64,000 nucleotides of DNA from Desulfovibrionaceae bacterium (GTDB taxonomy: Bacteria; Desulfobacterota; Desulfovibrionia; Desulfovibrionales; Desulfovibrionaceae). The notes under the pieces were generated by a model. It saw only the letters and a program-made list of their open reading frames with translations, was not told the origin of the DNA and made no database searches. Position 1 is the stretch's first letter; each line of letters starts with the position of its first letter. The position numbers and the translations under genes were made by a program. The DNA is taken from the NCBI GenBank assembly GCA_015709315.1, contig JACCQI010000003.1, positions 62,001-126,000 of the forward strand, written 5' to 3'. Shown here piece after piece: positions 1-64,000 of this stretch.

Positions 1-258
1 GAGGGGCCGAAACGCCAGCAACTGGTCATTTCCGGCTGGTTCACCCCGGACGGGGCGCTTGAATTCGACGGCGTGCTCAGGGGATGGGACTTCGCGGTCC
101 AGAATGCCCGGCTGGTGGAAATGGACATCCAGCCCACGGGCGTGGGAGCCACCTGGGACATGAGCATTCTCGACGGCAAGCGGTTGGCCACGCTGCTCAA
201 CAGCTATCTGCCCCAGCGCGGCCTGAGCTTCCAGTTGAACAGGAACTCCGGCCGGTAG
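1..258 (+). CDS. 3' end of a protein of unknown function (partial)
   Basis: The reading frame is open from base 1 and ends at a TAG, so the gene begins upstream of the window and only 85 C-terminal residues are visible. The visible part is soluble in character, with no membrane segment, and ends in LSFQLNRNSGR. I do not recognise a family. It is followed within 10 bases by a very long perfect palindrome that acts as a terminator shared with tatA, so this gene is the last of its transcription unit. Confidence 0.7.
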   Translation, partial: EGPKRQQLVISGWFTPDGALEFDGVLRGWDFAVQNARLVEMDIQPTGVGATWDMSILDGKRLATLLNSYLPQRGLSFQLNRNSGR

Positions 259-265
259 GCGGCAA

Positions 266-321
266 CCCACAAGACGCAAAAAGCCCGGCTGCATGCAGCC
301 GGGCTTTTTGCGTCTTGTGGG
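266..321. terminator. Bidirectional terminator built on a 56-bp perfect palindrome
   Basis: Bases 266-293 and 294-321 are exact reverse complements, with GCATGC at the centre. The core is a GC-rich stem (AAAAAGCCCGGCTGCA) flanked on both sides by a five-T tract, the normal form of a bidirectional intrinsic terminator. The complementarity runs on for about ten further bases past the T tracts (CCCACAAGACGC), which is not needed for termination. It sits between the convergent upstream gene and tatA. Confidence 0.9.
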
Positions 322-328
322 GAAGGAA

Positions 329-526
329 TCAGTCTTCCTTCTTGTCGTCCTCGACATTGTCCTTCGGGGTGACGTCAATTTCCTCGGGTTCGTTGGTCGC
401 CCGTTTGAAGTTGCTGATGGCCTGGCCGATGCCGCCGCCGATTTCCGGCAGCTTTTTGGCACCGAAGATGACCAGGACGATAACAAGAATAATCAAGAGT
501 TCCCAGACTCCGAATCCGCCGATCAT
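329..526 (-). CDS. tatA: Sec-independent protein translocase subunit TatA
   Basis: TatA forms the transport pore of the twin-arginine pathway, which exports folded, often cofactor-loaded, proteins across the inner membrane. The 65-residue protein has an N-terminal membrane helix (about residues 7-22, rich in I, L and V), the FG hinge followed by KKLPE, an amphipathic helix, and an acidic Lys/Asp/Glu tail. The short length favours TatA over TatB. The start is the ATG at 526, because GGAGG lies about six bases upstream; a TTG four codons earlier overlaps that ribosome site and is less likely. No tatC is next to it, so the rest of the system is elsewhere. Confidence 0.93.
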
Positions 527-721
527 ATATGCCTCCAATTGGGTGATAGCCTTCGAGATTATTTGATGTCAGTGGCTATACACCCGCGATATGCCCCAGT
601 CAAGGACGGCGAGGGGTTTCACGCATTGGAATCAACGCCGGAATCCTTTGTGCAAGCCTTTACAATTGTCTGTGCGGGCTTTACATCTTCCGAGGTGAAA
701 AGAGGCCGGAGCCTCGAAGGA

Positions 722-1129
722 ATGCTCGAAACGAACATGGGAAAAATCCACGCTCTGCCGGGGGACGGCTGCCGCCATTACATTTTCGGACGCTGTCTGT
801 ATCAGGAACGCCTGAACCCGGGATACCGGCGGTCCTATCGGTGTCAGGTGCTCAACCGCTGGGAGAGGGCCTACGACGATTTTCTCAACAGGGCCGATGC
901 CATGGGCGTGGATCAGGAAAGTGTTTCGGGGCTGTGGGCGATTCAGTTCCAGCGGATGGCCCGGGAGGCGTTTCATTGCCGGAATCACGTGTTCAACCAT
1001 GATGACCACCGGCCTCCGGCCTGCCGCAACGAGATGGATGGGTTGTGCGTCCTCGGCCTGCCCAAGTGCGGCGGGCGGTGCCGCCACTTCGAGATCGACG
1101 CGGCCGAGCTTGAACAGGAAGAGACCTAA
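722..1129 (+). CDS. Cysteine-rich protein of unknown function
   Basis: I do not recognise a named family. The protein is about 135 residues and holds eight cysteines: three in the N-terminal third (DGCRHYIFGRC, then YRC) and five near the C-terminus (HC, AC, LC, KC and RC, the last two in LPKCGGRC). Such spacing suggests a zinc or iron-sulfur site, but no cluster motif can be named. Start choice is uncertain: ATG 722 has weak GGAG-like bases upstream, and ATG 737 is an alternative. Its stop is inside the ribosome site of the next gene (AAGGAG, 1129-1134), so the two are probably co-transcribed. Confidence 0.65.
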   Translation: MLETNMGKIHALPGDGCRHYIFGRCLYQERLNPGYRRSYRCQVLNRWERAYDDFLNRADAMGVDQESVSGLWAIQFQRMAREAFHCRNHVFNHDDHRPPACRNEMDGLCVLGLPKCGGRCRHFEIDAAELEQEET

Positions 1130-1140
1130 GGAGATCGCGC

Positions 1141-1923
1141 ATGTTGCTGGCTTTCCCCAATTTGCACCCGGAACTGTGGCCGGGCAAGTCCTTGGAAGGG
1201 CTCAGGTTTTTCGATCCCGGCCTGGCCGCCGAGCCTTTTGCCGACGGCTTTCGGCCGGACGGCCTGCCGCTTGATCCAAAGACGGCCGCCGCCTTGATAA
1301 ACGACTGCATCAATTTCGGCGAGCAGTTCAAGGATCCGGCCGAGATGGCCTGGTTCGGCGCGCAGTCCGCCGATGATTTCTACGAAGGGTCGTCCATGTC
1401 CATCCAGGCCCAGCTCACCCGCCAGTTCGACGACGGGCAGGGGTCCAAGCGGCAGCGCGAGCTGAAGGAGGCCCGGGCCAAGGCGCAGTTCGTTCTGCTG
1501 CTGGCCTGGTTCCTGGAGGAGCGAATGATGGAACTGGCCGGACTGGAAAGCGGCATCAGGAGCGGCTGGCGGAACATGGACACGACCCTGGGCGTGGATG
1601 ACGATGATCGCCTGGAGAACGGAGTGGTCATGCTCGGGGCCGCCGAAAGCCATACGGGCGGCGCGTCCGACGGCCGGTCGATTCCGTTTCCCTGGAAGCG
1701 CGTGGCCGAGGCCCTGCCGGGATTCATTCCCGAGGATGCGCTTCTGCTTTGCGCGGACCCCGGGGTCATCGCGGCCTGGGAAGAGCAGGGCATCGAGTTT
1801 GTCGAGGAGCGGGAAGGGTACATGACGGCCACCCGGCCCGCCTGGCAATTCGCCTGCCGCCGCAGGGCGCCCGAGGGGATGCCTCTGGCGCTCATGGACC
1901 TGACCGTGGCCGTTATCAAGTAA
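1141..1923 (+). CDS. Protein of unknown function (260 aa)
   Basis: This is a soluble, acidic protein without a signal peptide or membrane segment. It begins MLLAFPNLHPELWPG and has a central helical stretch with QAQLTRQFDDG and LLLAWFLEERMMEL. I know no function for it. It has a good ribosome site (AAGGAG, seven bases before the ATG) and follows the cysteine-rich gene by 11 bases, with the HAD phosphatase 14 bases downstream, so all three look like one operon. The strong reading frame and codon use like that of its neighbours support a real gene. Confidence 0.75.
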   Translation: MLLAFPNLHPELWPGKSLEGLRFFDPGLAAEPFADGFRPDGLPLDPKTAAALINDCINFGEQFKDPAEMAWFGAQSADDFYEGSSMSIQAQLTRQFDDGQGSKRQRELKEARAKAQFVLLLAWFLEERMMELAGLESGIRSGWRNMDTTLGVDDDDRLENGVVMLGAAESHTGGASDGRSIPFPWKRVAEALPGFIPEDALLLCADPGVIAAWEEQGIEFVEEREGYMTATRPAWQFACRRRAPEGMPLALMDLTVAVIK

Positions 1924-1937
1924 TTCGGGAGAACTGC

Positions 1938-2618
1938 ATGGCGCTTGCCAATCCGATAATGAACCCCCGTCCGTTGGAGGGCCTCCGAACCATTGTGTTC
2001 GACAACGACGGGGTGATCGTCGATTCCTACGAGGCCAACATGGTGTACTACGGCACGATCCGCAAGGATCTCGGCCTGCCGCCCTTGACCGATGCCGAGA
2101 AACGCTACGTACACACCAGGACCCACAACGAGGCCATGCGCCATATCGTCCCGGCCGACAAGCTGGACCGGGCCTTCGAGATCGGCCGCGATTTCGACGC
2201 CTCCCTGCTGCATCCCTATTTCAAGCGCTCCTCGGGGCTGCGCGAGTTTTTGTGGTGGCTGCGCGACGCCGGGTTCAATCTGGCGGTCAACACCAGCCGG
2301 GGCCACAGCATGGGGATGATTCTCGACCTGCTGGACCTGCGGGGATTTTTCCAGCCGGTCATCACCTCGGCCATGGTGTCCGTTCCCAAACCCCATCCCG
2401 AAGGGCTTTTCCGCATCATGCACGCCCACGGCGTCCAGCCGCATGAAGTCGCCTACATCGGCGATTCCGCAGTGGACGAAAAGGCCGCCGCGGCCTCTGG
2501 AGTCCGCTTTTGGGCATACCGTAATCACGGCTTGAACGCAGAAGTCCATATTGATCATTTTATGGATATCAAGGCCGCCATGCAGCGGTGCTACAAAGGG
2601 TCGGCGCTCACGTTTTAA
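1938..2618 (+). CDS. HAD-superfamily hydrolase, phosphoglycolate phosphatase-like
   Basis: A 226-residue phosphohydrolase of the haloacid dehalogenase superfamily. Motif I is FDNDGVIVDS, with the nucleophile Asp22 and acid/base Asp24. An alpha-helical cap follows (residues 40-100), then motif II with NTSRGHS, motif III with KPHPEG (Lys) and motif IV GDSAVDEKAA. The arrangement is that of the Gph/beta-phosphoglucomutase subfamily, acting on small phosphorylated metabolites in the cytoplasm; the substrate cannot be read from sequence. Motif I has Asn between the two Asp residues (DND instead of the common DLD or DMD), which is tolerated. The start is ATG 1938 with GGAG upstream. Confidence 0.88.
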   Translation: MALANPIMNPRPLEGLRTIVFDNDGVIVDSYEANMVYYGTIRKDLGLPPLTDAEKRYVHTRTHNEAMRHIVPADKLDRAFEIGRDFDASLLHPYFKRSSGLREFLWWLRDAGFNLAVNTSRGHSMGMILDLLDLRGFFQPVITSAMVSVPKPHPEGLFRIMHAHGVQPHEVAYIGDSAVDEKAAAASGVRFWAYRNHGLNAEVHIDHFMDIKAAMQRCYKGSALTF

Positions 2619-2628
2619 GACTTGATTC

Positions 2629-2655
2629 TTGCTAACCTGTGTGCGAAATTATAAA
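2629..2655 (+). promoter_or_regulatory. Possible promoter ahead of yggT-divIVA-ilv run
   Basis: In the 82-base gap after the HAD gene there is TTGCTA (2629-2634) and TATAAA (2650-2655), separated by 15 bases. The -10 box is good, the -35 is moderate and the spacing is short, so this is only a candidate. Confidence 0.35.
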
Positions 2656-2700
2656 CATTGATATTATTGGCGGGTATTGCCCCGCCAGTCAGGAGGCCAC

Positions 2701-3009
2701 ATGGACCTGGTTGTCCGCGCAATAGCTACCGTTCTCGATTTTGTTCTCACCGCCTACTTCTGGATCGTCATCATATCCGCCCTCCTGTCCTGGGTGAATC
2801 CCGACCCGTACAATCCCGTCGTGCGTTTTCTGCGCGGCGTGACCGAACCCGTCTTCTACAAGATTCGCAGTTGGATTCCCTTTGCCGTGGTCGGCGGTTT
2901 CGACCTTTCCCCCATCGTCGTGCTTCTCGCCATCAAGGTGTGCGAGATCGTGGTGGTGGGCAATCTGATGCGCCTTGCCTATTCCATGGGCACAGGCGTG
3001 CCCATGTAG
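2701..3009 (+). CDS. YggT family membrane protein
   Basis: A 102-residue integral membrane protein of the YggT/YlmG family. Two hydrophobic stretches are visible (about residues 8-30 and 68-95) with the family signature SWVNPDPYNPVVRFL between them, followed by TEPVF. Family members in other bacteria and chloroplasts are linked to cell division or nucleoid placement, but the biochemical role is not known. A clear AGGAGG lies eight bases before ATG 2701. It is followed by divIVA and a DUF167 gene, the same neighbours that the family has in Gram-positive division clusters. Confidence 0.9.
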   Translation: MDLVVRAIATVLDFVLTAYFWIVIISALLSWVNPDPYNPVVRFLRGVTEPVFYKIRSWIPFAVVGGFDLSPIVVLLAIKVCEIVVVGNLMRLAYSMGTGVPM

Positions 3010-3027
3010 TCCCGCAGGAGGGCTTTC

Positions 3028-3534
3028 ATGCCGACAGTTTCCAAGATTGATTTGCTCAACAAGCAGTTTTCCCGCTCCATGTTCGGCTATTCCCGCATGG
3101 AGGTCGATCAGTTCATGCTTGAGCTGGCCGAGGTCGTCGGAGACTCCGCGGATGTGCAAAAGGAAATGAAAAGGAAAATCAAGCGCCTGGAAAGCAGCTT
3201 GAAGGAGTATCGTCAGCGGGACGCAACCCTGCGCGATACCCTGGTATCCACCCAGAAGATGGTGGACGACCTCAAGGTGACGGCCGGCAAGGAGGCGCAG
3301 ATCATCCTGGACGAGGCGCGCGCCAAGGCCGACGCCACGGTCCAGAAGGGTCATAACAGGCTGGCCCAGATTCACGAGGAAATCGAGGCCGTTAAGCGGA
3401 CCCGGACCCAGTTTGAGATCCAGCTCAAGGCGTTGCTCAATTCCCATCTGGAGATGCTTGAGGCGTCCAATCCCGAACGGGACAAGGTCGAGGAGATGGA
3501 ATCCAAGCTCAAGTATCTCAAGAAAGTCGATTGA
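3028..3534 (+). CDS. DivIVA domain-containing protein
   Basis: A 168-residue coiled-coil protein. The N-terminal 40 residues have the DivIVA membrane-binding hook (KIDLLNKQFSRSMFGYSRMEVDQFM), where the usual motif is F-x-x-x-x-x-GY-x-x-x-EVD-x-F. The rest (residues 45-165) is charged and helical with heptad character. DivIVA proteins sit at curved membranes and recruit division, chromosome or growth factors; the partner here is unknown. It follows yggT by 18 bases with AGGAGG upstream and overlaps the next gene by four bases. Confidence 0.88.
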   Translation: MPTVSKIDLLNKQFSRSMFGYSRMEVDQFMLELAEVVGDSADVQKEMKRKIKRLESSLKEYRQRDATLRDTLVSTQKMVDDLKVTAGKEAQIILDEARAKADATVQKGHNRLAQIHEEIEAVKRTRTQFEIQLKALLNSHLEMLEASNPERDKVEEMESKLKYLKKVD

Positions 3535-3848
3535 GTGGGGAGAGTGTTATTTCCACGCCGGAGTATGTCAGCAGACAGGGGAACGGATGGCGTCTGGCCG
3601 TCTGGGTGCAGCCCGGAGCCCGCGCAAGCGGGGTGGCCGGGGAGTACCAGGGGTGCGTCAAGATCCGCCTTCAGGCTCCGGCGGTGGACAACAAGGCCAA
3701 CAAGGCGCTTGTGGCCTTTGTCGCCAAACGTTTGAACATGAAAAAAAGCCAGGTAACGATTGAATCCGGGCATGCGAACCGGAAAAAGTTGCTGGCGCTG
3801 GATACAGCGGCCGAGCCGGACTGGAAGTTACTTTCCCATGCCGGTTGA
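3531..3848 (+). CDS. DUF167 / YggU family protein
   Basis: A 105-residue small alpha/beta protein of the YggU (DUF167) family. The diagnostic part is WVQPGARASGVAG followed by VKIRLQAPAVDNKAN, KALVAF and ESGHANRKK, matching the family pattern of V-x-P-x-A and L-x-A-P-x-x-x-x-x-AN-x-x-L. Its role is unknown, although it is very often next to yggT. The start is taken as TTG 3531, which overlaps the stop of the divIVA gene; no better start is seen in frame, so the first few residues are uncertain. Confidence 0.85.
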   Translation: MSGESVISTPEYVSRQGNGWRLAVWVQPGARASGVAGEYQGCVKIRLQAPAVDNKANKALVAFVAKRLNMKKSQVTIESGHANRKKLLALDTAAEPDWKLLSHAG

Positions 3849-3876
3849 CCGCAAGAACCTTAACAAGGAGCACAAC

Positions 3877-4107
3877 ATGGAAGCCAGAGACCTTGACCTC
3901 ATCGAGAAGTACGGGGCTAACGACACCCAGCTGAAGGCTCTATGGGACCAACATATTGTATACGAAAAGATGCTGGATAAGCTTGAATCCAAGTCGTATC
4001 TGTCGCCGACGGAAATGCAGGAAATGAAGGAACTCAAGAAGAAGAAGCTGGCCGGCAAGACCAAGTTGCAGAGCCTGCTCGACGGATATCGGAAAACGGA
4101 GGGCTGA
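3877..4107 (+). CDS. DUF465 (YdcH-like) small protein
   Basis: A 76-residue charged helical protein. It has the short DUF465 pattern: an N-terminal helix with [15 protein letters not shown], then [17 protein letters not shown]. The family is widespread in proteobacteria with no known function. AAGGAG stands seven bases before the ATG. Only one base separates its stop from the ilvB start, so ilvB translation is probably coupled to it. This makes it the first-reading neighbour of the branched-chain operon, though a functional link is not implied. Confidence 0.82.
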
Positions 4108-4108
4108 T

Positions 4109-5800
4109 ATGAAATTGACCGGGGCCCAGATTCTTTTGAAATGTCTGGAGGAGGAAGGCGTTGACGTCATGTTCGGCTTCCCCGGCGGAGCCGTGATCGA
4201 CATATATGACGAGATTCCCAACTCCAAGGTGGAGCATATTCTTGTACGCCACGAGCAGGGGGCCATTCACGCCGCCGACGGCTACGCCCGGGCCTCCGGC
4301 CGGGCAGGGGTATGCCTCCTCACTTCCGGCCCCGGCGCAACCAATGCGGTCACCGGCATCGCCACGGCCTATGCCGACTCCATTCCGGTGGTCATTTTCA
4401 CCGGCCAGGTTCCCCGCGCCCTCATCGGCAATGATGCCTTCCAGGAAGTGGACATCGTGGGCATCACCCGGCCGTGTACCAAGCACAACTATCTGGTCCA
4501 GGATATCAAGGACCTTCAAACCATCATCAAGCAGGCGTTCTACCTGGCCCGGTCCGGTCGCCCCGGACCGGTCCTGGTGGACCTGCCCAAGGACATCCAG
4601 CAGCAGAAGGTGGAGTTCGACTATCCCAAGGACGTGTCCATGCGGAGCTACAAGCCGACCCGGAAACCGCACATCGGCCAGATCCGCAAGGTCGTCAAGC
4701 TGCTGAAAAAGGCCCGGCGGCCGTTGTTCTACACCGGCGGCGGCGTGATTTCCTCCGCCGCCCACGAGGAACTCACCTGGCTGGGCCAAAAGCTCTCCAT
4801 CCCGGTCACGTCCACCCTCATGGGGCTGGGCGCATTCCCCGGCGACGACGATCTGTTCCTGGGCATGCTCGGCATGCACGGCACCTACGCGGCCAACATG
4901 GCGGTCAACGACTGCGATTTGCTGCTGGCCGTGGGTGCGCGTTTCGACGACCGCGTCACCGGCAGGATCGACACCTTCGCCCCGAACGCCACCATCGTCC
5001 ACATCGACGTGGACCCGACCTCCATCCAGAAGAACGTGTCCGTTCACGTGCCCATCGTGTCCGACTGCAAGCCCGCGCTGGCCGCGCTCAAGAAGGAGAC
5101 CGAGGGAACGCTCGAAGAGTTCGACTGGGCCGCCGACCATAAGGAATGGGTGGACGAGGTCCAGGGCTGGAACAGGGAGCATCCGCTCACCTACAAGGAC
5201 GACGGCGAAGGCATCAAGCCGCAGTATGTCGTCGAAAAAATTTACGAAATCACCAAGGGTGACGCCATCATCGCCACCGAGGTCGGCCAGAACCAGATGT
5301 GGGCGGCCCAGTTCTACAAGTACGCCAAGCCCAATACCCTGCTGACTTCCGGCGGCCTGGGCACCATGGGCTACGGGTTCCCGGCGGCCATGGGCGCGCA
5401 GAAGGCGTTCCCGGACAAGCTGGTCATCGACATCGCCGGAGACGGGTCCATCCAGATGTGCATCCAGGAGATGATGACGGTGGTTTGCAACAAGCTGCCG
5501 GTCAAGATCGTCATCCTGAACAACGGCTATCTCGGCATGGTCCGGCAGTGGCAGGAGCTTTTCTACGACAAGAACTACTGCGCCACCTGCATGGACGCCC
5601 AGCCCGACTTCGTGAAGCTGGCCGAGGCGTACGGCGCGGCCGGATTCCGGGTCACGGAGAAAAAGGACGTGGAGAAGACCTTGCGCGAGGCGTTCAAGGT
5701 GGACAAGCCGGTCATCGTGGACATCCGTGTGGAAAAGGAAGAAAATGTCTATCCCATGGTCCCGGCGGGCGCGTCCCTGACCGAGATGCTGTTGGTGTAG
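4109..5800 (+). CDS. ilvB: Acetolactate synthase, catalytic large subunit
   Basis: Joins two pyruvates to acetolactate (valine/leucine), or pyruvate plus 2-oxobutyrate to acetohydroxybutyrate (isoleucine), using thiamine diphosphate, Mg and FAD. The 563-residue protein has the usual three domains. Glu49 in [16 protein letters not shown] is the ThDP-activating residue, and the C-terminal GDGSIQM ... VILNN stretch is the Mg-ThDP motif (GDG through NN). Length fits anabolic AHAS. It is followed nine bases later by the regulatory subunit ilvN. The isoleucine precursor probably comes from CimA, encoded at 34-35.6 kb. Confidence 0.97.
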
Positions 5801-5809
5801 GAGGCCGCC

Positions 5810-6301
5810 ATGAGCAAGCACACACTTTCCGTCATGGTCGAGAACGAGCCGGGCGTCCTGTCCCGCGTGGCCGGGCTTTTTTCCGGGCGCGGATTCAACA
5901 TCAACTCCCTGAACGTGGCCCCGACCCTGGAGAAGGACGTTTCCCTCATGACCATCGTGGCCGAGGGCGACGACGCCATCATCGAGCAGATCGTCAAGCA
6001 GCTCCGCAAGCTGATTCCCACCATAAAGGTCAAGGATCTCACGGAACTGAATTCCGTTGACCGGGAGATGGTGCTCATCAAGGTCAATGCCGAGGACTCC
6101 AAACGGGCCGAGATCCTGCGTATTGTTGACATCTTCCGGTGCAAGGTAGTAGATGTCTCCGCCGATGAGTTGACCATTGAGATCACCGGGGACCAGAGCA
6201 AGATCGGCGCTATCGTCAACCTGCTCACCCGGTTCGGCATCAAGGAGATCGCCCGTACCGGCAATGTCGCCATGCAGCGTTCCATGCAGATCGAACTATA
6301 A
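5810..6301 (+). CDS. ilvN: Acetolactate synthase, regulatory small subunit
   Basis: The small subunit activates IlvB and gives feedback inhibition by valine or other branched-chain amino acids. At 163 residues it is the usual bacterial size. The ACT domain begins at residue 3 (HTLSVMVENEPGVLSRVAGLFSGRG), followed by FNINSLNV, and the second half is the ALS small-subunit C-terminal domain (residues 85-160). An AGGAGG-like ribosome site precedes ATG 5810. A strong terminator follows, so the large and small subunits end one transcript while ilvC is a separate or read-through unit. Confidence 0.97.
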   Translation: MSKHTLSVMVENEPGVLSRVAGLFSGRGFNINSLNVAPTLEKDVSLMTIVAEGDDAIIEQIVKQLRKLIPTIKVKDLTELNSVDREMVLIKVNAEDSKRAEILRIVDIFRCKVVDVSADELTIEITGDQSKIGAIVNLLTRFGIKEIARTGNVAMQRSMQIEL

Positions 6302-6320
6302 TCGGCAATCACGCAACTCA

Positions 6321-6358
6321 CCGGGCCAAGGGGTGACGCCCCTTGGCCCGGGTTTTTT
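6321..6358 (+). terminator. Intrinsic terminator after ilvN
   Basis: A 13-bp perfect GC-rich stem (6321-6333 with 6339-6351) with a five-base loop is followed by TTTTTT. It separates ilvN from ilvC. A TATAAT at 6368-6373 lies just after it and could be the -10 box of an ilvC promoter, but no good -35 box is seen. Confidence 0.9.
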
Positions 6359-6410
6359 GCTTGTTTATATAATTCAGTAGATTGCGGCCCGTCGGGGCAA
6401 AACATAATGA

Positions 6411-7412
<1,002 letters not shown>

Positions 7413-7436
7413 GCCCGTTCAAATGGAATGAATCAG

Positions 7437-7468
7437 CCCGGTTCGACTGACGTCGAATCGGGTTTTTT
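7437..7468 (+). terminator. Intrinsic terminator after ilvC
   Basis: Stem 7437-7447 with 7452-7462 (CCCGGTTCGAC and its near complement, one G-T pair), four-base loop, then TTTTTT. Confidence 0.9.
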
Positions 7469-7577
7469 CATGCCTTTGAAGTCCCCTGCGGAACCTCCTT
7501 TTTCAAGGCGCGCCGACGTTGTTTGAGGGTGAAGAAGAGGGGGGATGGATTGTACGTTTTTTGTCGCGTTTTTCCGC

Positions 7578-7604
7578 TTGACCTCGGTGGGAAACGGCTA
7601 TAAA
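7578..7604 (+). promoter_or_regulatory. Probable sigma-70 promoter for the DUF2179-type gene
   Basis: TTGACC (7578-7583) and TATAAA (7599-7604) lie 35 bases before the start codon, in a gap bounded upstream by the ilvC terminator. The spacer is 15 bases, shorter than ideal. The remaining part of this gap (7469-7577) shows no other feature. Confidence 0.5.
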
Positions 7605-7638
7605 CCTCGCTCTCCAAAATTGGTTTCGAGGGATTACG

Positions 7639-8211
7639 ATGAATATGGATGTTCTTGTACTTGGGGCACTTATTTTTCTCGCGGAAGTGGTGGTGCTGAC
7701 CATCGGCACGGTTCGGACCATGATTACCGTGCTGGGCGAGTCGCGGGCAGCCTTCGCCCTGGGCTGCCTGGAGATGACTTTGTGGGTTTTCGGCACTTCG
7801 GCGGTCATGCTCAAGGTCGGCGACGAGCCGATTCTCGGCGTGTGCTACGCCATGGGCTATGCCGGGGGCAACGTGGTCGGCATCCTGGCCGAAAAGAAGC
7901 TGGCGCTCGGCAATGTCGTGGTCCGCATCATCAGCGCGTTTCACGGGCAGAGCATCGCCCAGGCCGTACGCCAGGGCGGATTCATGATCACCACCGTGGC
8001 GGGCGAGGCGGCCGAGGGGCCGGTCACGGTCCAGTTCATTGTTTGCAAGCGCCGGGACATGAAGAACGTGTTGGGCATCGCCCGCGCCGTGGACCCGGAC
8101 CTGTTTTACACCTTCGAAACCGCCGGGGGGGCCAGTTCGGTCCCCAGCCCCTCGGCAAGCCGTGTGGGCAAGCTGCTCGGCCCCATCAGACGGGTCGTCC
8201 CTCAGTTTTAA
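7639..8211 (+). CDS. DUF2179/DUF5698 (UPF0316, YebE-like) membrane protein
   Basis: A 190-residue protein with an N-terminal membrane part (three hydrophobic segments, about residues 3-25, 38-58 and 66-84) and a small C-terminal soluble domain. The sequence TIGTVRTMITVLGESRAAFALGCLE, followed by GYAGGNVVGI, is typical of UPF0316 proteins, and the soluble half (residues 95-165, with VTVQFIVCKRRD) resembles DUF2179. The family is uncharacterised. GAGGG stands seven bases before ATG 7639. It lies alone between two terminators. Confidence 0.82.
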   Translation: MNMDVLVLGALIFLAEVVVLTIGTVRTMITVLGESRAAFALGCLEMTLWVFGTSAVMLKVGDEPILGVCYAMGYAGGNVVGILAEKKLALGNVVVRIISAFHGQSIAQAVRQGGFMITTVAGEAAEGPVTVQFIVCKRRDMKNVLGIARAVDPDLFYTFETAGGASSVPSPSASRVGKLLGPIRRVVPQF

Positions 8212-8214
8212 ACG

Positions 8215-8245
8215 AAAAGCCCGGCTCCTGGAGCCGGGCTTTTTT
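8215..8245. terminator. Bidirectional terminator
   Basis: AAAAGCCCGGCTCC (8215-8228) pairs with 8230-8243, ending in six T on the plus strand and four on the minus strand. It lies between the DUF2179-type gene and the convergent hydrolase gene. Confidence 0.88.
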
Positions 8246-8287
8246 CGCTATTCCGAGCGGCGGCCAGAGATGTCATGCTTTTCTTCA

Positions 8288-9154
8288 TCAGGCTTCCGGC
8301 GGGGCCAGGAAACGGGCCAGGGCGAGGTTGAATTTATCCGCCTGCTCATAAAAGGGCAGATGGCCGCTCTTGTCCAAAATCACGAATTGCGCCTCGGGGA
8401 TGGAACCGGCCACGAACCGTCCGGTGGAGGGGCCGTGGCACATGTGTCGGGAGCGGCCGTACATGACCAGCGTGGGCACGGTGATCGAGGGCAGCACCCC
8501 GGTGTAGTCGCGTTGGGCGTAGTCCTGGTAGATTGCCGAGGCAATGGAGGTGGGGACCTTCAACTGTTCGCCCTTCATCCATTTCAGGCAGTGGCCGGGG
8601 GCCTGCCCGGCCAGGAACATGGCGTTGACGAATCTGTCGGCGAATCCTTCCCGGTCCTTTGCCATGGCGGCCAGGTCGGCTTCCATGGCCTCCACGCTGT
8701 GGCCGTGGCACTTGTGCGTGTTCCACGGCGCGGACGACATGGGGTAGGGCGCGGTTTCCACCAGGGCCAGCGCGGACACCCTGTCCGTGCCGTATTGCCG
8801 CCAGTATTCCAGGACAACAGAGCCGCCCATGGACCAGCCGGCCAGCATGCCGTCGCGGAGTCCCAGCCCGGTGATCGCCTCGCGCACATCCGCGGCGTAG
8901 CGGGCGACCGTATGCCCGCGCGGGGTGGACTGGGACCGGCCGTGGCCGCGCAGGTCCAGGGTCACGACCTGGAACCGGTCCGCCAACTGGGCCTGGCGAC
9001 GCCAGAAGAGCGAACTCATGGTCCAGCCGTGGACGAGAATTATGGGGCGGCCCGTGCCGCGCACCTCGGTCCAGAGGCGCACGCCGTCGGTCGTTTGCAC
9101 CCAGCCGGCCACATGGTTGTCGCCGTGTGTTTCCACCGCCTCGAACCGATCCAT
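8288..9154 (-). CDS. Alpha/beta-fold hydrolase
   Basis: A 288-residue member of the alpha/beta hydrolase superfamily. The oxyanion motif HGWTMSS is at about residue 42, LRGHGRS at 69-74, and the nucleophile elbow GWSMGG places the catalytic Ser at 108. The terminal His is in DKSGHLPF (near residue 265), and the acid is likely the Asp/Glu near the preceding strand. The substrate cannot be read; relatives include esterases, haloperoxidase-like and C-C hydrolases. It is the last gene of the minus-strand run thiL-trmO-hydrolase, 10 bases after the trmO-like stop, with GGAG upstream of ATG 9154. Confidence 0.88.
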   Translation of the reverse strand: MDRFEAVETHGDNHVAGWVQTTDGVRLWTEVRGTGRPIILVHGWTMSSLFWRRQAQLADRFQVVTLDLRGHGRSQSTPRGHTVARYAADVREAITGLGLRDGMLAGWSMGGSVVLEYWRQYGTDRVSALALVETAPYPMSSAPWNTHKCHGHSVEAMEADLAAMAKDREGFADRFVNAMFLAGQAPGHCLKWMKGEQLKVPTSIASAIYQDYAQRDYTGVLPSITVPTLVMYGRSRHMCHGPSTGRFVAGSIPEAQFVILDKSGHLPFYEQADKFNLALARFLAPPEA

Positions 9155-9164
9155 GCGGTCTCCG

Positions 9165-9572
9165 CTATCCCATTTGCTTGGGCTTGGGCTTGATGTCGAT
9201 GACCGGCGTGCCGTCGATGGCCTCCAGGGGCTCCACCACCAGGGTCAGCGGCCCCTCCATGTCCACCAGGGTGACGCGGTGCAGGCCGATGGGGTTGGGC
9301 CGGTTCGGCGAGCGGGTGGTGAAGACGCCGCGCTTCGGCACGTTCATGTTGCCGCGCGGGTGGACCATGAGCGCGTCGCGGGCGGATTTGTGGAACCATG
9401 TGTAGATTTCCAGTTGGGTGCCCGGCTCCATGGCGTTCAGCCCCTCGGCGTATTGCGGGGCCACTTCGATGCGGGCGCGCACGGCTCCTGGTTCGTTTTC
9501 CATTTTCGGGGCGTTGGCCCGTTCCTTGATGGATGAGCGGATAGTGCCGATGATGACCAGTTCCGTGTTCAT
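9165..9572 (-). CDS. TrmO / TsaA-like tRNA N6-methyltransferase domain protein
   Basis: A 135-residue protein of the YaeB/TsaA (VirR/TrmO) family; E. coli TrmO N6-methylates threonylcarbamoyladenosine-37 of tRNA using S-adenosylmethionine. The family hallmark FTTRSPNRPNPIGLHRV is present at about residues 85-101, followed by VEPLEAIDGTPVIDIKP. It lacks the C-terminal extension of E. coli TrmO and is the short form, for which tRNA activity is less certain. Start ATG 9572 has GGAGG five bases upstream. The tRNA t6A link is notable because tsaE, which makes t6A, is in the 36.9 kb operon. Confidence 0.82.
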   Translation of the reverse strand: MNTELVIIGTIRSSIKERANAPKMENEPGAVRARIEVAPQYAEGLNAMEPGTQLEIYTWFHKSARDALMVHPRGNMNVPKRGVFTTRSPNRPNPIGLHRVTLVDMEGPLTLVVEPLEAIDGTPVIDIKPKPKQMG

Positions 9573-9583
9573 GGTGCCTCCGG

Positions 9584-10531
9584 TTATTGGCTGAAGTGAT
9601 CGAACCCCTGCGCCGTGAACGGGGTGCCGTTCAGGACGATGCCCGGCGTCTTGGTGACCGTGCCGATGCGGGTGAAGCCCGGCACGGATTCGGCCCTGCC
9701 CGCGTCGAACGGGGAGACCGCGCCGAGCAGGGCGTAGTCCTCGCCGCCGAGCACGGCAAATTCCGCCGGGTCGGTCCCGATGGATTCGGCGTAAGCGGTC
9801 ACGTCCCGGTGCAGTTCGGACGGGTCCAGGGTCAGGTCCGCGCCCAGGTCCGGGCCGAGCAGCCGGGGCAGGTCGCGGGCCAGGCCGTCGGACACGTCCA
9901 TGAGCGACTTCACGCCCGCCGCGTTGAGCAGGGTGCCGACCAGGACCTTGGGCTTGGGGCGCAGGTGGGCGTTCACGGCAGCGGGCAGGGTCTCCCGTGC
10001 CTGTATACCGTCCGCCTCCAGGCTCATCAACCCGGTCCGGGCCAGGCCGAGGTCGCCCACCGTGAACAGGATATCCCCGAAGGAGCAGTTGGCCCGCCGG
10101 ACGAATCCCGTGGAGCCGCCCACGCCGAAGACGGAGATGGACATGCCGATCTTTTCGGCGCGGCTCAGGTCGCCGCCCGCCAGAACCATGTCGTTTTGCC
10201 GGGCGAGCATGGACATGGACTTGAGCATGTCCCGCCAGAACGCGTCGTCCAGCTCCGGGGGAACCGTCAGGTCCAGGGTGAAGGCCACGGGCTTGGCCCC
10301 CATGGCCGCGATGTCGGAGATGTTCACGGCCAGTCCCTTGTAGCCGATGTCCGCCGGGGAGAAGTAGTCGCGCCGGAAATGGACGCCTTCCAGGAAGAGG
10401 TCCGAGGACACGCAGTAGTCGGAGCCGCCCCGCAGCACGGCGCAGTCGTCGCCGCGCGAAAGCCCGATGAAATCGTGCTCGCGCGGGAACAGTTCGTCCA
10501 CAAGCTCCAGGAACCACTCTTCGCTTTTCAT
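9584..10531 (-). CDS. thiL: Thiamine-monophosphate kinase
   Basis: Phosphorylates thiamine monophosphate to thiamine diphosphate with ATP, the last step of ThDP synthesis; ThDP is the cofactor of IlvB. The 315-residue protein has the PurM/ThiL fold: SRGDDCAVL near residue 25 binds Mg-ATP, then DLFLEGVHFRRD, GLAVNISDIAAMGAKP, GGDLSRAE and MDVSDGLARDLPRL. The start could be ATG 10531, preceded by GAGA, or ATG 10546, five codons earlier; the first was chosen for its ribosome site. It begins about 20 bases after the helicase gene ends. Confidence 0.93.
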   Translation of the reverse strand: MKSEEWFLELVDELFPREHDFIGLSRGDDCAVLRGGSDYCVSSDLFLEGVHFRRDYFSPADIGYKGLAVNISDIAAMGAKPVAFTLDLTVPPELDDAFWRDMLKSMSMLARQNDMVLAGGDLSRAEKIGMSISVFGVGGSTGFVRRANCSFGDILFTVGDLGLARTGLMSLEADGIQARETLPAAVNAHLRPKPKVLVGTLLNAAGVKSLMDVSDGLARDLPRLLGPDLGADLTLDPSELHRDVTAYAESIGTDPAEFAVLGGEDYALLGAVSPFDAGRAESVPGFTRIGTVTKTPGIVLNGTPFTAQGFDHFSQ

Positions 10532-10550
10532 ATCTGTCTCTTTCATTTTT

Positions 10551-12686
10551 TTACAGTAATTCCAAATAGTCGCCAATGATGACCTTGAGGCCGAAACCGG
10601 GGAAGTTGACCCGGTATTTGTTGGGCTCGATAAAGGCGATGATCTTGCCCTTGCCGAAAATCTTGTGCTTGCAGAAGCCGAGCTTTTTGGGGTCTGCCTT
10701 GTGCCGGGCCGGTGCGCCGTCGTCCGTGACCGTGGCGGCGGACGGGCTGGGCAGGGAAACCGAGGCGCGGCGCTTTTCCAGGCCGCCGCCGTAGGACTCG
10801 TTCAGCCGGTCGTAGGCGGTGTCCGGCAACTCGGTCACGAACGGGCTGGGCAGGGTGGGCTCGGACATGCCGCTCGCCCGGTTGAAGACCGAGCTGGGCA
10901 CGAACAGGGAAAGGCACTCCTTGGCCCGGGTGCAGGCCACGTACATGAGGCGGCGCTCCTCCTCCAAATCCTCGGCGCGCTGCATGGCCTTGCGCGACGG
11001 GAATCGGTCCTCCACCAGGTCGATGAGGATCACGGCCGACCATTCCAGCCCCTTGGCCGAGTGGACCGTGGACAGCACCACGGCGTTTTCCTTGCGTTTT
11101 TCCTCGTCCGGGTCGCCGTCCAGGCTGAGGTCGCCGATGAAGGTCTCCAGGTCCGAATACCCGGCCGCGATCTGGGAAAGCTGTTCCAGCCCGGCCTGCC
11201 GCTTGGGATAGTCGTCCGGGTATTTCTCCATGAGCACGGGCTGGTAGAAGGCGAGCAGGGATTCGAGAATCGCGCCGGGCTTGGGCGGCATGGCGCGCAG
11301 CATGTCCAGCTCCCTGAGCAGTTCCTTGAGCGGCTCGTGCTTGGAGATCATGTTGGCCAGGTATTTTTCGCTCTTGGGGTCCTTGGTGTGCATGGCCGCG
11401 TACAGTTTGGCCACGGTCTTGGGACCCACGCCCTTGATGTGCTCCATGGCCCGCTGCCAGGCCAGCCGGTCGTGCGGGTTGAGCACCAGGCGGATGCAGG
11501 CCAGCACGTCCTTGATGTGCGCGGCCTCGTGGAAGCGGATGCCGCCGAACTTCTGGTAGTCGATGCCGATGCGGGTCAGGGCCACTTCCAGGGGGAAGGA
11601 CTGGTAGCCCGCCCGGAAGAGCACGGCGATGTCGTGGAGCATGTATTTTTTGCTCAGCTCGATGATCCGGTCCACCACCAGCCGGGCCTGGGTCCGGTCG
11701 CTTATGGGATAGACCACCTCGGGCAGCCGGTCGCTCTTCAGGTCGGAGTAGAGGTTCTTGTCGAACTTGACGCTGGCCCCGTGCAGGATTTCGTTGGTCA
11801 GGTCGAGGATGGGCTGCACGGACCGGTAGTTCTTTTCCAGGCGGACGATCTTGGTGCCTTTGAAAATCTTGGGGAATTCGAGGATGTTGGCAACATTGGC
11901 CCCCCGGAAGGCGTAGATGGACTGGGCATCGTCGCCCACGGCCATGACGTTGCCGCGCTCGCCCGCCAGGTGCCTGACGATGCGCGCCTGGACCAGGTTG
12001 GTGTCCTGGTATTCGTCCACCATGATGTACTGGTAGCGGGCCTGGAGCTGGTTTCTGAGCGGCTCGTTCTTTTCCAGCAGCTCGTCCAGCAGAAAGAGCA
12101 GGTCGTCGTAGTCCACCAGGGCGTGCTCGCGCTTGAACCGGTCGTATCCGTCCGCGATCCGGGTGAAGTCCTCCAGGTACGGATTGAGGTGGAACGCCTC
12201 GCGCTCCAGGATGGCGTCGATGGACAGCTCCTTGTTGCGCGACTTGGTGATCATGTCCAGAAGCGTCGCCTTCTTGGGGTAGGAGCGGTCGCCCTTGCCG
12301 AGCTTGAACCCGTCCTTGACCTCCTTGCAGACGTTTTCGGAGTCCGCCCGGTCCATGAGCGTGAATCCGCCCGCAAAGCCGATGTCCATGGCGTTGGCGC
12401 GCAGGGTGGCGTAGGCGAAAGAATGGAAGGTGCCGCCGCTGGTCCCGTGCAGGGAGCGGCCCAGGATGGATTCGGCGCGGGCGAGCATTTCCTGGGCGGC
12501 CTTGCGGGTGAAGGTCAGCAGCAGTATCTGGGCCGGGTCCACGCCCTGCTCGACCAGATGGGCCAGCCGGTAGACGATGGTCCGGGTCTTGCCCGATCCC
12601 GCGCCCGCGATGACCAGCACGGGGCCTTCGGTGGTGGTCACGGCCTCGAGTTGGGCCTCGTTGAGTTCGTTGGCGAAGTCGATCAT
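10551..12686 (-). CDS. UvrD/Rep/PcrA-family superfamily 1A DNA helicase
   Basis: A 711-residue ATP-dependent 3'-5' DNA helicase. Motif I is GAGSGKT with Lys33; motif Ia TFTRKAAQEM; motif II VDEYQDTN; motif III GDDAQSIYAFRG; motif IV region LEKNYRS; motif V TVHSAKGLEW; motif VI VACTRAKE. All seven helicase motifs are intact, so it should be active in repair, replication restart or conflict resolution. Length and order match UvrD/PcrA/Rep, but which of these it replaces cannot be told. Its ATG directly abuts the stop codon of the upstream AP-superfamily gene, so the two are translationally linked. Confidence 0.93.
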   Translation of the reverse strand: MIDFANELNEAQLEAVTTTEGPVLVIAGAGSGKTRTIVYRLAHLVEQGVDPAQILLLTFTRKAAQEMLARAESILGRSLHGTSGGTFHSFAYATLRANAMDIGFAGGFTLMDRADSENVCKEVKDGFKLGKGDRSYPKKATLLDMITKSRNKELSIDAILEREAFHLNPYLEDFTRIADGYDRFKREHALVDYDDLLFLLDELLEKNEPLRNQLQARYQYIMVDEYQDTNLVQARIVRHLAGERGNVMAVGDDAQSIYAFRGANVANILEFPKIFKGTKIVRLEKNYRSVQPILDLTNEILHGASVKFDKNLYSDLKSDRLPEVVYPISDRTQARLVVDRIIELSKKYMLHDIAVLFRAGYQSFPLEVALTRIGIDYQKFGGIRFHEAAHIKDVLACIRLVLNPHDRLAWQRAMEHIKGVGPKTVAKLYAAMHTKDPKSEKYLANMISKHEPLKELLRELDMLRAMPPKPGAILESLLAFYQPVLMEKYPDDYPKRQAGLEQLSQIAAGYSDLETFIGDLSLDGDPDEEKRKENAVVLSTVHSAKGLEWSAVILIDLVEDRFPSRKAMQRAEDLEEERRLMYVACTRAKECLSLFVPSSVFNRASGMSEPTLPSPFVTELPDTAYDRLNESYGGGLEKRRASVSLPSPSAATVTDDGAPARHKADPKKLGFCKHKIFGKGKIIAFIEPNKYRVNFPGFGLKVIIGDYLELL

Positions 12687-13985
12687 TTATTCCGTGATGT
12701 CGAAGTGGTGCAAAATGGTTTGGCCGATGTCGCGCATGCGCACGGGCCGCGAGCCGTGGGTGTCCATGAAAATGGCTCCGTCCACCGTATGTGTCCCGGT
12801 CCGTCCATGCAAACCAAAAATGTTTTCGCGGTCGGATTTGGCCTTGAGGTCGAAGCCGGGCCGGGGCTGGCAGACGAGGTCGGGCGTCTGTTCCGAGGTC
12901 GAGCCGGGGTAGAGGTCCGCGCCCGAATGCACGGCCTCCATGACCGGCTCTCCCTGGCAGGTGAGGTCCATCAGCTTTGCGGCGATCCGTTTGGCCAGGG
13001 CCTGGGCGTCCCGGTTGCGGACCGTGCCGCGTCTGAATCGGTCCCGCCGATGGATGTAGATGCGTCCCGGGTCCAGGGCGAACGCTTTGGATTCGCCGGA
13101 GAGGTGCGTCATGTCCCATTCGTCGGCGGGCGGGCCGTCAAAGCGCAGCAGCCCCTCCCGTTTCAGCCAGGTGTTGAGGCAGACCTCGGTTTTGATCTCC
13201 GTGAATCCGTGGTCGGCCATGACCAGGAGCCGCTTGGGTTCGGGCAGGGCGTCGTACCGGGCCAGGAATGCCCCGAGGGCGCAGTCCCAGTCGGCCAGGA
13301 AGCGCATGCAGGAAAGATGGTGTGGGTGGTCGGGGTGGACGACCGCGTCCATGAAGAAATGGAAGAGGCGGTCCGTCTCGGTGAAGACCAGCACGAACAG
13401 GTCCCAGCCCAGGTCGGGCCAGAGCATGTCCAGGGCCGCCAGGCGCGAGCGCAGGGTGTCGCGCAGGCCGTCTAGGAGAAAGTCGAGGTCGGCCGCCCTG
13501 CGCGAGGTGTCCGCCTCCAGTCGGTAGTCCGCCTCGGCCAGCCGGGCCTGGAGAAAGGGCGGGTACACGGCCTTGGCCAGGTCGCGGGACACGAATCCGG
13601 AAACGCCCATGCCGCGCAGGGGGCGCATGGGGTAGGTGTTGGGCAGGTTGATGAACCGGGAGACCAGCCCGTGGTCGCCGAGCCGGTCAAAGATGGTGGG
13701 GCAGGATACGTCCGTAAAATCGCTGACGCGCAACTCGTAGGTGTCCGGATCCAGCCGGGAGAAGCCGAACACGCCGTGCTCCTCCGGCCCGGCTCCGGTG
13801 AAGAACGAGGTCCAGTTCACCGGCGACAGTTCCGGCAGTTCGGCACGCACGGTGGTCGCCCGCCCGGCGATGCGGTTCAGATTGGGCAGGGCCGCGCCCA
13901 AGGTGCGGGCAAGGTCCAGGGGCAGCCCGTCCAGGCCGAGGACGGCCAGCCGTTTACGCGGTCCTGAATCAAGCAGCAGCGACAT
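12687..13985 (-). CDS. Alkaline phosphatase superfamily phosphohydrolase (COG3379-like)
   Basis: A 432-residue predicted metallo-phosphodiesterase or phosphomutase. Asp19 in LGLDGLP is the first metal ligand; the nucleophile is probably Thr59 in NWTSFFTG, followed by HGVFGFSR. The second metal set is visible in VFTETDRLFHFF and MADHGFTEIK, and GLHGRTGTH gives a late His. There is no signal peptide, so it is probably cytoplasmic. Members act on nucleotide or lipid-linked phosphates and the substrate here is unknown. It lies between the helicase and the DUF2156 gene with 6-base or smaller gaps. Confidence 0.82.
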   Translation of the reverse strand: MSLLLDSGPRKRLAVLGLDGLPLDLARTLGAALPNLNRIAGRATTVRAELPELSPVNWTSFFTGAGPEEHGVFGFSRLDPDTYELRVSDFTDVSCPTIFDRLGDHGLVSRFINLPNTYPMRPLRGMGVSGFVSRDLAKAVYPPFLQARLAEADYRLEADTSRRAADLDFLLDGLRDTLRSRLAALDMLWPDLGWDLFVLVFTETDRLFHFFMDAVVHPDHPHHLSCMRFLADWDCALGAFLARYDALPEPKRLLVMADHGFTEIKTEVCLNTWLKREGLLRFDGPPADEWDMTHLSGESKAFALDPGRIYIHRRDRFRRGTVRNRDAQALAKRIAAKLMDLTCQGEPVMEAVHSGADLYPGSTSEQTPDLVCQPRPGFDLKAKSDRENIFGLHGRTGTHTVDGAIFMDTHGSRPVRMRDIGQTILHHFDITE

Positions 13986-13991
13986 GACGGC

Positions 13992-14873
13992 CTACAATAA
14001 GGTTGCCTCGAATTTCTTGAGGAAGAATACGGGGTTGTATGACAGCTTGGCCTTCCTCAATCCCTCGTCGCCCAGGTCCTGTTCGCGGTTGACGTTGGTG
14101 AATTCGGCCCCGCCGTTTTCCAAAAACATCTGGTTGATGGCCTGGTACACGCCCTTGTAGCGGACGTCGCCCTTTTCGAAGTGGATGACCAGGGAGTCCT
14201 CGCACAGCGGCTCGGCCACGGTGTAGGCGATGACCTTGCCCTCCACGCGCAGGGTCGCGCCCATGAGTCCCTGGATCTGGTCGATGTTGTGCAGCACGCG
14301 GGTGATGGCGTGGTTCTCCGCCTTGAGCGCCTCGGACGGGTTGTTTTCCTCATACCACTTGAACCATTCGTCCTGCATTTCCAGCACCTCTTCCACGCAT
14401 TCGGACGACATGGGTTCGTACTGGTAGAGGTAGTTCTTCTTGAACTGGTTGAGCAAATTCTTTTTTTTGTGGAATTTCTTGCCCTTGAGAGAAATCAGCT
14501 CCTCGACGGCATAGATGTAGTCCCAGTGGTTGCGGCTCTCTTCGATGACGATGTGGTTGCCGAATGCGATGGACCACATGCGGGTCAGGGCCTCGGGCAC
14601 GCGGATGAAGCGTCCGGTTTCACGCATGGCCTTGCAGGAGGCCCATTCGTATTCCTCCCACGGGCCGACCGGGGCCCAGTAGACCGGCTCGGGCCGGGTC
14701 TGGCGGATGAAGCACAGCCTGTTGTTGAAGGCCCACTCCAGGCCGTAGTGGTCGGCCCAGCCGTAGACGTTGGCGAACGAGAAGTCGCTGGTCATGAGCT
14801 GCGGGCACCCGTCGAGGGCTTCGTGGTATTCCTTTTGCCTGTCGAGGCTGATCGGTTCAAAGGTCAGGGACAT
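13992..14873 (-). CDS. DUF2156 (phosphatidylglycerol lysyltransferase-like) GNAT-fold protein
   Basis: A 293-residue soluble protein of the DUF2156 family, whose fold is a double GNAT domain like the synthase part of MprF. The start MSLTFEPISLDRQKEY and then TSDFSFANVYGW (residues 28-39) and the LKGKKFHKKKNLLNQFKK stretch near residue 130 are typical. The C-terminal half has RVEGKVIAYTVAEP, GVYQAINQMFLEN and FTNVNREQDLGDEGLRKAKLSY, the usual ending. Most stand-alone members have no known substrate; aminoacyl transfer to lipid or peptide is possible. AAGGA precedes ATG 14873. Confidence 0.87.
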   Translation of the reverse strand: MSLTFEPISLDRQKEYHEALDGCPQLMTSDFSFANVYGWADHYGLEWAFNNRLCFIRQTRPEPVYWAPVGPWEEYEWASCKAMRETGRFIRVPEALTRMWSIAFGNHIVIEESRNHWDYIYAVEELISLKGKKFHKKKNLLNQFKKNYLYQYEPMSSECVEEVLEMQDEWFKWYEENNPSEALKAENHAITRVLHNIDQIQGLMGATLRVEGKVIAYTVAEPLCEDSLVIHFEKGDVRYKGVYQAINQMFLENGGAEFTNVNREQDLGDEGLRKAKLSYNPVFFLKKFEATLL

Positions 14874-14882
14874 GGAAAATCC

Positions 14883-16271
14883 TTATCGTGCGTGGCCGTT
14901 TCGGGTTTTGACCATAGCGAAACGTTGCCAGTTTTTGAAGGTGAAGTAATAGAGCAGGGTCGAGGACTGGACGACCTGGGAGGCGAACATGGCGATCCAG
15001 ATGCCCTCGGCGTTGTGCATGGCCATATGGCCCAGCCCGTAGGCCAGCGGCAGCCGGATGCCCCAGGTGGCCGCGCCCATGATGAGCATGTTGAGCATGG
15101 TCGCGCCCGCGCCGTTGAAGACCCCGGCCAGGATCATGGAGGTCAGGGTGAACGGGATGGCCAGCACGTTCCACTTCAGGTAGCACACGGCCTGGGCGGC
15201 CACGGCCGCGTCGCGGGTGAGCAGGTCCACCCATGGCCCGATGAATTGCCAGACCACGAAGGCGAAAAGGGTGATGGAGATGACGCCGATGCGGAGGATG
15301 CGGAAGCCGAACTGCTTGGCCTCTTCCGGCTGGCGCGCGCCAAGGTAGTGGCCGATGAGGATGCTCGCCGTCATGTTGAAGGCAAAGGCGGGCAGGAAGA
15401 GCAGGGCTTCGATCCGCAGGCCGATGGCCATGCCCGCCAGGGCGTCCACCGGGTTCCAGGGCAGGCTGGCGGTGATGGCATAAAGCACCAGATAGCCGGA
15501 TTGCCAGACGATCTGCATGAGGCCGGACGGCCAGGCCACCTTGGCGAGATAGGGCAGCGCCCGTTTCGCCCACCGCCACGGGGCGAAGCTCTCCCGCTTG
15601 AGCAGCCCCTGCCGGGCCAGGACCGCCAGGTTGAGCGCGGCGCCCGCGGCCACGGAGCCGTAAGTGGCCCAGGCCAGCCCCTTGAAGCCGATGTTGGGCA
15701 TGCCGAACCAGCCCAGGCCCAGGCCCAGGTCGAGCACCGTGTTCATGGTCGTGACCAGGATCATGGAATAGAGGGGATACATGACCTGCTTGCGCGCCCG
15801 GAAGATGGCGTTGGTGATGAGCAGCACATAGTAGGGCAGCAGCAGGAGCAGGTAGACCTCCAGGAAATACTGGGTGATGGGCCGCATCTTCACCGGAACC
15901 TGGAGGGCCGCCAGGAGCATCTGCTTGAGCGGCAGGCCGATGACCATGAACGCGCCGCCGAGCAGGACGGCCAGGATCAGGCAGAGTCCCACATACCGCT
16001 TGACGCGCATGTGCAGTTCCGCTCCCAGGGACTGGCTGATGGCGGCCACCGCGCCGTTGGCCACGGCCATGGCCACCACCAGGAGGAAGAACAGGGACTG
16101 GGAGATGATGCCGAGCGACGCCTGGACCTCGCGGTCGATGTACCCGGCCACCCAGACGTCCGCCATGCCGATAAGGAAATGAAAGAGCATCATCAGAAGC
16201 TGGGGCCAGGCCAGTTTCCAGATGGTGCGGTACGGCGCGCGCGACATGTCGGCGGTCAGGTTTCTATGCAT
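14883..16271 (-). CDS. MATE-family multidrug/sodium antiporter or flippase-like transporter
   Basis: An integral membrane protein of about 462 residues with twelve predicted hydrophobic segments. The MATE pattern is visible at the start (WKLAWPQLLMMLFHFLIGMADVWVAGYI) and repeats in the second half (KVAWPSGLMQIVWQSGYLVLYAI), reflecting the two six-helix bundles. Families of this fold export cationic drugs by Na+ or H+ exchange, or move lipid-linked substrates. The start is uncertain: ATG 16271, ATG 16247 and TTG 16319 are in frame and none has a good ribosome site. It precedes the DUF2156 gene by nine bases in the same direction. Confidence 0.88.
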   Translation of the reverse strand: MHRNLTADMSRAPYRTIWKLAWPQLLMMLFHFLIGMADVWVAGYIDREVQASLGIISQSLFFLLVVAMAVANGAVAAISQSLGAELHMRVKRYVGLCLILAVLLGGAFMVIGLPLKQMLLAALQVPVKMRPITQYFLEVYLLLLLPYYVLLITNAIFRARKQVMYPLYSMILVTTMNTVLDLGLGLGWFGMPNIGFKGLAWATYGSVAAGAALNLAVLARQGLLKRESFAPWRWAKRALPYLAKVAWPSGLMQIVWQSGYLVLYAITASLPWNPVDALAGMAIGLRIEALLFLPAFAFNMTASILIGHYLGARQPEEAKQFGFRILRIGVISITLFAFVVWQFIGPWVDLLTRDAAVAAQAVCYLKWNVLAIPFTLTSMILAGVFNGAGATMLNMLIMGAATWGIRLPLAYGLGHMAMHNAEGIWIAMFASQVVQSSTLLYYFTFKNWQRFAMVKTRNGHAR

Positions 16272-16395
16272 GATGCGGGTCGGGTGTTTCAGGCAAGCCG
16301 GTATTGGCAGGCCGGACAAGAGTATAGGACTTTATGCGGTAAAGCCAAGGGGGACACGTAATTTTCTTTGGTGTGCGGGAGGGTTGCGGAAGGGG

Positions 16396-17112
16396 TCAAT
16401 GCTCGTGGGGCATGTCGCCTTCTTCATGCACATGGGTGTGGGAGTGCGGCTTCAGCTCGCCCGGCCGGATCTTGCCGTCGCGCATGGCCAGGAGCCGGTC
16501 GGCGGTGTCGGACAGGAAGTCCATGTCGTGGGAGACCACAAGCCGGGCCATGTTAAGGCCCTTGAGGATTTCCGCCAGCCGCGCCTTGGCCTCGGGGGAC
16601 AGCCCGGTGGTGGGTTCATCCAGAACCAGCACCTCGGGTTTCATGGCCAGCACGGTGGCCAGGGCCGCCAGCTTCTTTTCGCCGCCGGACAGCCGGTGGG
16701 GGATGCGGTCCTCGAACCCGGCCAGGCCGACGGTTTGCAGGGCCTCGGCCGCGCGTTCGGTTGCATCCTCGGCGGACAATCCCTGGTTGAGCGGGCCGAA
16801 GGCCACGTCGTCGAGCACCGTGGGACAGAAGAGCTGGTCGTCGGAATGCTGGAACAAAAAGCCGATCCGCAGGCGGGCCGCCTCGAAAGCCTTGGCGTCG
16901 GTCATGGGCGCGCCGAAGAGCGTCACCTGGCCTTCATCCGGCGTGATGAGGCCCATGAGGATGTGGAGCATGGTGGACTTGCCCGCGCCGTTGGGGCCGA
17001 ACAGGCCGAGCTTTTCGCCCTCGTGCAGGTGGAAGGAGAGACCGTCCAGGGTGTTGTCCCGGTCCGGGAAGGCGTAGCTGATGTTTGACAGTTCGATCAC
17101 GGCGTGGCTCAT
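16396..17112 (-). CDS. cbiO: ECF-type cobalt/nickel transporter ATPase (CbiO)
   Basis: The energy-coupling ATPase of a cobalt or nickel ECF importer. The 238-residue protein has Walker A GPNGAGKST, Q-loop FLFQHSDDQLF, signature RLSGGEKK, Walker B VLVLDEPTTGLSP and switch His in VVSHDMDFL. The FQ-x-x-DDQLF Q-loop is the CbiO/EcfA type. The last 16 residues are unusually His-rich (HSHTHVHEEGDMPHEH), a likely Ni/Co-binding tail. The ATG overlaps the stop codon of cbiQ. No substrate-binding CbiM/NikM gene is adjacent. Confidence 0.92.
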   Translation of the reverse strand: MSHAVIELSNISYAFPDRDNTLDGLSFHLHEGEKLGLFGPNGAGKSTMLHILMGLITPDEGQVTLFGAPMTDAKAFEAARLRIGFLFQHSDDQLFCPTVLDDVAFGPLNQGLSAEDATERAAEALQTVGLAGFEDRIPHRLSGGEKKLAALATVLAMKPEVLVLDEPTTGLSPEAKARLAEILKGLNMARLVVSHDMDFLSDTADRLLAMRDGKIRPGELKPHSHTHVHEEGDMPHEH

Positions 17113-17879
17113 AAGGCTCCCTTGCGGATGAATCCGAGGTAGACGACAAAGGCGGAGAACAGCAGGCATAGGGCGAGAAAGGCATAGTCTCCGGTCCGGG
17201 CGTCGAACCGGGCCAGGGAATAGAAGCGGCCCCTGAATCCCCGGCAGCGCATGGCTTCGCCGACCCGTTCCGCCCGGTCCCAGCTCCGCACCAGGAGCAT
17301 GCCCACCAGCCAGGCGTAGGACCGGTAGGTGTGGCGGTTGGTCCGGGGCCGGAAGCCGCGCGCCCGCATGGCTTGGCGCATGGTGACGTATTCCTTGTGG
17401 ATGACGAAAATGTAGCGGTAGGTGAAGAGCAGGATGTGGCAGAGTTTGTCCGGCATCTTCAACTGCTGCAGGGCCGGGCCGAGGTCCTGGACCGGGATGG
17501 TGCCGAGCAGGGCCATGAGCGAGAGCACGATGGCGTTGGACTTGACCGTTATCAGCAGGGCGAGGTCCACGCCCTCCTGCGTGAGGTTGAGCGGCCCGAT
17601 GGACCAGAGCGGGTATCCGGGCAGGGAAAAGGGCAGGAAAAGCCACAGGAAGGCGATGAATACGTTGACCACGGCCAGGCGGTTCAGGACCCGGACGAGG
17701 TTGAGGCGGGCCATCTTGACCAGAAGCAGGCTGAAGGCCAGGGCGAGCCACGCGGCCTGGGAATCGGTCAGCAGGGCGGCCGGGACGGTGACCGCCAGCC
17801 CGCAGACAAGGCGGACGCGCGGGTCCGTGCGGTGCATGAAGGAATCGCCCGTGGCGAATGGTGAGTCGCTGAACGCCAA
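17109..17879 (-). CDS. cbiQ: ECF transporter transmembrane component CbiQ
   Basis: The membrane coupling protein that links CbiO to a metal-binding S component. It shows HRTDPRVRLVCGLAV near the N-terminus, hydrophobic segments at about residues 26-62, 70-85, 93-110 and 235-252, and two family coupling helices with RQAMRARGFRPR and VGEAMRCRGFRGR (the A-R-G motif twice), which contact the ATPase. The annotated TTG start at 17879 falls at the end of the U-tract of an intergenic hairpin whose 3' arm holds the only ribosome site (AAGGGAG). ATG 17837 is an alternative giving 242 residues. Confidence 0.9.
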   Translation of the reverse strand: MAFSDSPFATGDSFMHRTDPRVRLVCGLAVTVPAALLTDSQAAWLALAFSLLLVKMARLNLVRVLNRLAVVNVFIAFLWLFLPFSLPGYPLWSIGPLNLTQEGVDLALLITVKSNAIVLSLMALLGTIPVQDLGPALQQLKMPDKLCHILLFTYRYIFVIHKEYVTMRQAMRARGFRPRTNRHTYRSYAWLVGMLLVRSWDRAERVGEAMRCRGFRGRFYSLARFDARTGDYAFLALCLLFSAFVVYLGFIRKGAL

Positions 17880-17934
17880 AAAATTACTCCCTTGCCGCTG
17901 AAATCAGGTGATTTCAGCCAGGTAAGGGAGTAAT
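17878..17934 (-). promoter_or_regulatory. Nested inverted repeat overlapping cbiQ ribosome site; attenuator-like
   Basis: Outer arms ATTACTCCCTT (17883-17893) and AAGGGAGTAAT (17924-17934) are perfect complements. Inside them lies a second perfect dyad, GCTGAAATCA (17897-17906) and TGATTTCAGC (17909-17918) around two G. Read on the minus strand, the hairpin is followed by a run of T (17882-17878), so it has the form of an intrinsic terminator placed between the HD gene and cbiQ. The cbiQ ribosome site AAGGGAG is part of the stem. It may be an attenuator, a protein operator, or both. Confidence 0.7.
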
Positions 17935-17962
17935 ACAAATGGCGATTTCGTGCAACTGGGGA

Positions 17963-18523
17963 TTACTCCTGGGAAAGCCCGACCTCCGGGGCAATGGCCG
18001 TGATGGAGTCGATGGCGATTTGCAGGAATTCGCCCAGTTCCAGGCCGATCTTGTCGCATTCGCGGATGCAGTCGCGGTTGACGCTGGCGGCGAACGCCTT
18101 GTCCTTCATCTTCTTTTTCAGGCTTTTGACCTTCATGCCGTCGATCTTGGTGGGCCGGACCAGCGCCCCGGCGTGGACCAGTCCGGTGACGGTCTCGCCG
18201 CAGCGCAGGGCAAAGTCGAATTCGGTTTCCGGGGCCTCCGCGCCGTTCATCTCGAAGGCGTGGCGGCGGATGGCGGCCAGGGCCTCCTCCGGGAGCCTGT
18301 CCCCGAGCATGTCCACGGTGTCCAGCCCGTGGCGGGCCTCGCCTGCCATGGTGGAGTAGTCCAGGTCGTGCAGCAGCCCGGTGACGCCCCACAGTTCCTC
18401 GTCGCGGTCGAGCCGCGCCGCCAGGCCGCGCAGGACGGCCTCGGATTCCAGGCAGTGGTGGACCAGGTTGTCTTCCTTGATGTGCTCCTTGAGCAGGGAC
18501 AGTGCTTCTTTGCGGTCGATCAT
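17963..18523 (-). CDS. HD-domain phosphohydrolase
   Basis: A 186-residue HDIG-type protein. Ligands expected of the HD fold are visible as VHHCLESE near residue 21, GLLHDLDY (the HD pair at about residues 52-53), and RRHAFEMNG. The C-terminal third is Lys-rich and helical (VKSLKKKMKDKAFA) with VNRDCIRECDKIGLEL. Similar small proteins are listed as HDIG hydrolases with unknown nucleotide substrates. GATA-TG-preceded ATG 18523 has AAGGA upstream. It is the gene upstream of cbiQ but is separated from it by the hairpin described above. Confidence 0.85.
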   Translation of the reverse strand: MIDRKEALSLLKEHIKEDNLVHHCLESEAVLRGLAARLDRDEELWGVTGLLHDLDYSTMAGEARHGLDTVDMLGDRLPEEALAAIRRHAFEMNGAEAPETEFDFALRCGETVTGLVHAGALVRPTKIDGMKVKSLKKKMKDKAFAASVNRDCIRECDKIGLELGEFLQIAIDSITAIAPEVGLSQE

Positions 18524-18622
18524 GGCATATCCTTGTTTTTGTAATGAAAGTATTCGGCGATCATGCCTCAGCGCAGGGCCGGGGTCCAGTGACGGATGGG
18601 CGGGTTTTCATGCAATACAGGC

Positions 18623-19585
18623 CTATTCGGCTCCGTAGAGCCAGCAGGCGGTTTTCACCCCGCCGCCCACTTCCATGAGTTGGGGGCGGCCCCGGCGGCA
18701 TTTGTCGAACGCCTCGGGGCAGCGCGGGTGGAACGGGCAGCCGGACGGCGGGTTCATGGGCGAGGGCAGGTCGCCCGTGAGCGCGATGCGCTCGGGCTGC
18801 CGGGCCGGGTCGGGCGGCAGGACGGCCGAGAGCAGGGCCTTTGTATACGGGTGCTTCGGGGCGGCGAACAGGGTTTGGCTCGGCCCGATTTCCATGATCC
18901 GGCCCAGGTACATGACGGCCACGTTGTCCGAGATGTGGCTGACCACGGACAGGTCGTGGGAGATGAACACGTAGGTCAGGTCGAACCGCTTCTGTAAATC
19001 CTTGAGCAGGCCGAGGACCTGGGCCTGCACGGACACGTCCAGGGCGGACACCGGCTCGTCGCAGACGATCAGGTCCGGGTCCAGGGCCAGGGTGCGGGCC
19101 ACGGCCACGCGCTGCCGTTGGCCGCCGGAAAATTCGTGCGGGTAACGCTCCCCGAATTCCTTGCGCAGTCCCACGAGGCGCAGCAGCTCGATGACTTTCT
19201 CCCGCCGTTCTTTCTTGGTGCCGATGGCGTGGATGTCCAGGCTTTCCCGGATGATGGAGCCGATCTTCTGGCGCGGGTTGAGGGAGGAATACGGGTCCTG
19301 GAAGACCATCTGCATGCGGCGGCGGAGCTTCTTCTCGTCCCAGGCATTGAGGGCCTTGCCCCCGAAGACCACCTCGCCCGCAGTGATGCGCTCCAGGCCC
19401 ATGATGCACTTGGCCAGCGTGGATTTGCCGCAGCCGGATTCCCCGACCAGGCCCAGGGTCTCGCCCCGGTTCACGGTCAGGCTGACGCCGTCCACGGCCC
19501 GCACGGTCCCGGCCTGGAGGCCGAGCATGCCGTTTTTCACCTTGAAGTGCTTGGCCACGTTTATCAATTCGAGCAGCGGGGGCAT
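18623..19585 (-). CDS. dppF: Dipeptide/oligopeptide ABC transporter ATPase, DppF/OppF type
   Basis: Second ATPase of a peptide (or nickel) importer. The 320-residue protein has Walker A GESGCGKST, Q-loop VFQDPYSSLNPRQ, signature EFSGGQRQRV, Walker B LIVCDEPVSALD and switch ISHDLSVV. The C-terminal oligopeptide/dipeptide domain is present with the four-Cys pattern typical of OppF/DppF (CPFHPRC, CRRGRP, CWLY), which can hold a 4Fe-4S cluster. Its ribosome site CAGGA is inside the terminal repeat of the element at 19590-19821. No permease or binding-protein gene is adjacent. Confidence 0.93.
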   Translation of the reverse strand: MPPLLELINVAKHFKVKNGMLGLQAGTVRAVDGVSLTVNRGETLGLVGESGCGKSTLAKCIMGLERITAGEVVFGGKALNAWDEKKLRRRMQMVFQDPYSSLNPRQKIGSIIRESLDIHAIGTKKERREKVIELLRLVGLRKEFGERYPHEFSGGQRQRVAVARTLALDPDLIVCDEPVSALDVSVQAQVLGLLKDLQKRFDLTYVFISHDLSVVSHISDNVAVMYLGRIMEIGPSQTLFAAPKHPYTKALLSAVLPPDPARQPERIALTGDLPSPMNPPSGCPFHPRCPEAFDKCRRGRPQLMEVGGGVKTACWLYGAE

Positions 19586-19589
19586 GGGC

Positions 19590-19817
19590 TTAGTCCTGAT
19601 ATTGCACGAGTCGGGGGTGCCGGAGATGCGAGGCGCCGGTGGTGCCGCTGTAGTATCTACTGCAAACCGGCGGGAACGAAGCGGATTCGGTGCCCCCGGC
19701 TCGCCCGAAGGGTGAAAAATATGGGCTGCCTTCAAAAGGGACAACCAGCCATAATATTGTGTTTTTATTCTTCATCGTTCTATAATTTTGGCTCATATTT
19801 TTCATGTAATTTCAGGA

Positions 19818-19821
<4 letters not shown>
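19590..19821. mobile_element. 232-bp MITE-like element with 17-bp terminal inverted repeats
   Basis: The space between dppD and dppF is bounded by TTAGTCCTGATATTGCA (19590-19606) and the reverse complement TTAGTCCTGAAATTACA (19805-19821), identical at 15 of 17 positions. Inside, 19608-19622 pairs with 19688-19702 as a 15-bp stem whose three non-Watson-Crick pairs are all G-U when read as plus-strand RNA, and 19651-19668 forms a further small hairpin. The right end supplies the stop codon of dppD and the left end the ribosome site of dppF. No transposase and no target-site duplication are seen. Confidence 0.55.
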
Positions 19822-20789
<968 letters not shown>

Positions 20790-20859
20790 GGAGGATTCAT
20801 CCGGTTCGCCCCCATATACGGCATATCACGGCGAACGTAAATGATATCGGGGATATGAA

Positions 20860-22182
20860 ATGGCGGAAGTGGCGATCATAGGCGGCGGACTGGCCGGATG
20901 CGACGCGGCCTGGCAATTGGCGCGGGCGGGCGTTTCGGTCACGCTTTTCGAGATGAAGCCCGGCAAGCGGTCCGAAGCCCACACCGAGGACGGACTGGCC
21001 GAGCTGGTCTGCTCCAATTCCTTTCGCGCCACCGGCCCGGCGGCGGCCATCGGCCTGCTCAAGGAGGAAATGGCGGCGCTGGGCAGCCTGGTCATGGAGG
21101 CCGCCTTTGCCACGCGGGTTCCCGCGGGCGGGGCGCTGGCCGTGGACCGGACCCGGTTCTCCGACTACGTCACGGACCGGATCGAGGGCCACGAAAACAT
21201 CACCGTGGTCCGCCGGGAGATCGCGTCCCTGGACGACGACGCGCTGGCGGGCAGGGACGCGGTGATCATCGCGGCCGGTCCCCTGGCCGGCAAGGAGTTG
21301 ACCGAGGACCTGATGCGGGCCGTGGGGGATGAGCGGCTCTATTTTTACGACGCCATCGCGCCCATCATCTCCGCCGATTCCGTGGATTATTCCAAAGCCT
21401 TCTGGGGTTCGCGCTGGAAGCCCGAGGATGACGACTATCTCAACTGCCCCATGGACGAGGCCGAGTACAAGGCGTTTGTCCAGGCGCTGCTCGACGGGGA
21501 GAAGGTCAAGCCGCGCGAGTTCGAGCGGGAAAAGCATTTCGAGGCGTGCCTGCCGGTGGAGGCCATGGCCGAGCGGGGCGAGATGACCCTTGCCTTCGGC
21601 CCGCTCAAGCCCGTGGGATTCACGGATCCGCATACCGGGGAGCGGCCCTTTGCCATCGTCCAGCTCCGTCTGGAGAACAAGGAGCGGACCGCCTTCAACC
21701 TGGTGGGTTTCCAGACCAAGCTCAAGTACCCGGAGCAGAAGCGCGTTTTCCGCATGATTCCCGGCCTGGAGAACGCCGAATTCCTGCGTCTGGGGTCCAT
21801 TCATCGCAATACTTACGTCAACGCGCCTCAGGTGCTGGACGAGACCCTGCAATTGAAGGCCCGGCCCGGTTTCTACCTGGCGGGCCAGATCACCGGCGTG
21901 GAAGGGTACCTGGAATCCGCCGCCTGCGGCCTGTGGCTCGGCCTGTCCCTGGGCCGCCGCCTGAGCGGGGGCGAGGTGGTCCGGCCGCCGCGCGAGACCG
22001 CCTTGGGCGCGCTGCTCGGCCATCTGCAAGCCGAGCCGGACAAGGAATTCCAGCCGTCCAACGTCAATTTCGGCCTCATGCCGGGCCTTGGGGAAAAGAT
22101 GAAGAAGAAGCTCCGCAAGGAGGCTTACGGCCGCCGCGCGCAGGAAGCCTTCGCCGCCTGGATCGCCGCCGTCGGACTGTAG
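20860..22182 (+). CDS. trmFO: tRNA uracil-5 methyltransferase, folate-dependent (TrmFO)
   Basis: Makes ribothymidine-54 in the T loop of tRNA using methylenetetrahydrofolate and FADH2. The 440-residue protein starts with the FAD-binding GGGLAGCDAA motif, followed by FEMKPGKRSEAHTEDG and the family-specific VCSNSFR, in which Cys51 corresponds to the catalytic-region cysteine of the B. subtilis enzyme. GQITGVEGYLESAACG near the C-terminus completes the FAD site. Length is typical. TrmFO instead of the SAM-dependent TrmA is normal for deltaproteobacteria-type lineages and Firmicutes. The ATG at 20860 has GGGGA upstream. Confidence 0.96.
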   Translation: MAEVAIIGGGLAGCDAAWQLARAGVSVTLFEMKPGKRSEAHTEDGLAELVCSNSFRATGPAAAIGLLKEEMAALGSLVMEAAFATRVPAGGALAVDRTRFSDYVTDRIEGHENITVVRREIASLDDDALAGRDAVIIAAGPLAGKELTEDLMRAVGDERLYFYDAIAPIISADSVDYSKAFWGSRWKPEDDDYLNCPMDEAEYKAFVQALLDGEKVKPREFEREKHFEACLPVEAMAERGEMTLAFGPLKPVGFTDPHTGERPFAIVQLRLENKERTAFNLVGFQTKLKYPEQKRVFRMIPGLENAEFLRLGSIHRNTYVNAPQVLDETLQLKARPGFYLAGQITGVEGYLESAACGLWLGLSLGRRLSGGEVVRPPRETALGALLGHLQAEPDKEFQPSNVNFGLMPGLGEKMKKKLRKEAYGRRAQEAFAAWIAAVGL

Positions 22183-22310
22183 GGACGTCCTCGTTTCTCC
22201 ATTTTTCCGGCTGATGGCCGCGATAAGCAATCCCGTTGCGGCGGGTATTGCCAATTCTTCCCTGATGTCGCACTGTGAAGGCGTTCATTTCTCAACATAG
22301 GAGTACGACC

Positions 22311-23615
22311 ATGGCCGACAAACCATATGGTCCCCAAACCCTGGCCCTGCATGCGGGCCATATCCCCGACGAAACCGGGGCGCGCGCCGTGCCCATTCAT
22401 CAGACCACGGCCTATCTGTTCAACGACACCGAGCACGCGGCGAACCTGTTCGCCCTCAAGGAGCCCGGCTACATCTATACCCGGCTGAACAACCCGACCA
22501 CCGACGTGCTGGAGAAGCGGCTGGCCGCCCTGCACGGCGGGGCAGGGGCCGTGGCCACGGCTTCGGGCATGGCCGCCATCTTCTACGCGGTATCCGCCAT
22601 CACCTCGGCCGGGCAGAACATCGTCACCGGCTCCAACCTGTACGGCGGCACCCAGACCCTGTTCGAGTACACGCTCAAGCGGTTCGGCATCGAGGCCCGG
22701 TTCGTGGATTCGTCCGATCCGGCCAATTTCGAGGCCGCCATCGACGAAAACACCCGGCTCGTCTATTCCGAGGCCATCGGCAACCCGCGCTGCAACGTGG
22801 ACGACCTGCTGGGCATCGGCCAGGTGGCCCACGCCCACGGCCTGCCGTTCATGCTCGACTGCACCGTGGCCCCGCCGCCCATCTTCAACGCCTTCGACTT
22901 CGGCTGCGACATCGCCGTGTATTCCCTGACCAAGATCGTGGGCGGCCACGGCGTGGCCATGGGCGGCGGCATCGTGGAGAAGGGCGATTTCGACTGGAGC
23001 CGGGGCGGCCGGTATCCCGAGCTGACCGAGCCGGACCACACCTACCATGACCTCAATCTGTGGGAGACATTGGGCGGCGCGGCGGGCCGACCGTGCCCGA
23101 TCTTCACCACCAAGGTGCGCATCGGCATGCTGCGCGACACGGGCGCGTGCATTTCCCCGCAAAACAGCTTCTACATCATCCAGGGCATGGAGACCCTGCC
23201 CCTGCGCGCCCGCAGGCACTGCGAGAACGCCCAGAAGGTGGCCGAGTTTCTGGAAACGCACTATGCCGTCAACTGGGTCAACTACGCGGGCCTGGCCAGC
23301 CACCCGGACAACGACCGGGCCAAGAACACCTTCCCCATGGGGCCGGGCGCGGTCTTCGGCTTCGGCGTCAAGGGCGGCCTGGAAGCGGGGCGGAAGTTCA
23401 TCAATTCCGTTGAGCTGTGTTCGCATCTGGCCAACATCCTGGATGCCAAGACCCTGGTCATCCACCCGGCCTCCACCACGCACGGCCAATCCACCCCGGA
23501 GGAACGGCTTGCCGCGGGCGTGCCGCAGGATTTGATACGCATCTCCGTGGGCCTGGAAGACGCCGAGGACATCATCGAGGACCTGGACCGGGCGCTATCG
23601 AGATCGCAGGCGTAA
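22311..23615 (+). CDS. metY: O-acetylhomoserine sulfhydrylase
   Basis: Converts O-acetylhomoserine (or O-phospho/succinyl analogue) and sulfide into homocysteine, a direct sulfhydrylation that suits a sulfide-producing organism. This 434-residue PLP enzyme of the Cys/Met metabolism family has QTTAYLFND, the YTRLNNPT motif that contacts the cofactor phosphate, SGMAAIFY, and the Schiff-base Lys208 in YSLTKIVGGHG. HPASTTHGQ near the C-terminus is the MetY type. The ribosome site TAGGAG is eight bases before ATG 22311. The 128-base leader has no SAM riboswitch that I can recognise. Confidence 0.94.
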   Translation: MADKPYGPQTLALHAGHIPDETGARAVPIHQTTAYLFNDTEHAANLFALKEPGYIYTRLNNPTTDVLEKRLAALHGGAGAVATASGMAAIFYAVSAITSAGQNIVTGSNLYGGTQTLFEYTLKRFGIEARFVDSSDPANFEAAIDENTRLVYSEAIGNPRCNVDDLLGIGQVAHAHGLPFMLDCTVAPPPIFNAFDFGCDIAVYSLTKIVGGHGVAMGGGIVEKGDFDWSRGGRYPELTEPDHTYHDLNLWETLGGAAGRPCPIFTTKVRIGMLRDTGACISPQNSFYIIQGMETLPLRARRHCENAQKVAEFLETHYAVNWVNYAGLASHPDNDRAKNTFPMGPGAVFGFGVKGGLEAGRKFINSVELCSHLANILDAKTLVIHPASTTHGQSTPEERLAAGVPQDLIRISVGLEDAEDIIEDLDRALSRSQA

Positions 23616-23631
23616 TCGTTCCGCTTTCGGC

Positions 23632-23664
23632 AAAGGGCGTTCGTCGATGGGCGAACGCCCTTTT
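23632..23664 (+). terminator. Intrinsic terminator after metY
   Basis: AAAGGGCGTTCG (23632-23643) pairs with CGAACGCCCTTT (23652-23663), eight-base loop, T tract at the 3' end. Downstream, 23665-23780 is strikingly AT-rich compared with the rest of the window and contains the tandem copy TTATACGG-TTATACGA at 23741-23756. Confidence 0.88.
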
Positions 23665-23794
23665 ATTGCTCAAATATTCAAATCGTTATTGCATTCCGCA
23701 TTGTTCTAAATTAAACAACAATACGATTTCTACAGCGAAATTATACGGTTATACGATATGTTACAGTAATTTATCCGGGGGTTGGAGGTTGCGC

Positions 23795-26041
23795 GTGGGA
23801 AAGCGTCGTAGTGATTTGTTGTGTCTGTTGCTGGTTGTGTTGTTGCTGTCCGCGTGCCAGGCGTCCATGAGCGGGAAGACCGAAGGGTATTCGTTTTTCC
23901 ATACTCCGGGTGATCATGTGGGTGAACTGGTTGCGGACCGGGACTATGCTCAGGCCGCTACTGTCTATGACCGGCAGGCGGATTGGTTCGCCCAGAATCT
24001 GGACAATCCCGATATCCGGCATCTGCTCGATCAGGTGGCGGCCGGGCTGAAAGCGGAGCGCGCGCCCGAACTGGAATCGGCCCTGTCCCGCGTCCGGGAG
24101 ATGGAATGGCCGACCGCGCCCGGCAATTGGAACCGGGTCAAGGTCGATCTGGCCGCGCTGCAAACGGCCGTCGGCGATGTCTCCGGCATCGGCCTGTTCC
24201 GCAATCCCACCTTTGCCTGGCCGCTTGTCGGCGAGGCGCAAAAAAGTCTTGATGAAAAGCGGGAGGCGATTCTCGCCTCGGCCCCGGCGGAGTTCGCGCA
24301 GTACCCGGTGCAAACCGCCGAGAGCTTTTTCTCCGCTTACCCGGCCGAGCTGCCGGACCGGGCCTTTATGGCAGAGCAGGCAGATGCGTGGACGAAGGCG
24401 GTAGCCGCCGCCGACGGCCCGGCGCTGTTGCATCTGAATAAAGTCTATGGCCCGTTGCTTTCCGAGGAGGAAAAGTCCCGGTTGGCCCGGTCGTATTTCA
24501 CGATCCGTTGTCCAGCCGCCGGAAAGGCCGACATGAAGACCATCATGGCGGCCATGGCCGAGGTCGGGGAGAACGGCCTTGAGCTTGCGTCCGTGCCCGG
24601 CGTGAAGATCGCCTTCCTGGAAGGCACCAGCCAGGTGCTGCGCGACAAGGGCGTCATCGAGTTTCCCGTGGGCGTGGACATGGACCTTCCCTTCGAGGCC
24701 GTGAACGGCGACTTGAAGAAGGGGTTCGAGAGCAAGGCCGTCAGGGAAGCGGACATCGTCATTCTCTTCAATCTCGCGTCAACGCGCATTGATCGGCGCG
24801 TGGACACCAGCAACTATGTCAAATCGACCTATCTGGCCGGGTACCAAAAGGTGCCCAACCCCGAATGGGACGTGCTGCAGGTGGAGCTTCAGCAGGCCAA
24901 CACCGAGGTGCTGACGGCCACCACGGAAAAACTGAATACCAATACCGGCGATCCATGGGTCAATCTCGGCAACGCCATAGCCAACATCGGGACCGAGTCC
25001 AAAATCGACGAGGCCAAGGACAAGATCGAGGAGTTGAAGCAGAAGGTCAGGGAGACGCCCCGCTACATAGACGAGCCGGTGTACGAGCCGTATCGCTACC
25101 AGCGCGTGGAGATGGAGGTGCTGAAGGCTGGTTCCGTGCAGTATTACATCATCGACCAGCGGAAGAAGCGGTACTACACGGATTTTTTCGACGTGTCCGC
25201 CAAGGAGTTCTTTACCGTCGCCTATAACCTGTCCGACCAGGACCCCGATCTCGAAAAGCACACGTCCGTCAACGTCACGGAGGAGATGGTCGATGCCTAC
25301 GAGAAGGAGCCGATTACCGTCAAGCTGTCGGAATTGCTCGACCAATATGCCGCGAACAAGGTCAAGGCCCGCAAGCTTACGTCCCTGAACGCCATCCGCA
25401 AGGATGTCATCAAGAACCGGAATGTCGCCGTGGCCAGTGCCGAGAAGCAGGAGTACGGCTTTGACAGGCGTGACGACAAGCGGTTCGAGAGCGTGGTCAG
25501 GGTGAACAATTCAAGCGGGTTCGGCACCGGCTTTTACGTCACTGACGATGTCGTCCTGACCAACTATCACGTGGTCGAGGAGCAGAAGTTCGTGGAGATG
25601 AAGAAATGGGACAAGACCGAGACCTTCGGAAAGGTCTTTGCCAAGGACGTGCGGTTGGACCTGGCCCTGGTCAAGGTGCAGGACCGGGGAGCGCCCGTCT
25701 GTTTCTATAGTTCCCGGACCATCAAGATCGGGGAAACCGTCGAGGCGATAGGCCACCCCAAGGGGAATGACTTCACCTTGACGCGCGGCGTGATCAGCAC
25801 GATCCGCGAACACACGACCATTACGGGCGTCAAGGGCAAGCCGGTCCTGTTCATCCAGACCGACACGCCCATCAATTGCGGCAATTCCGGCGGTCCCTTG
25901 TTCTATGGCGACAAGGTGGTGGGAGTGAACGACTGGGGCTTCAGCAAGCAGATCGCCGAAGGGCTGAACTTCAGCATCCATTATTCCGAGGTCTTTAAGT
26001 TTCTGGACGACAACGGCATTGCCTACAGGAAGGACAAATGA
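23795..26041 (+). CDS. Lipoprotein with C-terminal trypsin-like serine protease domain
   Basis: A 748-residue secreted lipoprotein. The signal peptide ends in a lipobox L18-S19-A20-Cys21. Residues about 22-560 are an unfamiliar mostly helical domain. From about residue 570 comes a trypsin-like (S1C/DegP type) protease: GTGFYVTDDVVLTNYHVV with His592, RLDLALVKV with Asp622 and CGNSGGPLF with Ser698, so the catalytic triad is complete. There is no PDZ domain. The start is GTG 23795, six bases after GGAGG; TTG 23789 abuts that site. It overlaps the TraT-like gene, and its AT-rich leader suggests horizontal transfer. Confidence 0.87.
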   Translation: MGKRRSDLLCLLLVVLLLSACQASMSGKTEGYSFFHTPGDHVGELVADRDYAQAATVYDRQADWFAQNLDNPDIRHLLDQVAAGLKAERAPELESALSRVREMEWPTAPGNWNRVKVDLAALQTAVGDVSGIGLFRNPTFAWPLVGEAQKSLDEKREAILASAPAEFAQYPVQTAESFFSAYPAELPDRAFMAEQADAWTKAVAAADGPALLHLNKVYGPLLSEEEKSRLARSYFTIRCPAAGKADMKTIMAAMAEVGENGLELASVPGVKIAFLEGTSQVLRDKGVIEFPVGVDMDLPFEAVNGDLKKGFESKAVREADIVILFNLASTRIDRRVDTSNYVKSTYLAGYQKVPNPEWDVLQVELQQANTEVLTATTEKLNTNTGDPWVNLGNAIANIGTESKIDEAKDKIEELKQKVRETPRYIDEPVYEPYRYQRVEMEVLKAGSVQYYIIDQRKKRYYTDFFDVSAKEFFTVAYNLSDQDPDLEKHTSVNVTEEMVDAYEKEPITVKLSELLDQYAANKVKARKLTSLNAIRKDVIKNRNVAVASAEKQEYGFDRRDDKRFESVVRVNNSSGFGTGFYVTDDVVLTNYHVVEEQKFVEMKKWDKTETFGKVFAKDVRLDLALVKVQDRGAPVCFYSSRTIKIGETVEAIGHPKGNDFTLTRGVISTIREHTTITGVKGKPVLFIQTDTPINCGNSGGPLFYGDKVVGVNDWGFSKQIAEGLNFSIHYSEVFKFLDDNGIAYRKDK

Positions 26042-26787
26042 TGAAAGTTTTACGGATCGCATTGGTATTGAGCCTGGCGCTGGCCGTGGCGAGCTGCACC
26101 GCCTCCAGGAGCCGCATGGGCATGGTCCAGGCCGATGACGGCCTGATGTACGGTTCGGCCATGGACAGCCAGTTCATCGTCGATTCCAGCCTGTTCGAGA
26201 ACAACCGGCTCAAGCTCAGGATCAGGAACACCTCCGGCGACAACGCCTTCGACCTCCACGGGTTCCGGCGGCAGTTGGAGGACGCCTACACCGCCAACGG
26301 ATACGAGCTGGTCACGGGCAACGACTTCGGCATACTGCTCGACGTCAACGTGTCGTATTCGGGCCAGATCCAAGAGGACATGAGCCAGGAGTTCGGCACG
26401 GTGGGCATGATGGGCGGCGGGGCCGCGGGCGGCTACTACGGCGGCACGCGCGACGGGCTGGCCGGAGGAGCGGCCGGGGCCGTGGGCGGAGCGACCGCCG
26501 GAGCCGCGCTCGGGCATGTCATCGGCTCCTACATCACCGACGACACCTACATCATCATTTCCCACATCACCCTGGCGACCATCGCTCCCAAGGAGGAGGG
26601 CGACGGCACGACCATCGTTTTCGGCAAGGACAAGAAGATCAAGCGCAAGCGGAACAACTTCCGGGGATACCGGCAGCGGTCCACGACCAAGCTGGGCGTG
26701 TACGCGGGCGGCCGCAACGTGGACCAGCAGGAGATCGTCGGCGGCGTCCGGCAACGCATGCTGCGCATCCTGAGCGACATCATCTGA
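26038..26787 (+). CDS. TraT-like complement-resistance/surface-exclusion lipoprotein
   Basis: A 249-residue predicted outer-membrane lipoprotein (lipobox V17-A18-S19-Cys20). It follows the TraT pattern: LKLRIRNTSGDNAFDL near residue 60, an ANGYELVTGNDFGILLDVNV strand region, a Gly/Ala-rich hydrophobic stretch with GGAAGAVGGATAGAALG, then ITDDTYIIISHITLA and a basic region. TraT of F plasmids blocks mating-pair formation and confers serum resistance; chromosomal homologues have no proven role. The start overlaps the protease stop (ATG 26038 or 26041), indicating translational coupling. No conjugation genes are nearby. Confidence 0.83.
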   Translation: MMKVLRIALVLSLALAVASCTASRSRMGMVQADDGLMYGSAMDSQFIVDSSLFENNRLKLRIRNTSGDNAFDLHGFRRQLEDAYTANGYELVTGNDFGILLDVNVSYSGQIQEDMSQEFGTVGMMGGGAAGGYYGGTRDGLAGGAAGAVGGATAGAALGHVIGSYITDDTYIIISHITLATIAPKEEGDGTTIVFGKDKKIKRKRNNFRGYRQRSTTKLGVYAGGRNVDQQEIVGGVRQRMLRILSDII

Positions 26788-26795
26788 TCGTGGAA

Positions 26796-26825
26796 AAAGC
26801 CCCGGCCGACTCGGCCGGGGCTTTG
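26796..26825. terminator. Terminator between convergent traT-like and FTR genes
   Basis: AAAGCCCCGGCCGA (26796-26809) pairs exactly with 26811-26824. Short T tracts flank it on both strands (five A on the left, TTT then GGTTTT on the right), consistent with bidirectional use. Confidence 0.82.
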
Positions 26826-26838
26826 GTTTTCCGGGTGG

Positions 26839-27177
26839 CTAGAACAGGATATTTTCCGGCGGCCGCCGCTCCGGCACCACCTGCTTCTCGATGGTTCCCT
26901 CGTTGTATTCCCTGCTCACGTACAGGGCGCAGAAGCACGCGCCGTATTCCTTCACGTCTTCCTCGCGGTAGGCGCAGGGGCAGATGATGTCGCGGTCGGC
27001 CTCGACGTCGCCGTTGGCCAGCCGACAGGGGCAGGCCATGTAGCCGAACCGCTCCTTGTTGGTGAGCAGGCTCTCCAGCAGCGGCATGGTCATGTCCATG
27101 TCCGCGTTGAAATGATATCCCTTGGGTTCCTGGATGTTCTTCAGCATCTCGTAAAGCTGCCGTGCGTCCATGATCAT
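26839..27177 (-). CDS. Ferredoxin:thioredoxin reductase catalytic subunit-like protein
   Basis: FTR passes electrons from ferredoxin through a 4Fe-4S cluster to the disulfide of a thioredoxin or glutaredoxin. The 112-residue protein has the six-plus-one cysteine pattern of the catalytic subunit: ACPCRL, then CPCA, then GACFCALY. In the plant enzyme the last motif is CHC; here Phe replaces the His beside the redox cysteine. No variable (alpha) subunit is present. The gene overlaps the preceding glutaredoxin gene (ATG 27177 over its TGA; ATG 27171 is an alternative start), so its likely partner is that glutaredoxin. Confidence 0.9.
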   Translation of the reverse strand: MIMDARQLYEMLKNIQEPKGYHFNADMDMTMPLLESLLTNKERFGYMACPCRLANGDVEADRDIICPCAYREEDVKEYGACFCALYVSREYNEGTIEKQVVPERRPPENILF

Positions 27178-27425
27178 TCCCCCTTGAGCGCGTCGTCGAT
27201 CTTGTCCTTGTGAAAGCCCACCACGACCTTGTCCTTGATGACGATGGTGGGGAAGGAGACGGCGGGATTGAATTTCTTGATTTCCTCAACGGCCTGCTTG
27301 CGGTCGTCGCCGGTCAGTTCGTCCACATGGACGCAATCGTATTTGATGCCGCATTCATCCAGGTACTTCTTGGCATTGCGGCAATGGATGCATGTGGAGA
27401 GGGCAAAGACTTTGACGTCGTTCAT
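27174..27425 (-). CDS. Glutaredoxin/NrdH-like redoxin
   Basis: An 83-residue thioredoxin-fold protein with the active site CIHC at about residues 11-14 (LSTCIHCRNAKKYL), the cis-Pro in VSFPTIVI, and FHKDKIDDAL at the end, as in glutaredoxin and NrdH-type redoxins. It probably reduces disulfides in the cytoplasm and accepts electrons from the co-encoded FTR subunit. ATG 27425 was chosen because GGAGG stands nine bases upstream; a longer in-frame reading from 27479 has no ribosome site. It follows the amino-acid permease gene by 69 bases on the same strand. Confidence 0.9.
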   Translation of the reverse strand: MNDVKVFALSTCIHCRNAKKYLDECGIKYDCVHVDELTGDDRKQAVEEIKKFNPAVSFPTIVIKDKVVVGFHKDKIDDALKGE

Positions 27426-27494
27426 CGTATGGGCCTCCGAATTGGACGGTTGACGGTTTTTCCGGCGGATTTTCCGCACCTGCGGCAGCGCGGC

Positions 27495-28382
27495 CTAGTG
27501 CCGGCGCATGGCCAGTTCCAGCTTTCTCACGGCCAGGGAGCAGAGGAACGTGAGCAGGAAATACATGACGAAAACCGTGGTCCAGATCTCGAAGCTCCGG
27601 TAGGTGGTCGTCATAAGCTGCTGGGCCTGGAACGTCAGCTCCTCGATGGAGATGACGGACACGATGGCCGAGTCCTTGATGGTTGATATAAACTGTCCGG
27701 CCAGGGCTGGCAACATGCGCTGCATGGCCTGGGGCAGGATGATGTGTACCATGGTCCTGAATCGGGACATGCCGGTGGACGCGGCCGCTTCCCACTGCCC
27801 CTTGTCCACGGACTCGATGCCCGCGCGCACGATCTCCGCGATATAGGCCGCCTCGAACAGGGCGATGGTTATCAGGGCCGACAGGAACCGGGGAAGGCGG
27901 TTCACGGGGCCGAACAGCCAGGCCGCGATTTCCCCGGCCGTGCCGGTCAGGCCGTGGATCGCGTCGTCCATCCGGAGCAGGGACATGATCTGGTCGCCGA
28001 TGAAGAAATAGAAGACGAAGATCAGCACCAGCGGCGGCATGTTGCGGATGAGTCCCACGTAGGCCGAGGCCGCCTGGCGCTTGAACAGGCTGGGGCTGAC
28101 CCGGAACAATCCCATTACCGTGCCGATGATGAGGGCCGGGATGCCCGCCCAGAAGCTCAGCCGGATGGTGGTGATCAGGCCCCGGGTCAGCAGGCCGGGT
28201 CTGAGGGATTGCGCGGACTCGTCGAAGTACAGCAAAAATTGCGGGATGACTTCCCAGTGCCAGTGGTAGGTGAGTCCGGTGGCGGCCTTGTAGACGACGT
28301 AGCCGATCACCCCGGCCAGGGCCGCCAGGATGGCGGCGTCCAGCCGGGTGACGCGGATTTTTCTGTTGTTTGGATGATCCAA
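27495..28382 (-). CDS. Polar amino-acid ABC transporter permease
   Basis: A 295-residue inner-membrane permease of the HisMQ/GlnP family. Hydrophobic segments occur at about residues 17-33, 70-95, 105-130, 165-185 and 265-285. The EAA loop for ATPase contact is EAAASTGMSRFRTMVHIILPQAMQ, with the conserved Gly. An N-terminal extension precedes the core, like GltJ. The start is taken as TTG 28382, ten bases after the binding-protein stop; no better start is visible. It belongs with the binding protein and the second permease; the ATPase is not in the window. Confidence 0.9.
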   Translation of the reverse strand: MDHPNNRKIRVTRLDAAILAALAGVIGYVVYKAATGLTYHWHWEVIPQFLLYFDESAQSLRPGLLTRGLITTIRLSFWAGIPALIIGTVMGLFRVSPSLFKRQAASAYVGLIRNMPPLVLIFVFYFFIGDQIMSLLRMDDAIHGLTGTAGEIAAWLFGPVNRLPRFLSALITIALFEAAYIAEIVRAGIESVDKGQWEAAASTGMSRFRTMVHIILPQAMQRMLPALAGQFISTIKDSAIVSVISIEELTFQAQQLMTTTYRSFEIWTTVFVMYFLLTFLCSLAVRKLELAMRRH

Positions 28383-28392
28383 GGAAACGGCT

Positions 28393-29241
28393 CTACTGGA
28401 TCTGGTTTTCCCATTCGTTGGTAAAGAACCAGTAGTTGTACCGGTTCTGGAGCCATCCCTTGCTCGAGGTGAAGCGCACCCAGTTGTCGAGCCAGTTCAG
28501 GAGGTCGATGTCGCCCTTCCTGACGGCAAAGGCGATGGGTTCCTTGCTCATGTCGTCCTTGAGCGGCAGGTAGAGCCGGTCGGGATATTCCTTGGCCAGG
28601 GTGAGGGGAAGGGGATTGGAGGCGACCAGGGCGTGGACCCGCTCGTTGAGCAGCTCTTGGATGGTCTGCGATTCCTCGTCAAAGGTGAGGATATCCGCCT
28701 TGGGCAGGAAGTTCTTGGCCGCTTCCGCCGCCGTGGTGCCCAGCCGGACCGCGATCTTGGTGTCCGGGGTGTTGAATTCCTCGACGCTCGTGCGGCCCCC
28801 GGCCAGCTTGGCGCTCGCCACCAGGGACATGCCGGAGAACTCGTAGGGAATGGAGAAGTTGACCTTCAGATTGCGCTGCGGGGTGATGGACATGCCGCCG
28901 ATGATGACGTCGAATTTGCCGGTCAGGAGCGCCGGGATGATGCCCGACCATTTGGTGGGGACGAATTCGGCCTTGACCCCCATGTCCTCGGCCAGCCGCT
29001 TGGCGACCTCGATCTCGAAGCCGATGTATTGGCCCGTCTTGTCCTTCATGGCCCAGGGCTTGAAGGTGTCGAAGCCGATCTTGATCACTCCGCGCTGGAG
29101 GATGGTTTCAAGCTGGCTGGTTTTGGCTTCGGGAGCGGCGGAGCCGCTTTCTTCGCGGGGGGGCTGCTGGCCGCAGCCCGCCACGGACAGGGCGAGCAGG
29201 ATGAAAACTGCGGCGGCCGCAATGATGCGTGTCGGTTTCAT
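28393..29241 (-). CDS. Amino-acid ABC transporter substrate-binding lipoprotein
   Basis: A 282-residue periplasmic binding protein (SBP family 3, polar amino acids). The signal peptide ends in a lipobox V20-A21-G22-Cys23, so it is membrane anchored. The mature core begins ETILQRGVIKIGFDTFKPW and has FEIEVAKRLAEDMGV and DVIIGGMSITPQRN, all typical of family 3. The ligand cannot be assigned, but Arg and acidic residues in the expected pocket region (TPQRN, RLGTTAAE) fit a free amino acid. It lies between the microgene and the first permease gene. Confidence 0.92.
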   Translation of the reverse strand: MKPTRIIAAAAVFILLALSVAGCGQQPPREESGSAAPEAKTSQLETILQRGVIKIGFDTFKPWAMKDKTGQYIGFEIEVAKRLAEDMGVKAEFVPTKWSGIIPALLTGKFDVIIGGMSITPQRNLKVNFSIPYEFSGMSLVASAKLAGGRTSVEEFNTPDTKIAVRLGTTAAEAAKNFLPKADILTFDEESQTIQELLNERVHALVASNPLPLTLAKEYPDRLYLPLKDDMSKEPIAFAVRKGDIDLLNWLDNWVRFTSSKGWLQNRYNYWFFTNEWENQIQ

Positions 29242-29281
29242 GGTCTTCTCCTTGGTCCGGCATGGGGCCGGAAGGTTGAAA

Positions 29282-29377
29282 TTACTTGCAGGAGTCCTGG
29301 GCGCAGGTGATGTGCGACACCCCCTCGATGGCGATGACGATGGTGTCGTTCTGCTTGGTTGCCCGCCATATGGTCAT
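29282..29377 (-). CDS. 31-residue microprotein in an amino-acid transporter operon
   Basis: Between the two permease genes' shared operon members lies a short frame of 31 codons that has all the signs of a gene: GAGAGGAAG ribosome site five to nine bases before ATG 29377, and a TAA stop. The product begins MTIWRATKQNDTIVIAIEG and ends SHITCAQDSCK, with two Cys five residues apart near the C-terminus and no membrane segment. It fills most of the 164-base space between the permease and the binding-protein gene. I know no family; a redox or metal-binding role is possible but is a guess. Confidence 0.6.
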   Translation of the reverse strand: MTIWRATKQNDTIVIAIEGVSHITCAQDSCK

Positions 29378-29405
29378 GGCTTCCTCTCTTGGTTAAAGGG
29401 TTTGG

Positions 29406-30215
29406 TTATACGGTTTTATAACGTTTTTCCAAATAGTTGGCGACGAATGCCAGAGCCAGGATGACCACCAGGTAGATGGCGGCCACCGTGAACCATATCT
29501 CGAAGGTCAAAAAGGTCTCGGCGTCGATTATCCGTCCTTGCTGGGTCAGGTCGAGGATGGCGATGGTGGAGACCAGGGCCGAATCCTTGATGAGCGAGAC
29601 CGCCTGGCTGGTCAGCGGGGGCAGGACACGCCGCACGGCCTGGGGCAGGATGATGTGCCGGTACATGGCGTACGGTCCCATGCCCAAGCTCTTGGCCGCC
29701 TCGAACTGGCCCGCCTCGATGGAGGTGATGCCCGCGCGGAATATCTCGGACGCATAGGCTCCCTCGAACAGGCTGAGCGCGATGACCGCCGCCCAGAAGG
29801 CGGGCATATTCAGGATCGGGGCGATGACGAAGTAGATGAAAAATATCTGGATGAGCAGGGGCGTGTTGCGGATCAGCTCCATGTAGGCGCGGGCCACGCC
29901 GCGCGCGGCCCAGGAGCCGGACATCCGCAACAGGGCCGTGGCCATGCCGACCACGAGCATCAGCACCATGCTGACGGCCGTTATCTGCAGGGTCACGCCG
30001 AAGCCCTGCATGAGCCTTCCCCAGGTGAATCCCTGGTCCGTGACCTGCCAGAGGTATTGCGGGATGCGGTACCACTGCCAGTTGTAGCCCAGCCGTTGCG
30101 TGCCCATGGCCAGCAGCCAGATCACGCCCCCGGCGAGCAGGACGAACTTGGCCGTGTCCACGGCGTCGCGCACGGTCAGCCTGCTTTTGGGGGGCGGTGT
30201 GTGTTCAGTGTGCAT
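29406..30215 (-). CDS. Polar amino-acid ABC transporter permease
   Basis: A 269-residue HisMQ-family permease, first gene of the transporter operon. Segments at about residues 22-42, 70-95, 115-140 and 235-260 are hydrophobic. RNTPLLIQIFFIYF and the EAA loop EAAKSLGMGPYAMYRHIILPQAVR are diagnostic. With the 295-residue permease it would form the heterodimeric membrane part. The N-terminal extension contains WQWYRIPQYL, close to the WHWEVIPQFL of its partner, so the two permeases are related duplicates. A hairpin at 30268-30297 separates it from tmk. Confidence 0.92.
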   Translation of the reverse strand: MHTEHTPPPKSRLTVRDAVDTAKFVLLAGGVIWLLAMGTQRLGYNWQWYRIPQYLWQVTDQGFTWGRLMQGFGVTLQITAVSMVLMLVVGMATALLRMSGSWAARGVARAYMELIRNTPLLIQIFFIYFVIAPILNMPAFWAAVIALSLFEGAYASEIFRAGITSIEAGQFEAAKSLGMGPYAMYRHIILPQAVRRVLPPLTSQAVSLIKDSALVSTIAILDLTQQGRIIDAETFLTFEIWFTVAAIYLVVILALAFVANYLEKRYKTV

Positions 30216-30267
30216 ACGGTATCTCTGTACGGGGCTTTCCGGCTTGGATTATCCACCATATCAGAAT

Positions 30268-30297
30268 CCGGGGAAGAGTGCAGTCACTTTTCCCCGG
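30268..30297. terminator. Hairpin between tmk and the amino-acid permease gene
   Basis: CCGGGGAAGAGTG (30268-30280) pairs with 30285-30297 around CAGT, with one G-T pair. It is strong enough to stop transcription from tmk, but neither side has a clear T tract, so it may be a weak terminator or an mRNA-stabilising hairpin. GATAAT on the minus strand just after it could be a -10 box for the permease operon. Confidence 0.5.
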
Positions 30298-30319
30298 CGA
30301 TTGATTACTGAAAGGATAT

Positions 30320-30961
30320 TCAGGCGTTGGCGGCCAGTTTTTCGTCCAGGATTTCCCTGATCCGGTCGAAGACCTGTTCCGGCGTGTTGGCGGCGTTGAC
30401 CACGCGCATCCGGTCCTTGTTGAAGGCGGCCCAGGTAAGGTAGCCCTGCCTGATCTTGTTGTGGAAGGAGAGGTGTTCGGCCTCGAACCGTCCCTCCTCC
30501 TTGGCCTTGCCGTCCTGGATGTTGCGGAGCGTGGCCCGCTTCAGGCCGATTTCCGGGTCGATGTCCAGGACGATGGTCAGGTCGGGCCACAGCCCGTCCA
30601 CGGCCACCTCGTTGAGTTCGCGCAGGGTCTTGGTGTCCAGGCCGCGCCCATATCCCTGGTAGACGATGGTGGAATCCGCGAAGCGGTCGCAGAGCACCAC
30701 CTTGCCCGCGTTGAGTTCGGGACGGATGACCTGGGCCACGTGCTGGGCACGGTCCGCCAGATAGAGGAAAAGCTCGGTGATGGGCGTGATGTCCCGGCTG
30801 TCCACGTGCAGGAGCATCTTGCGAAGCTCCCGGCCCACGCGGCTGCCGCCCGGCTCCATGGTGACGAAGACGTCCCGGCCGATGGATTCGAGATATTCCC
30901 GGACTTTTTGTATCTGCGTCGATTTTCCGGTGCCTTCTATACCTTCAAAGGTAACAAACAT
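30320..30961 (-). CDS. tmk: Thymidylate kinase
   Basis: Phosphorylates dTMP to dTDP with ATP. The 213-residue protein begins [18 protein letters not shown] (P-loop GIEGTGKS), has the DR-x motif in [20 protein letters not shown] and the LID region [21 protein letters not shown]. The [14 protein letters not shown] loop is the substrate-binding part (usual EPGGT). The start ATG 30961 has CGGAG six bases upstream and lies 25 bases inside the 3' end of the YhaM-like gene in another frame, so the two are co-translated. Confidence 0.94.
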
Positions 30962-31977
30962 TGATTCTCCGGTTTGTCGTTGTTCTTCTTCGACTTGTCG
31001 GGTGTGTGCGCCGGACGGAAGACGTTTCGTTCGAGGTAGCGCATGTAGGGCGACCAGTCCTGGCCGGTTTGGGCCATGTCGGCATACGCCTGGTCGATGA
31101 TGTTCAGCTTGGCGTCCATGTTGTCCGCGAAGTGGAGGATGTACGCCTCGGGCGTCTTGGGCAGGGCCGGGGAGCCGAATTCGTACTCTCCGTGGTGGCT
31201 GGCGATCAAGTGCTTGAAGTGCATCTTGAGGCCGTCTTCCAGGGCCTTGCTGCGCTTCAGGAAGGGCTCCAGTTTTTCCAGGCCGAGCTGGATGTGGCCG
31301 AAGAGCCGTCCCTCGTCGGTGTAGTCGTTGGCCGGGCCGCCGGTCAGCTCCCACGCCTTGCCCAGGTCGTGGAAGATGGCCCCGGCGAGCAGGGTCTGGC
31401 GGTCCAGGGCCGGGTAGACGTCGCACAGGGCCATGCAGGCGCGGGCCACCTGGAGGGTGTGCTCCAGCAGTCCGCCGACATAGGCGTGGTGGACCGTCTT
31501 GGCGCCGGGCGCAGTCAACAGCCTGGACCGGACATCCTCGTCTTCCAGCACCTTCTTGCAGAATTTCTTCCACGGCCCGTGCTTCATGTGTTCGGTGACC
31601 AGGTCCTCCACGGCTTCCATTAGGTCCTCGGGCGGCACGCAGGAGGCGGGCAGGAAGTCGGACAGGTCCACGGCCGGGTCGCCCGGTTCAAGGATGTCCA
31701 TGTGATCCACCCGGAGCTGGTTCCGGTCGCGGTAGCTCTCCACGAATCCCGTGACGCGCGCGACCAGGCCCGCTTCGAGGGCCGGGTATTCCTGGCTCTT
31801 GGGATTCCATATCTTGCCGTCGATGGTGCCGGTGGCGTCCTGGAAGGTGATGTTCCAGTAAGGGCCGTTTCGGGATTGCGCCTGGTTGGCCGAGGCCAGG
31901 AGAAAGAGGTCTTCGACCGGCTGGCCGGGAACCATTGCCTGAATATACTGCGACTTTTTGCCCACGTGTCTTGCCAT
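30937..31977 (-). CDS. 3'-5' exoribonuclease YhaM-like (OB fold plus HD domain)
   Basis: A 346-residue protein with an N-terminal OB-fold domain (residues 12-95, with [16 protein letters not shown] and [15 protein letters not shown]) and a C-terminal HD hydrolase domain (residues 150-310). The metal site shows [14 protein letters not shown], the HD pair in [13 protein letters not shown], and [14 protein letters not shown]. This is the domain order of B. subtilis YhaM, which trims RNA from the 3' end with Mn or Co. Its start is ATG 31977. It is divergent from surE and overlaps tmk at its 3' end. Confidence 0.88.
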
Positions 31978-32114
31978 TGGATTGATGTTGAGGTACCCGG
32001 CCAGTACGCGTATTGTCGCTGGAGCGGCCGGTTGTGCGCGGACCCCGTCCGCTCACTGGTTATGAACCTGATTTCATACGAATTGTCAAATAGGAAGCTT
32101 GCTGCGGAGAAGCT

Positions 32115-32867
32115 ATGAATATACTCCTGGCCAACGATGACGGCATCCAGGCCGTGGGTCTGAGGGCCTTGTATTTCGCCCTGAAGGAAGCCGGGCACAC
32201 GGTCCACGTGGTGGCCCCCGTCACCGAGCAGTCGGCCGTGGGCCATGCCGTGACCATGTTCATGCCCGTCCGGGTCAAGCGGTTCAAGGAGGACGGCTTC
32301 GTGGGCCTGGGCGTCTACGGTACCCCCGTGGACTGCGTGAAGCTCGGCCTGTCCACGCTGCTTGAGGACAAGCCCGACCTGGTGCTTTCCGGTATCAATG
32401 CGGGGGCCAACGTGGGCGTGGACATCCTGTATTCGGGCACGGTTTCCGCCGCCACCGAGGGAGCGCTGGCCGAGATTTCGTCCATGGCCGTATCCGTGGA
32501 TGATTTTAACCCTGTTGACCTCGCCGGGCAAGCCCGGTACACCGCCGGGTTGCTGCCCAGGATTCCGTGGGACGATCTGCCCCGCAAGTGCGTGCTCAAC
32601 CTGAATTTTCCCAAACTGTCCGTGGAGGAAGCCGGGGAACTGGTCCTGTGTCCTCACACCCGCGCCTCGTACACGGATTGGTACGCCACCAGGGAGGACC
32701 CCCGGGGCAGGCCGTACTACTGGCTGGACGGGGCCATTCCGCCCGAGCGGATCAGCCCGGACAGGGACCGTGCGCTGCTCACGAAAGGGCATATTACCCT
32801 GACGCCGCTCCATTTCGATTTTACGGATCGTGAAACCCTCGGCCTCTTGAAGGACATGGATTTGTGA
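32115..32867 (+). CDS. surE: 5'/3'-nucleotidase SurE
   Basis: A metal-dependent phosphatase for nucleoside monophosphates and short polyphosphate, linked to stationary-phase survival. The 250-residue protein has the metal ligands ANDDGIQAVG (Asp8 and Asp9), Ser39 in PVTEQSAVGHA, and SGINAGANVGVDILYSGTV with the ligand Asn at about 96, followed by ATEGAL. All conserved positions are intact. The gene is preceded by a divergent region with YhaM-like; GGAGAAG lies four bases before the ATG. Gap follows 86 bases later, probably as a separate unit. Confidence 0.95.
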   Translation: MNILLANDDGIQAVGLRALYFALKEAGHTVHVVAPVTEQSAVGHAVTMFMPVRVKRFKEDGFVGLGVYGTPVDCVKLGLSTLLEDKPDLVLSGINAGANVGVDILYSGTVSAATEGALAEISSMAVSVDDFNPVDLAGQARYTAGLLPRIPWDDLPRKCVLNLNFPKLSVEEAGELVLCPHTRASYTDWYATREDPRGRPYYWLDGAIPPERISPDRDRALLTKGHITLTPLHFDFTDRETLGLLKDMDL

Positions 32868-32953
32868 TACTTCGTTGACGGAATATCTTGGCAGACGTAT
32901 TGTTCATCTTGGACTTGAAGACAAAAAACGCTTACGCAGAGGAGGTAGCTGCC

Positions 32954-33937
32954 ATGGCAACACGTATAGGTTTGAACGGTTTTGGACGGATCGGACGGTA
33001 CTTCACCAGGCTGCTGGCCAGTGAGAGTGAATTGGAGCTGGTGGCGGTCAACGCCCGCGCCTCGAACGAGGACTTGGCGCACCTGTTGAAATACGACTCC
33101 GCCCACGGCCGGTTCATGGACGTGGAACCCACGGCGGACGGCTTCAAGGTGGCCGGCAAGCCGGTCAAGGTGACCCGCAACGCGCCCGGCGAATGGACCT
33201 GGGGCGATCTGGGCTGCGACATCGTGGTCGAGTCCACCGGCAAGTTCACCGACCGCGAGAGCTGCGAGAAGCACCTGGCCTGCGGAGCCAAGAAGGTGGT
33301 CATCTCCGCGCCGGGCAAGAATGCGGACGTCACCGTGGTCGTCGGCGTCAACGACGAGGCCCTCAAGCCCGAGCACAACATCATTTCCAACGCCTCCTGC
33401 ACCACCAACTGCCTGGCCCCGGCGGCCAAGGTCATCAACGACGCCTTCGGCATCAGGCACGGCATCATGACCACCGTGCATTCGTACACCATGAGCCAGC
33501 GCATCCTGGACGGCTCCCACAAGGACATCCGCCGCGCCCGCGCCTGCGCCGTGAACATGGTGCCCACCACCACGGGCGCGGCCCGCGCCGTGGGCCTGGT
33601 CATTCCGGAGCTGAACGGCGTTTTGGACGGCATGGCCATCCGCGTGCCCACCCAGAACGTGTCCCTGGTGGACCTGGTCTGCGAGTTGAAGAAGGAAACC
33701 ACCGCCGAGGAGGTCAACGCCGCCCTCAAGGCCGCGGCCAACGACTCCATGGGCTACTCCGAGGAACCCCTGGTCTCCATGGACTACATGGGCTCCACCT
33801 TCGGCGGCGTGGTGGACAGCCTGCTGACCCGCGTCATGGGCGGCACCCAGCTCAAGCTCATCGTCTGGTACGACAACGAGGCCGGTTTCACCAACCAGCT
33901 CCTCCGCCTGACCCGCAAGGTCGCGGGCATGATGTAG
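32954..33937 (+). CDS. gap: Glyceraldehyde-3-phosphate dehydrogenase, GapB-like
   Basis: Interconverts glyceraldehyde-3-phosphate and 1,3-bisphosphoglycerate. The 327-residue protein has GLNGFGRIGR, the catalytic Cys149 in ASCTTNC and His176 in TTVHSYT. The Asp that normally fixes NAD+ in the second strand (VAINDL in E. coli GapA) is missing: here the sequence is VAVNARASNEDLAHLLKYD, and RRARAC replaces the RAAAQ-type loop. From memory this resembles NADP-preferring gluconeogenic GapB of B. subtilis. ATG 32954 has GAGGAGG ten bases upstream. Confidence 0.93.
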   Translation: MATRIGLNGFGRIGRYFTRLLASESELELVAVNARASNEDLAHLLKYDSAHGRFMDVEPTADGFKVAGKPVKVTRNAPGEWTWGDLGCDIVVESTGKFTDRESCEKHLACGAKKVVISAPGKNADVTVVVGVNDEALKPEHNIISNASCTTNCLAPAAKVINDAFGIRHGIMTTVHSYTMSQRILDGSHKDIRRARACAVNMVPTTTGAARAVGLVIPELNGVLDGMAIRVPTQNVSLVDLVCELKKETTAEEVNAALKAAANDSMGYSEEPLVSMDYMGSTFGGVVDSLLTRVMGGTQLKLIVWYDNEAGFTNQLLRLTRKVAGMM

Positions 33938-33956
33938 TTCCGGACACCGCGAAAAC

Positions 33957-33996
33957 AAGAGGCTGTCCCGCATCTGGCGGGACAGCCTCTTTCTGT
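33957..33996. terminator. Bidirectional terminator between gap and cimA
   Basis: AAGAGGCTGTCCCGC (33957-33971) is exactly complementary to 33977-33991, with a five-base loop and short T-rich ends on both strands. It serves convergent gap and the pdxJ-cimA operon. Confidence 0.85.
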
Positions 33997-34019
33997 TTGG
34001 CATGTGGGGTGGGGCGGGG

Positions 34020-35615
34020 TTACGCGCCCTTGTTCTTGTCGTCCTTGAACAGCTTGTACTTGATGGAATCGACCACGGCCTGCCAGCTCGCCTCGATGAT
34101 GTTGTGCGAAACGCCCATGGTGGTCCAGCGGTCGGCCTTGTCGCCGGTTTCCACCAGGACCCGGACAAAGGAGGCTGTGCCGCCGGTGTCGCGGACCGCG
34201 CCGGACAGCACGCGGACCTTGAAGTCGAGCAGGCGGATATCGGCGAGCTGGGGATAGAACCGCTCCAGCCCCTTCCGCAGGGCGCGGTCCAGGGCGTTGA
34301 CCGGACCCATGCCGGTGGCGGCCGTGTGCTCCTGCTGCCCCCTGACGTCGATGATGACCGTGGCCTCGGTGAACGGCTCGGCGTCTTCCTCGCGCTTGGC
34401 GTCCACCACGAAGAAGTTGCGGAAGTGGAAGTAGTCGAGCGGGATGCCCAGGGTGCGGAGCAGGATGAGTTCGAAGGAGGCGTCGGCCACCGAGTATTCG
34501 TAGCCCATGCTTTCCTTGAGCTTCAGTTCCTTGAGCAGCCGGTCCACGGTGGGATCGTCCTTTTTCAGGTCGTAGCCCAGCTCCTTGGCCTTGAATAGGA
34601 TGTTGGACTTGCCCGCCTGGTCCGAGAGCAGCACGCGCCGCTCGTTGCCCACGCTTTCCGGCGTGATGTGCTCGTAGGTTCGGGCGTCCTTCATGATGGC
34701 CGAGACGTGGACGCCGCCCTTGTGCGCGAAGGCGGAGGAGCCCACGAACGCCTGGCGCATGAACGGGCGCAGGTTGGCCGTCTCGCTGACGAAATGGGAG
34801 GTGCCCACGAGCCGCTCGAGATTTTCCCGGCCGATGGTCTCGATGCCCATCTTGAGTTCCAGGTTGGGGATGACCGAGCAGAGGTTGGCGTTGCCGCACC
34901 GCTCGCCGTAGCCGTTGATCGTGCCCTGGACCTGGCTCGCCCCGAGGCGGACCGCCTCCAGGGAGTTGGCCACGGCCACCTCGGAATCGTTGTGGGCGTG
35001 GATGCCTATGTCTGCGTCAGGCAGGTGCTCGCGCACGGCGCGGACCGCCTCGGCCACCTGGCTCGGCAGGGAGCCGCCGTTGGTGTCGCACAGGACGATC
35101 CGCGCGGCTCCGGCCTCATGGGCGGCCCGGATGGCCTGAAGGGCGTATTCCGGGTTGTTTTTGAAGCCGTCGAAAAAGTGTTCCGCGTCGAAGAGGACTT
35201 CGTCCGCCCGCTCGTTGAGGTAGGCGACGGACCCGGCGATGAGTTCCAGGTTGTGCTCCAGGGAAATCCCCAGGGCGGTGGTGGCGTGCAGGTCCCAGGT
35301 CTTGCCGAAGATGGTGATGACCGAGGTCTCGGCGGCCAGCAGCCCGGCCAGGATGGGGCAGTTCGCGGGCGTCTTCCTGGCCAGATGCGTGGAGCCGAAC
35401 GCCGTGAGCCTGGCGTTCTTGAAGGAATGTTTCTTGATCGTATCGAAGAATTGCTGGTCCGTGGGGTTGGCCCCGGGCCAGCCCCCTTCGATGTAGTGAA
35501 TGCCCAACTCGTCCAGCTTGAGGGCTATGCGCACCTTGTCCTGGGTGGTCAGATTCAGTTCTTCGGCCTGTGCTCCATCGCGTAATGTCGTGTCATATAT
35601 CGTAACGTGTCTCAT
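34020..35615 (-). CDS. cimA: (R)-citramalate synthase
   Basis: Condenses pyruvate and acetyl-CoA to citramalate, giving 2-oxobutyrate and then isoleucine without threonine deaminase. The 531-residue protein has the HMGL-like TIM barrel with TTLRDGAQAEEL and metal-binding GIHAHND, and a C-terminal LeuA regulatory domain (residues 395-525). The length and sequence match the long CimA-type family of Geobacter and Desulfovibrio instead of LeuA proper. It is the last gene of the pdxJ operon and starts five bases after lysC. Confidence 0.92.
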   Translation of the reverse strand: MRHVTIYDTTLRDGAQAEELNLTTQDKVRIALKLDELGIHYIEGGWPGANPTDQQFFDTIKKHSFKNARLTAFGSTHLARKTPANCPILAGLLAAETSVITIFGKTWDLHATTALGISLEHNLELIAGSVAYLNERADEVLFDAEHFFDGFKNNPEYALQAIRAAHEAGAARIVLCDTNGGSLPSQVAEAVRAVREHLPDADIGIHAHNDSEVAVANSLEAVRLGASQVQGTINGYGERCGNANLCSVIPNLELKMGIETIGRENLERLVGTSHFVSETANLRPFMRQAFVGSSAFAHKGGVHVSAIMKDARTYEHITPESVGNERRVLLSDQAGKSNILFKAKELGYDLKKDDPTVDRLLKELKLKESMGYEYSVADASFELILLRTLGIPLDYFHFRNFFVVDAKREEDAEPFTEATVIIDVRGQQEHTAATGMGPVNALDRALRKGLERFYPQLADIRLLDFKVRVLSGAVRDTGGTASFVRVLVETGDKADRWTTMGVSHNIIEASWQAVVDSIKYKLFKDDKNKGA

Positions 35616-35620
35616 TGCGG

Positions 35621-36850
35621 CTACTCTTTTTGGTTGCCTTCCTCCAAGTTGAAGGCTTTGTGAAGTGTGCGTACAGCCAGTTCGGTGTACTTGTCGTCGA
35701 TCAGGCAGGTGACCTTGATCTCGGATGTGCTGATCATCAGGATGTTCACGTTCTCATCGGCAAGCGCCCGGAATGCGCGGGAGGCGACTCCGGAATGGTT
35801 ACGCATGCCGACGCCGATAATCGACACCTTGGACACGTTCAGGTTGTGCGTCAGTTCTTCGTAGCCGATTTCATATTTCAATTTTTCCAGCGTCTTGATG
35901 GTCTGGTCAACGTCCGCGCGGGGGACCGTGAAGGTCATGTCGGTGAGGTTGTCCTTGGACGGGCTCTGGACGATCATGTCCACGAGAATCTTCTGGTCGG
36001 CAAGAGGGGAGAAAATCTGGGCGGAAACGCCGGGCTGGTCCATAACGTGGACAAGGGTGATCTGCGCCTGGTCCTTGTCGTAGGCGATTCCGGAAACAAG
36101 AACGGATTCCATGCTTTCATCCTCCTGCGTGACTATGGTGCCCGGCTCGTCGGAAAATGTGGAGCGGACGTGAACGGTTACATTGTATTTTTTGGCGAAT
36201 TCGACGGACCGGATCTGGAGCACCTTGGCGCCCATGCTGGCCATTTCCAACATCTCGTCATAGGCGATCCTGTCCATCTTGCGGGCACCGGAGCACATGT
36301 TCGGGTCGGTGGTGAACACGCCCGGCACATCGGTGTAGATTTCACAGACGTCCGCCTTGAGGGCGGCGGCCAGGGCCACGGCCGAGGTGTCGGACCCGCC
36401 GCGTCCCAAAGTGGTGATGCGTCCGCAGTCGTCGCAGCCCTGGAAGCCGGCCACGACCAGGACGTCGTATTCCTGGAGTATGTCCTTGAGCTTGGGTGCG
36501 TCGATGTTGGTGATCCGGGCCTTGCCGTAGGCGCAGTCGGTTCGGACGGGGGCCTGGAAGCCCAGCACCGAGCGGCATTTCACGCCCTGCTGCTTGAGCA
36601 GCATGGCAAAGAGGGCGCAGGATATCTGTTCGCCCGTGGAGATCAGGGAGTCCGCCTCGGCGGGATCGGGATTGTCCGACCATTCCTTGGCCAGTTCCAG
36701 GAGGCGGTTGGTTTCGCCGGCCATGGCCGAGAGAACCACGATGACCTTGTTGCCTTCCCGGTAGGGGCGCAGGACCTTCTGCATCACCTGGCGTTGGCAT
36801 TCCAGGTTGCGGACGGAGGTGCCGCCGAATTTTTGTACGACGATGTTCAT
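35621..36850 (-). CDS. lysC: Aspartate kinase (aspartokinase)
   Basis: First step of the aspartate family (lysine, threonine, methionine). The 409-residue monofunctional enzyme starts with VQKFGGTSVRN, has GRGGSDTSAVALAAAL in the kinase domain, and two C-terminal ACT domains (about residues 265-335 and 340-405) that bind the effector, with MRNHSGVASRAFRALADENVNI in the second. ATG 36850 was chosen; GTG 36856 is two codons upstream, and neither has a strong ribosome site. It lies between tsaE and cimA with short spacings. Confidence 0.94.
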   Translation of the reverse strand: MNIVVQKFGGTSVRNLECQRQVMQKVLRPYREGNKVIVVLSAMAGETNRLLELAKEWSDNPDPAEADSLISTGEQISCALFAMLLKQQGVKCRSVLGFQAPVRTDCAYGKARITNIDAPKLKDILQEYDVLVVAGFQGCDDCGRITTLGRGGSDTSAVALAAALKADVCEIYTDVPGVFTTDPNMCSGARKMDRIAYDEMLEMASMGAKVLQIRSVEFAKKYNVTVHVRSTFSDEPGTIVTQEDESMESVLVSGIAYDKDQAQITLVHVMDQPGVSAQIFSPLADQKILVDMIVQSPSKDNLTDMTFTVPRADVDQTIKTLEKLKYEIGYEELTHNLNVSKVSIIGVGMRNHSGVASRAFRALADENVNILMISTSEIKVTCLIDDKYTELAVRTLHKAFNLEEGNQKE

Positions 36851-36866
36851 GTTCACTACTTTTGGG

Positions 36867-37346
36867 CTAAATCGTGTTCATTGCCGGTGCCAGGGAGAGG
36901 AGTATTCCTTTCGCCGCCTCTCCCATTGCATGCAATACGAGGCTTCGTCCAGTCTCGGATGGCGTCCACTGTAAAAAAAGTGCCTCCTCGGGCCACAATT
37001 CCCGGTCCAGGAATTGAATCCACTCCACCACGGTTATGGCTTCCTCGTCCTCAAGACATTCGAACAGCGCATCGTCCGGCATCGCGCCTTCCAGGCGGTA
37101 GAGGTCGAAATGGGCCACCGGCGGAGTGGTGGGATAGAGGTTGAAGATGTTGAAGCTCGGGCTGGACACTTCGGCCATGTCCGAGCCGGGCAGGGATTCC
37201 ACGAATCCCCGGACCAGAGTGGTTTTGCCCGAACCCAGGTCGCCTTGCAAGAGCAAAGCGGGCGGGTTCGGGGCGCGGGCCAGCGCTTCGGCCAGGACGC
37301 GGCCGAGTCGCAGGGTCGCGTCCGGGTCCTTGAGGTGCAGCTCCAC
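36867..37346 (-). CDS. tsaE: tRNA t6A synthesis ATPase TsaE
   Basis: Provides the ATPase of the TsaBDE complex that makes threonylcarbamoyladenosine at tRNA position 37. The 159-residue protein has Walker A GDLGSGKTTLVRG, switch region VSSPSFNIFNLY, and HFDLYRLE with the family-specific Asp/Tyr, then VVEWIQFL. The length is normal. It starts six bases after the CBS-domain gene stop. TsaB, C and D are not here. Confidence 0.93.
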   Translation of the reverse strand: MELHLKDPDATLRLGRVLAEALARAPNPPALLLQGDLGSGKTTLVRGFVESLPGSDMAEVSSPSFNIFNLYPTTPPVAHFDLYRLEGAMPDDALFECLEDEEAITVVEWIQFLDRELWPEEALFLQWTPSETGRSLVLHAMGEAAKGILLSLAPAMNTI

Positions 37347-37352
37347 GGCCGC

Positions 37353-37802
37353 CTAGCCCTTGAACAGGGTCTTGAGAACGTCTTCCTTGCCCACCACGCC
37401 CACCAGGGCGCCGTTGTCGATGACGGGCAGGGTGTAGAGCTTCTTGTTGGCCATCAGGGTGGCGATGTCCTCGATGGAGGCGTCCGGCGCGACGGAGGTG
37501 GGGGATTGCGTCATGGCCTCGGACACCTTGGTGGCGGCGATCTTGGTGATCTCCTTTTCCAGGTCCTCGTGGGAGGAGAGGGGGAACACGCCGTCCAGCA
37601 GGGTGAAGAAGGAGGGGATGGTGATCCTTTTTTGTTGGGCCACCAGGTCGGACTGGCAGAGCACGCCGACCACGGTTTCGCCATCCATCACCGGCGCGCC
37701 GTTGATGTTCTTGTCCAGCAGTATCTTGGCCGCCTGGGTGATGTCGGTGTCCGGGGTCAGGGTGATGCAGTCCGTGGACATGATGTCTTTTGCTGTGAGC
37801 AT
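37353..37802 (-). CDS. Tandem CBS-domain protein
   Basis: A 149-residue stand-alone CBS pair: the first domain runs from about residue 8 (IMSTDCITLTPDTDI) to 60, and the second from about 92 (AMTQSPTSVAPDASIED) to 145. Such proteins bind adenine nucleotides (AMP, ATP, SAM or NAD) and act as sensors for partner proteins. DGETVVGVL and DNGALVGVVGKEDVL are the usual domain ends. It lies between nnr and tsaE with only 3 and 6 bases of spacing, so it is a full member of the operon; its partner is unknown. Confidence 0.9.
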   Translation of the reverse strand: MLTAKDIMSTDCITLTPDTDITQAAKILLDKNINGAPVMDGETVVGVLCQSDLVAQQKRITIPSFFTLLDGVFPLSSHEDLEKEITKIAATKVSEAMTQSPTSVAPDASIEDIATLMANKKLYTLPVIDNGALVGVVGKEDVLKTLFKG

Positions 37803-37805
37803 AGC

Positions 37806-39341
37806 CTATTCCTTGTTGGTTAGGGGGATATGGGGGAGCGCGGCGGCGATTTCGGACGCCAGGTTGCCGCGGTATGGGTAATCTTCCTTCATGGAGCGTC
37901 CGGCCAGGCCGTGCCAGAACACGCCCAGGCAGGCCGCCTCCATGGGGGCCATGCCCCGCGCCAGCAGGGAGCCGATGACCCCGGAAAGCACGTCGCCCGA
38001 GCCGCCCACGGCCAGGTTCGGCTCGGCAAAGGGGCTGAGGCAGGTCATGCCGGGACGGGCCACGAGCGTGCCCGCGCCCTTGAGCACCAGGGTGGCGCTT
38101 GAGCGCTCGGTGAAGCGGTCCACCGCGCCGAGGCGGTCGGCCTGGATCGCGGCCGCGTCCGTGCCGAGCAGCATGCCCATTTCGCCGGGGTGGGGCGTGA
38201 GCACCGCGTGCTCCCGCAGTTCGTCCACGACCTTGGGGAAGCGGGCCAGGCCGTAGAGGGCGTCGGCGTCCAGGACCATGGGAATGGCCTGTTCGGCGAC
38301 CACGGAAAGGACAAGGACCGGGGTGTTGGACGAGCGGCCCATGCCGGGTCCCACGACCACGGCGTCGAAGCGGGAAAGATGCGGCATCAGCTCCTCCATC
38401 ATGGAGGGGGACCACTGCGTGCCGGTGCCCAGGGGCAGGGTCATGATGTCCGGCGACCCGGACTTGACGGAATCGGCCAGACCGCCGGGGCAGGCCGCGG
38501 TGACCAGCCCGGCTCCGGCCCTGAGCGCGCCCATGGCGGCCAGGTGGGGCGCGCCGGTCAGACCCTCCGAGCCGCCGAGTATGAGCAGGTGCCCGGCCTT
38601 GCCCTTGTGCATGGACGGTGCGGGAGCCGGGATGGAGCGCAGGATGTCGCCGGTGATGAGATGGTGCTTGACCGGATTCTCTTCCTGGATTTTCAATGGA
38701 ATGCCGATGGGGCAGACATGCACTTCGCCCGTGAATTCGTGGGCTTCGGGCAGGACCAGCCCGAGCTTGGGCGTCTGGAATGTGGCGGTGATGTCGGCGA
38801 TGACGGCCTTGGGCTGCGGCCTGCCGGTCAGCCCGTTCAGGCCGGAGGGAATGTCCACGGCCAGGACGAAGGCGCGCTCGCCGAGCCGGTTGACGCAGCG
38901 GACCAGGGCCAGCATGTCCTTTCGCAGGGAACCCGAAAATCCCGTGCCGAGCAGGCCGTCGACGATCACGTCCGGCTGGGGTAGCCCGTCGAGGTTCACT
39001 GAGGCCAGGTGGATGAGCGGGATGTCGAGCTTCTGCGCCCAAAGCAGGTTGGTGCGGGCTTCGCCCCGGTATTGCTTCTTGGGCCTGGTGTGGAAGACCG
39101 TCACGTCCGCGCCGAGGTCCGCGAGGTGGCGGGCCATGGCAAAGGCGTCGCCGCCGTTGTTGCCGGGGCCTGCGAAGCAGTGGACGACGCTGCCGCACAC
39201 GTCGCCGTATTCTTCCAGGAGCGCGTTGACCGCCTCCCGGCCGGCCGACTCCATGAGCGTGATGCCGGGGATGCCGAAGGAATGGATGGCTTCCCTGTCC
39301 CAGAGGGCCATTTCGGACGGGGTCGGCAGGGGTAGAAGCAT
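37806..39341 (-). CDS. nnr: Bifunctional NAD(P)HX epimerase/ADP-dependent dehydratase
   Basis: Repairs hydrated NADH and NADPH. The 511-residue fused protein has an N-terminal YjeF-N epimerase domain (residues 1-215, with GPGNNGGDAFAMARHL and DGLLGTGFSG) and a C-terminal ribokinase-like dehydratase domain (residues 225-505, with GHLLILGGSEGLTGA, VGPGMGR, LTPHPGEM and AVGGSGDVLSGVIG). Both active sites look complete. The fusion is the common bacterial form. It precedes the CBS gene by three bases. Confidence 0.94.
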   Translation of the reverse strand: MLLPLPTPSEMALWDREAIHSFGIPGITLMESAGREAVNALLEEYGDVCGSVVHCFAGPGNNGGDAFAMARHLADLGADVTVFHTRPKKQYRGEARTNLLWAQKLDIPLIHLASVNLDGLPQPDVIVDGLLGTGFSGSLRKDMLALVRCVNRLGERAFVLAVDIPSGLNGLTGRPQPKAVIADITATFQTPKLGLVLPEAHEFTGEVHVCPIGIPLKIQEENPVKHHLITGDILRSIPAPAPSMHKGKAGHLLILGGSEGLTGAPHLAAMGALRAGAGLVTAACPGGLADSVKSGSPDIMTLPLGTGTQWSPSMMEELMPHLSRFDAVVVGPGMGRSSNTPVLVLSVVAEQAIPMVLDADALYGLARFPKVVDELREHAVLTPHPGEMGMLLGTDAAAIQADRLGAVDRFTERSSATLVLKGAGTLVARPGMTCLSPFAEPNLAVGGSGDVLSGVIGSLLARGMAPMEAACLGVFWHGLAGRSMKEDYPYRGNLASEIAAALPHIPLTNKE

Positions 39342-39367
39342 GGGCTCTCCTGGTGAGGGTTCCGATT

Positions 39368-39742
39368 CTAGTCTTCCAGTATCACGGTGGCGCCCGCCGT
39401 GTCACGGGTGTGGGTCAGGGTGACGTGCGCTCTGGCCACGCCGAGTTCGCGGCACTTCTCCAGGCCGCGTCCGTGGAAGGTTATTTCGGGCTTGCCGCTG
39501 GGCAGGTGCAGTATCTCGATGCATTGCAGGCCGATGCCCTGGCGGAACCCCGTGCCCAGGGCCTTGACCGCCGCCTCCTTGGCCGCGAACAGGGCGGCCA
39601 GCCGGGGGACCGGGAATGTCGCCGGGAGCTGCGCCCGCTCGCCGTCGGTCAAAAGCTTGTCGGCGAACCGTTCGCCGAATCTGTTCCAGACGTCGTTTAT
39701 GCGGTCGATTTCCGCGAGGTCCATGCCGATGCCGATGATCAT
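39368..39742 (-). CDS. acpS: Holo-[acyl-carrier-protein] synthase
   Basis: Transfers phosphopantetheine from CoA to acyl carrier protein. The 124-residue protein has GIGMDLAEIDRI with the Mg-binding Asp at about residue 7, and FAAKEAAVKALGTGF with the Glu ligand and Lys. Length and motifs are normal. It is 8 bases after pdxJ and 26 before nnr. Confidence 0.94.
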   Translation of the reverse strand: MIIGIGMDLAEIDRINDVWNRFGERFADKLLTDGERAQLPATFPVPRLAALFAAKEAAVKALGTGFRQGIGLQCIEILHLPSGKPEITFHGRGLEKCRELGVARAHVTLTHTRDTAGATVILED

Positions 39743-39750
39743 GCCGCTCC

Positions 39751-40476
39751 CTAGTCCGCGAAGGTGCGGATCAGTTCGGCCATGTCCCGGACGGCGCGGT
39801 CCAGGCCGACGTAGATGGCGCGGGCCATGATGGAATGGCCGATGGAGTATTCCTTGATGCCGGGAACATCCTTGAAGTTCAGGATATTGCGGTAGTTCAG
39901 CCCGTGGCCGAGGTTGACCTTGAGACCGGCGTCGGCGGCCATGGCGACGCCCTTGAGGATTTTTTCCAGTTCCACGTTGCGGGCGTCGATGCGCTTGGCG
40001 TCGGCGTAGTGGCCGGTGTGGATTTCGATGAATTCAGCGCCCGTGGCCGCGGCCGCCTCGATCTGCCCGGGGTCGGCGTCGATGAACAGGGAGGCGCGGA
40101 TGCCCTTGGCGTGGATGGGGGCCAGGAAGTCCTTGAGTTCCTGCTCGCGGCCGATGCAGTTCAGGCCGCCCTCGGTGGTCAGCTCCTGCCGTTTTTCCGG
40201 CACCAGGCAGACCATCTCCGGCTCCACGTCGAGCGCGATGCCCTGCATTTCCCCGGTGGCGGCCATCTCCAGGTGAAGACGGGTGTTGCAGGTCTCCTTG
40301 ATGAGCCGGACGTCCCGGTCCTGGATGTGCCGCCTGTCCTCGCGCAGGTGGACGATGATGCCGGTGGCTCCGGCCTGTTCGGCCATGTAGGCCGCGACAA
40401 CGGGTTCGGGTTCGATTCCCATCCTGGCTTGTCTCAGGGTGGCCACATGATCGACATTGACAACGAGTACGGGCAT
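39751..40476 (-). CDS. pdxJ: Pyridoxine 5'-phosphate synthase
   Basis: Joins 3-amino-2-oxopropyl phosphate and deoxyxylulose 5-phosphate to pyridoxine 5'-phosphate, so PLP is made by the DXP-dependent route. The 241-residue barrel starts [16 protein letters not shown], followed by [31 protein letters not shown] and [13 protein letters not shown] 40476 has GGAGG eight bases upstream. It is the first gene of a seven-gene operon ending with cimA, and the promoter must lie in the 179-base gap shared with divergent ugd. Confidence 0.95.
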
Positions 40477-40655
40477 TATATGCAACCTCCAAGGTGAGTA
40501 ATAGCGTGATATCCTCAAATTTTACGCATTAAGCGCATGAATGGCAATAGTTGTGGCGATCAGGTATCGTTTTTGCAATCATGTTGACGGGGCAGGGGTG
40601 TTGCGGGTATCCAGCAGGACTCGATCGCTGTGAACATACTGTATGGAGATGATAG

Positions 40656-41993
40656 ATGAACGTATGCATTGTCGGCACCGGCTATGTGGGCTTGGTCTCC
40701 GCCGCGTGTTTTGCCGAAATGGGCAACAATATCCATTGCGTGGACGTCAACCCCAAGGTCGTCGAAACGCTTGAGAGCGGCAGGGTCCATATCTTCGAGC
40801 CCGGCCTGGAGGACCTGGTCAAGCGCAACACCGCCCAGGGGCGGCTGCACTTCACCACCGATCTCGGCGAGGGCCTTGAGCAAAGCGAAGTGGTCTTCAT
40901 CACCGTGGGCACGCCGTGTGGCGCGGACGGCTCCTGCGACCTGCGGTACGTGGATGCCGTGGCCCGTGAGATCGGGCAGAAGATGACCTCCCCCAAGATC
41001 GTGGTGGACAAGTCCACGGTGCCGGTGGGCACGGCGGACCGGGTCCGCTCGATCATCGCCGAGGAGTTGGACAAGCGCGGCGAATCCATCGCCTTCGACG
41101 TTGTCTCCAATCCCGAGTTTCTCAAGGAAGGCGATGCTGTCAATGACTTCATGAAGCCGGACCGGGTCATCGTGGGCACTGGGGACGAGCGTTCCGCCAA
41201 GGTGATCGGCGCGCTCTACGCCCCGTTCGCGCGCAGCCGGGACAAGCTCATCGTCATGGGCGTGCGTTCGGCCGAGATGACCAAGTACGCGGCCAACTGC
41301 ATGCTGGCCACCAAGATTTCCTTCATCAACGAGATCGCCAATATCTGCGAGCGGGTGGGGGCCGACGTGGCCGAGGTCCGCACGGGCATCGGCTCGGATT
41401 CCCGCATCGGCTACAGCTTCATCTACCCCGGCGTGGGCTACGGCGGCTCCTGCTTCCCCAAGGACGTCAAGGCGCTCATCGGCACGGCCGCCGAGCACGG
41501 GTACGACGCCCGGCTCATCCGGTCCGTGGACGAGGTCAACAATGTCCAGAAGCTCGTGCTGGCCGAGAAGATCAAGGCGTACTTCGAGCCGCAGGGCGGC
41601 GTGGCGGGCAAGACCCTGGCCCTGTGGGGCATCGCCTTCAAGGCCAATACCGACGACATCCGCGAGGCGTCGTCCATCGAGGTCATCAGGGAGCTGGCCG
41701 CGCAGGGCATGCGGATCAACGCCTTTGATCCCGTGGCCAACGCCCGCGCCCGCGCCGAGGTCGGGGACGTCGAGGGGCTGGACATCAGCGACGACCAGTA
41801 CGGGGTGCTGGACGGGGCGGACGCCCTGGCCGTGGTCACGGACTGGAACCAGTTTCGCAACCCGGATTTCGACCGCATCAAGGACGCCCTGGCCGCTCCG
41901 CTGGTTTTCGACGGCCGCAACCTCTACCAGCCCCGGCGCATGGCCCGTGCGGGATTCGCCTATTTCAGCATCGGGCGCGAGCCGGTGCTGTAG
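40656..41993 (+). CDS. ugd: UDP-glucose/UDP-sugar 6-dehydrogenase
   Basis: Oxidises UDP-glucose to UDP-glucuronate with two NAD+, for polysaccharide synthesis. The 445-residue protein has VGTGYVGLVSAACFAEMG, VDKSTVPVGTADRV, NPEFLKEGDAVNDF, and the catalytic Cys266 in YGGSCFPKD. The C-terminal domain shows LWGIAFKANTDDIREA. This fits single-substrate Ugd; a UDP-GlcNAc or GDP-mannose specificity cannot be excluded. GGAGATG precedes the ATG. It stands alone, ending in a terminator, so no polysaccharide cluster is attached. Confidence 0.93.
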   Translation: MNVCIVGTGYVGLVSAACFAEMGNNIHCVDVNPKVVETLESGRVHIFEPGLEDLVKRNTAQGRLHFTTDLGEGLEQSEVVFITVGTPCGADGSCDLRYVDAVAREIGQKMTSPKIVVDKSTVPVGTADRVRSIIAEELDKRGESIAFDVVSNPEFLKEGDAVNDFMKPDRVIVGTGDERSAKVIGALYAPFARSRDKLIVMGVRSAEMTKYAANCMLATKISFINEIANICERVGADVAEVRTGIGSDSRIGYSFIYPGVGYGGSCFPKDVKALIGTAAEHGYDARLIRSVDEVNNVQKLVLAEKIKAYFEPQGGVAGKTLALWGIAFKANTDDIREASSIEVIRELAAQGMRINAFDPVANARARAEVGDVEGLDISDDQYGVLDGADALAVVTDWNQFRNPDFDRIKDALAAPLVFDGRNLYQPRRMARAGFAYFSIGREPVL

Positions 41994-42015
41994 CCTAGGG
42001 CGAAAGGCAAAAGAA

Positions 42016-42050
42016 AACTCCCCGTCTCCTTTCGGAGGCGGGGAGTTCTT
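42016..42050. terminator. Terminator between ugd and a convergent small gene
   Basis: AACTCCCCGTCTCC (42016-42029) pairs with 42034-42047 around TTTC, with one G-T pair. T-rich bases follow on the plus strand and AAAA (TTTT on the minus) precede it. Confidence 0.8.
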
Positions 42051-42062
42051 GTTTCCGGTAGT

Positions 42063-42278
42063 CTAGAACTGGCCCTTGTAGCAGGTGCGGTATTGCAGTT
42101 CCTGAAGGATGACTCGTTCGTATTCGGGGTTGTACTCGATGTCCGTCACTTCTTCCAGGTCAAGCATCTTGGCAAGCTGTTGTGTTTCTTCCCAGAAGTC
42201 GAGCAGTTCCTCGTCGGCCAAGTTTTTGACTTGTTCTTCCAGGGAACCGTGATCACTGAAATTGGCGTACTGACCCAT
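42063..42278 (-). CDS. Small acidic protein of unknown function (71 aa)
   Basis: A short, acidic, mostly helical protein: MGQYANFSDHGSLEEQV, then LADEELLDFWEETQQLAKML and a C-terminal half with EYERVILQELQYRTC. No family is recognised. ATG 42278 is preferred; a longer reading from TTG 42320 would add a 14-residue hydrophobic and basic stretch and has no clear ribosome site. It faces ugd across a shared terminator and is transcribed away from cheW. A TTGACG on the minus strand near 42370 could be its -35 box. Confidence 0.65.
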   Translation of the reverse strand: MGQYANFSDHGSLEEQVKNLADEELLDFWEETQQLAKMLDLEEVTDIEYNPEYERVILQELQYRTCYKGQF

Positions 42279-42586
42279 GTAAAACCGGCCGTCCTTTTGG
42301 TAAAAAGTCAAAAAAATCAATTAAATAGCGTGGCGGTGAAACATACGTTAGTCCTTTCTCCCAATAGCGTCAACAACACTTTGACCGAAGACCGGAAGGA
42401 AAATCATCAACGGCTTTTATTCATTGATTAAAAAAATGAACGGCCTTGGGGCCGCGTGCCGCGGCCTTGCCGGGCGGGTTCCGGCTGGAATTGTGATTGA
42501 CAAAAAAACAGCCAGTTGTCAGATTCAATACCTGAAAATCGTGGCCCTTTTTTATGAATTGACCGAAGCAGCAAGGATGGGTTGCC
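42279..42586. other. 308-bp intergenic region between small gene and cheW
   Basis: No gene is seen. The region should hold two divergent promoters. For cheW the best candidate is TTGACA at 42497-42502 with a weak -10 (CAGATT, 42520-42525, spacer 17). A perfect 7-bp hairpin (GGCCGCG, 42450-42456, with 42460-42466) stands upstream of it without a T tract. The part near 42400-42440 is AT-rich with a run of seven A. Confidence 0.5.
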
Positions 42587-43087
42587 ATGAATCTTGATGG
42601 CGACGAACTCGTCGATGTCGAAGAGACCGAAACCGATCAGCAATTGACCCAGTTGGTGACGTTCAGCGTCGGCGGCGAGGAATTCGGGGTCAATATCCTT
42701 CAGGTGCAGGAGATCATCCGCACCATGGAGATCACCAACGTGCCGCGCGCCCCCGAGTTTGTCGAGGGCGTCATCAACCTGCGCGGCAAGGTCATTCCCA
42801 TCGTGGATATGCGCAGCAGGTTCGGCCTCGAATCCAAGGAATACGACAAGTACACCCGCATCATCGTCATCGAGAACGACATGATCATCGTCGGTTTCGT
42901 GGTCGATTCCGTGTCCGAGGTCCTGCGTATTCCGGCCAACTCCGTGCAGCCGCCGCCGCCCGTGGTGGCCGGACTGGACTCCGACTACATCGACGGCGTG
43001 GGCAAGCTGGACGACCGGCTGTTGATACTTCTGGACCTGGACTCCCTGCTCGACAACGAGGAAAAGGAAGCGTTGAGCACGGTCTAG
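42587..43087 (+). CDS. cheW: Chemotaxis coupling protein CheW
   Basis: Links chemoreceptors to CheA at the cell pole. The 166-residue single-domain protein has LVTFSVGGEEFGVNILQVQEII and RTMEITNVPRAPEFVEGVINLRG, followed by VIPIVDMRSRFGL, then IVGFVVDSVSEVLRIP, all core CheW motifs. The first 20 residues are an acidic extension (DGDELVDVEETETD). It stands alone, without CheA or receptors nearby. GAAGCAGCAAGGA precedes ATG 42587. A large hairpin at 43107-43146 probably ends the transcript. Confidence 0.95.
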   Translation: MNLDGDELVDVEETETDQQLTQLVTFSVGGEEFGVNILQVQEIIRTMEITNVPRAPEFVEGVINLRGKVIPIVDMRSRFGLESKEYDKYTRIIVIENDMIIVGFVVDSVSEVLRIPANSVQPPPPVVAGLDSDYIDGVGKLDDRLLILLDLDSLLDNEEKEALSTV

Positions 43088-43106
43088 CGGATCAAATTTA
43101 AGGGTG

Positions 43107-43149
43107 ACAAGCCGCCTTGCTGCCGTTAGGGAGGAGGGCGGCTTGTTTC
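43107..43149 (+). terminator. Probable terminator after cheW
   Basis: ACAAGCCGCC (43107-43116) pairs perfectly with 43137-43146 across a 20-base loop, followed by a weak T tract (TTTCG). The long loop lowers confidence. Confidence 0.6.
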
Positions 43150-43277
43150 GTAGGCGGCGCCGCTCGGCGGGACCGTTCCGTTCCCGCACCGCGTCCCGTT
43201 TTTTTCGCGCCCGGAGTGGGTGTTATTATCGGCTCATTGGCCTTTCGTTTCACATCAAATCACAATATCTTGTACAC

Positions 43278-46200
43278 ATGACCACCGCATTCCCGCTGGA
43301 AATCGCCGAATTCATGCGCGACGCAACGAACTCGGTCCGCATCTTCAAGAGCGGCCCGGCCACCCAGGCGTTGCTGGCCGGCTCGCTGCTGTCCAAGGGC
43401 AGCAACGTGGTCGTCGTGGTGCCCGGCGTGGCCGAGTTCAAGGAAATGCGGGCGCTGCTGACCCTGTTTTCCTCCGGTCCGGCGGAAGAGGATTTTCGTC
43501 CCGCCTGGGACCGCGACTGGCTGTTTTTGCCGTCCTACCTGTCCAAGGCCCCGGACGCCGGGGCGTGGAGCGAGCGGTGGGCCGCGCTGCACGGGCTGAT
43601 GTACGGGCGCAGGCCCATCGGCCTGCTCATGACCGCGGACAACCTCCTGCCGTATTGGCCGGACCAGGCGGTGCTGCGCGAGAACTGGGTCACGCTCGCC
43701 AAGGGCGAGGAGATGTCCCCGGACATCCTGCTCGACCAACTGGTGACCTGGGGTTACGTGCGCCGCAAGCTGGTGTCCGGCCCCGGCGACATGGCCATGC
43801 GCGGGGATATCCTCGACATCCATGCTCCGGGCTACGACCTGCCGCTGCGTCTTGAGTTCTTCGGCGATTCGCTGGAGGAAATCCGCTTGTTCGATCCCGC
43901 TTCCCAGCGGTCCAGGGCCGATCTGGACGAGGTGGTCCTGCTGCCGGTCTCGTCGGGCATCACCACGTCGGACAGGGCCATGCGCGCCGCCGACCTGTGG
44001 GAAAAGCTGCGGAAGACCGGCGAGATATCCGCCGCCCTGGAGCAGTCCCTCAACGAGCGGCTGGAGACCGGCAACGGATTTGTCTGGCCGGGCCTCTATT
44101 ATGACGAGCCGGTGGGCCTGGAGGCGCATTTGCCCAAGGACGCGGTGTTTTTGCTGTCGTCCGGCGGCGCACTCAGGGCCAGGATGGAGGACCGGGCGCA
44201 GGCGTGGCGCGACGCGCTCAAGGAAGAGGAGCGCACCACCGGGCTTGCCTGGCCGCGCCGGTACGTCTGCCGGAGCGACGAGGCGGCGCGGAACGCCTGG
44301 CGCAACGCGCGCCAACTTGTTTTCGAGGAGCTGACCATCGGCCGGGAAAAGTCCGGCGTGGACCTGGCCGAGACACCGTACAGCGATTTTTCCGACCTGT
44401 TCTGGAAGCCCGAGGAGAGCCGCAGGCCGTGGGCCGCGCTCATGATGGGCCTCAAGGAGTGGAGCCGGGCGGGGCAGGCCACCATCCTGAGCTTCCGCAC
44501 CCTCCGCTCGCGCAGCAAGTTCCTGAATCTGGCCCAGCAGGAAGGACTGTCCATGAGCCTGGAGTACACGCCGGGCCGCCAAGGCGTTTTCGCCCTGGTC
44601 TCGCCGTTGCGAAAGGGCATGGAGCTGGCCTGGAACCGGATGCGCATCCTGGGCGAGGAGGTGCTGCAGCCGCACGCGCCCGTGGCCCGCGCGGACCGGG
44701 GTAAAGCCTTCAAGGGGCTGGACCGTTACGACGACCTGTCCGAGGGCGACCTGCTGGTGCATCGGGACTACGGCCTGGCCCAGTTCGGCGGGCTGCACCA
44801 CATGTCCATCGGCGAGGGGGCCAACGACTATCTCCTGCTGTTTTTCTCCGGCGAGGACAAACTCTACCTGCCCGTGGACCGGCTCAATCTGGTGCAGCGG
44901 TTCAAGGGGCCGGAAGGCGGCAAGGCCCCGGCCTTGGACAAGCTCGGCGGGATGCGCTGGGCAAAGACCACGGCCAAGGTCCGCAAGGCCATTGAGAAGA
45001 TCGCCCATGAGCTGGTGGAGATGTACGCCTTCCGCCGGGTGGCCAAGGGCTTCGGATACGGGCTGCCGGACGAGATGTACGCCGAGTTCGAGGCGTCCTT
45101 CGGATTCGAGGAGACGCCGGACCAGGACAAGGCCGTGGCCGATGTCTTTCGGGACATGGAAAAGGCCGAGCCCATGGACCGGCTGGTCTGCGGCGACGTG
45201 GGCTTCGGCAAGACCGAGGTGGCGCTTCGGGCCGCGTTTCGGGCCGCCCTGGAAGGGCATCAGGTGGCCTTGCTCTGTCCGACCACCGTATTGGCCGAGC
45301 AGCACTACCAGACCTTTGCCAAGCGCATGGAAGGGTTCCCGGTGCGGGTCGGCATGCTCAGCCGGTTCGTGTCCGCCAAGCGGCAGAAGACCGTCATCGA
45401 GGCCGCCGCGCGCGGCGAGATCGACATCCTCATCGGCACGCACCGCATCCTGTCCAAGGACGTGGAACTGCCCAACCTCGGCCTGCTCATCCTGGACGAG
45501 GAACAGCGGTTCGGCGTCAAGCACAAGGAAAGGCTCAAGTATTTCAGGCAGAACATCGACGTCCTGACCCTGACGGCCACGCCCATCCCGCGCACTTTGC
45601 AGCTTTCCCTGTCCGGCATACGTGGGCTGTCCGTCATCGAAACGCCGCCCCTGGACCGCAAGCCCGTGGAAACCGGCATCATGGAGCGCGACCAACTGGA
45701 ACTCAAGGCGGTGCTGGAACGGGAACTGGAACGCGGCGGCCAGGTGTACTGGGTGTACAACCGGGTCAATGGGCTGCCGAGGGTGGCCGAGTTCGTCCGT
45801 GAGCTGGTGCCGGACGCCCGTGTGGGCATGGCCCACGGCCGCATGAGCGAAAAGGCGCTCGAAGAATCCATGCGGGACTTCTGGCACGGGGAACTCGACG
45901 TGCTGGTATGCACGGCCATCGTGGAATCCGGCCTGGATTTTCCCAACGCCAACACGCTCATCGTGGACCAGGCCCAATTGTTCGGCCTGGGCCAGTTGTA
46001 CCAGCTCCGGGGCAGGGTGGGCCGCAGCGAACGGCAGGCGTACGCCTATTTCGTGGTCCCATCCATCAATGATATTTCGGAAATCGTTCGCAAACGCTTG
46101 CGTATCATTCTGGACATGGATTATCTGGGAGCTGGGTTCAAGGTCGCCATGGAGGACCTGCGCCTGCGCGGCGCGGGCAACATCCTGGGCGAGGCCCAAT

Positions 46201-46772
46201 CCGGCCAGATTGCCAAGGTCGGGCTTGATCTTTTCCTTGAGATGCTCGAGGAGGAGGTTCGGCGCGTCCGGGGCGAGGAGGACACCCGCGCCAGCGACCC
46301 GGAACTGAATTTCGTCTTCGAGGCGCATATTCCGGGCGGATACATCCCGGATTCCAGGGAACGGCTCCGCTACTACAAGGCGTTGTCCTCGACCACGGAC
46401 GAAATGGGATTGCACGAGCTGGAAGCGGAGATCCGCGACCGTTTCGGCCCGCTGCCGGAGGCGCTGGATTCGTTCCTGGGCGTGCTGCGGATCAAGCGGA
46501 CGCTCTCCCGTTTGCAGGCGGCGCGCGCCGAGCTGTATCCCGGCAGGGTGGTGGTGACCTGGAACGACGGTGCCGCGGCCGTCAGCCCGGAGGCGCTGAT
46601 CGCCTGGGTGGGCGGACGGAGCGGATCGGCCCGGCTGTTGCCGCCCTCCAAGCTGGAAGTGCGCCACGGCGAGGCCGCGACCATGCGCCGGGCGCTGGAG
46701 GACACGGCCGCCGACCTGGAAACCCTGCTCGACAACGGCGCGAACGTCGCCACAAGCCAAGGCTCCATATGA
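43278..46772 (+). CDS. mfd: Transcription-repair coupling factor
   Basis: Releases stalled RNA polymerase at DNA lesions and recruits UvrA. The 1164-residue protein has the UvrB-homology region first (residues 1-330), the RNA polymerase-interacting domain near residues 480-560 (LSEGDLLVHRDYGLAQFGGL), then the RecG-like motor with GDVGFGKTEVALRAA (Lys645), LLILDEEQRFGVKHK, TLTATPIPRTL and QLRGRVGRSERQAYAY, and a C-terminal TRCF domain after residue 1000. ATG 43278 has no ribosome site, but the N-terminus matches the family length. It overlaps the next gene by four bases. Confidence 0.95.
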   Translation: MTTAFPLEIAEFMRDATNSVRIFKSGPATQALLAGSLLSKGSNVVVVVPGVAEFKEMRALLTLFSSGPAEEDFRPAWDRDWLFLPSYLSKAPDAGAWSERWAALHGLMYGRRPIGLLMTADNLLPYWPDQAVLRENWVTLAKGEEMSPDILLDQLVTWGYVRRKLVSGPGDMAMRGDILDIHAPGYDLPLRLEFFGDSLEEIRLFDPASQRSRADLDEVVLLPVSSGITTSDRAMRAADLWEKLRKTGEISAALEQSLNERLETGNGFVWPGLYYDEPVGLEAHLPKDAVFLLSSGGALRARMEDRAQAWRDALKEEERTTGLAWPRRYVCRSDEAARNAWRNARQLVFEELTIGREKSGVDLAETPYSDFSDLFWKPEESRRPWAALMMGLKEWSRAGQATILSFRTLRSRSKFLNLAQQEGLSMSLEYTPGRQGVFALVSPLRKGMELAWNRMRILGEEVLQPHAPVARADRGKAFKGLDRYDDLSEGDLLVHRDYGLAQFGGLHHMSIGEGANDYLLLFFSGEDKLYLPVDRLNLVQRFKGPEGGKAPALDKLGGMRWAKTTAKVRKAIEKIAHELVEMYAFRRVAKGFGYGLPDEMYAEFEASFGFEETPDQDKAVADVFRDMEKAEPMDRLVCGDVGFGKTEVALRAAFRAALEGHQVALLCPTTVLAEQHYQTFAKRMEGFPVRVGMLSRFVSAKRQKTVIEAAARGEIDILIGTHRILSKDVELPNLGLLILDEEQRFGVKHKERLKYFRQNIDVLTLTATPIPRTLQLSLSGIRGLSVIETPPLDRKPVETGIMERDQLELKAVLERELERGGQVYWVYNRVNGLPRVAEFVRELVPDARVGMAHGRMSEKALEESMRDFWHGELDVLVCTAIVESGLDFPNANTLIVDQAQLFGLGQLYQLRGRVGRSERQAYAYFVVPSINDISEIVRKRLRIILDMDYLGAGFKVAMEDLRLRGAGNILGEAQSGQIAKVGLDLFLEMLEEEVRRVRGEEDTRASDPELNFVFEAHIPGGYIPDSRERLRYYKALSSTTDEMGLHELEAEIRDRFGPLPEALDSFLGVLRIKRTLSRLQAARAELYPGRVVVTWNDGAAAVSPEALIAWVGGRSGSARLLPPSKLEVRHGEAATMRRALEDTAADLETLLDNGANVATSQGSI

Positions 46773-47833
46773 CCAAGCTTCGCATCATCGTGATTTCCCT
46801 GTTGCTGGCCGCGCTCTGCGGCTGCTCCGGCGACGCCGACGACATGGGCATCGTGGCCCGGGTCAACGGCAGTCCCATCTATCTGACCCAGCTCGAATTC
46901 CAGCACGACCAGTTCCAGGCGGACACCGTGGGGGCGTATGTCCCAAGCGTGGAGAAGCTGCGCGTCGAATACGGCGACATCCTGGCCGATCTCATTGTTC
47001 AGGAACTGGTCGTCCAGGAACTGAAGCGTCGGGACATGGCCGTGACGGACGAGGAATTCAAGGAGGCCGAGGAGGCCGTCCGCTCGGATTACCCGGAGGG
47101 GGCTTTCGAGCAGGTTCTGGTGGAGGAGTACATCGACCTTAAGTCCTGGCGGCAGCAGTTGCGCTACCATCTCGCCCAGAAGAAGTTCTATCAATTGGTG
47201 CTCAGGCCCCAGATCAAGATCGACTACAAGGAAGCGGAAAAGTATTACCGCGACCATATTTCCGATTACTATCTCCCCGAGAGCCTCCGCATACTCGTTG
47301 TCCGCGGTCCCAGCCGCGAACTGGTCGAGAAGGCCGTGGAGAAGTATCGCCGGGAACAGGACCAGATGAATCTGGCCACGGCCTTCGGCGAGGTTGAGAC
47401 CAGGGAGGTCATGGTGCGCGAAGGGCGGATGTCCGCGGCCTGGCGCAATGCGGTCTCCAACCTGGAACCCGGCCAGTCGAGTTCGGTCCTGGCGGACAAG
47501 TTCGGTTTCGAGGCGCTCATTCTCCTTGAGCGCAGCAAGGCCAAGGTGCTGGAACCGGCCCAGGCGTATCCCCTGGTGGAGGAGGCCCTTCTCGAAAGCA
47601 AGCTGCACAGAGCCTTTGACCAATGGCTGGCCCAAACCCTGGTCACGGCAAAAATTTCCGTGAGCGAGCATCTTCTGAACCAGACCGTGGGCGACAAGAC
47701 CATGGAGGACGTCGTCCAACAGGACGCCATTCAGGAGGAGGCCGCTTCCGGCGAGGCTGCGCCTGAGGAAATCCCCATGGAGGCGGACGCCGACGGGGAA
47801 CCGGACGCCCCGGACGAGGCTCCGGAGAATTAA
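46769..47833 (+). CDS. SurA/PrsA-like periplasmic chaperone lipoprotein
   Basis: A 354-residue lipoprotein (lipobox L16-C17-G18-Cys19) with the SurA N-terminal helical fold: VNGSPIYLTQLEFQ, then helices with LIVQELVVQELK and DEEFKEAEEA. The parvulin-like region (about residues 175-275, with LRILVVRG and NLEPGQSSSVLADKFGFEALILLE) is degenerate, so catalytic prolyl isomerase activity is doubtful. The C-terminus is an acidic tail rich in Glu, Asp, Ala and Pro. It is a likely chaperone for outer-membrane or secreted proteins. The ATG overlaps the mfd stop. Confidence 0.87.
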   Translation: MTKLRIIVISLLLAALCGCSGDADDMGIVARVNGSPIYLTQLEFQHDQFQADTVGAYVPSVEKLRVEYGDILADLIVQELVVQELKRRDMAVTDEEFKEAEEAVRSDYPEGAFEQVLVEEYIDLKSWRQQLRYHLAQKKFYQLVLRPQIKIDYKEAEKYYRDHISDYYLPESLRILVVRGPSRELVEKAVEKYRREQDQMNLATAFGEVETREVMVREGRMSAAWRNAVSNLEPGQSSSVLADKFGFEALILLERSKAKVLEPAQAYPLVEEALLESKLHRAFDQWLAQTLVTAKISVSEHLLNQTVGDKTMEDVVQQDAIQEEAASGEAAPEEIPMEADADGEPDAPDEAPEN

Positions 47834-47932
47834 TCCGGCGCAGTCGTTGCATAGTCCCCGCAAACCGACTAAAGTTCGTCAAAAATCGGTGGGTGCGCCT
47901 AAACGGCCCGCCGGTCTAGGAGTATACAAAGA

Positions 47933-48895
47933 GTGAGATTTCTATCCCTGCTTATCGTTGCACTGCTTGCGATGCCGGTCGGCCAGGCCCTGGCCGTCGA
48001 CAATGTCGTCAATCGCATTTTGGTGAAAATCAACAACAACATCATCACCCAATACGATCTCGACGAGAAGCTGCGGCCTGTCCTGGCCCAACTCGGTGAT
48101 CGCCGGCTCAGCGACTCGGAGAAGCGGCAGTTCGAGCAATTCCGCAAGCACGCCCTGGCCGACATGGTCAACGACATCCTGATTCAGCAGGAGGTCGAGA
48201 AATACAACATCAATATTTCCGATGAGGACGTCGACAAGGAGATCGAGCTTATCAAGAAGGAACGCCACCTGGACGATGAGGGCTTCGAGGCCGCCATTGC
48301 CCAGGACGGCCTGACCGTGGACGTTTTTCGGGAACGCATGAAGCAGATGATGCAGAAGAAGGAAATCGTCGGACACATGGTCAACAAGAAGGTGCTGGTC
48401 ACGGATTCCGAAATCGAGAACGAGTACGAGGCCCGCAAGGACGAGTACACGCTCGACAAGATGGTCGAGGTGGCGATCCTCATGCTGCCGCCCGAGGTCT
48501 CGGCGGTGGAGGTTCGGACCCGGATCAAGGACGGCGAGATGACCTTTGCCGAAGCTGTGTCCAAGTACAGCGTCGGCCCCGCCGCGGACAGCGGCGGCTC
48601 CCTGGGCGAGATGAAGTATGCCGATCTCGCCGAGGAGTGGAAGCAGGCCCTTGTGGGCGTGCCCGAGGGCGGCGTCAGCGAACCGCTGAACACCCCGGGC
48701 GGAGAGGCGCTCCTGTCGCCCGTCAAGATTTCCGAGAACAGCCTGGTGCCCCTTGAGGACGTGCGCGACGCGATCTACCAGGAGTTGATGCAGAAACGGC
48801 ATGACGAGGCTTTTACCGAATATTTCGATGGCTTGAAGGAACGCGCGGTCATCATATATATGGACGAGTCTCTGCGGCTCGACAACGGAGAGTAA
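47933..48895 (+). CDS. SurA-like peptidyl-prolyl isomerase/chaperone
   Basis: A 320-residue periplasmic protein with a cleavable signal (A19-L20-A21 before the cut). The chaperone part has DNVVNRILVKINNNIITQYDLDEKL and LADMVNDILIQQEVEKYNI, the SurA pattern, and a parvulin domain at about residues 180-270 (VEVAILMLPPE, FAEAVSKYSVGPAADSGGSLGEM, GGVSEPL). This is better conserved than in the preceding gene. The start is GTG 47933 after TAGGAG. It sits between the lipoprotein chaperone and rodZ; the four-base gap to rodZ suggests one operon. Confidence 0.89.
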   Translation: MRFLSLLIVALLAMPVGQALAVDNVVNRILVKINNNIITQYDLDEKLRPVLAQLGDRRLSDSEKRQFEQFRKHALADMVNDILIQQEVEKYNINISDEDVDKEIELIKKERHLDDEGFEAAIAQDGLTVDVFRERMKQMMQKKEIVGHMVNKKVLVTDSEIENEYEARKDEYTLDKMVEVAILMLPPEVSAVEVRTRIKDGEMTFAEAVSKYSVGPAADSGGSLGEMKYADLAEEWKQALVGVPEGGVSEPLNTPGGEALLSPVKISENSLVPLEDVRDAIYQELMQKRHDEAFTEYFDGLKERAVIIYMDESLRLDNGE

Positions 48896-48899
48896 TATA

Positions 48900-49883
48900 A
48901 TGAATTTTCAGGAACTCGGACTGACGCTTCAGCGCGAGCGCGAAGCCAAGGGGCTGACCATCGAGGCGGTCATGGAGGCCACCAAGATCAGCCGCATCAA
49001 CCTGATCGCGCTCGAAAGCGGCGACAGCTCGACCCTGCCGCATCCGGTGTACACCAAGGGGTTCATTCGGAGCTATGCGCGGCTGCTGGGCCTGGATTCC
49101 GACGAATTGTCCATGGTCGTGGACAGGGAATACCAAGACGAGGAGATCGAGGTCGAGGACGTGTCCTACGATGTGTCGCCGTCGGCCGTCAGGGCCTTCC
49201 ACGACATGGACGCTCCGGCCAAGCGGAAGAAACGGTCCGTCTGGCCGTCCATACTGATTTTCATCGCCCTGGCCCTGGCCGGGGTGCTGGTGGTCCTGAA
49301 CTTGAACACGGGCGAGGACAAGCCCGCTCCGGCCACGCCGCCGGCCGCCGAACAGCAGGCCGATCCCGCCGAACAGCAGGCCGATCCCGCCGAGCAGTCG
49401 GCCGAAGAGCCGCCGCCCGTTCCTTCCGGGGAGCAGGTGCCTGCCGACGAGACGCCGGAGCCGTCGCCCGAGGCCGAAGCCACGGCCCCGGCCTCTGATC
49501 CGGCTCCCGTTCCGGCTCCTGACCCGGTCCCTGAACCGGCCGTGCAACCGGAAGCCGACGACACGGCCGCCGAACAGCCCGTCGCTGCCGCGAGCGAAGC
49601 GGAGGACGACCAGGCGCAGGAAGGAATCCATTACGATCACGTGTTGATCATTCGGGCCACCACCGACAAAGGCTGCTGGATCGGGCTGTGGAAGGGCGAC
49701 GAGCCCAACATGGCCCGTGACTTCGTTTTGAAGAAGGGAGAGCCCCTTCGGCTGATGTTCAACAATCCGAGAAGAATTCGCATCGGCAACGTGGCGGGTG
49801 TCGAAGTGACCTACAACGGCAAGCCCTATCCCCTGGAAAAGAACAAGAGCAACATTCAGACGCTCGTTTTCGGCGCCGACTAG
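48900..49883 (+). CDS. rodZ: RodZ-like cell-shape protein
   Basis: A 327-residue bitopic membrane protein. Residues 1-70 are a helix-turn-helix domain of the HTH_25 type (LQREREAKGLTIEAVMEATKISRINL, PVYTKGFIRSYARLLGLD); a basic stretch precedes one membrane helix at about 114-136; a Pro/Glu/Ala-rich linker (140-235) follows; the C-terminal periplasmic DUF4115 domain is at about 245-325 with LIIRATTDKGCWIGL. RodZ anchors MreB and sets rod shape. The linker has a perfect tandem repeat. Start ATG 48900, four bases after the previous stop. Confidence 0.93.
   Translation: MNFQELGLTLQREREAKGLTIEAVMEATKISRINLIALESGDSSTLPHPVYTKGFIRSYARLLGLDSDELSMVVDREYQDEEIEVEDVSYDVSPSAVRAFHDMDAPAKRKKRSVWPSILIFIALALAGVLVVLNLNTGEDKPAPATPPAAEQQADPAEQQADPAEQSAEEPPPVPSGEQVPADETPEPSPEAEATAPASDPAPVPAPDPVPEPAVQPEADDTAAEQPVAAASEAEDDQAQEGIHYDHVLIIRATTDKGCWIGLWKGDEPNMARDFVLKKGEPLRLMFNNPRRIRIGNVAGVEVTYNGKPYPLEKNKSNIQTLVFGAD
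49350..49391 (+). repeat. Two perfect 21-bp tandem repeats in rodZ
   Basis: Bases 49350-49370 and 49371-49391 are identical and encode EQQADPA twice, followed by a degenerate third copy (EQSAEEP). The repeat is in frame and in the flexible linker, so copy changes would not break the protein. Confidence 0.9.
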
Positions 49884-49900
49884 ACCGGCCGGGAGCACCC

Positions 49901-50659
49901 GTGAACGCCACCGAGAAGTGCCTGGTGCTCAAGGTCGGGAGTTTTCGGGAAGCCGACTGCTGGGTGCGCCTTCTTTCGCCCACCCGTGGCGTCTTCAACG
50001 GGTTCGCATTTGGCGGCAACCGCAGCCGCCGCCGTTTCGTGGGCTGCCTCGATCCGCTTTCCCACGTCCTTTTCACCATCGGCACCAGCAAGACCGGCAC
50101 CTATACGGTCCTTGAGGAAGGCACGCTCCTGAACAATTTTCCGGCGATCCGCAGGGACCCGGCCAGGACCGGGCTGGCGGTCAATTGCGTCAAGTTCGTC
50201 GAGGCCGTGGAGATCGACCCCTCGGACGCCAAGCCGGTCTACCAATTGCTGCTCGAAACCTTTCGGATGCTGGAGGAGGGCGGCGGCAGCAGCGAACTGA
50301 CGCCGTGGCTGTTCCGGGCCAAGCTGGCTTTTGAAATGGGCTTCAGCCCGGACTTTCTCCGCTGCGGAACCTGCGGCCGGGCCGTGGGCAACGAGGACGG
50401 CTATCGTTTCGGGGTGGAGAAGGGCCAAGTGGCCTGCCGGACTTGTCTTTCGGACGGGAAACCGTTAGAGGGACTTGCTCGGCCGGTTTCCGCCGGTGTG
50501 CTGCGCGTCCTGGACTGGGTGCAGCAGAGCCGACCGATGGATTGGCTTTCCGTGTCCATGGACGATGCAGTCAGACGGCAGGCCGGGCAGCTTATCGAAC
50601 TTTTCGTCGCCTACCACCTGGGCCTGTCCTGGGAAAGCGGCATGTATAAAAAGGTATAG
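49901..50659 (+). CDS. recO: DNA repair protein RecO
   Basis: Loads RecA on gaps together with RecR. The 252-residue protein has the N-terminal OB fold (KCLVLKVGSFREADCWVRLLSPTRGV), a helical middle, and a zinc site with CGTCG then CRTC, about 28 residues apart. It lies between rodZ and glyQ. The GTG start at 49901 has GGGAG nine bases upstream, and rodZ ends 17 bases before. Confidence 0.92.
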   Translation: MNATEKCLVLKVGSFREADCWVRLLSPTRGVFNGFAFGGNRSRRRFVGCLDPLSHVLFTIGTSKTGTYTVLEEGTLLNNFPAIRRDPARTGLAVNCVKFVEAVEIDPSDAKPVYQLLLETFRMLEEGGGSSELTPWLFRAKLAFEMGFSPDFLRCGTCGRAVGNEDGYRFGVEKGQVACRTCLSDGKPLEGLARPVSAGVLRVLDWVQQSRPMDWLSVSMDDAVRRQAGQLIELFVAYHLGLSWESGMYKKV

Positions 50660-50671
50660 TTGGAGTCATCA

Positions 50672-51541
50672 ATGAATTTTCAGGAAGTCATACTGAAATT
50701 GCAGAACTTTTGGGCGGATTACGGCTGCGCCGTGGTCCAGCCCATGGATATCGAATGCGGGGCCGGGACATTCAACCCGTCCACCTTTTTCCGCGTCATC
50801 GGCCCCGAGCCGTGGAAGACCGCCTATGTGGAACCTTCCCGCCGTCCCACCGACGGCCGGTACGGCGAGAACCCGAACCGACTCCAGCACTACTACCAGT
50901 TCCAGGTCATCCTGAAGCCGTCCCCGGACAACGTCCAGGAACTGTATCTCGAAAGCCTGAAGGCGCTGGGCATCGACGCCGCCGCCCACGACATCCGTTT
51001 CGTGGAGGACGACTGGGAATCCCCGACCCTTGGGGCCTGGGGCCTGGGATGGGAGGTCTGGCTCAACGGCATGGAAGTGACCCAGTTCACCTATTTCCAG
51101 CAGGTGGGCGGCATCGACCTCAAGCCCGTGTCCGTGGAGATCACCTATGGCCTTGAGCGGCTGTGCATGTACCTCCAGGAAAAGGAGTCCGTCTACGACC
51201 TCATGTGGAACGACGAGATCACCTACGGGCACGTCTTCCACCAGAACGAGGTGGAGCAGTCCAAGTACAATTTCGAGCTGTCGGACGCGGACATGCTGTT
51301 CGACCTGTTCAACAAGTTCGAGGGCGAATGCCTGCGGCTGTGCGAGGAAGGGCTGCCCTGGCCCGCGTACGACTGCTGCCTCAAGTGCTCCCACTCCTTC
51401 AACATGCTGGACGCCAGGGGGGCCATCTCCATCACCGAGCGGGCCACCTACATCGGCCGCGTACGCAACCTGGCCTCCAAGATCGCCCGTCTTTACGCGG
51501 ATCAGCGTGAAGAGATGGGCTATCCACTGCTCAAGAAGTAA
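50672..51541 (+). CDS. glyQ: Glycyl-tRNA synthetase, alpha subunit
   Basis: Catalytic class II subunit of the alpha2-beta2 bacterial enzyme. The 289-residue protein begins [19 protein letters not shown], then [39 protein letters not shown] (motif region) and [15 protein letters not shown]. These are the signatures of bacterial GlyQ. The preferred start is ATG 50672 with GGAG eight bases upstream. glyS follows 33 bases later. Confidence 0.97.
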
Positions 51542-51574
51542 CTGACACGAATTTATACGGAAAAGAGAAGAACA

Positions 51575-53683
51575 ATGGCCGAATTCATACTGGAAATCGG
51601 AACCGAGGAAATGCCCGCCCGCTTCGTGCCGAAGCTGGCCGCCGAACTGGAGGCCGCCTTTGCCAAGGGGCTTGAAGCGTCCATGGTCGAGTTCGAGGGC
51701 GTCAAGTGCTATGCCACCCCGCGCCGCATCACCGCGCACGTCCTTTCCCTGGCACTGGCGCAGAAGCAGGAGGAGGAGACCGTCACCGGGCCTCCGGTCC
51801 GCATCGCCTATGACGGCGACGGCAACCTGACCAAGGCGGGCGCGGGATTTGCCAAGACGCAGGGCGTTGCCGAGGATGCGCTGTTCAAGATGGAGACCGG
51901 CAAGGGCGAATACCTGGCGGCCAGGAAGACCGTGGGCGGCGGCAAAACCGCCGATGTCCTGCCGGAGCTGTGCATCAAGTGTGTGGAATCTCTTTCCTTT
52001 CCCAAGAAGATGCATTGGGGCGATTACAATTTTACCTTTGGCCGCCCCGTGCGCTGGGTCCTGGCCCTGCTCGACGCCGACGTGATCGAGTTCACCCTGG
52101 AGAATCTGACTTCCGGCCGCGAGACGCGCGGCCACCGCGTCATGGGGCCCGGCCCGTTCTCCGTGAATTCCGCTGCCGAATATTTTTCCGTCATCGAGAA
52201 CGACTGCAAGGTGGTCATCGACCCCGAGGTCCGCAAGCAGACCATCGTGTCCGAGGGCAACCGCCTGGCTTCGGAGCTGGGCGGCGAGATCGTCTGGGAC
52301 GAAGGGCTGCTGGACGAGGTCGCCAACCTGGTCGAGTACCCCAAGCCGATCATCGGCGACATCGACAAGCTGTATCTCGAACTGCCGCGCGAGGTCCTGC
52401 TGACCTCCATGCAGTCCCATCAGAAATCCTTTGGCGTGCAGGGACCGGACGGCAAGCTGCTGCCTCATTTCCTGACCACCCTGAATTTGGAGCCCAAGGA
52501 CGTGGCCCTGGTCAAGAAGGGCTGGGAGCGCGTGCTCAAGGCCCGTCTTGAGGACGCCCGCTTCTTCTGGGAGGCGGATTGCAAGGTGGACATGAACGTC
52601 TGGCTGGACAAGCTGGAAAACGTGGTCTTCCTCGGCCCGCTGGGTTCGGTGGGGGACAAGTCCCGCCGCATCGAGACCCTGTGCCGCAAGCTGGCCGAAG
52701 CGCTCAGCGAATCGCAGTCCATCCTGCCCGGCGGAATCGAGCGGTACGCCCGTGCGGGCCGGTTGGCCAAGGCGGACCTGGTGTCCGAAATGGTCATCGA
52801 GTTCGACAGCCTCCAGGGCAAGATGGGCGGCATCTACGCCGAACGCGCCGGAAAGGGTGAGATCGTGTCCCAGGGCATCTACGAGCAGTACCTGCCCGCC
52901 GGTCCCGACACCCCGGTGCCGTCCAGTTTGGCCGGTGCCCTGGTCTCCATGGCGGACAAGGTCGACACCATGGCCGGTTGCTTCGGCCTGGGCAAGGTGC
53001 CCACCGGTGCCAACGACCCGTATGCCCTGCGCCGCTGCGCCCTGGGCATCGCCCGCATCATCATGGAGCACGGCCTGGACGTGGACCTGGAGCGGCTTCT
53101 GGTCTCGGCGCAGGAGGCATACTCCGGCGTCAAGTGGAAGGTCGAACCGTCCGAGGCCTTGAAAAAACTGGAGGATTTCTTCGCACAGCGTCTGCGCTCC
53201 CTGTTCACCGGGCAGGGCTTCGACACCCGCGTGGTGGACGCCGCGTTGGGTGCCGGGTTCAACGACATCCGCACCCTCAAGGCCCGCCTGGAAGCGCTTT
53301 CCGAATTCAGCAAGGTGGACGGCTTCGAGCAGTCCGTGCTGACCTTCAAGCGCGCTGCCAACATCATCCGCAAGCAGGGTGACGAGGCCGGGCAGGAACT
53401 CACCGGCAGCTACGACGCCGACCTGTTCGACGGCGACCACGAGCAAGCCTTCGGCTCCAAGCTGGAAGAGGTGGCCCCCCGGTTTGACGACCTGTGGGAA
53501 CACGATGATTTCGCGGGGCTTTTCGCCTTGCTCGGCGAGCTGCGGCCTTCGGTGGACGGATTCTTCGACAACGTCATGGTCATGTGCGACGATGCCGCCG
53601 TGCGGCTGAATCGGTTGAATTTGCTCAAGGCCCTGGTGGATCGCCTGGGTCGGCTGGCGGACTTCAACGCATTGCAGGTATAG
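51575..53683 (+). CDS. glyS: Glycyl-tRNA synthetase, beta subunit
   Basis: Provides tRNA recognition for the alpha subunit. The 702-residue protein starts MAEFILEIGTEEMPARFVPK, typical of GlyS, and continues with KMHWGDYNFTFGRPVRWVLALLD and MQSHQKSFGVQ. The C-terminal part has a DALR-like anticodon-binding region (residues 570-690, with FFDNVMVMCDDAAVRLNRLNLL). All parts are intact. It is the last gene of the mfd-rodZ-recO operon; a strong promoter for rpsT follows. Confidence 0.97.
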   Translation: MAEFILEIGTEEMPARFVPKLAAELEAAFAKGLEASMVEFEGVKCYATPRRITAHVLSLALAQKQEEETVTGPPVRIAYDGDGNLTKAGAGFAKTQGVAEDALFKMETGKGEYLAARKTVGGGKTADVLPELCIKCVESLSFPKKMHWGDYNFTFGRPVRWVLALLDADVIEFTLENLTSGRETRGHRVMGPGPFSVNSAAEYFSVIENDCKVVIDPEVRKQTIVSEGNRLASELGGEIVWDEGLLDEVANLVEYPKPIIGDIDKLYLELPREVLLTSMQSHQKSFGVQGPDGKLLPHFLTTLNLEPKDVALVKKGWERVLKARLEDARFFWEADCKVDMNVWLDKLENVVFLGPLGSVGDKSRRIETLCRKLAEALSESQSILPGGIERYARAGRLAKADLVSEMVIEFDSLQGKMGGIYAERAGKGEIVSQGIYEQYLPAGPDTPVPSSLAGALVSMADKVDTMAGCFGLGKVPTGANDPYALRRCALGIARIIMEHGLDVDLERLLVSAQEAYSGVKWKVEPSEALKKLEDFFAQRLRSLFTGQGFDTRVVDAALGAGFNDIRTLKARLEALSEFSKVDGFEQSVLTFKRAANIIRKQGDEAGQELTGSYDADLFDGDHEQAFGSKLEEVAPRFDDLWEHDDFAGLFALLGELRPSVDGFFDNVMVMCDDAAVRLNRLNLLKALVDRLGRLADFNALQV

Positions 53684-53701
53684 GTTGGAACCAGAAAAGG
53701 C

Positions 53702-53729
53702 TTGACATCGGAGGGAGAGTCCATATAAA
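53702..53729 (+). promoter_or_regulatory. Strong sigma-70 promoter for rpsT
   Basis: TTGACA (53702-53707) and TATAAA (53724-53729) are separated by 16 bases, close to consensus. Transcription should start near 53736, leaving a leader of about 65 bases. An 8-bp inverted repeat, AGGGAGAG (53712-53719) and CTCTCCCT (53733-53740), straddles the -10 box and could be an operator. Confidence 0.8.
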
Positions 53730-53800
53730 AAGCTCTCCCTTTGGGGAAAATAGCATACATACGTATTTTACTACGATAAGAAAGATCAGGAGAAACGACA

Positions 53801-54064
53801 TTGGCTAATCACAAATCCGCACTGAAGAGGCATCGTCAGAGCTTGAAGCGTCGCGCCCGCAACCGCGTTTCCAAGACCCGCATCAAGAACACCGTCAAGG
53901 CTGTTCGTCTGGCCATCGAGGAAAACGACGCCGCAAAGGCGCAGGAGGCCTTGCAGGCCGCTACCGCCGTTCTGGACAAGGCCGCCCGCAAGAAGGTCAT
54001 CCACGACCGCCAGGCCCAGCGCCGCATTTCCCGCCTCCAGGCCGCCGTCAACAAGATCGCCTAA
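53801..54064 (+). CDS. rpsT: Ribosomal protein S20
   Basis: Primary 16S-binding protein of the 30S subunit. The 87-residue product is very basic: [21 protein letters not shown], then [12 protein letters not shown] and [24 protein letters not shown]. The start codon is TTG, as in E. coli rpsT, where the UUG start is tied to autogenous control. AGGAG lies eight bases upstream. It is alone between a strong promoter and a strong terminator. Confidence 0.97.
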
Positions 54065-54089
54065 AGGCGTTCTCCAGTCAGCATATCTT

Positions 54090-54120
54090 GCCCGCCGCAC
54101 GCGTGTGCGGCGGGCTTTTT
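54090..54120 (+). terminator. Intrinsic terminator after rpsT
   Basis: GCCCGCCGCAC (54090-54100) pairs exactly with GTGCGGCGGGC (54105-54115), followed by five T. Confidence 0.92.
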
Positions 54121-54136
54121 GCGTTGGATCACGGGC

Positions 54137-54811
54137 TTAGCGCCCTTGGTCCGCGATATCCCGGAGCGCCTTCTCGTCGAGGATGGTGATCTGACTGCCG
54201 TTGATATTGAGGATGCCCTCATCCGTAAACCGTTTGAAAATACGGGATAATGTTTCCTGAATGGTGCCGAGGTACAGGGCGATCTGGCCCTTGGGCAGGT
54301 CGAGCCGGAGGGTTTCCGAATCCTGGGACGAGCGCAGGAGCATGAGGTAGGCGGCCACCCGTGACGGCGTTTCCTTGAGGCTCAGGTCGTCGATCTTGGC
54401 GACCAGGATACGCAGCCGCTGCGAGAGCATGGCCATCATCTTCATGGCCATGTCCGGGTCCTCGCGGAGCACCTTCCGGAACCCGTCGCGGGGAAAGAAC
54501 AGGACCTCGCAGTCGTCCAGGGCCTCGCATTGGGCCGGGAACGTGGTCCCCTGGAACATGGGCACTTCGCCCACGGCCTCGCCCGGGCCGAAGACGTGCA
54601 GGATCTGCTCCTTGCCGGACGGGGACGAGCGGAAGACCTTGACCCGGCCGGAAACCGTCGCATAGAAGCCGTCGGCCGGGGTATCGGCCAGGAACAAGGT
54701 CTCTCCCTTGCCGAATCTTTTCATCACCGACGCGTCCGCGAGCCGGGCGCAGTTCTCCTCGGGCAATCCCTCGAAAAAAGTGATCGTCTTCACCGCTGCC
54801 AGTTTGTTCAT
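54137..54811 (-). CDS. Crp/Fnr-family transcriptional regulator
   Basis: A 224-residue regulator with an N-terminal cyclic-nucleotide-binding fold (residues 12-125, with GLPEENCARLAD and LHVFGPGEAVGEVPMFQG), a long dimer helix and a C-terminal winged helix. The recognition helix reads LGTIQETLSRIFKRF, with Glu and Ser-Arg in the same places as FNR (E-x-x-SR), so TTGA-type half sites are expected. The N-terminal four-Cys cluster motif of FNR is absent, which points to an HcpR- or NnrR-like sensor of nitric oxide, nitrite or redox. It is divergent from the 54.9-58 kb redox genes. Confidence 0.9.
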   Translation of the reverse strand: MNKLAAVKTITFFEGLPEENCARLADASVMKRFGKGETLFLADTPADGFYATVSGRVKVFRSSPSGKEQILHVFGPGEAVGEVPMFQGTTFPAQCEALDDCEVLFFPRDGFRKVLREDPDMAMKMMAMLSQRLRILVAKIDDLSLKETPSRVAAYLMLLRSSQDSETLRLDLPKGQIALYLGTIQETLSRIFKRFTDEGILNINGSQITILDEKALRDIADQGR

Positions 54812-54849
54812 TTTATCATATGCGCCTTGTTTTATTTTGATATGGTAAT

Positions 54850-54863
54850 TTGACCTAAGTCAT
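54850..54863. promoter_or_regulatory. Crp/Fnr-type palindrome in the divergent promoter
   Basis: TTGAC-CTAA-GTCAT matches the five-four-five layout of Crp/Fnr sites with one mismatched base at the end. It lies 45 bases upstream of the regulator gene start and overlaps an ATG at 54862, which argues for the later start of the membrane iron-sulfur gene. Confidence 0.55.
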
Positions 54864-54897
54864 GGGCCTCGTCAAAAAAAATCTCCATCGTGGGGCC

Positions 54898-56229
54898 ATG
54901 GAGACCGGAAACGTGCGCGCATACCGCCTGATTATACCGTTTTTCGCCATGCTGCTTTTGGCGTCCCACGCCTTGCGGCGCGGCGACGTCGGCTTGGCCG
55001 CTTGCCTGGCCGTCATGTCCGGGCTGTTGTTCACCCGCAGGGCCTGGGTCCGGCCGACAGCGGCCGCCGTATTGGTCGTGGGCGGCTGGATATGGGCCGA
55101 TGCCCTGGTCAATCTGGTTTCCATCCGCCAGGCCCTGGGCCTCCCCTGGGCGCGGCTGGCAACCATCATGTGCGGGGTCATTCTGCTGGACGGCCTGGCC
55201 CTGGCGGTTCTGCTCGGCCAGGGGACCGAGCGGCTTTTCAATCGGGGGGCGGATCGCGCCTGGGCGCGCGCCGGAATGTTCGCCCTGACGGTCTTCGGTC
55301 TGGCCATGGCCCGGCATCACGTGCCGTTTCCCGTGCTGTTGGCCGACCGCTACTGGCCGGGATGGGGCTGGTTCGAGATATTCGGCCTGTCCCTCTACGC
55401 CCAATGGGTGGGCGGCCTGATGCTGCGCCCGGAGAACCATCGAAAGCTCAGGCCGCGCATCTGGGGGCTGTTTTCCCTCGTTTTCTTTCTCCAACTGGGG
55501 CTGGGCCTTCTCGGCATGGACAGGATGCTCATGACCGGGGACCTGCATTTGCCGGTTCCGGCCCTGATCGCGGCCGGGCCGGTCTTTCGCGGCGGCGGCT
55601 ATTTCATGCTCGTCCTGTTTTCCGTGACCGTGCTCCTGGCCGGCCCGGCCTGGTGCAGCCATCTCTGCTACATCGGCGCCTGGGACGACGCCATGAGCCG
55701 TCTGGCGGGCCGTCCAGCCACCCAGGGGCCCCTGCGCGGACTGAGCGTCGCCGGACGCGGCCTGACCCTTATCCTGGCCGTTGGCGGGGCATACGCGCTG
55801 CGCGCCATGGGCGTGCCCGCTGCCACGGCCGTCCTGTTCGGGGCCGGTTTCGGCCTGGTCGGCGTGGGAGTCATGGTTTTCGCTTCCCGCAGGGCAGGGG
55901 CCATGGTCCACTGCACCGCGTTCTGCCCCATGGGGCTGGCGGCCAATGTCTTCGGCAGGCTTTCGCCGTGGCGCATCCGCATCGGCGCGGACTGCACCCG
56001 GTGCGGGGCCTGTTTCGCCCTGTGCCGGTACGGCGCGCTGGACGAAGCCAGGGTGAAGCGGGGCGTTCCGGCGCTGTCCTGCACCTTGTGCGGGGACTGC
56101 GTGTCCGCCTGCGCGCACAACCAGATCGGCTACCGTTTTCCGGGACTGTCCGGCGATCATGCCCGGACGTTGTTCATTGTTTTAGCGGTTGCGCTGCACG
56201 CCATGTTTTTGGGCGTGGCGCGAATTTAA
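54898..56229 (+). CDS. Membrane protein with two 4Fe-4S motifs (NosR/NapH/CcoG-like)
   Basis: A 443-residue membrane protein with about ten hydrophobic segments and a cytoplasmic ferredoxin-like part at residues 360-415. The cluster motifs are CTRCGACFALC and CTLCGDCVSAC, and HCTAFCPMG before them is the CP motif of NapH/NosR/RdxA-type proteins. It probably moves electrons from the membrane quinone pool to the ferredoxin encoded next. The longest reading starts at ATG 54862, inside the palindrome; ATG 54898 is preferred. Confidence 0.85.
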   Translation: METGNVRAYRLIIPFFAMLLLASHALRRGDVGLAACLAVMSGLLFTRRAWVRPTAAAVLVVGGWIWADALVNLVSIRQALGLPWARLATIMCGVILLDGLALAVLLGQGTERLFNRGADRAWARAGMFALTVFGLAMARHHVPFPVLLADRYWPGWGWFEIFGLSLYAQWVGGLMLRPENHRKLRPRIWGLFSLVFFLQLGLGLLGMDRMLMTGDLHLPVPALIAAGPVFRGGGYFMLVLFSVTVLLAGPAWCSHLCYIGAWDDAMSRLAGRPATQGPLRGLSVAGRGLTLILAVGGAYALRAMGVPAATAVLFGAGFGLVGVGVMVFASRRAGAMVHCTAFCPMGLAANVFGRLSPWRIRIGADCTRCGACFALCRYGALDEARVKRGVPALSCTLCGDCVSACAHNQIGYRFPGLSGDHARTLFIVLAVALHAMFLGVARI

Positions 56230-56258
56230 AAATAAAATGAAATAAAGAGGATATCATT

Positions 56259-57041
56259 ATGTTGAGCACAAGAAAAATGATCACCATCGACGAGGACCTG
56301 TGCAACGGCTGCGGCCAGTGCGTGCCCGCCTGCGAAGAGGGGGCCCTGGCCATCGTCGACGGCAAGGCCCGGCTGGTCAAGGAAATATACTGCGACGGCC
56401 TGGGCGCGTGCCTGGGCGATTGTCCCACCGGGGCGCTCAAGGTCGAGGTGCGCAAGGCCGAGGACTTTGACCCCGCGGCCGTGACCGAACATTTGAAGGC
56501 CCAGGGCCGTGCGGTCCCGAACCACATGCCCGATCCCGCCAGCCTGCGCATGGGCGACACGCCCAGGCCCCCGAGCGGCTGCCCCGGCGCGGCGCTGCAA
56601 ACCATGACCCCCTGCGGCCGGGCCAACGTACCCTCCGTGCAGCTCGCCGGTTCCGCGCTTTCCCACTGGCCGGTCCAGCTCCGCCTGGTGCCGCCCACCG
56701 CGCCGTTTCTCAAGAACGCCGATTTGCTTTTGACCGCCGACTGCGTGCCCGTGGCCATGCCTGGCTATCACGGCGAGTTCGTGCCCGGCCGGGTCGTGCT
56801 CATGGGTTGTCCCAAGTTCGACGACCAGATGGCATATGTGGAAAAATTGGCCGATATCATTGCCGAAAATGAACTGAAATCCATCACCGTCCTGGAGATG
56901 GAGGTGCCGTGCTGCTCGTCCATGAGCGTTATCCTGAACGAGGCGGTGAAGCGGGCCGGGAAGCCGATGGGTGCCGTCCGCGCGACCGTGGCCCGCACCG
57001 GCGAGGTGCTGGAAACCGCGCCCCTGCGACTGGGCGCATAG
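56259..57041 (+). CDS. 4Fe-4S ferredoxin-type iron-sulfur protein
   Basis: A 260-residue soluble protein. The N-terminal 70 residues form a two-cluster ferredoxin domain: CNGCGQCVPAC and CDGLGACLGDCPTGAL, with the second motif having the longer spacing. The rest (residues 100-255) has extra cysteines in PSGCPG, PCG, ADC, MGCPKF and EVPCCSS. The family is often found next to hybrid-cluster protein genes in anaerobes; no hcp is here. It may be an electron donor to the siroheme reductase. The start has GAGGATATC upstream. Confidence 0.87.
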   Translation: MLSTRKMITIDEDLCNGCGQCVPACEEGALAIVDGKARLVKEIYCDGLGACLGDCPTGALKVEVRKAEDFDPAAVTEHLKAQGRAVPNHMPDPASLRMGDTPRPPSGCPGAALQTMTPCGRANVPSVQLAGSALSHWPVQLRLVPPTAPFLKNADLLLTADCVPVAMPGYHGEFVPGRVVLMGCPKFDDQMAYVEKLADIIAENELKSITVLEMEVPCCSSMSVILNEAVKRAGKPMGAVRATVARTGEVLETAPLRLGA

Positions 57042-57052
57042 GAGGAAAGGCC

Positions 57053-57370
57053 ATGAGGAAGATCGAACTCTATAAGGAACATGGTTTCAAGGACTTGACC
57101 TTTTCCAATTATCTGGTGCATGAGTCCGAGTTCATGAAGGTCATCAATTTCAATTTTCGGGCCGGGCAGAAGCTGCCCGTTCATTCCCACGACCTGGAAG
57201 GGGAGTTGACCCTGACCGTGCTGGAGGGGCGGGGGGAGTTCCTGGCCGCCGACGGCGCGGCCATGCCCGCCGAACCCGGCGATGTGCTGGTCTCGGGCAT
57301 TGCCGAGCCGCACGGCGTGAGCGCCATCACGGACATGCGTGTGCTGGTAACCATAGCCCCGCCTATCTGA
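57053..57370 (+). CDS. Cupin-domain protein
   Basis: A 105-residue single-cupin protein. Motif 1 is GQKLPVHSHDLEGELTLTVLEG (residues 38-59, with the two His and Glu ligands), and motif 2 is PGDVLVSGIAEPHGV (His). Such small cupins bind a metal and either sense or modify small molecules. GGAGGAAAGG precedes the ATG. It lies 11 bases after the ferredoxin gene and one base before the siroheme reductase gene, so the four genes form one operon. Confidence 0.88.
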   Translation: MRKIELYKEHGFKDLTFSNYLVHESEFMKVINFNFRAGQKLPVHSHDLEGELTLTVLEGRGEFLAADGAAMPAEPGDVLVSGIAEPHGVSAITDMRVLVTIAPPI

Positions 57371-57371
57371 T

Positions 57372-58031
57372 ATGGAACTGAAAGAATTCATTGAACAATT
57401 GCCGAAACGAGCCGTCAGGGCGAAAAAGGACGGCACCTATACCGTGACCCCGGGCATGCGCCAGGGCGTTTTGCCCGCCGGCCAGTTGGCGGCCATTGCC
57501 GGCGTCGTCGAGGAATACGGCCTGAAGGGCGTCCGTATCAGTACGGGCCAGCGGCTGGTGGTGGACGGCGTCCCCGGTGAAGTCCTGCCCGAGGTCGTGG
57601 AGAAGATCGGTCCCGTGGGGGACGTTTTCCGCAACAAGGTCCAGGCGTGCCAGGGCGTATCCGGCTGCAACCTGGGCCAGCGGGACTCCATGGGCGCGGC
57701 GGCCGCGCTGGAGGAGTTCCTGAAGGACCGGAAATTCGGCATCAAGCTCAAGGCCGGCGCGTCCGGTTGCCCCATGTGCTGCGCCGAGTCCATGATCCGC
57801 GACGTGGGGCTCATCGGCCGGAAGAACGGCTGGACCGTTTCATTCGGCGGCAACGGCGGCAGGAGGGCGCGCAAGGGCGACATCCTGGCCGTGGACGTTT
57901 CCAGGGAGGAAGCCTTCGCCGTCATCGGCAAGGCGCTGGATTATTATGCGGCCAATGCCCGGAACAAGGAGCGCACGGCCCGTTTCGTTGAACGGGTGGG
58001 CATAGATGCGGTCAAAGCCGCCATTCGTTAG
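57372..58031 (+). CDS. Small siroheme/4Fe-4S nitrite or sulfite reductase
   Basis: A 219-residue protein like the monomeric low-spin (assimilatory-type) sulfite reductase of Desulfovibrio vulgaris (about 24 kDa). It has one ferredoxin-like half (residues 1-75) and a siroheme-cluster half with the pattern CQGVSGC then GASGCPMCC, the C-x5-C ... C-x3-C set that holds the 4Fe-4S cluster linked to siroheme. Basic residues around RISTGQR fit anion binding. It would reduce sulfite or nitrite by six electrons; the physiological substrate is uncertain. Confidence 0.87.
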   Translation: MELKEFIEQLPKRAVRAKKDGTYTVTPGMRQGVLPAGQLAAIAGVVEEYGLKGVRISTGQRLVVDGVPGEVLPEVVEKIGPVGDVFRNKVQACQGVSGCNLGQRDSMGAAAALEEFLKDRKFGIKLKAGASGCPMCCAESMIRDVGLIGRKNGWTVSFGGNGGRRARKGDILAVDVSREEAFAVIGKALDYYAANARNKERTARFVERVGIDAVKAAIR

Positions 58032-58055
58032 AATTCATCCCGGTTTCCCCAAGCG

Positions 58056-58085
58056 GCGGCCCTGTCATGCAGGGCCGCTGTTTTT
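58056..58085 (+). terminator. Intrinsic terminator after the siroheme reductase
   Basis: GCGGCCCTG (58056-58064) pairs with CAGGGCCGC (58070-58078), five-base loop, then TGTTTTT. Confidence 0.88.
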
Positions 58086-58196
58086 CGTAACAAATGGATA
58101 TTATTGAACGGTGGGAAATTCCGGCATGTTGCGCTGACGGAAAAACCAGCGTACTAGATTTGGTGTTGCGAGTCTGATTTCACACGGGAGCATTAC

Positions 58197-59564
58197 TTGC
58201 GGGTCATCATCATCGGGGCCGGAGAGGTCGGATTTCATATTTCCCAGCGCCTAGCTGTCGAGAACAAGGAAGTCGTGGTCATCGACACCTCGGACGAGGC
58301 GTTGCGCAAGGTCGCGGAGACCTCCGACGTGCAGACGCTCCAGGGATCGGGCAGCAGCCCGCGCATGCTGGAGGACGCGGGCATCATGGAGGCCGACATC
58401 CTGCTGGCCGTCACCGACTCCGACGAGATCAATCTTCTGGCCTGTTTCTTTGCCGACATGCTCAACGACAAGATCACCAAGCTGGCGCGTGTTCGTGGCG
58501 AGAGGTACACGAATTACAAGCACTTGTTGACGGGTGAAGGGGCGAACATCACCAAGATCATCAACCCCGACGAAGAGGTCGTCAACTCGGTGCTGCGGCT
58601 CATGTCCGTGCCCGGGGCGGTGGAGATCAACGAGTTCGCGGGCGGCAAGATCAGGCTCATCGGCATTCACCTGCCCGAGAACAGTCCCATCCTGGGCAGC
58701 AAGCTCATTCATTTGCGGTCCAAGATCGGCGAGGACCTGGGCATTGTCATCGCGGCCATTGTGCGCGACGACCAGCTTATCATTCCCAGCGGCCTGGACG
58801 TCATCAAGAAGGACGACGTGGTCTATTTCGTCTGCGACATCCGCGACCAGGAGGAGATTCTCGAACGGCTGGGAATCTCCAGCGAGCCGGTGCGCGAGGT
58901 GATGATCATAGGCGGCGGCAACATCGGCTTCAAGCTGGCCAAGGCCTTGGACAACAAGTACTACCACACCCGGCTTTTGGAAAATCGCCAGGAGCGCTGC
59001 GAGTACCTGTCCGAGCATCTGGACCGGCCCATCGTGCTCATGGGAGACTCCACGGACCAGGAGATACTGCGAGAGGAGAACGTCCACGACATGGACATGG
59101 TCATCGCCGTGACGGGCGACGAGGAAACCAATATCCTGTCCTGTTTGCTGGCCAAGAGCCTGGGGGCCAAGAGCACGGTCACGCGGGTCAACAATTTCGG
59201 CTATATGCCGCTCATACAGCCCATCGGCATCGACTACGTGGTCTGTCCCAGGCTGTCGGCGATCAACTCGCTGCTGCACTTCATCCGGCGGGGCCGGATC
59301 ATGTCCTCGGTGTCCATCAAGGGCGAGGCCGCCGAGGCTCTGGAAACCGTGATTCTCGAGGATTCCCCCATCGTGGGCAAGATGGTCAAAGACCTCGACT
59401 TTCCGCGCGGCTGCCTGGTGCTTTGCTTCCAGCGGGGCGAGGACGTGCTTATTCCCCGCGGCGACACGCTGGTGAAACCCAACGACCGGTTGATCATTAT
59501 TTCCACCCGGCAGAACATTCCTAAGGTTGAAAAGGTCCTGACCACGAAAGTGGAGTTTTTCTAG
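58197..59564 (+). CDS. trkA: Trk system potassium transporter regulatory subunit TrkA
   Basis: The cytoplasmic NAD/ATP-binding gate of the TrkH potassium channel. The 455-residue protein has two RCK units: RCK-N with VIIIGAGEVGFHI and RCK-C (residues 140-220), then a second RCK-N with VMIIGGGNIGFKLA and RCK-C (residues 370-450). The TTG start at 58197 has GGGAG eight bases upstream. It ends directly at the trkH ATG with no gap. Confidence 0.95.
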   Translation: MRVIIIGAGEVGFHISQRLAVENKEVVVIDTSDEALRKVAETSDVQTLQGSGSSPRMLEDAGIMEADILLAVTDSDEINLLACFFADMLNDKITKLARVRGERYTNYKHLLTGEGANITKIINPDEEVVNSVLRLMSVPGAVEINEFAGGKIRLIGIHLPENSPILGSKLIHLRSKIGEDLGIVIAAIVRDDQLIIPSGLDVIKKDDVVYFVCDIRDQEEILERLGISSEPVREVMIIGGGNIGFKLAKALDNKYYHTRLLENRQERCEYLSEHLDRPIVLMGDSTDQEILREENVHDMDMVIAVTGDEETNILSCLLAKSLGAKSTVTRVNNFGYMPLIQPIGIDYVVCPRLSAINSLLHFIRRGRIMSSVSIKGEAAEALETVILEDSPIVGKMVKDLDFPRGCLVLCFQRGEDVLIPRGDTLVKPNDRLIIISTRQNIPKVEKVLTTKVEFF

Positions 59565-61028
59565 ATGCGCTGGAAATATGTGCTGTGCATCATCGGCGCC
59601 TTGGTCGCCTGTGTGGGCATGACCATGATCTTTCCCCTGGCCTGGGGGCTGTATTACCGCGACGGCAGCGCGCATCCGCTGGCCCTGTCCATGATCATCA
59701 CCATCGTGACGGGGGCCTTGCTTTTCTTCGCCTTCCGCGACAGCGAATCGTCCAAGGCGTCGTCGGTCATCACCCATCGGGAGGGCATGGCCATCGTGGC
59801 TCTCGGCTGGTTCGCCGCCGGTTTCGCGGGCGGCCTGCCGTTCTATGTGGGCGGCGTGTTCGAGTCCGTGGTCGATTGCGTGTTCGAGTCCCTGTCCGGC
59901 TTCAGCACCACCGGATCGTCCGTATTGACCGACATCGAGGCCGTGCCGCGCGGTTTGCTGTTCTGGCGCAGCCTGACGCACTGGCTCGGCGGCATGGGCA
60001 TCATCGTACTGTCCCTGGCCATCCTGCCGTTTCTGGGCATCGGCGGCATGCAGCTCTATAAGGCCGAGGTGCCCGGTCCCACGCCGGACAAGCTCAAGCC
60101 GCGCATCAAGGACACGGCCATGACCCTGTGGAAGGTCTACCTTCTGTTCAGCGCGGCCGAAACCGCTTTGCTGTTGATCGGCGGCATGGATTTGTTCGAC
60201 GCACTGTGCCACACCTTCGGCACCATGGCGACCGGCGGCTTCTCCACCAGAAACGCCTCGGTGGCGGCGTACGACTCCGCCTACATCGATTATGTGATCA
60301 CGGTGTTCATGCTCATTGCCGGAATTAACTTTTCCCTGCATTACATAGCGCTTAAAGGCCGCCCGCTGGTCATGCTCAAGGACCCAGAATTCCGTGTTTT
60401 CGCCTTTATGATCACGATCTTCATCGTCATCGTGACCATTGCCGTGTACACGGGCGGCAATTACGACAACGTGGCCGACTCGGTGCGTTACACCGCGTTC
60501 CAGGTGGCGTCCATTCTGACCACCACCGGATTCGCCACGGCGGACTACGAGCTGTGGCCGGGCCTCACCCAGGCCATTCTCTTGTTCTGCATGTTCGTGG
60601 GCGGTTGCGCCGGGTCCACGGGCGGCGGCATGAAGGTTATGCGCATCACCCTGTTGTGCAAGCAGTCCTACCAGGAATTGTTCCACCTCATCCACCCGCG
60701 GTCCGTCAGCCATGTGAAGATGGGGCGGACCGTCATCAAGAATGACGTCTTGAGCGGCGTTTGGGGGTTTTTCATCCTCTGGATCGGGCTGTTCGTCCTG
60801 GCGGCCTTCGTGGTTTCGGCCACGGGCGTCGATGTGGTCACTTCCTTTGCGGCTTCCCTGGCCTGCATCGGCAACATCGGTCCCGGCATCGGCGGGGTGG
60901 GGCCGACCGAAAATTTCGCATGGCTCCCCGACACCGCCAAGTGGGTCCTGACCTTCTGCATGGTCCTGGGGCGACTCGAAATCTACACCGTCATCATCCT
61001 GTTCGTGCCCGAGTTTTGGCGCAAGTAG
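59565..61028 (+). CDS. trkH: Potassium transporter membrane subunit TrkH
   Basis: The ion-conducting subunit. The 487-residue protein has four pore-loop repeats, each with a Gly: FSTTGSS, TMATGGFSTRN, TTTGFATADY and ACIGNIGPGIG. The P-loops are separated by pairs of membrane helices, as in KtrB/TrkH channels. With TrkA it imports K+ for turgor and pH. It ends in a region with a bidirectional terminator facing nadB. Confidence 0.95.
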   Translation: MRWKYVLCIIGALVACVGMTMIFPLAWGLYYRDGSAHPLALSMIITIVTGALLFFAFRDSESSKASSVITHREGMAIVALGWFAAGFAGGLPFYVGGVFESVVDCVFESLSGFSTTGSSVLTDIEAVPRGLLFWRSLTHWLGGMGIIVLSLAILPFLGIGGMQLYKAEVPGPTPDKLKPRIKDTAMTLWKVYLLFSAAETALLLIGGMDLFDALCHTFGTMATGGFSTRNASVAAYDSAYIDYVITVFMLIAGINFSLHYIALKGRPLVMLKDPEFRVFAFMITIFIVIVTIAVYTGGNYDNVADSVRYTAFQVASILTTTGFATADYELWPGLTQAILLFCMFVGGCAGSTGGGMKVMRITLLCKQSYQELFHLIHPRSVSHVKMGRTVIKNDVLSGVWGFFILWIGLFVLAAFVVSATGVDVVTSFAASLACIGNIGPGIGGVGPTENFAWLPDTAKWVLTFCMVLGRLEIYTVIILFVPEFWRK

Positions 61029-61240
61029 CCGGACCCAAAGGACACATCCGGCGACCATCGGGCCGGGAGTCCGGTTTTTCCGGGACGTTTTTCATATATT
61101 CGCCCGAGTGAATGGCTGAAAAGTCTGGATAAAATCTAGACTATTTCTAAGAATTAATAAAAACAATTGATTACTGGGTAATATGAGCGCGAGAAACGAA
61201 GTCTAGAGTTTTGTCGGGAATATCGGAATGGGACGGAAAA
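61029..61240. other. Intergenic region between trkH and nadB
   Basis: No gene is seen in this 212-base stretch before the terminator. It is AT-rich and contains an 11-base inverted repeat with one mismatch, AAAATCTAGAC (61131-61141) and GTCTAGAGTTT (61201-61211), 59 bases apart, flanking a region with ATTAATAAAAAC. Its function is unknown. Confidence 0.4.
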
Positions 61241-61284
61241 AACCCGATAACACACGAAGATATCGTGTATTGTCGGGTTCTTTT
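61241..61284. terminator. Bidirectional terminator between trkH and nadB
   Basis: A 17-bp stem (61241-61257 with 61263-61279, two G-T pairs) around AGATA is followed by CTTTTT on the plus strand and by TTTTTT on the minus strand. Confidence 0.9.
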
Positions 61285-61302
61285 TGACAACGGCTCGGCG
61301 TG

Positions 61303-62892
61303 TTAGTTGACGCGGAAGTGGCAGCCCTTGGTTTCCTTGTTTCGCAGCGCGGCCAGGGTGATGATGTAGGCCGCCTGGGAGCCGTGGAACAGATCAATGA
61401 TGGGCTTGCTGATTTCGGTCTCTTTGTAGAAATCCTGGAGATTCTTGGTCAGCTTGCGAAGATCTGTAAAGGCGCGGTGCAGGCGGCTGCTGGTGCGGGT
61501 GATGCCCACGTAGTTCCACATGGTGTTGCGGATGTTGGCCCAGTCCTGGGCGATGAGCGCGGGGTCCTCGTCCCGGTTGTGGCCAAGGCTGATCCAATCC
61601 GGGATGGCGTCGTTGAGCTTGCGGCTCAGACCTGTGGAGCGGTTCATGCGCGAGGCGATGTCCATGGCCGCGCTGTGTCCCCAGAGCATGCCTTCCAGCA
61701 GGGAGGTGGAGGCCAGGCGGTTGGCGCCATGCACGCCTGTGCAGGTGCATTCCCCGGCCCCGTAAAGGTGGTCGAGGTTGGTCCGGCCCCGGTTGTCCAC
61801 CAGGATGCCGCCGCAGAAGTAGTGGGCGGCCGGGACAACGGGAACCGGCTCGCAGGACATGTCGATGCCCATCTTGCGGCAACGGTCGAAAATGGTTGGG
61901 AATCGCTTGCTGACGTCATCCTTGACCCCGGAGACGTCCAGGTACACGCAGTCGTCGTCCGTGGCCAGCATTTCGTCCATGATGGCCCGCGTCACGATGT
62001 CGCGCGGGGCCAGATCGGCCCGGGGATCGTAGCGGGTCATGAACGGCTCGCCGTGCCGGTTGATCAGCACCGCGCCTTCCCCGCGCACCGCCTCGGAAAC
62101 CAGGAAGCGCCGTTCTCCGCGCTTGGAGCCGCTGTACAGCGTCGTGGGATGGAACTGGACGTATTCGCAGTTCATGAGTCGCGCACCGGCCCTGTGGGCC
62201 ATGGACAGGCCCGAGCCGATGGACCCCATGGTATTGGTGGTGTGCAGGTAGATCTGGCCGATGCCGCCGGTGGCCAGCAGCGTGAACTTGGCCAGGATGG
62301 TCTCCACCTTGCCGATGTCGTCGTTGAAGACGTACGCGCCGACGCACTGGTTGGACAGGCTGTACTTGAAATCCAGGTGCTTGGCGTGGTGTTGGGTGGT
62401 CAACAGGTCGATGGCCGTGCGGTTGGTCATGACCCGGATGTTGGCGTGCTCGAGCACGGCGGCGGAAAGGGTCTCCATGATGTTCCGCCCGGTGTGGTCG
62501 TCGCAGTAGAGGATGCGGGCCATGGAGTGGCCGCCTTCCTTGGTCAGGAACCAGTCGCCCGGCTTGCGCTGGTTGAAGGGTATCTTGTACTTGTCTAGAA
62601 AGATTTCCTTCAATACTTGCGGCCCCTTGCGGGCCAGGAATCGGACGGATCGGGTGAAATTGTGCTTCCATCCGGCAGTCAGAATGTCCTTTTCCAGAAA
62701 TTTGGGATCGTCGTTCTCGTTGCGGTAGACAATGCCGCCCTGGGCCAGAGAGGTGTTGCCGAACTTCAGGTCGGGGCCGGAGGAGAGCAGGATGACGTCG
62801 CAGCCCTGGTCCGCCAGGGTCAGGGCGGTCACGCTGCCGGCGATGCCGGAGCCGATGATCAGGACGTCGGTCTTCTGTCGAAAATTGTTCAT
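61303..62892 (-). CDS. nadB: L-aspartate oxidase
   Basis: Oxidises aspartate to iminoaspartate with FAD, feeding NadA; fumarate can be the acceptor in anaerobes. The 529-residue flavoprotein starts DVLIIGSGIAGSVTALTLA, has NTSLAQGGI, HSMARILYCDDHTG, the catalytic-loop VQFHPTTLY and GECTCTGVHGANRLASTSLLEG. The C-terminal helical domain is complete. ATG 62892 was chosen because AAGGA is nine bases upstream; ATG 62913 has no ribosome site. It begins 27 bases after nadA. Confidence 0.94.
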   Translation of the reverse strand: MNNFRQKTDVLIIGSGIAGSVTALTLADQGCDVILLSSGPDLKFGNTSLAQGGIVYRNENDDPKFLEKDILTAGWKHNFTRSVRFLARKGPQVLKEIFLDKYKIPFNQRKPGDWFLTKEGGHSMARILYCDDHTGRNIMETLSAAVLEHANIRVMTNRTAIDLLTTQHHAKHLDFKYSLSNQCVGAYVFNDDIGKVETILAKFTLLATGGIGQIYLHTTNTMGSIGSGLSMAHRAGARLMNCEYVQFHPTTLYSGSKRGERRFLVSEAVRGEGAVLINRHGEPFMTRYDPRADLAPRDIVTRAIMDEMLATDDDCVYLDVSGVKDDVSKRFPTIFDRCRKMGIDMSCEPVPVVPAAHYFCGGILVDNRGRTNLDHLYGAGECTCTGVHGANRLASTSLLEGMLWGHSAAMDIASRMNRSTGLSRKLNDAIPDWISLGHNRDEDPALIAQDWANIRNTMWNYVGITRTSSRLHRAFTDLRKLTKNLQDFYKETEISKPIIDLFHGSQAAYIITLAALRNKETKGCHFRVN

Positions 62893-62919
62893 GTCGGGAA
62901 TCCTTACACCCATCGAGCG

Positions 62920-63960
62920 CTAGGAGCAAACGTCCAGCATGCGCTTAAGAGCCAGCCGGGCCGGTTTGCGGATGTCGTCGCTCACGGTGACCGGGGTTGC
63001 GGAACCAAGGTTTTGCAGTGTGTGGGCGAGTTTGTCCACGGTGATCTTGCCCATGTCGGCGCAGAGGCTGGAACGGAGCGGCTTGACGGTCTTTGTGCCC
63101 GCATGGCGGGCGGCAAGCCTGTTGACCAGGTTTTCCTCGGTGCCGACGTACACGGTGGCACCGTCGGGCGCTTCCTCGGCGTATTTTATCAGGTAGGTGG
63201 TGGAGCCGTTGCCGTCGCTTTCGCCGACAACCTCCGGGGTGCATTCGGGATGGACCACGATGCGGGCCGACGGGTCGTGCGCGCGGGCGGCGCGGACGGC
63301 GTCCAGGGTGAATTCCTCGTGGATGGGGCAGAAGCCGGGCCAGAGGATGAGCCGCTTGCCTCCGGCCGAGGCGGGATCGACGTGCAGCGCCGGATCGCCG
63401 TCCATGACGCCCACGGGCAGGAGGAGCCGTTCGTTCTCGGGCATGCCGAGCGCGTTGGCCGTGTTGCTGCCCAGTTGCTTGTCCGGGAGGAACAGGACCG
63501 CGTCGCCCTGTTTCAAGGCCCATTCGAGCATGGTCCGGGCATTGGCCGAGGTGCAGACCGAGCCGTCGAACTCGCCCACTACCGCCTTGACGGCCGCCGA
63601 GGAGTTCACATAGGTGAGCGGGATGATCTTTCGGCCGCTTTCCTGAAGAATGTCGAGTGTTTTCCTGACGCGTCCGGCCTCGGCCATGTCGGCCATTGGA
63701 CAGGATGCGGTGATGTCGGGAATGTGGATTTTCTGGTCCTCGCGGCAGAGTATGGCCGCCGACTCGGCCATGAAGTACACGCCGCAGAAGACGATGTGCT
63801 CGGCCTTGAGGCCGGTGATCTTGCGGGCGAGTTCCAGGGAATCGCCCTGGATGTCGGTGAAGCGGATGACGTCGTCCGTCTGGTAGTGGTGGCCGAGGAT
63901 CGACAGCCTGCCGCCCATTTCGGATTTGATTCGCGCTATGGTCTGCTCGGAGTTCTCCAC
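62920..63960 (-). CDS. nadA: Quinolinate synthase
   Basis: Condenses iminoaspartate and dihydroxyacetone phosphate to quinolinate with a 4Fe-4S cluster. The 346-residue protein has ILGHHYQTDDVIRFTD, the repeated-domain motifs VFCGVYFMAESA, SCPMADM, YVNSSAAVKA, VCTSANA, VHPECTPEV and SLCADMGKIT. Three of these Cys are the cluster ligands. The GTG start at 63960 has AAGGA six bases upstream. With nadB it forms the aspartate route to NAD. The 40 bases after it in the window, upstream of the gene, show nothing else. Confidence 0.95.
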   Translation of the reverse strand: MENSEQTIARIKSEMGGRLSILGHHYQTDDVIRFTDIQGDSLELARKITGLKAEHIVFCGVYFMAESAAILCREDQKIHIPDITASCPMADMAEAGRVRKTLDILQESGRKIIPLTYVNSSAAVKAVVGEFDGSVCTSANARTMLEWALKQGDAVLFLPDKQLGSNTANALGMPENERLLLPVGVMDGDPALHVDPASAGGKRLILWPGFCPIHEEFTLDAVRAARAHDPSARIVVHPECTPEVVGESDGNGSTTYLIKYAEEAPDGATVYVGTEENLVNRLAARHAGTKTVKPLRSSLCADMGKITVDKLAHTLQNLGSATPVTVSDDIRKPARLALKRMLDVCS

Positions 63961-64000
63961 AATGTTCCTTCTTATCTTAAGGGTACGAATTGCATGCTGA

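Follow-up and report, generated by a model that had tools for sequence, protein, structure and literature searches.

The locus lies in the genome of a sulfate-reducing bacterium of the Desulfovibrionaceae, within a window of 64,000 nucleotides (the whole stretch of DNA analysed). A regulator gene is divergent from four redox genes, with a conserved box between them:

54137..54811, minus strand: Crp/Fnr regulator, HcpR-type, 224 aa (cNMP_binding and HTH_Crp_2)
54850..54863, no strand assigned: operator-like box TTGACCTAAGTCAT in the divergent promoter (conserved in the genus; kind of box common to hcp upstream regions)
54913..56229 (longest ORF from 54862), plus strand: membrane Fe-S protein, NapH-like (Fer4_5 above cut-off)
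56259..57041, plus strand: FrdX-type ferredoxin, 260 aa, with a cysteine-rich C-terminal domain (domain search and hcp linkage)
57053..57370, plus strand: cupin, 105 aa (Cupin_2)
57372..58031, plus strand: half-size siroheme [4Fe-4S] reductase, 219 aa, of the 'first-copy' type (NIR_SIR_ferr and NIR_SIR)
58051..58084, plus strand: terminator-like hairpin 3′ of the last gene (-28.6 kcal/mol, z -4.99)

ORF and domain searches recovered the five genes proposed in the initial annotation, with the families it had named. Its view that the regulator and the four divergent redox genes form one regulated module is well supported by conservation across the genus. Regulator and ferredoxin genes were found in 32 of 32 relatives fetched, in each case with the regulator divergent to the frdX operon, and the cupin gene was present in all 32 loci, in one of them cut by a contig end. 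Of 36 genus genomes, 35 have a regulator ortholog (E<1e-60). The hairpin at the 3′ end was absent from the list of a consensus scan, Rfam gave no match across 53600-58400, and a sigma-70 promoter scan returned nothing across 53700-58300. The membrane protein has hydrophobic segments and a cysteine pattern in addition to Fer4_5; the curated napH model gave 53.6 bits against a cut-off of 213.05, and the protein is therefore called NapH-like only. Its likelier start is the GTG at 54913, which stands behind a GGAG. The alternative ATG at 54862, inside the box, was rejected because, of 31 relatives, 12 have the frame shifted or interrupted by a stop and 1 lacks the ATG (frame open in 18).

The recognition segment of the regulator, YLGTIQETLSRI, does not vary across the 33 genus rows and is FNR-like (E..SR), without the CRP-type Arg. 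Cys21, Cys95 and Cys101 occur in only 2, 11 and 20 of these rows, so an FNR-type N-terminal cysteine cluster is absent, and the 33 rows contain no conserved cysteine set; the combination of an FNR-like helix with no FNR cysteines, noted from the start, was thus confirmed. The protein shares with HcpR regulators the sensor and HTH domains, gene linkage to frdX/hcp, and boxes of the TTGAC-N4-GTCAA type before hcp and frdX, here with T instead of A as the last base. Relatives of the regulator adjoin frdX or hcp in 12 of 39 wider loci, which were hand-picked from a wider FrdX search together with G047 and G071, two genomes chosen for carrying the membrane gene. At the place of CRP Arg180, these linked regulators have Pro in 11 of the 12 and Gln in the other. 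Gln69, which is Gln in 28 of the 33 genus rows and His in 5, presumably occupies the place of Met68 of the P. gingivalis HcpR. In that protein, Met68 is a haem ligand (PMC12750200).

The TTGAC-N4-GTCAT site predicted in the shared promoter is present at 54850-54863 as the sole exact match of TTGACNNNNGTCAT within the window. The exact 14-base box was found in 24 of 32 relatives, and the other 8 carry a close variant fitting TTGAYYTRARTCAT. The flanks drift among the 32 relatives, but the box keeps its place in every one of them, which is more conservation than chance would give. The short form is not rare by itself: TTGACNNNNGTCAW matches 6 places in the organism's own genome vs 3 for the reversed control, and matches with two mismatches are over-represented in the window (72 vs 39 expected). 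A narrower form, TTGAYNNAARTCAW, chosen after this box and the hcp box had both been seen, gave 3 matches over 3.28 Mb, against 0 for the control. These are the box described here, the box before the organism's own hcp, and one inside a glycosyltransferase-like ORF.

The absence of hcp reported initially holds for the window, but not for the genome, in which hcp lies on a separate contig (C58), not adjacent to the operon; confinement to the window hid the key link between the two. This hcp is preceded by a variant of the box, and of the 34 genus genomes examined, 28 have a near-identical box 70-137 bases ahead of hcp, with distances measured to the start of the profile match and not to the start codon. 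Counted by rows, 32 of 42 short-class hcp rows have the box within 200 bases upstream, and 27 of these 32 have it at 70-76 bases; one of the 42 (G028:C2) is really of the large class. None of the 26 large-class rows has it within 200 bases upstream. Both counts leave out partial rows and full-length rows at or below ~445 bits. Elsewhere in the phylum, 16 of 29 loci have FrdX next to hcp. Of the 39 hand-picked wider FrdX loci, 22 showed no hcp.

The ferredoxin combines a ferredoxin domain with a genomic link to hcp/HcpR, the two marks of FrdX, and genomes of the genus carry one full-length copy of this kind, at this locus. Its second cluster site is odd, with an invariant Leu48 at the place of the second cysteine. 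An alignment started with 27 sequences was reduced to 21 by dropping rows with a stop codon arising from their coordinates and a few others; the 21 members matched 11 Pfam families, all of ferredoxin type. The C-terminal domain had no match among the PDB matches listed (60 of 123 rows) and no Pfam family in the first alignment member. FrdX predicted alone gave a mean pLDDT of 43.6. Since the usual neighbour of this kind of ferredoxin is Hcp, it may serve Hcp as well as, or instead of, the siroheme enzyme.

Because the box also precedes hcp and the ferredoxin is of the hcp-linked FrdX kind, the operon and its HcpR-type regulator probably form the auxiliary half of a nitrosative-stress regulon in which hcp and frdX are split. 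Nitrite, NO and sulfite detoxification had all been suggested. The box shared with hcp and the FrdX-hcp-regulator linkage favour nitrite or NO, which would be the likeliest cue, and nothing was found for sulfite. From sequence and gene context we infer the cue, activation versus repression, the electron path and the substrate of the siroheme enzyme. NO, arising from nitrite or from neighbours, would be sensed by the regulator, perhaps via a haem close to the conserved His72. This factor would act at TTGAC-N4-GTCAT-type boxes before the operon and before the distant hcp, with TTGACCTAAGTCAT and TTGACTAAAATCAT as its predicted targets. The NapH-like membrane protein would be fed by the quinone pool or a periplasmic donor and pass the electrons to FrdX. 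Reduced FrdX would then supply Hcp (NO to N2O), the half-size siroheme enzyme (ammonium from nitrite or hydroxylamine), or both, and the cupin would be accessory. A chain from the membrane through the ferredoxin to the siroheme enzyme, as first envisaged, is plausible.

The siroheme protein belongs to the half-size class, with NIR_SIR_ferr and NIR_SIR domains and CX5C...CX3C ligands, and its four cluster cysteines are invariant in 57 of 57 aligned rows. A tree was built from 20 first copies (of 31), 12 second copies (of 20) and 25 other sequences. In it, the first copies split from the 37 other rows with support of 100/98; the root is a midpoint only, so the split does not establish them as a clade. 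Structure prediction for this protein with two relatives gave a mean pLDDT of 52.4, and neither this model nor that of FrdX is confident enough to build on. NrfA nitrite reductase was not found in this genome, nor was full-length NrfA in 30 of 36 genus genomes. A box stands upstream of an NrfH/Hao-like pair at locus L188, and not at L097, L099 or L176. A more ambitious version of the split regulon, which we put forward tentatively, would be a membrane-fed NO/nitrite detoxification system in two halves, with FrdX as a hub delivering quinol electrons both to the distant Hcp and to a siroheme nitrite/hydroxylamine reductase that would substitute for NrfA in most members of the genus. We consider it unlikely that Hcp is the sole client of the membrane protein and FrdX, with the siroheme protein as a dispensable side enzyme or an NO sink and not the chain's terminal reductase. 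That arrangement would fit the faster evolution of first-copy siroheme genes relative to second copies, the lack of a second copy here and in 12 of 32 relatives (among them L091, cut by a contig end), and relative L099, in which the siroheme and membrane genes are both missing at the locus. Nevertheless, 30 of 32 loci retain at least one siroheme copy, and none of the 20 first copies examined departs from Cys93, 99, 133 and 137 together with Lys127, Arg143 and Asp144. Moreover, at L184, ordered regulator ← box → hcp, siroheme gene, frdX, and at its mirror image L182, the siroheme gene lies between hcp and frdX.

The type of box does not by itself name its factor, and one of the organism's own paralogs, C57, which has the similar helix GVTPETLSR, could bind it. 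That the main factor at the box is another Crp/Fnr protein, such as C57 or C48, or that the box answers to another signal (oxygen, CO or redox state) is nonetheless improbable, given that the regulator gene diverges from the box across the genus loci and that the hcp/frdX-linked regulators elsewhere resemble it, with 38-52% identity in 11 of 12 and 28% in L201. His72 is kept in 11 of these 12 and is missing from both C48 and C57; the regulator tree did not resolve the organism's own paralogs, which have long branches. Least probable, though retained as a weak rival, is a sulfite chain that reduces or detoxifies sulfite or serves assimilation under a regulator answering to sulfite or sulfur status: its support consists of family names (the siroheme family includes sulfite reductases, and the best PDB relatives are F420-dependent sulfite reductases), whereas the box is common to hcp, FrdX is linked to hcp, the best curated model is NirB nitrite reductase, albeit below its cut-off (145 of 578 bits), and sulfate reducers already produce sulfide through their main pathway. 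In weighing the split regulon, we set against it the non-adjacent hcp, the fast-evolving siroheme gene with its missing second copy, the gene losses in L099, the wider FrdX loci that showed no hcp, the C57 helix, the frequency of the simple box and the choice of the narrow pattern in hindsight.

How Hcp gets its electrons in anaerobes that lack Hcr, what FrdX does, and which physiological substrate small siroheme proteins use in sulfate reducers are three questions that meet at this locus, behind one kind of box. The same kind also precedes hcp, in a genus with full-length NrfA in only 6 of 36 genomes. How sulfate reducers resist nitrite and NO also matters for the use of nitrate treatment to limit souring and corrosion.

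Among open-licence papers, judged by title and abstract, we recognised none that describes this operon in this genus. The 24-kDa assimilatory-type sulfite reductase of Desulfovibrio (DVU1597) presumably has the same size and domain pair as the siroheme protein. HcpR regulators are described as a class with Ser/Pro at the Arg180 place and the box wyTTGACnnnnGTCAArw (PMC1274295). As outlined for delta-proteobacteria with FNR-like boxes (PMC1274295, PMC545781), the HcpR regulon resembles the present one in having a factor without the CRP-type Arg180, a TTGAC-N4-GTCAA-type box, and hcp and frdX as targets. Here, in contrast, hcp and frdX are on separate loci, a membrane Fe-S protein, a cupin and a siroheme gene accompany frdX, the helix has Gln for Ser/Pro, and the box ends in TCAT. 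An operon for 'sulfite/nitrite reductase, polyferredoxin' under predicted HcpR control was already published in 2004, and that of D. vulgaris was nitrite-induced according to a personal communication cited there (PMC545781). By their description, D. vulgaris 206515-206516 and D. desulfuricans 394469-394470 likewise pair a siroheme-type reductase with a polyferredoxin, but they have a CRP-like box, and the account lists no FrdX, cupin or regulator with them (PMC545781). In C. difficile, frdX and hcp are NO-induced through HcpR, and frdX knock-down confers NO sensitivity, while the exact function of FrdX is termed unclear (PMC12915319). The hcp/HcpR context of frdX is alike by this description; there, however, frdX adjoins hcp, and the account mentions no siroheme or membrane gene. 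DEACI_1836-1837 of Acididesulfobacillus acetoxydans, up on nitrate and proposed to be a ferredoxin-dependent nitrite reductase, also comprise a small NIR_SIR protein adjoining a [4Fe-4S] ferredoxin, but the protein has 300 aa, the ferredoxin a single cluster, and the report shows no HcpR box or FrdX (PMC10949509). In Desulfovibrio gigas, hcp is described as monocistronic, with frdX not adjacent, as here; hcpR adjoins hcp in that species, whereas our regulator stands with frdX (PMC4287179). The locus is thus a variant of the published HcpR-controlled kind, with hcp and frdX split.

All five genes proposed in the initial annotation were recovered with Pfam support. Its divergent-promoter box, TTGACCTAAGTCAT, is also present and has no other exact match in the window. 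The source genome comprises 3.28 Mb in 87 contigs, and the window spans 62001-126000 of contig C27. The principal features are as follows.

54090-54115, terminator-like site between rpsT and the regulator gene
54137-54811, minus strand, Crp/Fnr regulator
54850-54863, operator-like box
54913, probable GTG start of the membrane iron-sulfur protein
56259-57041, plus strand, FrdX-type ferredoxin, followed by cupin and siroheme genes

A strong hairpin with a U tract lies 3′ of the last operon gene, at a place where the consensus terminator scan listed nothing; together with the site at 54090-54115, it makes the set appear bounded at both ends. GTG 54913, behind a GGAG, agrees with the relatives, many of which have a GGAG similarly spaced from a start codon. 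An ATG inside the box is an unlikely start for the membrane gene: 18 of 31 relatives keep its frame open, 12 have it out of register or stopped, and one lacks the ATG.

The arrangement is widely conserved in the genus. A regulator ortholog (E < 1e-60) was found in 35 of 36 genomes, the exception (G027) being 81% complete. Regulator, ferredoxin and cupin are each present in 32/32 fetched relatives, counting one cupin cut by a contig end and one regulator (L102) split into two overlapping frames. Of these relatives, 31 have the membrane gene, 30 have one or more siroheme genes and 20 have a second siroheme gene in tandem; rpsT lies on the regulator side in 31/32 stretches and trkA on the other side in 26/32. 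The regulator's recognition segment, YLGTIQETLSRI, is invariant (33/33 rows), and 24 of 32 relatives carry the box unchanged, with TTGAYYTRARTCAT fitting the remaining 8.

The same kind of box precedes hcp. Across the 36 genus genomes, TTGACNNANGTCAWR gave 127 matches versus 35 for the reversed control. It precedes the profile match by no more than 200 bases in 32 of 42 short-class prismane-family rows entered (28/34 genomes), always on the same strand and at 70–76 bases in 27 of the 32, where about 2e-4 per gene would be expected by chance; upstream of large-class rows it was found in 0/26. The binomial figure for this association is not a true probability since the genomes are related, yet both the spacing and the contrast with the control class are telling. 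In some genomes of the genus a second hcp is present, and a box TTGACCCAGGTCAAA lies 137 bases ahead of its gene match (G004:C1:3344351, G006:C1:1988459, G022:C10:5999).

The initial annotation saw no hcp, which holds for the window but not for the genome: hcp is at C58:130-1719 (minus strand), and the variant box TTGACTAAAATCAT precedes it. The pattern TTGAYNNAARTCAW, picked after both sites had been seen, occurs at three places in this genome versus none for the control, the third within a glycosyltransferase-like ORF. Counting against the link, the plain form TTGACNNNNGTCAW is not rare (6 matches versus 3 in the control).

Of the 36 genus genomes, 34 have one full-length FrdX-type ferredoxin, followed in the ranking by short ferredoxin domains at 4.6e-9 or weaker; G023 and G027, each about 80% complete, have none. 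In a 21-row alignment, Leu48 is invariant at the position of the second cysteine in cluster motif II, and Cys108, 162, 184, 218 and 219 of the C-terminal domain are invariant. That domain has no named family: no non-ferredoxin Pfam family was found, and no PDB structure among the matches listed. FrdX occurs in 171/247 genomes of the phylum sample (threshold 1e-20). Of 29 such phylum loci taken with 1.5-kb flanks, 16 contain hcp, 5 a relative of this regulator, 3 the cupin and 2 a siroheme gene; among 39 hand-picked wider loci, 17 contain hcp, 12 the regulator, 7 the cupin, 4 a siroheme gene and 2 the membrane gene. In locus L184 the order is regulator<-box->hcp-siroheme-frdX; L182 has the mirror-image order. 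Close to frdX, 21 of the 39 wider loci outside the genus also encode an HD-domain protein of about 245 aa (L170:5277-6005 and 20 others among L168-L206), whose gene in several of them separates frdX from hcp or from the box.

All 57 siroheme-protein rows share the four cluster cysteines, Lys127, Arg143 and Asp144. The genus has two kinds, a slow second copy and a fast first copy; in the tree, second copies cluster with siroheme proteins from other genera (37 rows, support 100/98), and first copies form the other 20 rows. The single match in this genome is of the first-copy kind and has Gly28, where 35/37 of the others and 15/20 first copies have Arg. Comparison of 58031-58197 with L071, L073 and L080 shows that the slow second gene, carried by 20 of 32 relatives, is absent here. 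NirB is the best curated model, with a score under its cut-off, and the best PDB relatives are nitrite reductases as well as F420-dependent sulfite reductases, so the substrate cannot be told from the sequence by itself.

A search for NrfA (PF02335), for which E. coli served as positive control, found no match in this genome; in the genus, 13/36 genomes have some match and only 6/36 a full-length one (over 400 bits). NapC/NrfH-type and Hao-like multihaem cytochrome pairs lie near four frdX loci.

L099:5101-7049, cytochrome pair
L097:1959-3921, cytochrome pair
L188:9608-11707, cytochrome pair
L176:3-1600, cytochrome pair

In G010 and G028 an NrfH-type and Hao-like pair on the opposite strand separates the operon from trkA, and in G028 the membrane and siroheme genes are missing there. 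TTGACTTAAGTCAA lies directly upstream of the pair in G047 (L188); no box of this type was found before the pairs in L097, L099 and L176.

The locus is best read as part of an HcpR-type nitrosative-stress regulon, with frdX beside the regulator and hcp elsewhere behind the same kind of box. Membership of the locus in the regulon is well supported, and NO or nitrite is the likely cue by analogy with published HcpR systems. Here frdX shares its operon with genes for a NapH-like membrane protein, for a cupin and for a half-size siroheme reductase, and electrons may pass from quinol through the membrane protein to FrdX, and on to Hcp and/or the siroheme enzyme. The locus is of interest because FrdX, Hcp's donor and the small siroheme enzyme become testable together.

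His72 is common to 32/33 genus rows and 11/12 of the regulators linked to frdX or hcp in the wider loci, and is absent from both paralogs fetched from this genome. According to PMC1274295, the delta-proteobacterial HcpR class has Ser or Pro at the place of CRP Arg180 and the box wyTTGACnnnnGTCAArw. Pro in 11 of the 12 linked regulators agrees with this, whereas the Gln of the window's genus, found in one linked regulator (L188), differs. Because HcpR control of an operon 'putative sulfite/nitrite reductase, polyferredoxin' had been predicted in print by 2004 (PMC545781), and D. gigas is reported to have hcp without frdX next to it (PMC4287179), this kind of locus was already known and only the present variant is new.
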